Positions 1-44,794 of a DNA stretch of 44,794 nt are shown here, piece by piece. Source of the stretch: an uncultured Phycisphaera sp. GTDB taxonomy: Bacteria > Planctomycetota > Phycisphaerae > Phycisphaerales > SM1A02. The stretch's first letter is position 1. Each line of letters begins with the position of its first letter. A model generated the notes under the pieces. The model was given only the letters and a program-made list of their open reading frames with translations, was not told where the DNA came from and did no database searches. The stretch spans positions 1-44,794 of the forward strand of contig CALFOM010000135.1 in NCBI GenBank assembly GCA_937919685.1, written 5' to 3'. The translations under genes were made by a program, and so were the position numbers.

Positions 1-120
1 CCGGGATCGCCGCCGTCACCGGGATCGCCGCCGTCACCGGGATCGCCGCCGTCACCGGGATCGCCGCCGTCGCCGGGATCGCCGCCGTCGCCGGGATCGC
101 CGCCGTCGCCGGGATCGCCG
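1..120 (-). repeat. 18-bp tandem repeat (about 6.7 copies in window) encoding collagen-like GDPGDG hexapeptides
   Basis: ccgggatcgccgccgtc(a/g) repeated at 18-bp period: three copies ending in a, three ending in g, then a partial copy. The difference is synonymous (GGT/GGC) in the minus-strand frame. Confidence 0.95.
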
Positions 121-698
121 GTCGACCATCCATCAAGCCACATGGTGAGCGAGCCATTCTCTCCGAGCGAAATCCACCAGGGTGCGGCATCGCCTCCGCC
201 GTAGTCCATGTCGACGACCGCGACCTCCGCCGCGAGCGCCTCGCTTCCCGATGAGGCGTAGCGAGAATTCGGGCCGTCGTACTCATAGGTGGCGACGACG
301 CCGGCCGGCTCGCCCGCAATCGCGAAGAGGTCAATGTCGGCGCCTGGGTCGCTGTTTGGGTTGTAATAGTTGTCGCCCAGATCCGAGATCCGGATCCAAG
401 AGATCCCCTGGATGTTCATCTGCTTGCAGAGGCTGCCCAGATTGACCGTCGCCACGGTCCGAAGGTAAGGATCACCTTCATAATCGGTGCCCATCAAGTC
501 GGCATGCGATCCTTCGTATGCGTAGTCTTCCAGACCGCCATTGAACATGAACCGACCGAGATTCATCTCGATGACATCTGCAGATGCGATGGATGCGATG
601 GATGCGATGGATCCGATGGATCCGATGGATCCGATGAATCCGATGGATGCGATGGATGCAGGAATCACGCCGCACAGTGAGAGCAATCGGTTCTTCAT
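1..698 (-). CDS. Secreted protein, 3' end truncated by window edge; N-terminal signal peptide then a putative extracellular domain and a GDPGDG repeat region
   Basis: Read by hand on the minus strand from ATG at 698 (alternative in-frame ATG at 707) with no stop to position 1: MKNRLLSLCGVIPASIASIGFIGSIGSIGSIASIASIASADVIEMNLGRFMFNGGLEDYAYEG...WWISLGENGSLTMWLDGWSTGDPGDGGDPGDGG... AAGGA lies upstream of the start; ASA is a plausible signal peptidase site. Not in the supplied ORF track, presumably because no stop lies inside the window. Confidence 0.8.
   Translation of the reverse strand, partial: MKNRLLSLCGVIPASIASIGFIGSIGSIGSIASIASIASADVIEMNLGRFMFNGGLEDYAYEGSHADLMGTDYEGDPYLRTVATVNLGSLCKQMNIQGISWIRISDLGDNYYNPNSDPGADIDLFAIAGEPAGVVATYEYDGPNSRYASSGSEALAAEVAVVDMDYGGGDAAPWWISLGENGSLTMWLDGWSTGDPGDGGDPGDGGDPGDGGDPGDGGDPGDGGDPGDGGDP
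583..660 (-). repeat. 9-bp tandem repeat (8 full copies plus a partial) encoding the signal-peptide hydrophobic core
   Basis: gatgcgatg x3, gatccgatg x3, aatccgatg x1, gatgcgatg x1, partial gatgca. On the minus strand this reads ASI/GFI/GSI/ASI triplets. Confidence 0.95.
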
Positions 699-1351
699 TT
701 CTTTCATTCCTTTGCACGCGCCCTCTCATGGCCCCGCTTCCAACGACGGAAAAACGGAACTCTTCGAAGGCACTGCGTCAACAATGCCCCGTGCGAATCC
801 CGCTGCAAGTCTCGCGAACGCGAAATTCCCTTTGCCGGTAGAGCCGTGTCGGCTGTGCCGGTTCCTCCACTCGAATCGATGCCGTCTGTGCGGGTCATGC
901 CGCCTGCGGGGCCGCCCATTCTGCCTGCGGCGATCTTGAACCGCATCAATGATGGCTCCAAACTTCAAGGCCCCGCAGCGTGCAGATTCCGGAAACGACT
1001 CTTCTGCGGCGGTCTCCCCGAGCACCCCCCTGGCAGCTGTTCGCAACGAACACCGGAATCAAATCATGACCAAGGATGCTGCCGTCATCTCGTGAACTGT
1101 GGATTCGTCGCCGCGTTGATCAAGGGAGCAGCCGCTTTTCTTCAAGTTCATCGGCGCGGCGATGCCGGCGGCGATCTTCCTGACGCCGGGCGCAGAACCC
1201 TCCGGCCGCTTCGGCCGCGGCATCGTCATTCTCGTGCTGCAACACAACGACTTCACGAGCATGTTCGGCCGAAAGAAGCCCGCCTCATCCTGATCGCTCC
1301 GACAGAATCGCACCGACTCGACCCGGCATCCACCCGAAGATCGAAAGAGTT

Positions 1352-3691
1352 TCATTCTTCCGAGATGACGGATCCCGGCGGAAGATTTCGCTTCCACCAA
1401 CGAAGCATCGACTGGCGGAGGTGGAGCGTGGTCCCCGCCCCTTCGTGAATCCCATGACTCCGATTCGGATAGGCCAACTGATCGAATTGCTTCCCCTGCT
1501 TGACGAGTTCGTTCACCATCGCTTCGAAGTTCTGGTAATGACAGTTGTCATCGCCCGTTCCGTAGACCAGTAGAACTGGATCTTCTAGGCCCGCGGCGTG
1601 ATGAATCGGCGAACCCGCTCGATAGCCTTCGGGGTTTGCCTGCGGCGTGTTCATAAACCGCTCCTGATAGATCGTGTCGTAATAGCGCTGGTCGGCGACG
1701 AAAGCCACCGCGATACCCGCGGAATAGATCTCCGGATATCGAAACAGCGCATTCAATGTCATGGAGCCGCCACCCGACCAGCCCCAGATGCCGATCCGTT
1801 CAGGGTCGATCCACGGGTGCGCTGCGATCAAACCGAGGACCGCCTGCGCCTGATCCGCCGCGGCCAGCACTCCGATCTCGCCATACACGCTCTTGCGCCA
1901 CGCCCGCCCCTTCGGCGCGGGCGTACCACGATTGTCGATGCTCGCGACCACATAACCCTCCTGCGCCAGGAGTCGATGCCACAACTGACTTGCCGATCCC
2001 CAACTGTCATTCACCGTGGTCCCCGCAGGCTCTCCGTAGACATGCATCAGCAACGGCCATTTTCCGATCTCGGGGTCGAAATCCGGCGGGTACATCATCC
2101 ACCCGTCGACCACAGCGCCATCAGGAAGTTCGAGTTGAAAAAACTCTTCGCGAACCAGCGGGAGTTCGTCGATGCGTGCCGCGAGCGACTCGTTCCGCAC
2201 GTCGGGGAATCGATCAACCGACTCATGGTTCGGAAGGCGGACCAACTCGACCTGCGGAACCTGAGACCTCGAGGACCAGCGATGAATCGCAAATCGCCCG
2301 TCATCGGAGATCTGGTAGTCGTGCGAACCCGGCTGATCCAACGGAGTGACCCGCACCGGCTCCCCGCCGGACAGTGACTGCCGGTAGAGATATCGCTGGG
2401 TCGCGTTTTCCGGCGATGCCAGAAACCAAAGCGTGTCGTTCTTCGGATCGACCTTTAAGACCGAGATGACATCCTGCGCCTTCGTGGTCAGACATCGCGG
2501 CTCGGCGCCATCTCGATCGATCATCCAAACCTGGCGCCAGCCCCCCCGCTCACTGACCCAAGTGAAGGTCCGCCCTTCATCATCCAGCCAGACGACGTCG
2601 TCGCAGACGTCTGCCCACGCCGGGTCGTGATCACGGAAGACGATGGAAGGTTTCCATTCCGTTGGATCCACGTCGAGCACGCTCACGGTGTCCTGCCGAC
2701 GATTCACCTGCTGGATCATGAGGTGTCCGTCCGGCGTCCATTCCATACGAGCCACGTAATCGTCGCGGAGATCCCCGGGGAGTTCTAGCCAGCGTGCCGG
2801 CCTGCTCTCGGCGATCGCGCCAGGCACGCCGTCTTCCGCGCCGACCGGCCGTCTGATGAGGTCGATCACACCGACGCGACACTTCGGGTTGGTGGTACCC
2901 GCCTTCGGATAGTGGATCCATTTCAGCTCGGGATAGAGACCCGAAGTGAGGTCGACGAGCGGGAACTGCTCGACCCCGTCATCGTCGATCTGCCAGAACG
3001 CAATGCGATCACCGTCCGGGCTCCAACGAAATCCATCTCGCAGCGACCACTCCTCCTCGTACACCCAATCGAAGGTTCCATTGATGACGGTGGCCGAACC
3101 ATCGGTGGTCAACGCGACCGGCTCACCCTCCGGAAGATTCTGAAAATAGAGATTGTTCTGATGGACGAATGCGACCGCATCGCCGCTCGGAGAGAACTTC
3201 GCGAACTGGAACCAGGTCCCTTCGAGATCACCGCCCATCTTTCGCAGGGTGCCAGCCGCGAGATCGACGACCCAGTAGTCGCCCCGGCTGTGGTGGCGCC
3301 ACACCCGGCGGGTGTTCGTGAAGACCAGAAGTTTGTCGCCATCGGCGGACCATTGGTAGTCGGCCACCGAAAGAGCCCGCTCCGAACCCTCCGGCGTCAG
3401 CTTCGCTGCCGGAACCAGCACCGTCCGGTCACCAGTCTCCGGCTCGTACCTCGCCAAAATCGGCTGGCCGTCGTCATCTCGTTCCAGCGCTGTGTAACCG
3501 CCGTCCTCGAGCCAGCGAACCGGACCGAATCCTTGCGCCGAGAAATCTCCCGCCGCGTAAATCCGATCGATGGTGAGCGGTTCTTCGCCATCCGGCACAG
3601 ACGCTTGTACCGCAAGCGAAGGGAGCATCGCCGCCAGAACCAGGCCGAGCGTCAGAATCCGAGGGTCACGTCGCAAAGAGGATGGCTTCAT
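1352..3691 (-). CDS. Dipeptidyl peptidase IV / prolyl oligopeptidase family serine peptidase (S9), secreted
   Basis: 779 aa; signal peptide MKPSSLRRDPRILTLGLVLAAMLPSLAVQA; WD-like N-terminal propeller; GIWGWSGGGSMTLNALFRYP nucleophile motif; GTGDDNCHYQN Asp region; NRSHGI His. Confidence 0.95.
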   Translation of the reverse strand: MKPSSLRRDPRILTLGLVLAAMLPSLAVQASVPDGEEPLTIDRIYAAGDFSAQGFGPVRWLEDGGYTALERDDDGQPILARYEPETGDRTVLVPAAKLTPEGSERALSVADYQWSADGDKLLVFTNTRRVWRHHSRGDYWVVDLAAGTLRKMGGDLEGTWFQFAKFSPSGDAVAFVHQNNLYFQNLPEGEPVALTTDGSATVINGTFDWVYEEEWSLRDGFRWSPDGDRIAFWQIDDDGVEQFPLVDLTSGLYPELKWIHYPKAGTTNPKCRVGVIDLIRRPVGAEDGVPGAIAESRPARWLELPGDLRDDYVARMEWTPDGHLMIQQVNRRQDTVSVLDVDPTEWKPSIVFRDHDPAWADVCDDVVWLDDEGRTFTWVSERGGWRQVWMIDRDGAEPRCLTTKAQDVISVLKVDPKNDTLWFLASPENATQRYLYRQSLSGGEPVRVTPLDQPGSHDYQISDDGRFAIHRWSSRSQVPQVELVRLPNHESVDRFPDVRNESLAARIDELPLVREEFFQLELPDGAVVDGWMMYPPDFDPEIGKWPLLMHVYGEPAGTTVNDSWGSASQLWHRLLAQEGYVVASIDNRGTPAPKGRAWRKSVYGEIGVLAAADQAQAVLGLIAAHPWIDPERIGIWGWSGGGSMTLNALFRYPEIYSAGIAVAFVADQRYYDTIYQERFMNTPQANPEGYRAGSPIHHAAGLEDPVLLVYGTGDDNCHYQNFEAMVNELVKQGKQFDQLAYPNRSHGIHEGAGTTLHLRQSMLRWWKRNLPPGSVISEE

Positions 3692-3764
3692 GCGGACCAG
3701 CCTAGTGACTGGATGCGAGATCGTTGCCGCCCAGTCTCCCCCGCGGCTCAGAGCGGCCTAAGGC

Positions 3765-6416
3765 TCAGTCCTCGACGAGCTCCGCGTCGACGACCTCTCG
3801 CTCCGGCTCGGGTGCAGGCCGTCGGTCGAAGAGATATTGCTCGCCGCTGCTAGAAACCAGAATGGTGTCACCGTCCTCGAAATGCCCGGACAGGATCCGC
3901 GTCGCGATCGGATTCTCGATTCGCTGCTGAATCACCCGTTTGAGCGGTCTCGCTCCGAACTGAGGATCGTACCCCTCGGCGGCCAATGCCTTGAGCGCCT
4001 CGTCGGTGATCTCCAGATGCAGATTTCGATCGGCGAGTCGCCCCCGCACCAGATCCATCTGAATCACCACGATCCCCTCGAGTTGATCCCGACCGAGTTG
4101 CTGGAAGATCACGATGTCGTCGATCCGATTGATCAACTCGGGCCGTAGATGCTGCTTCATCGCCTCCTTGACGTGCGCTTCGATTTCTTCGTGTACCGCC
4201 CCGGCTTCGGACATCTCGAGAATCTTGTGACTTCCGATGTTGCTGGTCATCACCACGATGGTGTTCGAGAAATCGACGGTTCGCCCCTGCCCGTCGGTGA
4301 GACGCCCGTCATCAAGAACCTGCAGCAGCACGTTGCTCACGTCCGGATGGGCCTTCTCCATCTCGTCAAAGAGAACCACCGAATACGGTCGCCTCCGGAC
4401 GGATTCCGTCAATCGCCCGCCGTCCTCGTACCCGACGTATCCCGGAGGCGCTCCGATCAGCCTCGCCACCGCATGCTGCTCCATGTATTCGCTCATATCG
4501 ATACGAATCATGGCGTCTTCAGTGTCGAAGAGGAATGAGGCCAACGCTTTGCAGAGCTCAGTCTTGCCGACGCCGGTGGGGCCGAGGAAGAGAAAGGACC
4601 CGATCGGCCGGCTTGCCTCACCGAGCCCGGCGCGACTGCGGCGAACCGCTTCGCTGACCGCCCGGACCGCCTGGTCCTGGCCGACCACCCGGCCTTCGAG
4701 CACCGACTCCATTCGAAGCAGCTTTTCTCGTTCCCCTTCGACCAAGCGGTCGACGGGGATGCCCGTCCATCGGGCGATGACTGCAGCGATCTGCTCGCTG
4801 TCGACTTCTTCTTTCACCAAAGAATCGCCCGACTCCTGTCGTTCGTGCAGCGATTTCTCCGCGGCGAGCAACTGCTCGTCGAGATGGCGGAGGTCGCCGT
4901 ACTGAATCCGACTCGCGGCCTCGAAGTCGCCGAGTCGCTTCGCCTGCTCGAGTTCCGTGTGCTTTCGATCGATCTCGGCCTTCACTTGCTTGATCAGGTC
5001 GAGATCCCCCTTCTCGATCTCCCACTTGGCGGTCAACCCTTGATTCCGCTCTTCGAGCGAGGCAAGTTCCTCGACGATGACGCCGAGCCGTTTGCGGGCA
5101 TCCTGGTCCTTCACACTCTCTCGCTTCAACGCTTCCCGTTCAATCTCCAACTGCATGATCCGCCGCCTCAGCTCGTCGAGTTCGGTCGGCATCGAATCAT
5201 TCTCGATCCGCAATTTGGAACTCGCCTCGTCGAGCAAGTCGATCGCTTTGTCCGGCAGGAATCGATCACTGATGTACCGCTCGCTCAACCGAGCGGCGCT
5301 GACCAACGCTCCGTCCTGGATTCGGATGCCGTGATGCGCTTCGTAGCGAGGCTTCAGCCCCCGAAGGATGGCGATGGTGTCTTCGACGCTCGGTTCCTTG
5401 ACCAAGACCGGCTGGAACCGGCGGGCGAACGCCGCGTCCTTTTCGATGTGCTTGCGATACTCGTCGAGCGTGGTCGCACCGATGCAACGGAGTTCGCCGC
5501 GGGCGAGCGCCGGCTTCAGAAGATTGCCCGCGCTCACCGCTCCCTCGGCCTGTCCGGCGCCGACGATGGTGTGGAGCTCATCGATGAAGAGAATGATCGA
5601 ACCTTCGGCCGCGGCGACCTCGCGAAGCACCGCCTTCAGGCGTTCCTCGAACTCACCCCGAAACTTGGCTCCCGCGAGCAACTGGCCCACATCGAGTGCC
5701 ATGATCCGCGCATGTCGCATCCCTTCCGGACAGTCGTGGTCGACGATCCGGATGGCCAGCCCTTCTGCGATCGCAGTCTTGCCGACGCCGGGCTCCCCGA
5801 TGAGCACGGGGTTGTTCTTGGTTCGCCGCGACAGCACCTGCATGCACCGTCGGATTTCTTCGTCGCGACCGATGACCGGGTCGATCTTCCCGGCGGCGGC
5901 CCGATCGTTGAGATCGATGGCGTACTTCTTGAGCGCCTCGAAATTGTTCTCGGCATCGGCATCGTTGACCTGGGTCACGCCGGATGCCTTCCGGATCGCG
6001 GTGATCGAGGCATCGATGTTCTGGCGTTTCGCCCCGCAACTCGAAAGCACCTCCTTCGCCGCGCTCGGGACTTCCATCAGGGCGAGCAGGAGATGCTCGG
6101 TGGACACGTAGGCATCCTTCCGATCCTTCGCTTCCTTCTCCCCCCGCTGCAGAACCTGCATCGTGGCGTTCGCGGTTCTCGGCTGCGTTCCGCTCGCCTG
6201 TGGCTGACGGGCGAGTTCGGCCTCTGCGACGTCGCGGACTCGTTCGGGCTGAAGGCCCGACTTGGCGAGTATCGACGAGGCGACCCCGTTCCGATCCGCG
6301 AACATCGAGGCCAGAATGTGGAGCGGCGTGAGTTCGGCGTGACTCCGCCCGGTCGAGAGCGACTGAGCGTTCGAAAGGACCTCTTGGGCGAGGGTTGTGA
6401 ATCGATCCATCTGCAT
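3765..6416 (-). CDS. clpB: ATP-dependent chaperone ClpB
   Basis: Two AAA+ modules ([30 protein letters not shown]), Clp_N domain, coiled-coil middle domain. The ORF opens at 6533 but [18 protein letters not shown] at 6416 is the likely start. Confidence 0.96.
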
Positions 6417-6599
6417 ATCGTTGACTCCATTCCCGGCATCGCGATTCAGGTTCGCAGGATGCCGATGCGACCTTTCAAGTCGCAAGTCCTGTGCCGTTCC
6501 AACGAGGGATCTGGCCGCGTTTCCCGGCCTCAATCTCTGTTATTGAGACACGCAGGGCGGTTCCTCCTGCCGAAGGGGCAGCCCGGAGGATCTTGCCCG

Positions 6600-7550
6600 T
6601 CAACGCGACGCGGTGACGGTTTCCACCGGAAAATCAGCGGGGAGGACCTCAGGCCGGTCATTGAGCCAACTCACCAACCAGCGAAACGCATCCACGAGGC
6701 GCGGACCGGGCCGATTGAACATCGCATTGCCATCGACCATCACCACCGCGTTCGGATCACCACCGGCGACCGCCGGCAACGCGTTCCACCAGTCGGCGGC
6801 CTGCAATGCGGGAAGGTCTCGCCGAATTGCCGCCAGGTCGTACCCGCACGGGCAGATGATCACCCGCTCGGGTTGCGCCGCCACAATGTCCTCGGGCGTC
6901 ACCTGCCTGCTTTTCGACCCCACGGTATTGAGTGAGTGCGTTCCGCCCGCGTCTTCGATGAGGCCTGGAGTCCAGTGACCGCCGACGAATGGTGGGTCCG
7001 TCCACTCCAAGAAGAGCGTCTCTGGTCCCGGGACGTATTGGTTGACGAAATCAACCGCAGACCAGTAGCCGTCTCGCGCCCGGACCACCGCGAACTCGGC
7101 CTCTCGTTCGAGTCCGACCGCGCCGCCGACCTTCAAGAGATCGTCGAAAACGTCCATGAGCGTATGTGGGTCGAGGCTCACGATCTCGGGGGGCGCGGGC
7201 ATCCCCGCGGCAATCGCTCGAACCGTCGCGAGATCGATCGAGCAGACGTCGCAGAGGTCCTGAGTCAGAATGATGTCGGGCTTGAGCGAGACGAGCAGAT
7301 CAGCATCAAGGTGGTACAGGCTCGCCGAAACGCTTTCTTCACCCTCGCGATCATTCAGAGCCGCCCTGACCTGGGCATCAATCTCGGCGCTGGTGGTCGC
7401 CGTGGTACGGGCGGCGGTCAGCACCGGACGGTCTGCGATCGAATGGGGGAAATCGCACTCGTGGCTTCGACCGACCAAGAGCGACTCGCCGCCGATGGCG
7501 CAGAGGACTTCGGTGGCGGAGGGGAGAAGGCTAATCACTCGGGGAGGCAT
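6600..7550 (-). CDS. Cobalamin/iron-type ABC transporter substrate-binding protein family (BtuF-like)
   Basis: MPPRVISLLPSATEVLCAIGGESLLVGRSHECDFP; KPDIILTQDLCDVC; overall BtuF-like PF01497 pattern. Start chosen at 7550 rather than ORF start 7586. No signal peptide seen. Confidence 0.82.
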   Translation of the reverse strand: MPPRVISLLPSATEVLCAIGGESLLVGRSHECDFPHSIADRPVLTAARTTATTSAEIDAQVRAALNDREGEESVSASLYHLDADLLVSLKPDIILTQDLCDVCSIDLATVRAIAAGMPAPPEIVSLDPHTLMDVFDDLLKVGGAVGLEREAEFAVVRARDGYWSAVDFVNQYVPGPETLFLEWTDPPFVGGHWTPGLIEDAGGTHSLNTVGSKSRQVTPEDIVAAQPERVIICPCGYDLAAIRRDLPALQAADWWNALPAVAGGDPNAVVMVDGNAMFNRPGPRLVDAFRWLVSWLNDRPEVLPADFPVETVTASR

Positions 7551-7715
7551 GAGCACATGGTACGAGCCGAAACTGACCGGACCCAAGTCCCTCGAAAAAA
7601 ATAAACGCCCGCACGGTGACTAGCCTCACCCCAGGAAGCAGAGACATGAGACAGACGGATCCTGATGGGCTCGCCGGCGGGGTGGTTGATTGAAGAATCA
7701 GGAGGGTGGTAAGAC

Positions 7716-9473
7716 TCAGACGTCTTCCGCGCCGGATTTCAAGCCCGTCTCGAGATTGACGGCATACCGAAGACGCAACGGCGATGCCCGCGTGATCGTC
7801 ATGGCGCCAGATTCTCCGCGACCCTCGAAGGCGCGACGGCCGAAGGGATTGGCGGCCAGAAGACCGTACTTTCGGGCGTGCCACCAAGTCAGATGCCGAG
7901 GATTCCCGTTCGCGTCGACGATCTCCACGCGAACCAGGCGCCCGTCGATCGGACCTTCGGCGACGATCGATCTCGATCGCCGACCCCAGCATTCGCCATC
8001 GAGAAGGCCCTCCGCATTCTCGAGACGACCGAGGGCCTCCGGCCCCTCGACCCGAAGCGTCGGCGCTAGTCTCAACGCGAACGAACCTTCCTTGGTATCC
8101 CCGAGCGTCATCGCATCCGCGATGGGCGTCAACTCGATGGCCACCTCAATTCGCCGCCGCGAAGGCGTCGCGGAAAATCGCATCGCCCTCGACTCGACGG
8201 CAAGATGCTGGCCATCGGCCAACCAGTCTGCGGTAAAACGAATGGTGTCGCCGTCGACTACGGTCTCCCGCACCTCGACGCGACAGGCCTCGTCATGCCA
8301 GAAGTCGTGGCCATCAACGTCACCATGGGCAAACCAGAGGCCGCGATGGTGCGGATGATCGGACGACTCACCGGGGCGATGCTCAAATGGGAACGCCCGG
8401 ATCGCAAGCCTTCTTCCGGGCGCGTGGAGCGGAAACATCGTCGGCGTGCGATCCTCGCTTCCCAACCGAACGGTGCCGAAGAGCTCGTCGCCCGCACGAA
8501 CGTCGAACCGACCGGGCGATCTTCGCTGAGCCGCGATGACCACCGGCAACGGCGCATCGTCTACGACGACCGTGGCCCGCCTCGCCATTTCATCGATCAC
8601 CGCTCTTTGGTTCGCCAGCGCCGAGACTCGATGCCGCGGCGGCGGCGAATGCGCTTCGAGCAAGACCGTTCCGGCGTATTCGTCTCGGACGAGGAGCTCC
8701 AAGAGATCCGCGAACGGATATCGCTCGTCGCCGAGCTCTCGGACATGGAGCGTCCCACCGAAGTACGGGCGAAGCCGTTGGTAATTCCGCTGGAATCCCT
8801 CGCCACGAAGGTCGCGAGCGTTGGAGTTCCAACAGACCCGGATCGCGGGATGATCAGCGATCTGGACGATTCTCTCGATGATCCTCGGATCCTGACACTG
8901 TCCATGGACCTCCAGCCGAAGTTCCTGTCCGAGATCCGCCGCCATCGGCGCGAGTTCCGCGAGGCTCCGTCCGATCTGCTCAATCGTTGTCGCCTGACTG
9001 ACCCCCTGATGGAACGAATCTGGCTTGACCTTGACTCCCGTTCCACCGACCGACGCCGAGAGTTCGAGAAACTCCCTCGTAGCCTGCTTCGCGGCAGCGA
9101 GCCGCTCCGGGTCAGGCGAGTCAAAGCGTTCATCGCTTCCGATTCCGACCATCACCACCGGCGAATCGGCGAATCGCTTCCGGACTTCCTGACGCGCCTC
9201 GGCGCTCAAGGAGCGTTCGACACCATGCCGATGCGTGGTCCGCAGTTCAACGCCTTCCAGACCGCTGGTTTCGCAGGTATTGATGAGTTCCGAAAGCGAA
9301 AGGTCGGTTCCCCAGAGGTACGTGACCATCCCGAAGGAGAATGAAAAAGGCCTTGCGCCGCACACTTCGGATGCGGCCCGGGCGGAGGCAGCGAATGCGG
9401 CCGGCCCGGCGACCAGCATCGCCGCAGAAGAAGCAAGAAAGTCACGCCGATTCCGGTCCGGGATTCCCGACAT
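7716..9473 (-). CDS. Tat-exported fusion: sugar phosphate isomerase/epimerase-like TIM barrel plus C-terminal DUF6807 (PmoA-family) domain
   Basis: MSGIPDRNRRDFLASSAAMLVAGPAAFA Tat-like signal; SFGMVTYLWGTDLSLSELINTCETSGLEGVELRTTHRHG and RLEVHGQ (xylose isomerase-like barrel); SDHPHHRGLWFAHGDVDGHDFWHD (DUF6807 hallmark). Confidence 0.85.
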   Translation of the reverse strand: MSGIPDRNRRDFLASSAAMLVAGPAAFAASARAASEVCGARPFSFSFGMVTYLWGTDLSLSELINTCETSGLEGVELRTTHRHGVERSLSAEARQEVRKRFADSPVVMVGIGSDERFDSPDPERLAAAKQATREFLELSASVGGTGVKVKPDSFHQGVSQATTIEQIGRSLAELAPMAADLGQELRLEVHGQCQDPRIIERIVQIADHPAIRVCWNSNARDLRGEGFQRNYQRLRPYFGGTLHVRELGDERYPFADLLELLVRDEYAGTVLLEAHSPPPRHRVSALANQRAVIDEMARRATVVVDDAPLPVVIAAQRRSPGRFDVRAGDELFGTVRLGSEDRTPTMFPLHAPGRRLAIRAFPFEHRPGESSDHPHHRGLWFAHGDVDGHDFWHDEACRVEVRETVVDGDTIRFTADWLADGQHLAVESRAMRFSATPSRRRIEVAIELTPIADAMTLGDTKEGSFALRLAPTLRVEGPEALGRLENAEGLLDGECWGRRSRSIVAEGPIDGRLVRVEIVDANGNPRHLTWWHARKYGLLAANPFGRRAFEGRGESGAMTITRASPLRLRYAVNLETGLKSGAEDV

Positions 9474-9510
9474 ACATCACTCCACTGTCGCCGGCCTCTG
9501 GCGATCGAAT

Positions 9511-11022
9511 TCAGAAAGAATAGGGCTCGCGACAATTCCGGAATAACATCGCGGTCGCTTCGGGATCACCGGTAATCGCATCTCCCGAGGCCCGAACCCG
9601 CAACGGTCTTCCCAACACCACCGGCGTCGCTGACAAGTCGACAAGGTTGGCGGCCACATGCGATCGCATGCGGCGCCACGCCTCCGTCGCGATTTCGTCG
9701 TCGGCCCATGCCGCGTCGATCTCCGAGGGAGTCGCTGCGTTTCCGAGTTGATGTGAAAGAATGCCCAGATGGCAGAACGCTGATGAAAGATGACCTTCGA
9801 CGATGGGTGCGGCCAAAATGGCCTCGTCATTGGCGCGAACCGCTTCCACGAAGTTCGCGAAATGATCCCCACCGCCCTTCCACTCCTGCTGCTTCTTGCC
9901 ATCGCGATCGATGAAATCAGCCCAGGAATACGAGTTGGAGATCCGAACCATGCCGTTCTCGCCATGGACAATATTGCCGATCGATTGCCCTTCGTAGCGA
10001 TCCATCTCCCATTTGCCGGACTGCGAAGCTTTGTCCTTGGGCAGGCCGCGAACTTCGAATACCAGCGGCGCCTCGCCGCAGTCGAAGACCGCGACCTGAG
10101 TATTCGGCGAATTGCCCGCATCCTCGTAACCGAGTCGGCCGCCGACGGACGCGACGGCATTCGGCATGCTGCCGCGATTCAGTGCCCAGCGGGCGATGTC
10201 CATCTGGTGAATCCCCTGATTTCCGAGATCGCCATTGCCGGTCTGCAAATTCCAGTGCCAGTCGTAATGAAGTTGCCGTCGATCCAGCGGCTGGTACGCC
10301 ACCGGCCCGAGCCAACGGTCGTAGTCGACGGTTGCGGGCACGAACTGCGGACCCTTGTTCACGCCGATCGATCGACGAGGCTTGTAACAAAGGCCACGAG
10401 AACAATGCACCTTGCCCAGTCCGCCAGAATGCACGAATTCGATCGCAGATTGAACACTTGACGCTGATCGCCCCTGGGTTCCGCTCGCGCAGATTCGACC
10501 GCTCCGCTTTGCGGCGTCGACGATCCGCTGACCTTCTTCGACCACGTGGGAGACCGGCTTCTCGCAGTAGACGTGCTTTCCCGCGTCGAGCGCCCAGCAG
10601 GCGAGCATCGAATGAGTGTGATTGGGCGTGGCGATGGAGATGACATCGATGTCGTCACGGTCGAGGAGCGTGCGGATGTCGCCGGTCGTCTCGACCTCGA
10701 AGCCCGGGCGGTTTTCTCCACCCGCCGCGCATTCCGCCGCCCGCCGCGCAAGCACTTCCGAATCGACGTCGCAGATCGCCACCACCCGAACGCCGGGCAG
10801 CCGCGAGAATCCCATCGTGTGATTCCACCCTCGGCCTCGAAGTCCGACCACGGCGATTCGAAGGTCGTCCGCGGACGCCGAAACCGGGGCTGGATTCGAA
10901 CCGGGCTTGGACGCCGCATCCTGTGCCGCAGTCGTGGCGCGAGACGGGAGCATGGCCCCTGCGGCCCCCACCGCGGAGGCGGCGAGAAACTCGCGGCGAC
11001 TCGATCTGGTTGGTTTCTTCAT
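9511..11022 (-). CDS. Gfo/Idh/MocA family oxidoreductase, Tat signal
   Basis: MKKPTRSSRREFLAASAVGAAGAMLPS Tat signal; LRIAVVGLRGRGWNHTMGF; DIDVISIATPNHTHSMLACWALDAGKHVYCEKPVSH. ORF start 11157 is probably upstream of the true start. Confidence 0.93.
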   Translation of the reverse strand: MKKPTRSSRREFLAASAVGAAGAMLPSRATTAAQDAASKPGSNPAPVSASADDLRIAVVGLRGRGWNHTMGFSRLPGVRVVAICDVDSEVLARRAAECAAGGENRPGFEVETTGDIRTLLDRDDIDVISIATPNHTHSMLACWALDAGKHVYCEKPVSHVVEEGQRIVDAAKRSGRICASGTQGRSASSVQSAIEFVHSGGLGKVHCSRGLCYKPRRSIGVNKGPQFVPATVDYDRWLGPVAYQPLDRRQLHYDWHWNLQTGNGDLGNQGIHQMDIARWALNRGSMPNAVASVGGRLGYEDAGNSPNTQVAVFDCGEAPLVFEVRGLPKDKASQSGKWEMDRYEGQSIGNIVHGENGMVRISNSYSWADFIDRDGKKQQEWKGGGDHFANFVEAVRANDEAILAAPIVEGHLSSAFCHLGILSHQLGNAATPSEIDAAWADDEIATEAWRRMRSHVAANLVDLSATPVVLGRPLRVRASGDAITGDPEATAMLFRNCREPYSF

Positions 11023-11107
11023 TCCCCGACGGTACCCAAACGGGACGAGCCCGCAAGTACCGATCCACGGATCGTGTCGAATACCCGCACGATGCAGCAA
11101 AGGGCGT

Positions 11108-14100
11108 TTAGAGGGGGCGGTCGGGAGTCGATTCGCTGGGAGGGGAATCAACCTCACGCACTCCGAAGACCCGCTCGCGAGCGAATTCGACCACGATGTA
11201 GATCACCGGAACGACCAGCAAACTCAAAAACGTCGACGCGATCATGCCGCCGAAGACGGTGGTGCCGATCGAATGCCTTGCATTCGCGCCCGGCCCAGTG
11301 GCGATCACCAGCGGCACGACTCCGAGAATAAAAGCGAAGGCGGTCATGAGAATCGGGCGAAGCCGAAGGCGAACCGCCTCCATCGCAGCTTCCACGATCC
11401 CCCATCCATCTTCACGCAGCGTCTTGGCAAACTCCACAATCAGAATCGCGTTTTTCGCCGCCAGTCCGACCAGCATCAGCAGTCCGATCTGGCCGTAGAC
11501 GTCGAGCGGAAGTTCACGGATGTCCAACGCGATCAAGGCCCCGAGAACCGCCAGCGGAACCGAGAGCAGGATGACGAACGGCATCGCCCAACTCTCATAG
11601 AGCGCCGCCAGCACGAGGAAGATGGTGATCAATGAGAGGCCGAAGATCATCGGGGCGATGTTTCCGACCTTGATCTGCTGATAGACCGTTCCGGTCCATT
11701 GGAATCCCCATCCGTTCGGCGCGAGGACCTCCTCGGCCACCTTCATCATGGCGACCACGGCTTCGCCGCCCGATTTGCCCTTCGCCGGACCGCCGATGAT
11801 CTGGGCAGATTCAAAGAGGTTGTAGTGAGCGATGTTCATCGGCCCCGCCTGCTGCTCGAGCTTCACGAACTGCGAAAGGGGAATCTGATCGCCCTGCTTG
11901 TTCGCGACGCGGAGGTCGAGAATGTCCGCGAAGGTCATGCGGTCTGCGCCTTCGGCCTGAAGGTTCACCTGATAGACCTGATTGAACTTGTTCCAGTTAT
12001 TGACGTAATAGCCACCTAGGTGGACCTGAAGCGTCTGGAACACGTCGGACATTTCGAGGCCGAGCCGGGTCGCTTCCACGCGATCGATGTCGAGATTGAC
12101 CTGCGGAACATCGGTCTTGAAATCACAGAGCAGCTTGCCGATTTCCGGAGTCGCTTCAGCCTTCTCGATAAACTCCAAGGTCGCCGCGAGCAACGCGTCG
12201 GAACCTTGGCCGAGTTGATCAAGGATCTCGAACTGGAATCCACCCGTCGAACCAAGCCCCGGAATCGCGGGCGGATTGATGGGGATGCAGGTGGCACCCT
12301 CGACCGCGAGCAGGTTACTGAGTGACTTCTTGATGATCCCGGGGACCTGCTCGTCATTCACGGTGCGTTCCGCGAAGGGATCGAGGATCGCGAAGACCAC
12401 GCCGGTCGCCGAATCAGCGTAAGCATCCAAGAAGTTGTAGCCAGCGACCGTGTTGACGTACTGGACCCCTGGCGTATCCATCAGAATGGAGGCCGCGCCT
12501 GCGCAGGCTTCTTCCGTGCGCTCAAGCGACGAGCCGCTCGGAAGCGCCACGAACACGAAGAACCAACCCTGGTCTTCTTCGGGAACGAAGCCGGTCGGCG
12601 TCTCCTTGAAACGGTTGAAAGTCAGCAGGATCAGCGCCACGAAGGCGATGAGCACCGCCCACCACAACTTCCGTCCCAGCATGCCGACGAAACGGCTGAA
12701 TCCAGTGGAGACCGAATCGAACGCTTCATTGAAGATCCGGAACGGTTTGGCGCGATCCTCTCGTGCGGTATGCCGGAGCAGCACCCCGGAGAGAGCCGGA
12801 CTCAGGCTGAGCGAATTGAACGCAGAGATCGCAACGGAGAAAGCGATGGTCAACGCGAACTGGTTGTACAACTGACCAGCGATACCCGGCATGAAGGCGG
12901 TCGGCACGAAGACCGCCAACAGGACCGCGGTGGTCGCAACGATCGGCGGCGTGACCTCTTTCATCGCGGCGATCGCGGCATCGCGACGCCCCAATCCCGC
13001 CTCCAACTGTCGCTCTACGTTCTCCACCACGACGATCGCGTCATCGACCACCAGCCCGACCGCGAGGACCAGGCCAAGCAGCGTGAGCGTGTTGATAGAA
13101 AAACCAAACGCGGCGAGTACGGCGAAGGTCGCCACGAGCGAAACCGGGATCGCGATAATCGGAATGATCGTCGTCCGCCAGCTCTGGAGGAAGACGAAGA
13201 CGACGATAACCACGAGACCGATCGCCTCCAGCAGCGTCACGACGAGATCGGACATGCTGTCCTTCACGAAGTCGGTGCTGTCGTAGGTAATCAGGGCCTT
13301 GACGCCGTCGGGGAATCGCCCCTTCTTCTCCATCTCGTCGATCAATGCATTAATCTGGTTGCTGAGCTGGATCGCGTTCGCTCCGGACCGCTGAAAAATC
13401 CCCAGCAGAGCCGTAGGCTTGTTCTGGTAGGTCGTCGACGAGGCGTACGACTGTGCCCCGAGTTCCACACGGCCAATGTCCTTGATCTGAATGACACTGC
13501 CATCGCGGACTGCGACCACGATGTCGTTGAAGTCCTCTGCCTCCTTCAACTGACCCTGCGTCGTCAACTGGTAGGTGAACGCCATTGACTCCGGAATCGG
13601 GGGCGCCCCGACCTGCCCGGCCGCGATATCGACATTCTGTGCCTTGACCGCGTTGACCACGTCATTGGGCGTGATCCCAATCGAAGCCATCTTGTCCGGG
13701 TCGAGCCAGATACGAATCGAATACTCGAGCAGTCCAAAGTTGGTGACCTGCCCGGCGCCCGGCAAGCGATTTAGCGCATCAACCATGTTGATCTGCGCCC
13801 AGTTCCCGAGGAAGGAACTGTCGTAGTTGCCGGTGGTGTCGTGCAAGGTGAGCAGACAGGTGATGTCGCTCTCGGCCTTGTTGATCGCCACACCAGATCG
13901 CTGCGTAACGTCCGGCAACTGACCGATGGCGGTCTGCACCTTGTTCTGGATGTCGACGGCGGCGATGTCGACGTCGTACCCGACTTCGAAGGTGACCGTG
14001 ATCGAACTCGCGCCATTCGACGTCGAGTTGCTGGCAATGTAGATCATGCCCTCGACACCATTGATCTGCTGCTCGAGCGGCGTGGTGATCACCCTCGCCA

Positions 14101-14269
14101 CGACCTCTGCGCTGGCCCCGGGGTAACCCGCGGTGACCTGTACCGTCGGAGGGACGATCGGCGGGAACAGCGAAATCGGAAGTGTGAAGATCGAGACCAA
14201 ACCAATCACGACCATGAGGATCGCGATCGAACTAGCGAAGATCGGACGGGCGATGAAGAAACGGGTCAC
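11108..14269 (-). CDS. RND efflux transporter, permease subunit (HAE1/AcrB family)
   Basis: 1053 aa; MTRFFIARPIFASSIAILMVVIGLVSIFTLPISLFPPIVPPTVQVTAGYPGAS; GLVLAVGLVVDDAIVVVENVER; C-terminal GLAAKNAILIVEFAK. Confidence 0.97.
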   Translation of the reverse strand: MTRFFIARPIFASSIAILMVVIGLVSIFTLPISLFPPIVPPTVQVTAGYPGASAEVVARVITTPLEQQINGVEGMIYIASNSTSNGASSITVTFEVGYDVDIAAVDIQNKVQTAIGQLPDVTQRSGVAINKAESDITCLLTLHDTTGNYDSSFLGNWAQINMVDALNRLPGAGQVTNFGLLEYSIRIWLDPDKMASIGITPNDVVNAVKAQNVDIAAGQVGAPPIPESMAFTYQLTTQGQLKEAEDFNDIVVAVRDGSVIQIKDIGRVELGAQSYASSTTYQNKPTALLGIFQRSGANAIQLSNQINALIDEMEKKGRFPDGVKALITYDSTDFVKDSMSDLVVTLLEAIGLVVIVVFVFLQSWRTTIIPIIAIPVSLVATFAVLAAFGFSINTLTLLGLVLAVGLVVDDAIVVVENVERQLEAGLGRRDAAIAAMKEVTPPIVATTAVLLAVFVPTAFMPGIAGQLYNQFALTIAFSVAISAFNSLSLSPALSGVLLRHTAREDRAKPFRIFNEAFDSVSTGFSRFVGMLGRKLWWAVLIAFVALILLTFNRFKETPTGFVPEEDQGWFFVFVALPSGSSLERTEEACAGAASILMDTPGVQYVNTVAGYNFLDAYADSATGVVFAILDPFAERTVNDEQVPGIIKKSLSNLLAVEGATCIPINPPAIPGLGSTGGFQFEILDQLGQGSDALLAATLEFIEKAEATPEIGKLLCDFKTDVPQVNLDIDRVEATRLGLEMSDVFQTLQVHLGGYYVNNWNKFNQVYQVNLQAEGADRMTFADILDLRVANKQGDQIPLSQFVKLEQQAGPMNIAHYNLFESAQIIGGPAKGKSGGEAVVAMMKVAEEVLAPNGWGFQWTGTVYQQIKVGNIAPMIFGLSLITIFLVLAALYESWAMPFVILLSVPLAVLGALIALDIRELPLDVYGQIGLLMLVGLAAKNAILIVEFAKTLREDGWGIVEAAMEAVRLRLRPILMTAFAFILGVVPLVIATGPGANARHSIGTTVFGGMIASTFLSLLVVPVIYIVVEFARERVFGVREVDSPPSESTPDRPL

Positions 14270-14303
14270 GCGTCACTCCGGGTCTGGATGAGCCGATGCT
14301 GAT

Positions 14304-15575
14304 TCACTTGGAGTCGCTCTCATGGCCGGTCGCGGCCGTCGGCTCGACGCCGTGCTTTGCGGTGTGGGTCTGGGCTGGATGACTCCCGCCCACGGTTTTG
14401 TTCGCCTTCGCCGCCTGCTGGTCAGCGACTTCCTTCCGCCAAGCCTCGAGTGACAAGTTCTTGGACCGGACCGCGACGTCGGTCTTCATCCGGTAGGGAT
14501 TGCCTTCCACGACGACCGGGATTCCGGGTTCGAGACCGGTGATCACCCGCAATTCCTTCCACTGCGGACCGAGCGTGACATTGGCCCTGACGAGCTTGTT
14601 GTCCTTGATCGTCCAGACGTAAGCCTGCTGCGGTTCGCTCTGGATCGCCTCGACGGGAACCACGATCTGGTTCTTCAGGGCCCCGAGATCCACTTCGATC
14701 TCTGCGAACAATCCGGGGACGAGCTTGAGATCGGTGTTCGGGAAGGATGCCCTTGCGATGAAGGTCGAACTGTCGACCGCCGCCTCATTGTCGACGAGGT
14801 CGACGTCGCCTTCGAAGGTCATGGTCGTGCTGACCCCGTTCACCGTGACCGTGACGCCGACCTTGGTCGACGGCCAGACCGCGAGGAAGTCGGGAAGTTC
14901 GGTACCCGCCGGCTGGAAGACCACCCGCATGGGATCAAGATCGACCAGCACTGCGAGATTCTCGTGGACGCCCGGCCCGACGAGGTTGCCGACGTCGACG
15001 AGGCGACGACCGATCCGACCGTCGAACGGCGCCGTCACTTCGGTGTACCCCAGATTGATCTGGGCGCTAATGAGGCTGGCCTCTGCGACCTGCACCTGAG
15101 CCGCGGCCGACTCAAGATTCGATCGGTATTGATCGAAGTTCTGGGCGGAGATCGCGCCAGATGCGACCAGCGGCTCATTTCGCGCGTACTCGCTCCGGGC
15201 GTAGTCGAACGCCGCCTCCGCCGAAAGCAACTGCCCCTGAGCTTCGAGAACCACCGCTTCATAGGGAGGCTGCTCGATGATGAAGAGCGTCTGGCCGGCA
15301 GTGACCGACGTCCCCTCCTCGAAGAGCCGCTGCTCGAGAAAGCCCTGGACCCGAGCCTCGAGCGTGACCTGCTGGACCGCCTCGGTGTTGCCCGGATACC
15401 GCCGAAGGTCTGGAACATCCATCGTTTCCGCGTTGACCGACGTCACTTCAAGGACCGGCGGTTTCGGGGCGGCCTGCGCCGCCTTCCGACCGCAACCAGT
15501 CGCTACCACCGCCACGGAGAGCCCGGCGGCGGCCACGAATCCGAAGGCCTTCGGGTTGAGCATCGTCGTCATCAT
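14304..15575 (-). CDS. RND efflux periplasmic adaptor subunit (membrane fusion protein)
   Basis: MMTTMLNPKAFGFVAAAGLSVAVVATGC lipoprotein signal; LEARVQGFLEQRLFEEGTSVTAGQTLFIIEQPPYEA; VTAPFDGRIGRRLVDVGNLVG. Confidence 0.95.
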   Translation of the reverse strand: MMTTMLNPKAFGFVAAAGLSVAVVATGCGRKAAQAAPKPPVLEVTSVNAETMDVPDLRRYPGNTEAVQQVTLEARVQGFLEQRLFEEGTSVTAGQTLFIIEQPPYEAVVLEAQGQLLSAEAAFDYARSEYARNEPLVASGAISAQNFDQYRSNLESAAAQVQVAEASLISAQINLGYTEVTAPFDGRIGRRLVDVGNLVGPGVHENLAVLVDLDPMRVVFQPAGTELPDFLAVWPSTKVGVTVTVNGVSTTMTFEGDVDLVDNEAAVDSSTFIARASFPNTDLKLVPGLFAEIEVDLGALKNQIVVPVEAIQSEPQQAYVWTIKDNKLVRANVTLGPQWKELRVITGLEPGIPVVVEGNPYRMKTDVAVRSKNLSLEAWRKEVADQQAAKANKTVGGSHPAQTHTAKHGVEPTAATGHESDSK

Positions 15576-17104
15576 CCTGCTTCCTCCGCCGTTCCGGCTG
15601 CTGCCGTGACGTCCAGCGTGTTTTCCTCGATGTTCCAAGATCCCCCCAGAGCCTTGTAGAGGCCGACTGCATTGGAAGCGACCTGTCCGTTCACCACCGC
15701 AAGCTGCTGCTGTACCGCAAGCAGTTCTCGCTCCAGATTCAAGAGCGACTCAAGATCCGAGACGCCGCGAGCCAATCGATCCGTCGCCAAGGTGGCGGCC
15801 CGGTCGTAGGCCGAAACGGCATCGACGAGTCTCGACTGTTCTCGAAGGCTTGATCCATACGCGACCAAGGCCGTCTCGACGTCCGCGATCGCGTTGAGCA
15901 CCGTGGATTCGTAGGAGAGCAACGCCTGATAGGCCTGCTCGTTCCGCACGTCGACGACCGAGCGAAGGCGGCCCGCCGTGAAGACCGGCCAGCTGATCTG
16001 GATGCCGAACAGCCCACCAAGATTATCCGGCGAGATCAGTTGGTCGAATTCCGTGCTGCTATATCCGCCCTGACCAGTCAACTTCAGCGAGGGAAACAAC
16101 GCGGCCTCGGCGACTCCGATGTTCGCTGCCGCTGCTCCCAAGGTGCGTTCCGCGGCTCGAATGTCCGGCCGACGCCGGATCACGTCCGCCGGAATGCCGA
16201 CCGCGATAGTGGCCGGCGGCAGCGGGACACCCAACTCCTCCGCGGTCGCGGCGAAGCGGTCCTGTAAAGGTCCCGGCGGTTCGGCGAGCAGAACCGAGAG
16301 GCGATTGATCGCCGTCGCGAATTCGTACTGCAATGCGGGGAGTCTGGCCTCCGCGACCTGGAGCTGAGCCTCGGCCTGAAGCACCGAAAACTCGGTCACC
16401 ACACCCTGCTGATACTGCTTCTTCGCCAGCGAGAGCGTCTCGGCCTGCGATTCGATAATGCTCTGAAGAGACTTCATCTGATCCTGAAGCGATCTTCCCT
16501 CCACGTAACTCCGAGCAACCTCAGCCCGAATGGTGATGAGCAGATCGCGGGAATTCTCGATCTCTGCGAGCACATCGAACTCCGCGGCCTGCATCGATCG
16601 ACGGACCTTGCCCCACAGATCAATCTCCCACCCGAAGTCGAGATCGGCGCTGTAGAAGTTGGTCGATTCGGACCCGAAGGAATCGCTGCTGAGCTGGCTT
16701 CCTGCGACGAAGTCCGCGTCCGCTCCGGCCGAGATCTGAGGATAGAGGTCGGCGGCGGCGATGCCGTAGCGTGACCTCGCTTCCCGGATACGGCTGGCGG
16801 CCGTCCGCAGATCGAGATTTTTCCGTTCTGCGACCGCGATCAACTCGACCAGCATGGGGTCATTGAATCGTTTCCACCAGGCACCGGGGTCGACACGCTC
16901 ACGAGAGACGCCTTCCACCAATTCCGCGTGCCAAGAGTCTGGATTCACCGTCGTCGGCGGCGTCGGATCGGGCCCGACCATGCAACCGGTCGATCCGAGG
17001 ACCAGACACGAGACCAAGCAAGGCAGAGTTTGGCTCCGGAACAAGCCGTAGGCGGCTCGGCATCCCGGATTCGCTGATTCAGTTCTTCGCGCTGGGGCCT
17101 TCAT
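15572..17104 (-). CDS. RND efflux outer membrane lipoprotein (NodT/OprM-type TolC family)
   Basis: Lipobox LVLGSTGC; AAADLYPQISAGADAD; LPPATIAVGIPADVIRRRPDIRAAERTLGAAAANIGVAEAALFPSLKLTGQGGYSS. Stop overlaps the adaptor start (ATGA). Confidence 0.95.
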   Translation of the reverse strand: MKAPARRTESANPGCRAAYGLFRSQTLPCLVSCLVLGSTGCMVGPDPTPPTTVNPDSWHAELVEGVSRERVDPGAWWKRFNDPMLVELIAVAERKNLDLRTAASRIREARSRYGIAAADLYPQISAGADADFVAGSQLSSDSFGSESTNFYSADLDFGWEIDLWGKVRRSMQAAEFDVLAEIENSRDLLITIRAEVARSYVEGRSLQDQMKSLQSIIESQAETLSLAKKQYQQGVVTEFSVLQAEAQLQVAEARLPALQYEFATAINRLSVLLAEPPGPLQDRFAATAEELGVPLPPATIAVGIPADVIRRRPDIRAAERTLGAAAANIGVAEAALFPSLKLTGQGGYSSTEFDQLISPDNLGGLFGIQISWPVFTAGRLRSVVDVRNEQAYQALLSYESTVLNAIADVETALVAYGSSLREQSRLVDAVSAYDRAATLATDRLARGVSDLESLLNLERELLAVQQQLAVVNGQVASNAVGLYKALGGSWNIEENTLDVTAAAGTAEEAG

Positions 17105-17246
17105 GGGACGCACGGTACTCGGCCCATCGCCCCCATTGGAACCAACGGCATCGAAAACCCGAGAATCAAATCTCCTATTTCCCCTCGCGGCTTCCCCACG
17201 TCCCATCGGTACCATTGTTGAGCCCCCAACCACCCCGGAGTGACAC

Positions 17247-20081
17247 TTGAACATCCGAATCCTGAATGATCAGAGCCGTCGCAAGGAGTCAGCCTCGAAC
17301 CTTTTCAAGATGTTCGCGGGCGGCGTGGCCATTTTTCTCACCGGGTGCGGCGAGCCAACCACCGGACCAGCGACGACATCCGCGTCGGCATCCTGGCGAT
17401 CGGTCGCCGGCGAGATACTCGCCGCGGACTCGTCCTGCACGGCATGCCACACTGCCGGTCCAGATACCGTCCGCCGACTCGGCGTCAGCCAGGCTCCGCA
17501 GATCCTCGGCGAGACCGGCATCGGATCGAGACTCTCGCCGGATGCGATCCGTCAACGGATCGGCGCCCATGGAGGCGAACTTGGACTCCGAATGCCCGAC
17601 CTCTTGCACGGACTCGAAGCGGCGGAGAAGCGTGCCGCAGTGGAGGAATTGGTTAACTTTTTGGTGAGCCAGGGAGGCCCAATCGATCCGCTGGCCGCTG
17701 CGATGGAAGTCTCGTCCGCTCAGATCTCCCAAGGCTCGACGATCTGGCGATCCGTCGGCTGCACCGCCTGCCATGGCGTCGATCCGGCGACTGCGGTCGG
17801 CCTCGAAGATCTGACGACGTCCTGGACCCACGGCAGCCTGACGACCTATTTGGCCAATCCACTGGCGGTTCATCCCGGCGGAAGAATGCCATCGCTCAAT
17901 CTGACCGACGACGAAGCGTCGTCCCTCGCCGCCTATCTGCTCGCCGGCGACGGGGTGCTGGAGACGATCGCGTCGCGGCCGGGGTTGCAACTCCAGTACT
18001 TCGACGGCGACTTCGATGGTGTGGGCCCGATTGACGAAGTGGGCGGCACGGTCGACCCGATTCGAGTGCCCATCCCCGGCATCGGCCCGTACGCTGGCCA
18101 AGACACCTTCGGACTTCGCCTTTCCGGGGAGATTGAGATTCCGACCACCGGGGTCTGGAACTTCTATCTCACGTCGGATGACGGCTCGGGGCTCAAGATC
18201 GACGGGAAGATGGTCGTCGACAACGGCGGCATTCACGGCGCCGCGATGAAGCGAGGCTCGGCCACCCTCGACGAGGGGCGACACGCGATCGACATCGGAC
18301 TCTTCGAAGCCTCCGGCGGCGAAGAACTCTCGCTTTCCTGGAGTGGACCCGGCATCGCTCGGCAACCGATCCCCGCCGAGGCCTTCTTTAGTGATGCCAC
18401 CGTCCTCGCGCCCGACTGGGACCGCTTCGAACTCGACGATGAATCAATCCAGCGAGGAATGGTCCGATTTGCCAAGACCGGATGCGGCACCTGCCATGTG
18501 CCAAAGATGCCGAAGCTCGGCGAACTGGCAAACATCGCGCCGTTGTCCTTGTTGATCGCCGGACGAGGTTGCCTCGCCGAGGCGGTCCCGGCAGCGGCTC
18601 CGGATTACGGCTTCACCGAATCGGAGCGTGGACTGCTCGACGAACTGATCAAGAACGTCGCCGCGCTCGACGAACCGCTTCCCGCCGATCTCGCCGTCGT
18701 GCACACCATGACGCGACTGAACTGCATCGCCTGTCATTCCCGTCCCGACGTCGGCGGACCGAGCCCTGAAGCCCAAACCCGATTCGCCGGCAACGACGAC
18801 GCCGAACTCGGCGACGAAGGCCGCATCCCACCCGCCCTCGACGGCGTCGGCAACAAGTTGCAACTGAGCGCACTGCGAAGCACGCTGGCAAATGGCGACA
18901 AGGTTCGCCCGTACATGAAGGCTCGTATGCCGGTCTTCGGTTCCGAGCAGACCGACGATCTTGTGGTCCACTTTGTCGCCGCCGACGCCATCGCCGCCGA
19001 TGGCCGTGAACCGATCTTCGATGATGCCCGGGTCGCGGCCGGACACGCCCTCACCGGCGTTGAAGGCGTCTCGTGCGTGCAATGCCACACGGTCGCCGGT
19101 CATCCGGCACTGGGCGTCCCGGCAGTGGATCTCGCTTCGATGCACGCCCGAATTCGTCCCGGCTGGTTCAGAAAGCACCTCCTCGATCCGCAGAAATCCA
19201 ATCCCGGAACCCGCATGACGGCCTTCTGGGGCAACGGAGGCACCGAGCGGATCTTCCCGGAATACCTCGGCGGCGATCCGGAGAAACAAGCCGACGCCAT
19301 CCGCGCCTACCTTTCGCTCGGCGAGTCGATGCCACTGCCGAAGGGCGTGGTTCCAGATGCGGGCGAGTACGCATTGATCCCGATCGACGAGCCGATCCTC
19401 TTCGGAACATTCATGCGTGACGTGAGCCCGAGGACCATCGCCGTCGGCCTGCCCGAAAATGTGCACTACGCCTGGGACGCCGAGCACGCTCGACTTGCCA
19501 AAGCCTGGCGAGGCGGTTTCATGGACGCGGAGGGTACCTGGCGCGGCCGGGCCGGTCAGTTAGAACACCCCGAAGGCCGTTCGACGCTGCAGATGCCCGC
19601 GGGTCCGGCGATCGCGGTGCTGGCGACCCGAGACGAGGCTTGGCCCGAACCCTTCGCTCGCGATGCCGCGGGCGTCCGCAACGGCGCCTGGAGGTTCGCA
19701 GGAACCACGCGGAACCGGGACCGGCGCCCCGCCTTCAACAGCGAACTCGATGGCGTACGAATCACCGAGACGCCGATTCCCCGCCTTGCCGAAGGTGGAA
19801 CACGACTCATTCGACGCTTCACCGTCGGAAGCGACGAAGGACGAGGCGACCTCTATATGAGAGCCGCGGTGGCGGCGTCGATCGTTCCCGCCGGCGGCGA
19901 GGGCCGGGAGCGCGTCTGGACCGTCAATGACGAACGAATGCTGCGGATCACCGGGGCGGAGTCATTCGTTCGAGCGTTGCCCGGCGGCGGCATGGAGCTG
20001 CTCGTGAAGGTTCCATTGAGCATGGTCGGGCGAGAGGACATCGCCTTCGAAGGCGCCTTCGACGTGGAATTATCCTGGTGA
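17247..20081 (+). CDS. Pentahaem c-type cytochrome lipoprotein with internal PA14 domain and uncharacterised C-terminal beta-rich domain
   Basis: Probable TTG start with GGAG upstream; lipobox IFLTGC; five CxxCH motifs (SCTACH, GCTACH, GCGTCH, NCIACH, SCVQCH); PA14-like GVWNFYLTSDDGSGLKIDGKMVVDNGG. Confidence 0.9.
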   Translation: MNIRILNDQSRRKESASNLFKMFAGGVAIFLTGCGEPTTGPATTSASASWRSVAGEILAADSSCTACHTAGPDTVRRLGVSQAPQILGETGIGSRLSPDAIRQRIGAHGGELGLRMPDLLHGLEAAEKRAAVEELVNFLVSQGGPIDPLAAAMEVSSAQISQGSTIWRSVGCTACHGVDPATAVGLEDLTTSWTHGSLTTYLANPLAVHPGGRMPSLNLTDDEASSLAAYLLAGDGVLETIASRPGLQLQYFDGDFDGVGPIDEVGGTVDPIRVPIPGIGPYAGQDTFGLRLSGEIEIPTTGVWNFYLTSDDGSGLKIDGKMVVDNGGIHGAAMKRGSATLDEGRHAIDIGLFEASGGEELSLSWSGPGIARQPIPAEAFFSDATVLAPDWDRFELDDESIQRGMVRFAKTGCGTCHVPKMPKLGELANIAPLSLLIAGRGCLAEAVPAAAPDYGFTESERGLLDELIKNVAALDEPLPADLAVVHTMTRLNCIACHSRPDVGGPSPEAQTRFAGNDDAELGDEGRIPPALDGVGNKLQLSALRSTLANGDKVRPYMKARMPVFGSEQTDDLVVHFVAADAIAADGREPIFDDARVAAGHALTGVEGVSCVQCHTVAGHPALGVPAVDLASMHARIRPGWFRKHLLDPQKSNPGTRMTAFWGNGGTERIFPEYLGGDPEKQADAIRAYLSLGESMPLPKGVVPDAGEYALIPIDEPILFGTFMRDVSPRTIAVGLPENVHYAWDAEHARLAKAWRGGFMDAEGTWRGRAGQLEHPEGRSTLQMPAGPAIAVLATRDEAWPEPFARDAAGVRNGAWRFAGTTRNRDRRPAFNSELDGVRITETPIPRLAEGGTRLIRRFTVGSDEGRGDLYMRAAVAASIVPAGGEGRERVWTVNDERMLRITGAESFVRALPGGGMELLVKVPLSMVGREDIAFEGAFDVELSW

Positions 20082-20143
20082 CGCGACACGCCTCTCTCCC
20101 AATCGAACACGCAGACTCAAACGAAGCAAGCCTGGAGCGAAAC

Positions 20144-21757
20144 ATGAATCCGTCAAGTACCAACCAGAGTCGACCCTCTCGATCGGCGTGCCGACTTCAA
20201 TCACTGATGTGCGCCGCCCTGCTGACCTCCGCCGCGACCGCCGCTGACGAGTCCGACTACTGGCGATTCATCGACGTGCCGGAACCCGACGGCGTGGCCC
20301 ACGAAGTCGGCGGCATCCTCCCGTTAGGTGGTGGACGGGTGATGACTTCCACCCGCCGAGGCGACGTCTGGATCATCGAGAACGCCTACGACCCCGCACC
20401 CTCCGTCGCCGTGCTGGCTGGAAGTCCCGAGGATGAAGCCACCGCGAACGACCCCCACCGCGTGCGATTCATCAAGTACACCGATGGCCTTCAAGAACCC
20501 CTCGGACTCGCGGTTCATCCGAAAGATGACGCAAAGCGTCGAGCCGCGATCGCCGCCGGCGAATCTTGGAACGGTCCCGTGTACGTCGCGCAACGAGGCG
20601 AGGTCTCGAGGATGGCCGACGAAAACGGCGACTGGCGCGCCGACCGGATCGAAACCATCTGCGACGACTGGGCGATCAGCGGCAACTACCACGAATACAC
20701 CTTCGGCCCAGTCTTCGAAGCGGATGGCGACCTCTGGCTGACGCTGAATCGCCCCTTCGGAAGCGAGCCCTTCGGCAAGAAGGACTGGCGGGGTTGGGCG
20801 ATGCGGATTGATGGCGACGGCGTGATGCACCCGGAAGCCGCCGGATTGCGCTCACCCTGCGGCATCGCGATGGGCCCCGACTCGAACATTTACTACACCG
20901 ACAATCAAGGCGAGTGGTGCGGTGCAAGCAAGATGTCCATCATCGAGCGCGGCGATTTCCACGGGCACCCCTGGGGGATCGCAAGTACCAAGCGGCCGGA
21001 ATCGCTCGTCGAGTTCCCCGGCGAGATCCCGGACGGCATCCCGATGCCCGAAGCCGCGAAGCGAATTCCCAACTTCAAGATGCCGGTTGTCTGGTTTCCC
21101 TATGACAAATGCGGCAAGAGTCCGGGCGAGGTCCTCTGGGACACCGAGGGAACCCTTGGTCCGTTCTTCAAGGGGCAGGCCTTCATGGGCGACCAGCACC
21201 ACGCCGCGGTCTATCGAATCTTCACCGAAGAAGTGAACGGTCATGTTCAGGGCGCCGTCTTCCCCTTCCGCAGTGGATTCGAGTGCGGGATCATCCGCGT
21301 GAAAATTGGCGAGGACGGCTCGCTGATCGCAGGCATGACCAATCGCGGATGGGGTTCGAAGGGCACTCGACCATTCGGCATGCAACGTCTCGAATGGACG
21401 GGTGAGACGCCATTCGAGATCCGAACGATGGAAGCAACGCCCCAGGGCTTCCGGCTCACCTTCACCCGCCCCGCGGATCCTGCGACGGCGAGCGAACCTT
21501 CGAACTACTCGATGAAGAGCTACACCTACCTGCTTCACTCGCCCTACGGAAGTCCGGAGACCGACACCGCCCCCGTGACCGTCAAACTCGCCCAGGTCTC
21601 CGGTGATAACCTCACTGTGAACCTCATCTGCGAACCCCTTCGCGCGGGCTACGTGCACGAACTCCGACTCGACGGGGTGCGGGACGAGGCGGGCGAACCG
21701 TTGCTCCATCCCGACGCCTACTACACCTTGATCGAGATTCCGAAGGCCAACGAATGA
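20144..21757 (+). CDS. Secreted beta-propeller protein, glucose/sorbosone dehydrogenase-like
   Basis: Likely start MNPSSTNQSRPSRSACRLQSLMCAALLTSAATA (ORF opens at 20078 GTG); EVGGILPLGGGRVMTSTRRGDVWIIENAY; PYDKCGKSPGEVLWDTEGTLGPFFKGQAFMGDQHHAAVYRI. Directly follows the cytochrome gene. Confidence 0.8.
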   Translation: MNPSSTNQSRPSRSACRLQSLMCAALLTSAATAADESDYWRFIDVPEPDGVAHEVGGILPLGGGRVMTSTRRGDVWIIENAYDPAPSVAVLAGSPEDEATANDPHRVRFIKYTDGLQEPLGLAVHPKDDAKRRAAIAAGESWNGPVYVAQRGEVSRMADENGDWRADRIETICDDWAISGNYHEYTFGPVFEADGDLWLTLNRPFGSEPFGKKDWRGWAMRIDGDGVMHPEAAGLRSPCGIAMGPDSNIYYTDNQGEWCGASKMSIIERGDFHGHPWGIASTKRPESLVEFPGEIPDGIPMPEAAKRIPNFKMPVVWFPYDKCGKSPGEVLWDTEGTLGPFFKGQAFMGDQHHAAVYRIFTEEVNGHVQGAVFPFRSGFECGIIRVKIGEDGSLIAGMTNRGWGSKGTRPFGMQRLEWTGETPFEIRTMEATPQGFRLTFTRPADPATASEPSNYSMKSYTYLLHSPYGSPETDTAPVTVKLAQVSGDNLTVNLICEPLRAGYVHELRLDGVRDEAGEPLLHPDAYYTLIEIPKANE

Positions 21758-21773
21758 ATCACCGGGAGGCCCG

Positions 21774-22253
21774 ATGCAGGACGATCTAAAATTCATGCGG
21801 CGAGCAATCGAACTCGCCCGACACAACGCTTTTGAAGCGAAGGCCGGCGGTCCTTTCGGATGCGTGATCGTCCGAGATGGAGAGATCATCGCGGAGGCCG
21901 CGAATCAGGTGCTCGAAGACCGGGATCCGACCGCCCACGCGGAGATGGTCGCGATCCGCATGGCCTCGAAGTCTCTCGACACCCACGTGCTCGAAGGATG
22001 CACCGTCTACACCACCGGAGAGCCGTGCCCGATGTGCTACGCGGCGTGCTGGTGGGCCCGCGTCGCCTCGATCCGATTCGCCTCGAATCACGACGACGCG
22101 CTGGAGTTCGGCGACTTCGACGACCGTCACATCACCGAGGCACTCGCTCTCCCGGGCGACGCCCGACCGCTGCCCTCGACCGAACTCTGCCGGGCCGAGA
22201 TGCTCGAAGTCTGGCGGGCGTACCACGTGATGCCGGATCGCATCCACTACTGA
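21774..22253 (+). CDS. Nucleoside deaminase (cytidine/deoxycytidylate deaminase superfamily, guanine-deaminase-like)
   Basis: Zinc motifs HAEM and GEPCPMCYAACWWA; MRRAIELARHNAFEAKAGGPFGCVIVRDGEIIAEAAN. Confidence 0.92.
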   Translation: MQDDLKFMRRAIELARHNAFEAKAGGPFGCVIVRDGEIIAEAANQVLEDRDPTAHAEMVAIRMASKSLDTHVLEGCTVYTTGEPCPMCYAACWWARVASIRFASNHDDALEFGDFDDRHITEALALPGDARPLPSTELCRAEMLEVWRAYHVMPDRIHY

Positions 22254-22265
22254 TCGGACCGCCCG

Positions 22266-22931
22266 TTGGCCGCATCGTCCCCGGACTCATCACGCTTCCG
22301 TCGCTGGCTGGAATTCGTCGGGTTCTTCTGGATCGTGCCGATCCTCGTCGCGGCCCTTCCCTCCGGCTTCCTCCCCCCAATACCCGTGTTGTGGGCTGCC
22401 GCGATCGCCTGCCTCCTGCTCCTTCGGCGTGACGATCGCCTGGATCGTCGAACGCTCTGGGGCGCCGCCAGCATGGCCGCGGGAATTCCTGGAGTCATCG
22501 GACGGTTCCTGATCTTCGCGCCGCTACTCGCAGGATTCGCGTGGCTTATGGAACCGGAGTGGTTCCTAAAGTTCCCCCGGGATCGAACCGGAGCGTGGGC
22601 TGCGGTGATGGTGCTCTATCCACTTCTTTCGGTCGTCCCCCAAGGCATTGTCTTCCGGACGTTTGTCTGCCACCGCTACCGGTCGCTCTTTGGAAACGGC
22701 GTGACGATGTGGCTCGTCGCTGGGACCACCTTCGGTTTCGCGCATATCGTCATGCATCGATGGGAGCCGGTCATGATCACAATCATCGGTGGGGTCATCT
22801 TCACTTCGACGCTGCTTCGACGGCGGAGCGGACTCCTCGCGGATCTCGAGCACGCGATGTACGGCGACCTCGCATTCACGCTCGGCCTGGGCGTCTGGAT
22901 CTACTCCAACGCCGCTCGACAAGGACTCTGA
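22266..22931 (+). CDS. CPBP (CAAX protease/bacteriocin-processing) family membrane protein with divergent motif 1
   Basis: Several hydrophobic segments; YPLLSVVPQGIVFRTFVCHRYRSLFGN (motif 1 position), TTFGFAHIVMHRW (motif 2 FxxxH), LLADLEHAMYGDLAFTLGLG (motif 3 region). Confidence 0.75.
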   Translation: MAASSPDSSRFRRWLEFVGFFWIVPILVAALPSGFLPPIPVLWAAAIACLLLLRRDDRLDRRTLWGAASMAAGIPGVIGRFLIFAPLLAGFAWLMEPEWFLKFPRDRTGAWAAVMVLYPLLSVVPQGIVFRTFVCHRYRSLFGNGVTMWLVAGTTFGFAHIVMHRWEPVMITIIGGVIFTSTLLRRRSGLLADLEHAMYGDLAFTLGLGVWIYSNAARQGL

Positions 22932-22972
22932 AGAAACCACATCGGGGAGATGGGGAGATCTGGATCGGCCCG

Positions 22973-25156
22973 CTATGCCGCGCCAGACGCCTTCGCCGCT
23001 TCGAGCTCTGCGACGCCGGGTACCGGCCGCCCCGCAAAGCCGCACAGGGCCACGAACGCCGGATCGACCACCGTCTTTCGACCGATCTGCAGCAGTTCAT
23101 GACCCGCGAATTCCGCGAGCAACGATTCGGCCCATGCCTCCCGCTGCCGGCCCGTCTTCACTGACCGCCCCCAATCACGGACCGTGCCAGCGAATCGCTG
23201 GGACATTCTCTTGACCGTCGTCCGTTCCGGCGAGTCAAGATAGACGACCGCTGCGGCCCGGCACTCCTCGAGAAAGACGTCGCCGCCGAGATCCTTCCAA
23301 CACCTCGCCAGCAGCCTGGCGTCCTCGCACCCTTGTCGATCAAGCGCTTCGAGCAGTCGTTCGTTTTCCCGCGGCGTCGAAGGCGAAGGAAGCGCGAGCA
23401 TTCTTGCATGGGCGAGCGCTCGGACCGTCCGACGATAGAGGTCAAATTCCTCTGCCGCATAGGGTTCGAAGCCAGCTTCGAAGGTATCGAGCACTTCGAC
23501 TGCAGTCATCGCGTCGGGCGCCGCCGCGATGGCCGCATCGACCAGGGGCATTGCGAAGGGGTTCAGGTCCATCGTCGCCTTCATGAGTCGAACGCACTGA
23601 CGAGCACGTGGCGCCGCCTCGAGATCATCCCACGCCCGGCGAAGCACCATCGCGTCGACGAAAGCCTCGGCATCGTGATTCACCGCCCACGCCACGGACT
23701 GATGGAACACCATCGGACGTCGCCCGCCGACATCGTCGTAGTTCCAGCCCGCGTGAACGGTGGTTACGTCGTCGCCGCCCGTGGCGTACTGACCGCCTCG
23801 ACAACGGAACCGCCCGGTCGCCGGGTCCTGCTCCATCACCACGATCGCGCAGTGACCGGGCTGGCCCGCGGTCGACGCAGGAACCCCGCAGATCCGATGC
23901 GTCCGCGCCCCAATGTTCCCCATGGTGCCGCAGACCCCACCGTCCTTCCACATCATCTGGATCGATCCATAGCTGAAGGAGAACGGCCCCACCCGGCGAG
24001 CCGACTGCATGTCGAACTGCTGGGCGATGCCGCCGATGTACTCGCCATACGTCCTGAACTCTCCTTGGTCGCGATATCTGCTCCAGATCTCTTCACGCTC
24101 CCGCAGCGGCTGGTCGTCAGCCACGAGCATCATCAGAATCGGCCACGGCGCTTCGAGTGGGAATCGCGGCCAGACCCGGTCTGTACCCGAAAAATCGTGG
24201 CGGTCGTTGCGGATGAACCATGCCATCGATTCACTCGCGGTCGGTGCCGCGTCCCGCTCTTGAGGCATCCGCCCCTTGGCGCGATACGCGTCGTGGAAGA
24301 GATCGTGCGCTGCTTTGATGGAGGCCCGGACATCCTTGTCCTTCACCGCCTCGGTCGACTTCCGATGCACCACGCCGTCGCCGCACCGGATTTGGATCTC
24401 GGGATGACCGTTCGCGACCATGGAGGCGTTGAACTCATCTTGCAGTTTGGCGGAAGCAATGACGTCGGCGCCGACGAGCCCGCGGCTGACCATCTTCCTG
24501 ACCTTGACCGCCTTCCCGCGAGGCTTCGCCACACCTTGATCGTCGTATTCGAGCGGCGGAAATTCCTCGGCCTCGACTTCCACCTCGACCCAGGGATGAT
24601 CCTCAAGAAAGTTGATGACGTGATCGAGCGCGTCGAGATCCCGCGTCGCATCCTTGGTATCCACGGGGACCCGCGGATCGCCAGGACATGCAAGCATCAA
24701 AGGGGGTCGCGGAGAGACGTCAGGGAGATCGTCACCAAGAGTCCCGCGGTCTCCGTCGTTCCATCCGGATGCTTTGCCGCCTGGCGGCGCGTAGGAACCG
24801 GTGATCGCAAACGCGATCGCGAGTTGGGGATAGTCTTGGCGAACCGTCTCGGCGCCGAGATCGATCTCCAGCGACCGGAGTCCGAGCAACACCGGCAGTG
24901 GATCTTCTCGACACCCGTAGACGGAAGCCTTCAGCCTCGGATCCCCGTCGATCCATGCGAGAAAGTCGGGCGGGAGTTCGATGCCGCGTTCGTGACACGC
25001 CGCAAGCGTCCGCTTCCGCGCATCGACGATGTGCAGGGCAGCCATTCGATCGAAGGCGTCGATCGCGGCGATGGCGACTCGGTCCACGGCCAGAAGCATG
25101 GTGACAATGACGAAGAGGACACGCAGCTGTCCCGAAGAGCCAAGGTAACGCGACAT
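22973..25156 (-). CDS. Large secreted protein with transglutaminase-like/papain-like Cys-His region
   Basis: Signal peptide MSRYLGSSGQLRVLFVIVTMLLAVDRVAIAA with GGAG upstream of ATG 25156; KDGGVCGTMGNIGARTHRICGVPASTAGQPGHCAIVVMEQDPATGRFRC resembles a transglutaminase-like core. Confidence 0.7.
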   Translation of the reverse strand: MSRYLGSSGQLRVLFVIVTMLLAVDRVAIAAIDAFDRMAALHIVDARKRTLAACHERGIELPPDFLAWIDGDPRLKASVYGCREDPLPVLLGLRSLEIDLGAETVRQDYPQLAIAFAITGSYAPPGGKASGWNDGDRGTLGDDLPDVSPRPPLMLACPGDPRVPVDTKDATRDLDALDHVINFLEDHPWVEVEVEAEEFPPLEYDDQGVAKPRGKAVKVRKMVSRGLVGADVIASAKLQDEFNASMVANGHPEIQIRCGDGVVHRKSTEAVKDKDVRASIKAAHDLFHDAYRAKGRMPQERDAAPTASESMAWFIRNDRHDFSGTDRVWPRFPLEAPWPILMMLVADDQPLREREEIWSRYRDQGEFRTYGEYIGGIAQQFDMQSARRVGPFSFSYGSIQMMWKDGGVCGTMGNIGARTHRICGVPASTAGQPGHCAIVVMEQDPATGRFRCRGGQYATGGDDVTTVHAGWNYDDVGGRRPMVFHQSVAWAVNHDAEAFVDAMVLRRAWDDLEAAPRARQCVRLMKATMDLNPFAMPLVDAAIAAAPDAMTAVEVLDTFEAGFEPYAAEEFDLYRRTVRALAHARMLALPSPSTPRENERLLEALDRQGCEDARLLARCWKDLGGDVFLEECRAAAVVYLDSPERTTVKRMSQRFAGTVRDWGRSVKTGRQREAWAESLLAEFAGHELLQIGRKTVVDPAFVALCGFAGRPVPGVAELEAAKASGAA

Positions 25157-25283
25157 GGAATGCTCCAGCGATGAGAACGGATCCGTGCGACAAGCCAATC
25201 TTCGGTCCTTCGACTCGAACCCATGAACAAGTCTGCCACAGATCTAGGCCGTAGGCCAGCCTGAATCGTCCAACCCGCCGGAA

Positions 25284-26678
25284 TCAGAGAAGGGACTCGC
25301 GGATCACTACTCCGGGAGCACGCTGGAGCATCCCGAACAAGCCACGGACCGCGGCACCCCGCCCGCGGCCGATCTCGATCAGCGACGATCGAAACGCCTC
25401 GACGATCCAGTCGACATCCTCGTTGGAGATCAAGAGGGGCGGAACGACTTTGATCACACCGCTTCCCTTGCTCGTCGACTGCGTGAGCAATCGATGTTCA
25501 GTCAACAAACGCATCACCAGAGCCTGCGCCACGAGCGTCGGTGTCCGTCGGGCAAGGCCCGGCATGTCGATCGAGAGCGCCGACGGATCAATCTCGATGC
25601 CGATCATGAGACCGCGGCCGCGCACCTCGCGGATCCCGGGTACTTCGGCGGCCACGCGTCGCAGCCCACGAATCAGGGCGTCGCCGGTCTCTGCCGCACG
25701 CTCGACCAGACGCTCCTCACGAAGGACGTGGAGCACCGCCAGACCAGTGGTCATCGCCAAGGGATTCTCACGGAAGGTCGAACTGTGAACCACTGAACGT
25801 TCCACCGAATCAAACACCCGGTCGAAGATCGGCGCCCGCCCAAGGATCGCGCCGACCGGGACGCTACCCGCCGACAGCCCCTTGGAGAGACAGACGATGT
25901 CCGCTTCGACACCATCCACCCTGCTCGCGAGCGCCGCTCCGGCTCGGCCAAGTCCGGTCTGCACCTCGTCGGCGACGAGAAGCGTTCCGGTGTCACGGCA
26001 GATCTCGGCAACTTCCTTGAGCACCCCCGGCGGATGAGGAATCACACCCTTGCCCTGGATCGGCTCGAAGAAGAACGCCGCCACGGATTCATCGCCGAGC
26101 GCGTCTCGAAGGCGGTCGAGATCGCAGAACGGAACTTCTCGACATCCGGGGATCAGTGGTTCGAATCCTCGCCGCAGCCAGTCTGCGCCATTGAGCGATA
26201 GAGCGCCGAGCGTGAGCCCGTGAAACGCGTTCGACCAATATGCGAAGCCAGGCCGACCCGTCGCGGCGCGGGCGATCTTCATCGCGGCCTCGACCGATTC
26301 TGCACCACTGTTGACGAAGAAGACCCGGTCGTGCGGCCGATCGACGAATCGCTTCAAGGACTCGGCCAGCGCGACTGCAAGCGGCGGAGTCTCGAACTGC
26401 ACCAAGGCCGGGGGCGCGATCCGAAGGGCCTGCTCGAGCGCATCGCGGACCACGGGATGGTCGCGTCCGAGGGAAAGGCTCGCGAAGCCGCCGATCGCGT
26501 CGAGGTAACGATTCCCCTCCTCGTCGAAGAGATACGGTCCTTCGCCGCGGACGAAACGCTTTTCGAAACCGACCAGACGAAGCAGATCGTGGAAGCGTGG
26601 GTTCAGATGTCGTGCGTAGGCGGGGCCGGAATCTGGGCCGAACGAATCAATAATCGCCTGCAAGTCGAATGACGCCAT
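25284..26678 (-). CDS. Class III PLP-dependent aminotransferase (ornithine/acetylornithine-type)
   Basis: GNRYLDAIGGFASLSLGRDHP; VFFVNSGAESVEAAMKIARAATGR; LLVADEVQTGLGRAG; CLSKGLSAGSVPVGAIL (PLP lysine region). Confidence 0.92.
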   Translation of the reverse strand: MASFDLQAIIDSFGPDSGPAYARHLNPRFHDLLRLVGFEKRFVRGEGPYLFDEEGNRYLDAIGGFASLSLGRDHPVVRDALEQALRIAPPALVQFETPPLAVALAESLKRFVDRPHDRVFFVNSGAESVEAAMKIARAATGRPGFAYWSNAFHGLTLGALSLNGADWLRRGFEPLIPGCREVPFCDLDRLRDALGDESVAAFFFEPIQGKGVIPHPPGVLKEVAEICRDTGTLLVADEVQTGLGRAGAALASRVDGVEADIVCLSKGLSAGSVPVGAILGRAPIFDRVFDSVERSVVHSSTFRENPLAMTTGLAVLHVLREERLVERAAETGDALIRGLRRVAAEVPGIREVRGRGLMIGIEIDPSALSIDMPGLARRTPTLVAQALVMRLLTEHRLLTQSTSKGSGVIKVVPPLLISNEDVDWIVEAFRSSLIEIGRGRGAAVRGLFGMLQRAPGVVIRESLL

Positions 26679-26729
26679 GCGTACCCTTGCTTCCTCCTCC
26701 GCTCGCCGGCAATCCGACGACGGCGGGAA

Positions 26730-27521
26730 TCAGCCATCCGAGGCTCGTTTCAACGAACGAAGCACGCCCGCGTGGTCGGTATCGTTGTTGTAGAAAATGA
26801 AGGCCGAGATGTCGCGGCTGTCGGTGAACGCGACCGGACCCACCCCCTTGGCCAGAAACATGTACTTCCAGGCGCTGACGGATGCCGGTCCGATGCTGCC
26901 GTCGTAGCTGATCTTGATCAGTCTCGTGTCATAGGTTCCGTGCGGGACCTTCACCTTCCAACCGCCCAGATCGGTCCAGGTGCACTTCACCTGACCCGAA
27001 TAACTGACATCGGTGGGCGAATCCAGATCGCAGATGCTGATCTTGATCTCTTCACTCACTTCGTTCTTCGCGGTCGTCGAGGCATGGACGATCGGCTCCG
27101 GCGGAGAGAGGCGGATGATGAAGGCGTTCGGCTTTGAAACATCGGTGGCCGCGACGAGCCCGTTCTCTCCATCCTGCTTCAGGAATCTGGTGGTCCCGGA
27201 TGGGAGTTCGATGGCCCAGCCCTTGATCCCGGCGTCCAACTTGCTACCCGGAGCACGATCAATCTTCGTCAGAACATGCTTCAGTGTCTTGTCCTTATTC
27301 GTCGGATGATCGAAAACGAAAACCGTCGACTCGAGCGGAAGCCAGTCCGCGGCATTCGTAATCTTCGGAACCGATGATTCCGGACCAAGCACCACGCCGG
27401 GAAGGCTTGCGGCGATCCGTCTGGCGTCGTCCTTGGGGATCGTCTTCAGCGGATCATCCGCCGTCGCGCCGGGAGCGGAGAGAAAGATGGACAAGATCAG
27501 AGTGTGAATAAAAGTCATCAC
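26730..27521 (-). CDS. Hypothetical secreted protein
   Basis: 263 aa ORF with signal peptide MMTFIHTLILSIFLSAPGATA; no recognised domain. Confidence 0.65.
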   Translation of the reverse strand: MMTFIHTLILSIFLSAPGATADDPLKTIPKDDARRIAASLPGVVLGPESSVPKITNAADWLPLESTVFVFDHPTNKDKTLKHVLTKIDRAPGSKLDAGIKGWAIELPSGTTRFLKQDGENGLVAATDVSKPNAFIIRLSPPEPIVHASTTAKNEVSEEIKISICDLDSPTDVSYSGQVKCTWTDLGGWKVKVPHGTYDTRLIKISYDGSIGPASVSAWKYMFLAKGVGPVAFTDSRDISAFIFYNNDTDHAGVLRSLKRASDG

Positions 27522-27692
27522 TTCATGTTAGCGGTTCTCGGCAAAATCTTGCACTCGGGGACGGACCTCAAGACAAAATCAGAACTCCGGGCGTTCCCGG
27601 CGTAAGATCCGGCCTTGGCGCCGACAGGTTCGGCCTCGAAAGTCTTGCCCTCACCGCTGCACGTGCGGACCTCGGAGCCTCGCGGACCACGC

Positions 27693-28826
27693 ATGACGAA
27701 AGCGGATCACATGGCGACGGACGAAAGTCCCGCGGACGGCACGCTGAGCATCGCGGTGCTCATTCCGACCTACAACAACCGGTCGACCCTCGACTCTGTG
27801 CTTCGCGGCGCCGCCGAATCGGGGCTCCCGGTGGTGGTAATCGACGATGCCAGCACCGATGGCAGCCAGATCGTGCTCGAAGAACTAGAGACCGAAGGCA
27901 TCGTGCATCGACGGTTCCGAGCTCCCCGGAACCTTGGCAAAGCCGGCGCCCTCCGCGCGGGCTTTGAACTCTGCCGACAGAGTGGCTTCACGCATGCCAT
28001 CACTTGCGATTCGGACGCACAACATGACACCGATCTGATCCCACTGTTCGCCGAAGCGGCCCGTGCCGACGCCGGTTCGTATCTCTTGGGATGCCGTTTT
28101 CCACTTCATCCCGACCAACCTCGCCGCAATCTCCTCGGCCGAATCTTGAGCAACGTGGCCATCCGCGCGCATTCCGGCGTGACCATCGGCGATGCCGCCT
28201 GCGGATTCCGATGCTGGCCGCTGGAACTTCCCGCGACGGTGCGCGGGCTTTCCGGTCGGTATGCGTGGGAGGAAGAGATGATTACCAGAGCAGCTTGGGC
28301 CGGCTGGCCGATCACTTCGATTGACGTCCCCGCGATCTACCATCCGCCCTCAACCCGGGTGAGTCACTATCGCTTCGGAAGAGACTGGTCCGAAGGCATC
28401 GGCATTTACCTTCTTCTCCTTCTTGAAGCAACGCTTCCGCGGTTCCCCCGATCTGGGGGCGGGCGGCGCCCGTTCCGGGACGGGTTTCTGCGGCGTTGCG
28501 ACCGGCTTCTCTCACCCGGCGCCCTTCGAGGCCGGCGGCCGGAAGCCGCGACGGAACGCTGGTTCCAGCTCATCGCCCTCGCAGCGGGCGGACTCACCGC
28601 CACCATCGCCCCCCCGTCGATGGTGACGCTCGCCGCGATCGGCTGGATCGGCTGGCGATGGCATGCTGGCTTCGCCGCCATGGCGATCGCCGCATTTCCC
28701 ACCCTGCTCGAACTGGAGGCGTTCGACGGCAAGGCGGAATGGATCGTTCTGGTCGCCGTCGCCAGCCTGCTCGCGGGCTTGATCCGAAGATCCGCGTCGC
28801 TGCGCAGTCTTGCACCAGAAGGCTGA
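27693..28826 (+). CDS. Family 2 glycosyltransferase (polyprenyl-phosphate mannosyltransferase-like) with C-terminal hydrophobic segments
   Basis: LSIAVLIPTYNNRSTLDSVLRGAAESGLPVVVIDDASTDGSQIVLEEL; HAITCDSDAQHDTDLIP; GDAACGFRCWPLE. ORF opens at 27615; start chosen at MTKADHMATDESPADG and uncertain. Confidence 0.88.
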   Translation: MTKADHMATDESPADGTLSIAVLIPTYNNRSTLDSVLRGAAESGLPVVVIDDASTDGSQIVLEELETEGIVHRRFRAPRNLGKAGALRAGFELCRQSGFTHAITCDSDAQHDTDLIPLFAEAARADAGSYLLGCRFPLHPDQPRRNLLGRILSNVAIRAHSGVTIGDAACGFRCWPLELPATVRGLSGRYAWEEEMITRAAWAGWPITSIDVPAIYHPPSTRVSHYRFGRDWSEGIGIYLLLLLEATLPRFPRSGGGRRPFRDGFLRRCDRLLSPGALRGRRPEAATERWFQLIALAAGGLTATIAPPSMVTLAAIGWIGWRWHAGFAAMAIAAFPTLLELEAFDGKAEWIVLVAVASLLAGLIRRSASLRSLAPEG

Positions 28827-28828
28827 AT

Positions 28829-30313
28829 TCAGATGTCGGCGGATCGGCCGACCAATTCGATCAGTCGGCCCCGGAGGAGTTTTCCGGTCAGGGTGCGCGG
28901 CAACGAATCCACGAAGTCGATGACCCTCGGTCGCTGATGTGGCGCGAGGTCACGGGCCGCGAGGGCTCCGAGTTCACGGCGAATCAAAGACTCTCGTTCC
29001 GGATCGCCCGAGCAATCCACCACCACGACCGCACGAACCCTGGTCACCGTCGCGGTCAGCGGTAGCGGGATGACCGCCACTTCTCGGATCGCCGGATGCG
29101 CCGCGAGTACCTCTTCGACCTCGGTGGGATTCACCTTCAAACCGCCGACATCGAACTGTATCTTGGCCCTTCCGGTGATCTCGACCCGCCCCTCCGCATG
29201 CACCCGTCCGAGATCGCCGGTACGGAAGTGCCCTTCGAGACGTCGCCCGGGATCGACCTCAGCATCTCGAGCCGCCAGATAGCCTGCGAACATCGCATCG
29301 CTTCGCACCACGAGTTCGCCCGAACCCTCGGCGGTCACCACGGGCACCTCTCCACCATCCTCATCGACTACGGCCGCCACTCGAATCGAGACACCGGCGA
29401 CCGCCGCATCCAAGCCGCCGATTCCGTAGGTGATCGTCCCGAGCTCCGTGGCCCCATAGAGATTGCCGGTGGGACAACCCCACGCTTCGGCGAACGCCTC
29501 TCGAACCACTTCTGGAAGCGAGCTTCCTGCGGAATAGGCCAGTCGAAGCCTCGAATCCAGCCGCCCTTCTCGCGCTGCGGCTTCGAGCGTCACTGGAACA
29601 CCGGGAAACACGGTCACGCCATTGGCCAGCGCCTCGACGCCTCCTGCCAGATCAAATCCCGGGCGAAAGCGGACTGAAGCCCCAGCCCGCATCGGCGCCA
29701 GCACGCCGTGCTCGATGCCGTACGCGTGCTGCATCGGAAGCGTCGCGAGCACCTCGTCGTCATCGACCAGTTCGATGACCCGCAACAAGGTCTCCGAAAC
29801 TCGGTCCAGCGCGGCTCCCGTCCGCAAGGCCACCGCCGGCCGACCGGTCGTTCCCGAACTCCGCAAGAGCAGGGAACCGCTTGAGCCTCGGGCAAGCACC
29901 CCGGCGTCGTTTCCACGCGGGATACCAATGCCGTCCATCACCTGAAGATGAACCGTCGCCGGCGACTCCGCCCATCCCACCGACGCATCCGTCTCGATGA
30001 CCGCGTCGACTCGATGAGCATCATGAAGCGTCGCACGATCCCGCGCGGTGGTCTCGATGCCGATGGGAAGCATCCGCCTTCCCGAACCGAGAATCGCGAG
30101 CAACCCCGCCCAGTAGCCCGCACCACTCGGCCCATGGAGCATCACCACGCCATCTTCGGGGACGGTGGCGTCGAGCCGCCGGGCGGCCTGGGCCGCCGCC
30201 GCGAGAATCTCGCCACGGCTGGTCTTCCGTCCCGACGTGAGATCGTGAACCGCCACCCGATCGGGATCGCGATCCACCGATGCGATGAAATCTCGGATCA
30301 GCTCGGCTGCCAC
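28829..30313 (-). CDS. AMP-dependent synthetase/ligase (aryl/acyl-activating enzyme)
   Basis: LLLRSSGTTGRPAVAL; LYGATELGTITYG; GHFRTGDLGRVHAEGRVEITGRAKIQFDVGGLKVNPTEVEEVL; LPRTLTGKLLRG. Likely GTG start near 30313, overlapping the upstream stop at 30298. Confidence 0.9.
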   Translation of the reverse strand: MAAELIRDFIASVDRDPDRVAVHDLTSGRKTSRGEILAAAAQAARRLDATVPEDGVVMLHGPSGAGYWAGLLAILGSGRRMLPIGIETTARDRATLHDAHRVDAVIETDASVGWAESPATVHLQVMDGIGIPRGNDAGVLARGSSGSLLLRSSGTTGRPAVALRTGAALDRVSETLLRVIELVDDDEVLATLPMQHAYGIEHGVLAPMRAGASVRFRPGFDLAGGVEALANGVTVFPGVPVTLEAAAREGRLDSRLRLAYSAGSSLPEVVREAFAEAWGCPTGNLYGATELGTITYGIGGLDAAVAGVSIRVAAVVDEDGGEVPVVTAEGSGELVVRSDAMFAGYLAARDAEVDPGRRLEGHFRTGDLGRVHAEGRVEITGRAKIQFDVGGLKVNPTEVEEVLAAHPAIREVAVIPLPLTATVTRVRAVVVVDCSGDPERESLIRRELGALAARDLAPHQRPRVIDFVDSLPRTLTGKLLRGRLIELVGRSADI

Positions 30314-31686
30314 GAAGGCCGCCCGCGATGCCGTCTCTTGATGCCGCGAACCACGCCGGATTGCGGCGAAGGCAGCGTGATACCACCGGACTGCAGCAGG
30401 GAGTGTGGACGGATCCACTCCACGACCTTCCGGTGCCGGTTCGCCTCCTTGAGCCACCGCATGAGTTCCCATCGCCAGCGGACTCGAAACGGGACGCCTT
30501 CGAAGATCTCCCCGGCGAGCATGTTGACCACCGCCGCATCGATTTCGAGCCGGCCTTGGCCGCTCACCAGAAGCTCCCGAAACGAATGATCGTAGAAGTT
30601 TGAGATGAGCGATAGAAAGCTCGAACGCAGTCGCTTGACGCGCTTTCCGTACGCCTTCGATGCGGCGGACGCCGCCATCCGGCCCGCATCTACGTCGATG
30701 ATCCGTTGCGCCGATTGCATGCCCCCGTCGATTCCCAGACTCACGCCGGTTGACCAAACGGGGTCAATAAAGGCCGCGGCATCTCCGACCAAGAACCAAC
30801 CGTCACCGGCGTAGGGCTCGCAGGTGTAGGAGAAGTCACCCGTGACTTGATTCGTCTTGGGTCCGACCGCATCGCGGAGCCGATGCTTGACCAACGGGCA
30901 GTTCTCGATGCACCATTCCAGTCTTTGGTTCGCAGGCACCGGAATAAGTCTCGCCAGCTTGTCATCAAGGACCACACCCACACTGGTCGTCTTCTCGTCA
31001 ATGGGAATCATCCAGAACCAACCTTCGCGGCACATCGCAAGCGTGGCGAAGCCTTGCCGATCACCGCTCGGTCGATCGACGCCTTCGAAGTGCTCGAAGT
31101 ACGAAACGTTTTGATATCCCTCAAGGAGCTTTCGGGTACCAAAATGCCGACCCAAGACACAAGCCTGACCGCTGGCATCGATCAGCCAGTTGGCCTGAAT
31201 CGGCCCGGATTCGAGCTGCAAGCGGACGTCACCCCGAGCTAGATGATCTATGGAAACCACGGATTCGCCGAATCGATAGGTGGCACCTGCCTCCATCGCA
31301 ACGTCTGCGAGCATCTGATCAAAGAGCGATCGCCGGACGTTGAAGGTCTCCTTGATGGTGTCGCCAAGCATCCGGTCAAACGGAATCGCCGCGGGGTCGC
31401 GACGGCCGTCCCCAAATGAGATTTCCAAACCCAACTTGACCACATGGGGAAGTTCGCGGACTCGATCCATGAGCCCGAGTCTCTCCATCACTCGATTGGT
31501 GTGGGGGAGCATCGATTCGCCGATTCGGAATCGCGGAAAGGTCTCCTTGTCGATCACCAGGACTTTCTTGCCCGCACGAGCCAGTTCGAGCGCCGCAATG
31601 CTCCCGGACGGCCCTGCGCCGATGACCACGACGTCCCAGACGTCCAAGGACTCTCCCGATGCAATCGCTTCAGAGTGGGCAATCAT
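30298..31686 (-). CDS. FAD-dependent oxidoreductase of the tryptophan-halogenase-like family
   Basis: VVVIGAGPSGSIAALELARAGKKVLVIDKETFPRFRIGESMLPHTN; CREGWFWMIPIDEKTTSVGVV (WxWxIP motif); GDGWFLVGDAAAFIDPVWSTGVSLG. Confidence 0.88.
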   Translation of the reverse strand: MIAHSEAIASGESLDVWDVVVIGAGPSGSIAALELARAGKKVLVIDKETFPRFRIGESMLPHTNRVMERLGLMDRVRELPHVVKLGLEISFGDGRRDPAAIPFDRMLGDTIKETFNVRRSLFDQMLADVAMEAGATYRFGESVVSIDHLARGDVRLQLESGPIQANWLIDASGQACVLGRHFGTRKLLEGYQNVSYFEHFEGVDRPSGDRQGFATLAMCREGWFWMIPIDEKTTSVGVVLDDKLARLIPVPANQRLEWCIENCPLVKHRLRDAVGPKTNQVTGDFSYTCEPYAGDGWFLVGDAAAFIDPVWSTGVSLGIDGGMQSAQRIIDVDAGRMAASAASKAYGKRVKRLRSSFLSLISNFYDHSFRELLVSGQGRLEIDAAVVNMLAGEIFEGVPFRVRWRWELMRWLKEANRHRKVVEWIRPHSLLQSGGITLPSPQSGVVRGIKRRHRGRPSWQPS

Positions 31687-32669
31687 GCGTCGCGCTCCGC
31701 GGCGAGCCCGGCACCTTCGATCTCGACCAGCAGTTCCGGCCGGCAGAGTTTCTGAACTCTGAATTCGATCTCGACCTGATGACCCGGCCACCGACGTTCG
31801 ACCGCCGCCAGAACTTTTCCACGCTGCGTGGCATCCAGAAGGTAGACCAGCCAATGATCAAGATGGACCGGGGTGAATCCCGCCCGGCATGCATCGACCA
31901 CCATCGCCAGATTGTCGAGCGTCTCCTCGAGTTGGCGATCGAAGTCCTCGACATGCGCCGAGTCTTCTCCGACCACGCTCGCGGTGCCACTCACCAGGAT
32001 GTACTCACCGGCGTCCGACTGAATCGTCGCGGCACGAACGAACGCGGGCGGAAGGTCCCCGAACTTCTCGGAGTAGTCGACGGGAAGCACCTGCCGAGGA
32101 TTGTCGACCGGGCGAGGCAAGCCATCGCCGTGGAGAAGATGGAGAACCAGATCGTCGCCGGCGTGACCGACGCCTGAAGCCACCGGAAACCATTCGGGGC
32201 GTTCATACACCTCCTGAAACGACTGAAATCGCCCGGCATTGAACGCCATGTACCGGTTTCGGGGAACGGCGGCCTCCAGATCATCTTCCACGGCATCATT
32301 GATGCGAGGCACGTAGTTCCAGATGCGAAGAAGGTGACCGTGCGGAATGCCAAGCAGCAGCCGGCGGTACGCCTGATGAGTCGCCCGCTCGAAATCCTGT
32401 CCCTGCATCAAGCATGCCGCGGGTACCACGACCGTCCGAATCGTCCAGTCTCCGGACTTTCGTTCGAAAGCGCGGATCCCGGACTCGCATTCGAGGGCCA
32501 GATCAACCGCATCATCTCCGATGAACACGCTCGTCCAGGCCGGCAGATCTGCGGCCGATCCATCGGCGGCCCAGTGCTTCGACAGATCGAAATCTCCCTC
32601 CAAGACACGTTCGCCAGTGGAGGAAAGCTTTTTTCCCTGCTGCATGTTTTCGCGGACACTCAAACTCAT
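31683..32669 (-). CDS. Chorismatase family protein (FkbO/Hyg5/XanB2-like; predicted to form a hydroxybenzoate)
   Basis: HLLRIWNYVPRINDA...RYMAFNAGRFQSF; PVASGVGHAGDDLVLHLL; FVRAATIQSDAGEYILVSGTASVVGEDSAHV; LDNLAMVV; C-terminal LLVEIEG. Matches the remembered FkbO pattern (WNYV..IN, SATA..G..T, LDNM, LLVEIEG). Confidence 0.88.
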   Translation of the reverse strand: MSLSVRENMQQGKKLSSTGERVLEGDFDLSKHWAADGSAADLPAWTSVFIGDDAVDLALECESGIRAFERKSGDWTIRTVVVPAACLMQGQDFERATHQAYRRLLLGIPHGHLLRIWNYVPRINDAVEDDLEAAVPRNRYMAFNAGRFQSFQEVYERPEWFPVASGVGHAGDDLVLHLLHGDGLPRPVDNPRQVLPVDYSEKFGDLPPAFVRAATIQSDAGEYILVSGTASVVGEDSAHVEDFDRQLEETLDNLAMVVDACRAGFTPVHLDHWLVYLLDATQRGKVLAAVERRWPGHQVEIEFRVQKLCRPELLVEIEGAGLAAERDA

Positions 32670-32683
32670 GGTTCAGATGATAC

Positions 32684-34918
32684 TCACCGGATCTCAAGAG
32701 AACCCGCACCACCGGCCGAATCCGGCCATGCGATCACGGATGCCTCGCCCGCCCGGATCGCATCGGCGGCGGCGAGCATTGGCCCGACCGAACCACGCTC
32801 CACTCCTGCGGCGGATGGGCAAGGCCTCGCTCCCGCTCTCGAAAATCGTCGTCTCCGCATCGCCAGATCGAACACCCGACCAGCAAGACTCTCGGCGGGC
32901 GGTCCCACCACCGGCTGTTTCGGAACTCCCGGAATTGCTCTAGCCAGTGCCTCGACGCTTGCCAGAGTTCCTCCCGACGCCGGCCAGATCACCGCGGAAC
33001 CGGCGAAGACGCCTCGAGCCGAACCGCCTCGATCGCGAAGCGAAGACGCCCGCTCGAGCACGAATGCCACCGCTCCCTCCGCACTCGGATGCTCGCAACC
33101 ATGTCCGAGGTCATGGAGGATCTTCCGAATCATCGGATGCGTCTCTTCTGCCGCCACCACCACGGCCCGTTCTGACTGCCCGGTCTGAAGGTGCCGCCGT
33201 GCGAGATGCATGGCCTCGATACCCGCGATCACGGTCCCACCGACGGAAATCGTGAGCCCTTCGAGGCCGAGCCCCAGGCTCAACTGCGCGCTCCCGATGT
33301 TCGGCACGCTCTCCGCGAAGTAAAGGGGGTTCCCAGCGCCCAAACCGTCGCGAATCAACTCCTGATAGAAGTCGAGCGTGTACTCCGGCGCCCCGAATCT
33401 CGTCCCGACGAATCCCGCACAGTCCCTGATCTCCTGGTCATCAAGTCCGGCGTCTCGCACCGCGAGGATCCCGGCCGCTCTAACCAAACGCGAAAAACGG
33501 GCGAGGCGACGCACCGCCCGTGGGTCATCGAGGCCTTCCAACGCGTCGTCGTCGAGACCGATTTCACCAGGTCGAATCGGCACTGCGTCGGCTGGGGGGA
33601 CAAGTACTCCGCAGCCGGAGATCAGAACCACTTCTCTTTCCGTCGACGAGATTCTGGCCTCGCGACCAGGGAAATGCGGGGTGATTGGATGCGGTGATTC
33701 CGCGGCCTCCACCAAAATTGCAGCGTCGGCACCGCCGAATCCCAGCGAAACAACCGCGGCTCGCTCCACGATCCCGATTCGAAAACCGTCATCCAGAAGA
33801 TCCAGATTCGGGAAGGAAGCACGGTCGGTTTCCGCATTCGCCGCGGCGGGTATCTGCGACTGCTCCATCGCCGCAACGATCACCGCGAGCTCCACCGCTC
33901 CGGCGGCACCCAGGGTGTGTCCGATGCGACTCTTCAGCGCGGTCACCGGAATGTTCGAGAGATCGTCGCCGAACGCGACCGACAACGCGGCATACTCGGC
34001 GGCATCGTTTGCCGGCGTTGATGTCGCGTGAGCCGCGATGAGATCGGGAAGCGACCGCGAGGGCTCCAGCGCGCGAGTCGCCTCGCGAATCGCTCGAGCG
34101 GCACCTCGCCCATCGGGGGCGGGCTGGGTCAGATGATGCGCATCGCTTGCTCCACCCCAACCAAGGATGCGGGCGACGGGTCGTGCTCCACGAGCCTTCG
34201 CATCAGCCGCTCGTTCGACGATGAACACGCCATAGCCCTCACCTAATCGCATGCCGGTTCGATCCGCGGTGAACGGACGAAGGGGACCCTCGCTCACCAG
34301 CCGAAGACAGGTAAAACCGGCGAACGCAAACTCACTGATCGGGTCGTACGACACCGCCAGCAGGAGATCCGCCTCATCGGCCAGGATCGCCGTCGCCGCA
34401 ATCGCCAGCGTGCTGACCCCGGAGGCGCAGGCCGCAGAGATTGTCGAACCGCCAAGTGGGAGACCCGTCTCGGATAACACGGAGCGGGTAAGGGTCGCGG
34501 TGGTGGCCTTCGACAGCTCCTCGAGCCGCCCGGTGCGGAGACCCTCTCCAAGATGCCTCATCCCTCCGAGGGTCGTCCCGAAGACCGTCTCGAACCGCCT
34601 TCCTTCGGATTGCATCCGTTCAATCGTCGGGCGATCAAGATTGGCCTCTGCCAGCGCCTGACGGATGGAGCGGCTCAAGAGCCTCTCGGCCCGATCCGGG
34701 ACGGCCCCAACCTCAGGCTGGATTTCGGCGACCTGTGCTGCCCTGATCTTCGCGGCGGGCGTTCCCGGCGACTCCGCCAGGAAGACGCCCTCGATCGCTG
34801 GCGCATCATCGATGGCGGTCCGACCTTCGAGCATGGACGCGAGAATTTCGGATCGATGCTCGCCGAGTGAACAACTTGCCGCCGCGGCCGTGAGCACCAG
34901 GCCATCCTCCGACCTCAC
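32684..34918 (-). CDS. Fused beta-ketoacyl synthase plus degenerate chain-length-factor-like ketosynthase
   Basis: First domain: GSTISAACASGVSTLA (Cys), AHATSTPANDAAE (His), KSRIGHTLGAAG (His). Second domain: NIGSAQLSLGLGLEGLTISVGGTVIAGIEAMHLARRHL with Gly at the Cys position and no recognisable HGTGT or GH. Confidence 0.88.
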   Translation of the reverse strand: MRSEDGLVLTAAAASCSLGEHRSEILASMLEGRTAIDDAPAIEGVFLAESPGTPAAKIRAAQVAEIQPEVGAVPDRAERLLSRSIRQALAEANLDRPTIERMQSEGRRFETVFGTTLGGMRHLGEGLRTGRLEELSKATTATLTRSVLSETGLPLGGSTISAACASGVSTLAIAATAILADEADLLLAVSYDPISEFAFAGFTCLRLVSEGPLRPFTADRTGMRLGEGYGVFIVERAADAKARGARPVARILGWGGASDAHHLTQPAPDGRGAARAIREATRALEPSRSLPDLIAAHATSTPANDAAEYAALSVAFGDDLSNIPVTALKSRIGHTLGAAGAVELAVIVAAMEQSQIPAAANAETDRASFPNLDLLDDGFRIGIVERAAVVSLGFGGADAAILVEAAESPHPITPHFPGREARISSTEREVVLISGCGVLVPPADAVPIRPGEIGLDDDALEGLDDPRAVRRLARFSRLVRAAGILAVRDAGLDDQEIRDCAGFVGTRFGAPEYTLDFYQELIRDGLGAGNPLYFAESVPNIGSAQLSLGLGLEGLTISVGGTVIAGIEAMHLARRHLQTGQSERAVVVAAEETHPMIRKILHDLGHGCEHPSAEGAVAFVLERASSLRDRGGSARGVFAGSAVIWPASGGTLASVEALARAIPGVPKQPVVGPPAESLAGRVFDLAMRRRRFSRAGARPCPSAAGVERGSVGPMLAAADAIRAGEASVIAWPDSAGGAGSLEIR

Positions 34919-35367
34919 GATGCCTCATCCTCGCCGCCGGACCGCAGGCTCACCCCCACCGAGCCGCTCGCGACCCGGACCCCGTCGACCAATGCGTCGA
35001 AATCGAACCGATGGATCGAATCGAACTGCCCCATAGACGTCACTTCAAGCATGATGGTCGCCGGCGGTTTGACGGGACGTCGGAACCTCGCGTCACTCAG
35101 TACGAGCATGCCGTCTCCGTTGCCCCCCACTCGGCGGTGTGCGACCACGCCCGCGAGTTGCGCCGCCGCCTCGGTGATCAGGACCCCGGGAACCAGCGGG
35201 CGGCCCGGAAAATGCCCCCGAAGAAAGTCCTCGTCGCCACGCACGACCCACGCACCGCGGGCCGCGTCGTCGCTCAGCGCGTCGATTCGATCAAGGAATC
35301 GGAACGGTGGTTCGTGCGGCAGATTCCGTAATGCCGACGCGAACGGATCGTTGACCGCCTCGGTCAC
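34915..35367 (-). CDS. FabZ/FabA-like 3-hydroxyacyl-ACP dehydratase
   Basis: LPHEPPFRFLDRI; FLRGHFPGRPLVPGVLITEAAAQLAG (His and Glu of the FabZ hot-dog active site present). Confidence 0.92.
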   Translation of the reverse strand: MTEAVNDPFASALRNLPHEPPFRFLDRIDALSDDAARGAWVVRGDEDFLRGHFPGRPLVPGVLITEAAAQLAGVVAHRRVGGNGDGMLVLSDARFRRPVKPPATIMLEVTSMGQFDSIHRFDFDALVDGVRVASGSVGVSLRSGGEDEAS

Positions 35368-35627
35368 GCGTCGGTCCGGATCGATTCGACGAACCGAACG
35401 AAGTCACCGATGGTGCTCATGGTGTCTTTGCCGAGCTTCTCGTTAGGGATCTTGATTCCTAGCCTTTTCTCAGTACCCGTGACCACCATGAGAAGATCCA
35501 GCGAGTCGAGACCCAGTTCGTCACCGACCAACGGCGTATCCGGACCGAGTTGGATCATCCCAAGCTTCAAATCCGTCCGGAGAACTTCACAGACAACTTC
35601 CTGGAGATCCGCGGTGTCATTGCTCAT
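35364..35627 (-). CDS. Acyl carrier protein
   Basis: MSNDTADLQEVVCEVLRTDLKLGMIQLGPDTPLVGDELGLDSLDLLMVVTGTEKRLGIKIPNEKLGKDTMSTIGDFVRFV; DSLDLL phosphopantetheine site. ORF opens at 35681; start set at 35627. Confidence 0.93.
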   Translation of the reverse strand: MSNDTADLQEVVCEVLRTDLKLGMIQLGPDTPLVGDELGLDSLDLLMVVTGTEKRLGIKIPNEKLGKDTMSTIGDFVRFVESIRTDA

Positions 35628-35684
35628 TTCTGCCTCCATGACGGCGTGCGTGCCGCCTTCTTGATCTGCTCGACCGAGCATGGT

Positions 35685-35713
35685 ATTTGATCGGACTCAT
35701 CAATCGCCGTCAA
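35685..35713 (-). promoter_or_regulatory. Candidate sigma70-like promoter for the ACP-dehydratase-KS/CLF segment
   Basis: Minus strand TTGACG-N17-TCAAAT about 60 nt upstream of the ACP start, in one of the few intergenic gaps of the cluster. Confidence 0.3.
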
Positions 35714-35791
35714 CGAAACCCGATTCACGCCTTCTCCCGATTCCAGCCGAGCCCTTCGACTCGAAGGTGGAATCAGCGATTCGAATATCGC

Positions 35792-37066
35792 TCAATGCCA
35801 GCGTGATATCGCCACTCGAGCGCCGACCAGACAGACCACGGTGGTCCCGAAGATCAGGGCGAGCGCCGGACTGATCCGGCCAAGCATCGCGCCCAGAGTG
35901 TCGTCCGACGAGGTGTACCAGAGTACCTGTTGCATGGCCTTGATGGCACGGGCGTTGAAGGCCCAATCTCCGATCGCCTGCAGTCCCGGTGGCATCAGGA
36001 AGATTGGAATCATGCTCCCGCCGACGGCGCTCAGAATCAGCACCGTGATGGTCCCGATGGTGGTCTGCTGCCTTCGAGTCTTCGCGATGCCGGTGATGAG
36101 CAGCCCGAGGCCGGCGGCTGCGGCGGCGACCATCGGCACGAGGATCAAGAGCGCGATCACCTGACGGAAGGAGAAGAACCGGACGCCGAAGACGATCGCC
36201 GCCCAGGCCAGCATCACCGCGATCTGAACCGATCCGACCATGATGGCGAACACAAAGCGATTGAGGAGAACCGCCCAGGGACCGATTCCCGAGGCTCGCA
36301 TGCGATCAAGCACCCCACGTTCCTGATCTTCGAGCAACCATCCCGTGGTCGACAAGGCGCTGAAGAGCATGAACATCACGCCAATCGCCGCGGTGTAATA
36401 GGTGACGAGGCTCGGCCCCCCCTGTCCGACGGTGACCGGGCTCCCCTCGATCGGCACCTGAGTCGAATCGGCGAGGCGGGCGATCATTGGGGACACCTTT
36501 GAATCCGAACCAGACTGGAACGATTGAAGGGAATCCGCGAGCTTCCGCTGCGGGGCCGTGAGTTGGCCGGTGATCATCTCCAGCACACGGATCTCGCGGC
36601 CCAGCATCTGAGGGGCCAGGCCCTTCCAGGTCGCGGCTGCCAGCACGCCTTTCGCGAAATCCGGGGCGATCGGGTTCGCGGGATCGAATCGCACCAGCAG
36701 CGGCGGAATCTCCGCCGTCGGATCGGCCAGCGCCGCCCCGAATCCCAACGGAATGATCACCGCCGCAGGAAAAGCGCCGCTGGCGACCTGGCGATCCGCC
36801 GCGGCGACGTCTGCGCCTTCGATCATCTCGAGGTTGACCCGGTTGCTCGATTCTTTCACCGCCGCCTCGAGCGCCTTGGATGCCGGACTTCGGTCGAGAT
36901 CCAGCAGGGCGATGCGAACTTGGTTGTCACCGTTGCGACCGAACCCCTGGAAGACGCTCGCGAAGATCGAGAGGAAAATGATCGGCACCATCGCGTAAAG
37001 AAGTAGGCCGAGCCGATCTCGGTGCAGCGTGATCCACGCGATCCGGAGCAATGCGAGACGCCTCAT
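35792..37066 (-). CDS. ABC-2 type transporter permease
   Basis: N-terminal TM, extracytoplasmic domain, then TTGWLLEDQERGVLDRMRASGIGPWAVLLNRFVFAIMVG with multiple TM segments; ABC2_membrane_3-like. Confidence 0.9.
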   Translation of the reverse strand: MRRLALLRIAWITLHRDRLGLLLYAMVPIIFLSIFASVFQGFGRNGDNQVRIALLDLDRSPASKALEAAVKESSNRVNLEMIEGADVAAADRQVASGAFPAAVIIPLGFGAALADPTAEIPPLLVRFDPANPIAPDFAKGVLAAATWKGLAPQMLGREIRVLEMITGQLTAPQRKLADSLQSFQSGSDSKVSPMIARLADSTQVPIEGSPVTVGQGGPSLVTYYTAAIGVMFMLFSALSTTGWLLEDQERGVLDRMRASGIGPWAVLLNRFVFAIMVGSVQIAVMLAWAAIVFGVRFFSFRQVIALLILVPMVAAAAAGLGLLITGIAKTRRQQTTIGTITVLILSAVGGSMIPIFLMPPGLQAIGDWAFNARAIKAMQQVLWYTSSDDTLGAMLGRISPALALIFGTTVVCLVGARVAISRWH

Positions 37067-38004
37067 GCCGCGCTCCGATCATCACCAGCGCCCGCTATCG
37101 CGGATTCTCCACCCCGCCAGACGGGATGCACGTTGAGCCACTGCTCCGGCGTGGCGCGGATTCTTGCCTCGACAAGTTCCACCCAGCGCCGCATCGCGGG
37201 GTTCGATCCCGGGTCGCGGCGAAGGTCTCCCTCCACCTCGATGGGCGCCTCCATCCGCATGGCGAGCCTTCCATCGGGTAACCACCAGTTGAAGACTGGA
37301 ATCAGCCTGCTCCCCGTGGCCTGAGCCAACTTGAACGGTCCGACCGGAATCTCCATGTGCCGCCCGAACATGGGCATGAAGGTTCCAGTCTGGCCTGGCT
37401 GAACTCGATCGCCGAGCAGCGCAACGACCTCGCCCCGATCCAGCACATCCCGGAGTCTCATCCACGCGGCCAGCCCGTCGTCGACCGCATGGCCAGTGAC
37501 CCCGAGCAGACCTCGGGCGCGAGCCCGGATCGTCTCCAACGTCTTGATTCGATCTCGGCGATAGAGCACGTGCACCGGCGCGTGGCGACTCATGAAAGCC
37601 GCCGCGGGTTCGAATTCGCCCATGTGAATGGAGAGGAGGATCAGGCCACGCCGCTTCCGGTCCTGGAAGTACTCGCGGAAGTCGGTGAGGCCCTCCACCG
37701 TGTCGATGCGCTTCAACAACGTCTCGGGATTCAGTTGCGAGGCGACCACCAGGCCTTCCATATATCGCTGCATGTATTCAAGCACCCCGAGACCATAGGC
37801 CTCAAGGCGACCCTCGTCAGCCTCTCGCCCCAGAATGATCCGGCCGTTCTCCCGAAGCGCCTCCCGCCAGAATGGTGCGCGACGCCAGGTCTGCCGCACC
37901 ATCAGCGGTCTGATTCGATGCATGAAACCTGGAACTCGAGCGTACCCATGGAGCAACGAGGAGACCGCCAGTCGTTCGGCTTTCGAGACGCCTGCGTCGT
38001 TCAT
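37063..38004 (-). CDS. LpxL/HtrB-like lipid acyltransferase
   Basis: RGLILLSIHMGEFEPAAAFMSRHAPVHVLYRR (HxxxxE); GEVVALLGDRVQPGQTGTFMPMFGRHMEIPVGPFKLAQATGSRLIPVF; ATPEQWLNVHPVW. Start 38004 gives an ATGA overlap with the upstream gene. Confidence 0.9.
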   Translation of the reverse strand: MNDAGVSKAERLAVSSLLHGYARVPGFMHRIRPLMVRQTWRRAPFWREALRENGRIILGREADEGRLEAYGLGVLEYMQRYMEGLVVASQLNPETLLKRIDTVEGLTDFREYFQDRKRRGLILLSIHMGEFEPAAAFMSRHAPVHVLYRRDRIKTLETIRARARGLLGVTGHAVDDGLAAWMRLRDVLDRGEVVALLGDRVQPGQTGTFMPMFGRHMEIPVGPFKLAQATGSRLIPVFNWWLPDGRLAMRMEAPIEVEGDLRRDPGSNPAMRRWVELVEARIRATPEQWLNVHPVWRGGESAIAGAGDDRSAA

Positions 38005-38756
38005 CCCACATGCTCCACAGACATTTTCTCGGCCACGCAAACCTCGCCCGTTGAAGGCGACGTCGACAATTCCTCGATCGCAACCGCGAGCCGCCTGGTG
38101 AAGGCCGTCGCCGTTTCGTCGAGAGCTGCCCTCATGGGATCCCCTGCGATTATCCGCAGCGTCGTGGCCCGGGGCCACCAGACTCCACGGGGCAGGATGT
38201 ACTCGGTCCCTTCGATTCGGACTGGTATCACCGGCAAGTCGTTCCGCCGAGCAAGCTCCGCGGCCCCATGCCGAAAGCGGCCCGGTCGGCCATCACGACT
38301 CCGAGTCGCTTCCGGAAAGATCACCAAGCTCCATCCGGCGGCGATCATCGCATCGATCCGATCGAGTTCGGAGTACTCACCGCCGACGCGATCGATCAGC
38401 ATGACGTTCATGGCGCTTCGGATGAACCAGATCACGCCCCTGCGGAAGAGCCGTTCGAACCAAGGCTGGCCGGATTCGGCCTTGAAGAAGTCGAGGCCAC
38501 CGACCGTCGCCGTCCGATTCCGACGACTCGCCGGTATCGACATGAACAAGCAAGGCGTATCGATGAGGCTGTGGTGATTGGCAACCACGATCGATTGCGG
38601 CATCTCCTCGATGCACTCAAATCCCGACCGTCGAATCGGAACCCTGCAGACGAACCGGCCGGCGAGGTGAAGAAATGACAACACGCTTCGAGCCACCACC
38701 CGCGAAAGGAGTGGCATCGGGATGCGAAACTCGGCGATGGCCTGGGATGCCGTCAT
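38001..38756 (-). CDS. 1-acylglycerol-3-phosphate acyltransferase-like (PlsC family)
   Basis: IVVANHHSLIDTPCLFM (NHxxxxD); FPEATRSRDGRPGRFRHGAAELARRNDLPVIPVRIEGTEY. Confidence 0.92.
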   Translation of the reverse strand: MTASQAIAEFRIPMPLLSRVVARSVLSFLHLAGRFVCRVPIRRSGFECIEEMPQSIVVANHHSLIDTPCLFMSIPASRRNRTATVGGLDFFKAESGQPWFERLFRRGVIWFIRSAMNVMLIDRVGGEYSELDRIDAMIAAGWSLVIFPEATRSRDGRPGRFRHGAAELARRNDLPVIPVRIEGTEYILPRGVWWPRATTLRIIAGDPMRAALDETATAFTRRLAVAIEELSTSPSTGEVCVAEKMSVEHVG

Positions 38757-39433
38757 CGTCCGCCCTCGGCATGGGTCTTGTCGGACATCGCGATCTGGAT
38801 CTGGCCACAATTTTCGTCGGGTACCGAGCCCTCGCTCCGACTCGAAAGCTTCCGAATCTTGATGGAGGTCGTCGTCGAGGGCAGGACGAGTTCGATCGCA
38901 GCATCATCGAACCGCGGGGGGCCGAAGAGCACGGTGGCGTTGTTGGAGAATCCGTAGGGTTCGCTCGGAATGCCGAAGGCCCCTCGACCGAGATCGTCGT
39001 TCTCATCGACATCGATGAAGACCGAGATGGCGGTTGGTCGCGCGGGCAGACCTTCGAACTCAACGATCGTCAGCGGCGGAGTGACCGAGACAGACCTCGC
39101 CGCGGCCCATCCCGTCGCTTTGAGCCAGCCATCCCGCGACTGGACGACCGCGATCTTCATCTGCTTGCCTGCATCGTTCGGAGTCAGGATCTCGATACGC
39201 AGCGTCGTCGTTCCGACGAATTCCGCGTCGGCTTCGTCTGCGGAACTCGCGGCGACCGGTGGAGCCTGACACCCGCCAGCGAAGCAGGACGCCGCGACTA
39301 CCACCGCAAATGGCGCTGAAACCACGAACCGGCGTCGACTTGAACGCGCCGAAAGCTTGGTTCGCAATTCACTCCACGGGGACTTGGGCACGAAATTCTC
39401 CAAGCAGGCCACCGACGTATCGATATCTGACAT
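38753..39433 (-). CDS. DUF2141-family putative lipoprotein
   Basis: VVAASCFAGGC lipobox; SVFIDVDENDDLGRGAFGIPSEPYGFSNNATVLFGPPRFDDAAIELVL. Start uncertain: ATG 39433 overlaps the methyltransferase; a TTG at 39367 with GGAG upstream is an alternative. Confidence 0.8.
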   Translation of the reverse strand: MSDIDTSVACLENFVPKSPWSELRTKLSARSSRRRFVVSAPFAVVVAASCFAGGCQAPPVAASSADEADAEFVGTTTLRIEILTPNDAGKQMKIAVVQSRDGWLKATGWAAARSVSVTPPLTIVEFEGLPARPTAISVFIDVDENDDLGRGAFGIPSEPYGFSNNATVLFGPPRFDDAAIELVLPSTTTSIKIRKLSSRSEGSVPDENCGQIQIAMSDKTHAEGGR

Positions 39434-40094
39434 CGATGAATCCGGAATTCTCGAGCAACTCGACCACGAGTTCCGGCGAGTCGAAAGAGGATATCGAGTC
39501 CCAAAAATGCCGCATCAGATCACCGGCGGCCCGGGAGCCGCAGACCAGTGAGAAGAAGCGAGCCCCCAGTCCTTGAACCATGAATCGAAGGATCCGCCGC
39601 TTTGCGGGCGACCGAGGCACCACCATTTCGAGCAGTACCAAACGCCCTCCTGACCGAAGCACGCGGCGAGCCTCGGCGAACGCCTCCGCAAGGTCAACCG
39701 CATATCGAATCGCGTAGCCGCTCACCATGGCATCCATCGAGGCGTCCTCGACGGGAATGGAACCGAACGAGCCTGCGCGGACATCGCGAACCCCGGCTCT
39801 GGAAGCCATCGCCCGCATTTCCGGCGACGGATCGACGGCAACGATCGAAGGTGAATCGGGGAGGTACCGCTGCGCTGCCACCGCCAGCGAACCCGTCCCG
39901 CTCCCCACATCCACCAAGGTCCCGTCGGACGGGAGATCGAGCGAGAGGATGGTCCGGCGGCGATACCAGTTGCTGGTTCCAAAGCTGATCAGGTTGTTGA
40001 GCCGGTCATACCGCTTTGCGGCACGGTCGTAGAGACGCGTGATCTCCGGATCGACGCCAACCGACGATTCCATCACGACCGTGGCGTCCTTCAC
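39369..40094 (-). CDS. UbiE/MenG-like class I SAM-dependent methyltransferase
   Basis: ITRLYDRAAKRYDRLNNLISFGTSNWYRRRTI; LVDVGSGTGSLAVAA; MVSGYAIRYAVDLAEAFAEARRVLRSGGRLVLLEMVVP; FWDSISSFDSPELVVELLENSGF. GTG start overlaps the upstream stop. Confidence 0.92.
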   Translation of the reverse strand: MKDATVVMESSVGVDPEITRLYDRAAKRYDRLNNLISFGTSNWYRRRTILSLDLPSDGTLVDVGSGTGSLAVAAQRYLPDSPSIVAVDPSPEMRAMASRAGVRDVRAGSFGSIPVEDASMDAMVSGYAIRYAVDLAEAFAEARRVLRSGGRLVLLEMVVPRSPAKRRILRFMVQGLGARFFSLVCGSRAAGDLMRHFWDSISSFDSPELVVELLENSGFIDVRYRYVGGLLGEFRAQVPVE

Positions 40095-41059
40095 TCCCGA
40101 AGATCCCGACCGGTCAACGCCAAGAAGACCTCTTCCAGACTCGCTTCATGAAGGCGAACGCCCTCGATGCCTCCTGGAATCGATTCGAGAGTGGTGAGTG
40201 CGGCGTGCAATTCGTCACCGAGACCATCAAGTGGAACGCGGATTGTTCTTCCGTTCCAGGCGCCGATCGGCGGCGTAAACTCTGGGCCGACCGGACTCAC
40301 CGGACGAGCCTCGAGTTCAAAAGACGAGACGAGATGTTCTCGAGCAAGCGAGGCGGTATCGCCTCTCGCCACCAGATTCCCATGATCGATGATCGCCACG
40401 GAATCGACCAGAGTCTCCGCCTCCTCGATCAAATGCGTGGCATGAAGAATCGTGGCCCCGTTCGCCTGCAGCTCCTCGATCATCCTCCAGATCGCCGCCC
40501 GCGCCTGAGGATCGACGCCCTCGGTCGGTTCGTCGAGCAAAAGAAGGCGTGGACGATGAAGGATGCTCACCGCGAGGTTTAGCCGTCGCTGCATTCCCCC
40601 TGAATAATGCCGGACTTGATCGTCCGCCCGATCTTCGAGTTGACTGAAGGCGAGCGCCCACCCGACCCGATCGGCACGATCCCGACGGTCTACCCCGAGG
40701 AGATCCGAGTAGTTCAAGAGATGTTCTCGAGCGGTCATGGTCTCGTGCAACGCGATCCGCTGTGGCACAAAACCAAGGTCTCCCGCCGTCGGCCTTCCGC
40801 CGCCGAACGCGGAGATTGTTCCGGAGTCCTCCCGAAGCAGCCCGGCGATGCACCGCATCAACGTCGTCTTACCCGCGCCATTAGGCCCGAGCAGCGCGGT
40901 CCATTCGCCTCGGCCGAGTTCGAGATCCACTCCTGCCAGCGCGGTCACCTTCCCGAAGGTCTTCCGAACACCCTGCACCCGCAGCGCAGGTGGCGGCGGT
41001 GGCGGCGACGGCGTGGCTGAAGGATTTGCTCCAGGTGTGATTTTTACGGCTCCAGGCAT
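40091..41059 (-). CDS. ABC transporter ATP-binding protein
   Basis: LLGPNGAGKTTLMRC (Walker A), YSGGMQRRLNLAVS (signature), LLLLDEPTEGVDP (Walker B). ORF opens at 41590, but that extension lies inside the NagB/PIG-L coding sequence; start set at MPGAVKITP (41059). Confidence 0.93.
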   Translation of the reverse strand: MPGAVKITPGANPSATPSPPPPPPALRVQGVRKTFGKVTALAGVDLELGRGEWTALLGPNGAGKTTLMRCIAGLLREDSGTISAFGGGRPTAGDLGFVPQRIALHETMTAREHLLNYSDLLGVDRRDRADRVGWALAFSQLEDRADDQVRHYSGGMQRRLNLAVSILHRPRLLLLDEPTEGVDPQARAAIWRMIEELQANGATILHATHLIEEAETLVDSVAIIDHGNLVARGDTASLAREHLVSSFELEARPVSPVGPEFTPPIGAWNGRTIRVPLDGLGDELHAALTTLESIPGGIEGVRLHEASLEEVFLALTGRDLRE

Positions 41060-43086
41060 CAGTCGAGTCGTCGCCCGTCCCACTTCACGAAAGCCTCGAC
41101 CGCTTCGTATTCGGCGAATCCTAGTTGATCGAGATGCTTTGCGGTGCCACGGTTTCGTTGTTCCGCTCGTTGCCAGAACTCCCGATCGTCGGTACCCGGG
41201 AAGAGCGCCTTGTCCTTCTGGGACTGGTGCTTGAAGATCGCGGTGATCTTCCGCTTGAGTTCGCCGGGAGAGACCGGCACCGCCATGTCGAACTGCTCGA
41301 TCGCCCATTCCTGCCAGGCGCCGCGATAGAGCCAGAGGACGCATTCTGCGACCCAAGGTTCCTTTGCGACGGCCTCCATTCCCTCGAACACCGCCGCGAG
41401 GCAGGTTCGATGGGTTCCGTGCGGATCGGAAAGGTCGCCTGCCGCGTAGATCTGGTGCGGCTTCACGGTGCGAAGCAAGTCGGTGATGATCGCCACGTCC
41501 GCGTCGCCCAGTGGCTTCTTGGTGACTCGGCCCGTCTCGTAGAAGGGAAGATCCAGAAAATGGATATTCTCGTCCGCCACGCCACAACACCGACCGGCAT
41601 CCGTCGCCTCGATCCGGCGAATCAAACCTTTGATCTGCTGGACTTCCGGGATATCCACCTCGCCCGGGCTCTTCTTTCGCAGAACGTCCGTGACCCGACG
41701 CTCCAGCGCCTCGGCCTCGGCGGCGCCGAATCCGAAGGTCGCGTTGAAGTGCGCCACGAAATCGGCGAAGCGAAGCGCTTCACTGTCGAACACTGCGATG
41801 TTTCCAGACGTCTGGTACGCCACATGCACTTCATGGCCCTGGTCGACGAGCCTGATGAGCGTGCCTCCCATCGAAATCACATCGTCATCGGGATGGGGGC
41901 TGAAGACGAGGATCCGCTTTGGAAAGACCTCGTTGGTCGGCCGGTCGATGTCGCCGGACCGCTTCCGTCCGGCGGGTTTGCCACCGGGCCATCCGGTGAT
42001 CGAACGCTGCACCGAGCGAAAGACCTCGAGATTCAGGTCGTAGACACTGCCACGCTCGGCAAGAAGCTCCTGCAGACCGTTCTCGTTGTAATCCTCGGCC
42101 TCGAGTTTGAGAATCGCCTTGGAGACTCGGCCAGCCAGCCAGATCACAGCCTTCTTGACCAGTTGCTCGGACCAGAGGACCTGACCTACGGACCATGGCA
42201 TTGCAAGTCTCGAGAGCGATGCCGCCGCACCTTCATCGAGATACACGGTCGCATCCGGATGCCGCTGCAGGAACGAGGCCGCGATGGTCGCGGTGATCTC
42301 CCCTTCGATAGCGCTCGCCGCCACTTTCGCCTTCGCTTCACCAAAGGCCATGAGAACGACTCTTCGAGCATCGAGGATCGAGCCAACGCCCATCGTCATC
42401 GCCCTCGTGGGAACGTTTTCCTCACCGAAGAAGTCGCTCGCCGCATCTTTCAGCGTGACTCGGTCCAGATGAATCAGGCGCGTTCGACTGTCCACTCCTG
42501 ATCCCGGCTCGTTGAATCCGATGTGACCGGTCCGGCCAAGCCCGAGCAGTTGCAGATCGATGCCGCCGGCGTCGACGATCGCCTGTTCATAGGAGGCGCA
42601 GTAGGACCGGATCTCCTCAAAGGCGATGGTGCCGTCAGGAACGTGGGTGTTGGCGAGGTCGATGTCGATGTGATCGAACAGGTGTTCGTTCATGAACCGG
42701 CGATAACTCTGAAGCGCCTCCGGCTCCATCGGCCAGTACTCATCGAGATTGAAGGTCACGACGTTGGCGAAGGAAAGCCCCTGCTCCCGGTGCATCCGCA
42801 CCAGTTCGCCGTAGACCTGCGTCGGCGTCGAACCTGTCGCGAGCCCGAGTACACAGCCTTCACCGGCCGCCTGGCGGTCGCGAATGAGCGTCGCGATTTC
42901 CTGGGCGATCGCGATGCTGACATCCGCTGCTCGCTCGAAGACGACGGTTTCGATCCGCTCGACCCCGAAATGGGCCGGTACGTCGCAGGTCTGGCCGTTG
43001 CCGATATACCGGCCGCCGCCTCCCGTTTTATCGCTCGATGGATTTCGTCCAAGTTCGGCTGAGGAATTCGGTTCAATAGCGGCCAT
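41059..43086 (-). CDS. Glucosamine-6-phosphate deaminase-like (NagB) domain fused to PIG-L/LmbE-type deacetylase domain
   Basis: GCVLGLATGSTPTQVYGELVRMHREQGLSFANVVTFNLDEYWPM; LLGLGRTGHIGFNEPGSGVDSRTR; C-terminal ILVFSPHPDDDVISMGGTLIRLV. Start may be ATG 43086 or 43104. Confidence 0.92.
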   Translation of the reverse strand: MAAIEPNSSAELGRNPSSDKTGGGGRYIGNGQTCDVPAHFGVERIETVVFERAADVSIAIAQEIATLIRDRQAAGEGCVLGLATGSTPTQVYGELVRMHREQGLSFANVVTFNLDEYWPMEPEALQSYRRFMNEHLFDHIDIDLANTHVPDGTIAFEEIRSYCASYEQAIVDAGGIDLQLLGLGRTGHIGFNEPGSGVDSRTRLIHLDRVTLKDAASDFFGEENVPTRAMTMGVGSILDARRVVLMAFGEAKAKVAASAIEGEITATIAASFLQRHPDATVYLDEGAAASLSRLAMPWSVGQVLWSEQLVKKAVIWLAGRVSKAILKLEAEDYNENGLQELLAERGSVYDLNLEVFRSVQRSITGWPGGKPAGRKRSGDIDRPTNEVFPKRILVFSPHPDDDVISMGGTLIRLVDQGHEVHVAYQTSGNIAVFDSEALRFADFVAHFNATFGFGAAEAEALERRVTDVLRKKSPGEVDIPEVQQIKGLIRRIEATDAGRCCGVADENIHFLDLPFYETGRVTKKPLGDADVAIITDLLRTVKPHQIYAAGDLSDPHGTHRTCLAAVFEGMEAVAKEPWVAECVLWLYRGAWQEWAIEQFDMAVPVSPGELKRKITAIFKHQSQKDKALFPGTDDREFWQRAEQRNRGTAKHLDQLGFAEYEAVEAFVKWDGRRLD

Positions 43087-43291
43087 GGTGGTCCTCCCAA
43101 GCACTCGAGCGGTCCGAGGAATCGGCGTCGATGAAGTGTGCGGACACTGACAGTACCGGAAGCAGTGGACATCGTTGAGGAAGACCCGCTCATGGTGGAC
43201 AAAATAGAGACTGCAACACCCGACTTTTGAATCGACAAAATCGGCGGCAACCGGAAAGTCACTCGAGCCGATCCTCTATCCTTCCCAGTAC

Positions 43292-44791
43292 ATGGCCAGC
43301 AATCCACAGCAGATCCTCGCCCAACTGAAACAAGCGGCCGCCCTTTTCGAGGGCGGCAGGGCTCGTCAAGCCAACGAACTCGCATCGGAAGTCCTCAAGA
43401 AAGAACCCCGGAACGTTCACGCACTCCGGATCTTCGCCCTTTCCGCCGCGAATTCAATGCAATGGCCCGAAGCGATGAAGGCCGCCGAGAAAGCTCTAAA
43501 ACTCTCTCCGACCGACCCCGGCGTGCTGGCCACCAATTCGACCGTGCTGATCGCCGGCGGCCGCTTCGAGGAAGCGTTGGCGAAGGCGAGGACCGCCCGA
43601 CGCATCGCTCCCAACGACCCCCGCGCCTACGGAAATTACACGGAATGCCTCATCTGGACCGGGCAGTTCCAGGCGTGCGCCGACCTGCTCCAGGAACGCG
43701 CCGACGCTGGACGGCTCACCCCGGGGACCGCCGGGAGCTTCGTCGGATCCTGCTTCGAACTCGGCCGATATGACGAGGCAATCAAGGCGGCCCGCGAGTT
43801 TCTGGACGCCCATGGCGCCAACCAGCCGCCGGTGGTGACTCGGCCCCTGTATTCCCTCCTCGGGCGATCCTTGGAGAAGGCCGGTCTTTCGGCGGAGGCG
43901 GTGCTCGTCTACGAAGAAATGAACACGCTGGTCGAAGGCCAGTTCGACGTCGCCGAGGCCGATCAGTTGACGGATCGCGTCATCCAGGCATTTCCCGCAG
44001 ACCACTACGAGGGAAGAGGTGGTTCAGCCAACGCTCAGAGCCGTCTACCAGTGTTCATCGTCGGACTCCCTCGAAGCGGCACGTCACTCCTCGAGCGAGT
44101 GGTCGGCGCCCATCCGGATGCCCATGGTGTCGGCGAGACGAGCCTGCTCGATGAACTACTCATGACGCACCTCGGCGCCGTCGGACCGAAACTGGCCTTC
44201 ATGGCGGCCGAGGCCGACGACGCGATGCTCGAGCGTATTCGCGCGGACTACCTGCGGGGCCTCCAACTGCAAGGAGGCCGCAAGCAGCGGATCGCCAACA
44301 AGAGCCTCATGCTGCCACGGCAGGTGGGCATCATCGGAATGCTCTTTCCTCGAGCGACCATCCTGGTCACCGATCGCGACCTTCACGACACCGCGATCTC
44401 GATCTGGGCCAACCTCTTCGACCCGACCCGCATGGCCTGGACGAGCCGGTTGGAGTGGATTGGCGCCATGGCCGCGATGCACCTGCGCATGATGAAACAC
44501 TGGACCGAGACGCTTCCCAATCCGGTCCTCACCGTCGACTACCGCCAACTCGCCAAGAATCCGAAGGAGACCGTTCCGAAAATCATCGAAGCGTGCGGAC
44601 TGCCTTGGAATGACGCGTGTCTCTCGCCTGAAACTGCTGCCACCAAGAAGAAGAGCGGCCGATTCTCGCCCACGCTCTCCGAACAGCAGCTTCGCAGGCC
44701 GATCAACACGTCGTCCATCGGTCGCGCCGAAGCCTTCGCCGAGAAAATCGCGGAGTTCCAGAAGGGCTTCGACTCGATCCGCAAGGATTGA
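43292..44791 (+). CDS. TPR-repeat protein with C-terminal sulfotransferase domain
   Basis: N-terminal TPR-like helices (GGRARQANELASEVLKKEPRNVHALRIFALSAANS...); PVFIVGLPRSGTSLLERVVGAHPDAHGVGET P-loop of sulfotransferases. Confidence 0.9.
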   Translation: MASNPQQILAQLKQAAALFEGGRARQANELASEVLKKEPRNVHALRIFALSAANSMQWPEAMKAAEKALKLSPTDPGVLATNSTVLIAGGRFEEALAKARTARRIAPNDPRAYGNYTECLIWTGQFQACADLLQERADAGRLTPGTAGSFVGSCFELGRYDEAIKAAREFLDAHGANQPPVVTRPLYSLLGRSLEKAGLSAEAVLVYEEMNTLVEGQFDVAEADQLTDRVIQAFPADHYEGRGGSANAQSRLPVFIVGLPRSGTSLLERVVGAHPDAHGVGETSLLDELLMTHLGAVGPKLAFMAAEADDAMLERIRADYLRGLQLQGGRKQRIANKSLMLPRQVGIIGMLFPRATILVTDRDLHDTAISIWANLFDPTRMAWTSRLEWIGAMAAMHLRMMKHWTETLPNPVLTVDYRQLAKNPKETVPKIIEACGLPWNDACLSPETAATKKKSGRFSPTLSEQQLRRPINTSSIGRAEAFAEKIAEFQKGFDSIRKD

Positions 44792-44794
44792 CCG

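Follow-up and report, generated by a model that had tools for sequence, protein, structure and literature searches.

In an uncultured Phycisphaera sp., a ketosynthase (KS) and a CLF-like partner are carried by one polypeptide of 744 residues. This protein is likely to be a self-contained KS-CLF, folded as a pseudo-dimer within one chain and serving a type II-like, iterative aryl-polyene pathway of the xanthomonadin/arcuflavin sort. The length of the chains built in type II polyketide and aryl polyene pathways is set by KS/CLF pairs, which are hard to study because their subunits need co-expression and may mis-pair. The window considered here, 44,794 nucleotides long, is a whole contig (C135) of an assembly of 3.45 Mb in 254 contigs. 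Table 1 collects the features of the protein and of the surrounding genes.

Table 1. Features of the KS-CLF protein and of its gene cluster (window positions)
Feature	Position	Strand	Basis or remark
KS-CLF ORF, 744 aa	32684-34918	minus	GTG start at 34918; stop 32684-32686; uninterrupted
KS domain, residues 1-405	33704..34918	minus	Pfam, PDB FabF matches, sequence, AlphaFold model
Inter-domain linker, ~residues 406-430, roughly 25 aa	33629..33703	minus	Model, family profiles
CLF-like domain, residues 431-744, without catalytic Cys or His	32687..33628	minus	Profiles, model, tree
Cys164, KS catalytic nucleophile	34427..34429	minus	Sequence; Cys in 45/45 relatives
His297 (AHATSTPAND)	34028..34030	minus	Sequence, family alignment
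His334 (KSRIGHTLGAAG)	33917..33919	minus	Sequence, family alignment
Val563, counterpart of KS Cys	33230..33232	minus	Profile, PDB-anchored and family alignments
Class III aminotransferase	25284..26678	minus	Pfam PF00202
Family 2 glycosyltransferase	27615..28826	plus	Pfam PF00535; position conserved in relatives
AMP-dependent acyl ligase	28829..30757	minus	Pfam PF00501; start probably internal to ORF
Flavin halogenase-like, GAGPSG and GWFWMIP	30298..31854	minus	PF04820; true start probably internal
FkbO/Hyg5-family chorismatase, Gly and Cys of Hyg5 (3-hydroxybenzoate) type	31683..32669	minus	Alignment
FabZ-type dehydratase	34915..35367	minus	Pfam PF07977; NCBIfam fabZ-like below cut-off
Acyl carrier protein (ACP), LGLDSLD attachment site	35364..35681	minus	Pfam PF00550
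ABC-2 type transporter permease	35792..37066	minus	Pfam PF12698
LpxL/HtrB-type acyltransferase	37063..38178	minus	Pfam PF03279
PlsC-type acyltransferase	38001..38810	minus	Pfam PF01553
UbiE-like methyltransferase	39369..40094	minus	Pfam PF01209
ABC transporter ATPase, domain from ~residue 200 of ORF	40091..41590	minus	Pfam PF00005

The two halves of the protein

The GTG start of the open frame and the stop of the upstream dehydratase gene share 4 nt (GTGA). Pfam and PDB matches identify the first half as a FabF-type ketosynthase. Pfam places both the N- and the C-terminal KS domains there (PF00109 at 8-240, PF02801 at 249-362). The catalytic Cys codon and the two His motifs that an earlier note on this DNA had assigned to the first domain are indeed found in it. 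Cys164, His297, His334 and Lys329 do not vary among the 45 usable fusion proteins and, as read from the sequence, the Cys164-His297-His334 triad of the KS half is intact.

The second half was proposed to be a KS fold deprived of its Cys, and this holds. With a 342-aa piece covering it, Pfam returned a shortened PF00109 match (2.4e-12, residues 63-197) and did not find the KS C-terminal domain. A profile-profile alignment of the two halves (E 1.5e-11) puts Cys164 opposite Val563, and in a PDB-anchored alignment the Val563 column is that of the FabF Cys. Across 45 relatives this column contains Arg (35), Val (5), Ala (4) or Leu (1), and never Cys. The Gly first taken for the residue at the Cys position, Gly561, lies two residues away from the true equivalent and is invariant across the family. 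The reading by eye of SV in place of the KS GH motif stands only in part: there is no His in this place, but profiles do not reliably align the region. The domain is also somewhat shorter than the 340 aa initially given, with about 314 aa (431-744). Many of its residues are invariant, including Arg470-Arg471 and the motif FAExVPN. The column of Glu707, a residue that may occupy the place of the KS Lys, contains Glu in 44 sequences and Asp in 2.

When the CLF family profile was compared with the PDB, the top sequence match was AntE, the CLF of AntD-AntE, with FabFs narrowly behind. Against the KS of the window taken as a lone sequence the same profile gave a weak match, which became significant once both halves were represented by profiles. 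With E. coli ApeC as one sequence, hhalign gave a probability of 0.5% against the CLF profile.

Conservation of the fusion

The CLF half was searched for in 181 genomes of the same family. Strong matches occur in about 38 of them, nearly all within open frames of ~700-1000 aa. A scan of GTDB species genomes further gave 53 homologous loci, nearly all in MAGs that bear the label Phycisphaerae or Planctomycetota. A few of the names given to the MAGs seem to be wrong, 'Chitinophaga pinensis' among them. KS and CLF share one open frame at 49 of these loci, and at the other 4 a contig end falls inside the gene. Split KS and CLF genes were found at none of the 53 Phycisphaerae-type loci. In plasmids, a search for close relatives returned only distant Streptomyces KS-like genes, of no use for comparison. 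One MAG, MED708 (G129), contains two near-identical copies of the cluster, L039 (C93) and L041 (C82), perhaps reflecting a strain mixture.

These counts bear on a trivial explanation, in which a sequencing or assembly error would have joined two neighbouring genes. Such an accident is conceivable in principle, since the KS and CLF genes of other planctomycetes are separate and overlap by 4 nt, and one indel would join them. However, the fused relatives come from many assemblies, share roughly 30-80% identity and have linkers that vary from 6 to 32 aa between profile envelopes, without sequence conservation. An error recurring in the same frame at 49 independent loci is ruled out, and the probability left to this explanation is negligible. 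Thus, the KS-CLF fusion is real and conserved across Phycisphaerae.

Predicted fold

An AlphaFold2 model of the whole chain, calculated from an alignment of 43 relatives, has a mean pLDDT of 91.7 and a pTM of 0.94, and the relative placement of the halves is confident. The linker is its weakest part, with low confidence at residues 421-425. The CLF half contains strands from both thiolase halves. Neither of the two findings that the earlier note named as refuting its reading was obtained: the C-terminal part is a thiolase fold, and no sequencing error is involved. In a Foldseek search of the PDB, the KS-CLF didomain of PfaC (6RIW) came first, with an alignment that extends over the whole chain (TM 0.78 on query length, 15% identity). 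The rmsd is high, 7.2 Å over 894 columns, so that packing details may differ. The next-ranked matches are lone KS chains, which cover half of the query. Taken together, the modelling supports a packing of the KS and CLF halves as an intramolecular pseudo-dimer.

Origin of the two halves

In a tree of 81 domains, the CLF halves of Phycisphaerae form one group (100/99) apart from the KSs, and the KS halves make up a second one (100/100). The sister group of the KS halves contains KSs that other Planctomycetota encode as separate genes, and the CLF genes of these bacteria also cluster together. Each kind of half falls with its free-standing counterparts, CLF with CLF and KS with KS.

This placement is relevant to the idea that the second half is a tandem duplicate of the KS that has decayed and plays no CLF role. 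Both halves are KS folds and the second lacks any catalytic residue, as a decayed copy would. Nevertheless, the tree associates the CLF halves with separate CLFs rather than with their own KS halves, the many invariant residues of the CLF half (among them those cited above) are not those of a decaying domain, and the whole chain resembles a known KS-CLF, 6RIW. On the tree and the conserved CLF residues the duplicate is rejected, with a very low probability left to it. Covalent tethering of a genuine KS/CLF pair, as initially put forward, is supported by the conserved one-chain arrangement, the tree position of the CLF half, the model and the match to 6RIW. A 1:1 ratio of KS and CLF, also put forward at the outset, follows from the tether.

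In other planctomycetes, the homologous KS and CLF genes are mostly separate. In two pairs, L130 and L136, stop and start overlap as ATGA, and the other pairs checked overlap or abut. In two genomes of another planctomycete family, L132 (1538-4183) and L137 (6192-8111), a single frame encodes both KS and CLF; these fused ORFs are nested among the separate-gene relatives. Because one-frame proteins occur inside the separate-gene sister group, the fusion probably arose at least twice, a count derived from sequence comparison with few genomes behind it.

Additional pairs were noticed. In other Planctomycetota (family f49; L128, L129, L131 and L126), two KS/CLF-like pairs are adjacent. The CLF of one pair is of full length (about 362-377 aa); the CLF-like ORF of the other is short (about 199-228 aa), of ApeC-like size. 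The source genome itself contains, outside the window (G000:C244, L140 7714-10382), a second adjacent KS-like pair, one member of which is strongly diverged.

Gene cluster and proposed pathway

The content of the cluster is the same in relatives and its order largely so: acyltransferase, KS-CLF, chorismatase, halogenase-like flavoprotein, AMP-ligase, glycosyltransferase and class III aminotransferase, with ACP, FabZ-like dehydratase and transporters nearby. The glycosyltransferase gene is the sole one of the cluster on the plus strand. The cluster thus groups genes for supply and activation of an aromatic starter (chorismatase, AMP-ligase), the ACP, the dehydratase and the fused KS and CLF, together with genes for lipid acyltransferase, glycosyltransferase and export. 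The latter are the ABC pair in the window, and LolA/MMPL in some relatives; LolA, an MMPL exporter and a polysaccharide deacetylase belong to the clusters of more distant relatives. Gly and Cys residues mark the chorismatases that produce 3-hydroxybenzoate, with Gly-164 of Nat-hyg5 as a third residue (PMC7170507). On alignment with Hyg5, the Gly of SGTAS, the Cys of LCRPELLVE and the catalytic Glu match. The halogenase motif GWxWxI is present in 33 of 40 relatives.

With the SDR ApeQ of E. coli as query, a clustered ketoreductase was found at none of 54 loci (the window and the available flanks of 53 relatives). The cluster at 25284-41590 of the window and those at L035-L087 differ in this respect from the APE, xanthomonadin and arcuflavin clusters described so far. 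The genome's best FabG adjoins a FabF on another contig. From the lack of a clustered ketoreductase and this position of FabG beside FabF, we infer that FabG is shared between this pathway and fatty-acid synthesis.

A pathway may then be envisaged. 3-Hydroxybenzoate would be made by the chorismatase and loaded onto ACP by the AMP-ligase. The chain would be moved to Cys164 of the KS half and condensed iteratively with malonyl-ACP, each double bond being produced by an outside ketoreductase, probably FabG, and by the clustered FabZ-like dehydratase. The KS-CLF chain would fold back on itself, each molecule being its own condensing unit, and the CLF half would shape the far end of the pocket, by which chain length may be controlled. 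The polyene would finally be attached to a lipid and exported, with participation of the acyltransferase, the glycosyltransferase and the ABC transporter. The halogenase may halogenate the ring. The predicted product is probably an aryl-polyene pigment.

A different product, for example an unreduced polyketide, could account for the lack of an SDR homologue of ApeQ at the 54 loci. However, the conserved FabZ-type dehydratase of the cluster requires a 3-hydroxyacyl substrate, the genome has FabG at another place, and the rest of the gene set fits the arcuflavin/xanthomonadin clusters. A product other than an aryl polyene is therefore considered unlikely.

Comparison with known systems

The closest one-chain counterpart is PfaC of the PUFA synthase, which likewise joins a KS to an inactive CLF in a single chain (6RIW; Santin et al., 2020, cited in PMC12895367). 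One-chain KS-CLFs also occur in PUFA-like hybrid pathways (PMC13291983). However, PfaC, large and type I-like, belongs to a PUFA megasynthase and has further dehydratase domains, whereas the present protein ends after the CLF, and ACP and dehydratase are encoded by separate genes.

The ApeO-ApeC system of APE pathways (E. coli CFT073 cluster) also combines a KS with a Cys-less CLF for iterative polyene building, and its clusters likewise have separate ACP, dehydratase, ligase and acyltransferase genes. Here the KS and CLF are fused, whereas ApeO and ApeC are encoded separately. ApeC, of ~240 aa, keeps mostly one of the two thiolase folds (PMC8358021); in the model, the CLF half with its ~314 aa has a fuller fold. 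APE clusters have a ketoreductase and two ACPs (PMC8358021), in contrast to the window cluster, in which no ketoreductase and one ACP gene were identified.

The arcuflavin and xanthomonadin clusters (Azoarcus sp. BH72, Xanthomonas) share with the Phycisphaerae clusters the chorismatase, halogenase, AMP-ligase, ACP, dehydratase, KS and CLF-like genes, as well as acyltransferases, glycosyltransferase, LolA, exporter, polysaccharide deacetylase and methyltransferase. All the gene kinds of the present cluster are represented in the Azoarcus arcuflavin clusters except the aminotransferase and the ABC pair (PMC3949708). There, KS (arcK) and CLF-like protein (arcJ) are on separate genes and a reductase gene is present, in contrast to the fused gene and absent reductase of the Phycisphaerae clusters. 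The class III aminotransferase (25284-26678) stands at the cluster end in many relatives, and has no obvious counterpart among the arcuflavin genes compared.

AntD-AntE (6SMO), Iga11-Iga12 (6KXD) and the actinorhodin KS/CLF (1TQY) have the same KS/CLF architecture, but are made of two subunits from two genes and lead to other products. Compared with what defines type II KS/CLFs, the triad, the Cys-less CLF and, in the model, the pseudo-dimer packing are all present; the two subunits are not.

Concluding remarks

One-chain KS-CLFs, in PUFA synthases, and the aryl polyene type of cluster are already known; a description of their combination was not found. In the open-access papers searched, we found no account of a free-standing fused KS-CLF in a type II or aryl-polyene setting, of KS and CLF joined elsewhere than in PUFA-synthase-like systems, or of an aryl-polyene-like pathway of uncultured Phycisphaerae. 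The chances appear about even for a more detailed proposal, in which a free-standing and obligately fused KS-CLF would drive a type II aryl-polyene pathway with a ketoreductase borrowed from fatty-acid synthesis, would derive from at least two fusions, in Planctomycetota, of separate genes of the ATGA-overlap kind, and would have Arg for the Cys of the CLF. If so, the fused and split relatives would form a natural set in which to measure how tethering affects chain length.

Phycisphaerae are marine and freshwater planctomycete bacteria. A natural one-chain KS-CLF in a type II setting, whose relatives within the phylum include separate-gene pairs, makes it simple to study tethering and the roles of the CLF. 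Finally, the results indicate wide occurrence of a conserved aryl-polyene-like pathway among uncultured Phycisphaerae.
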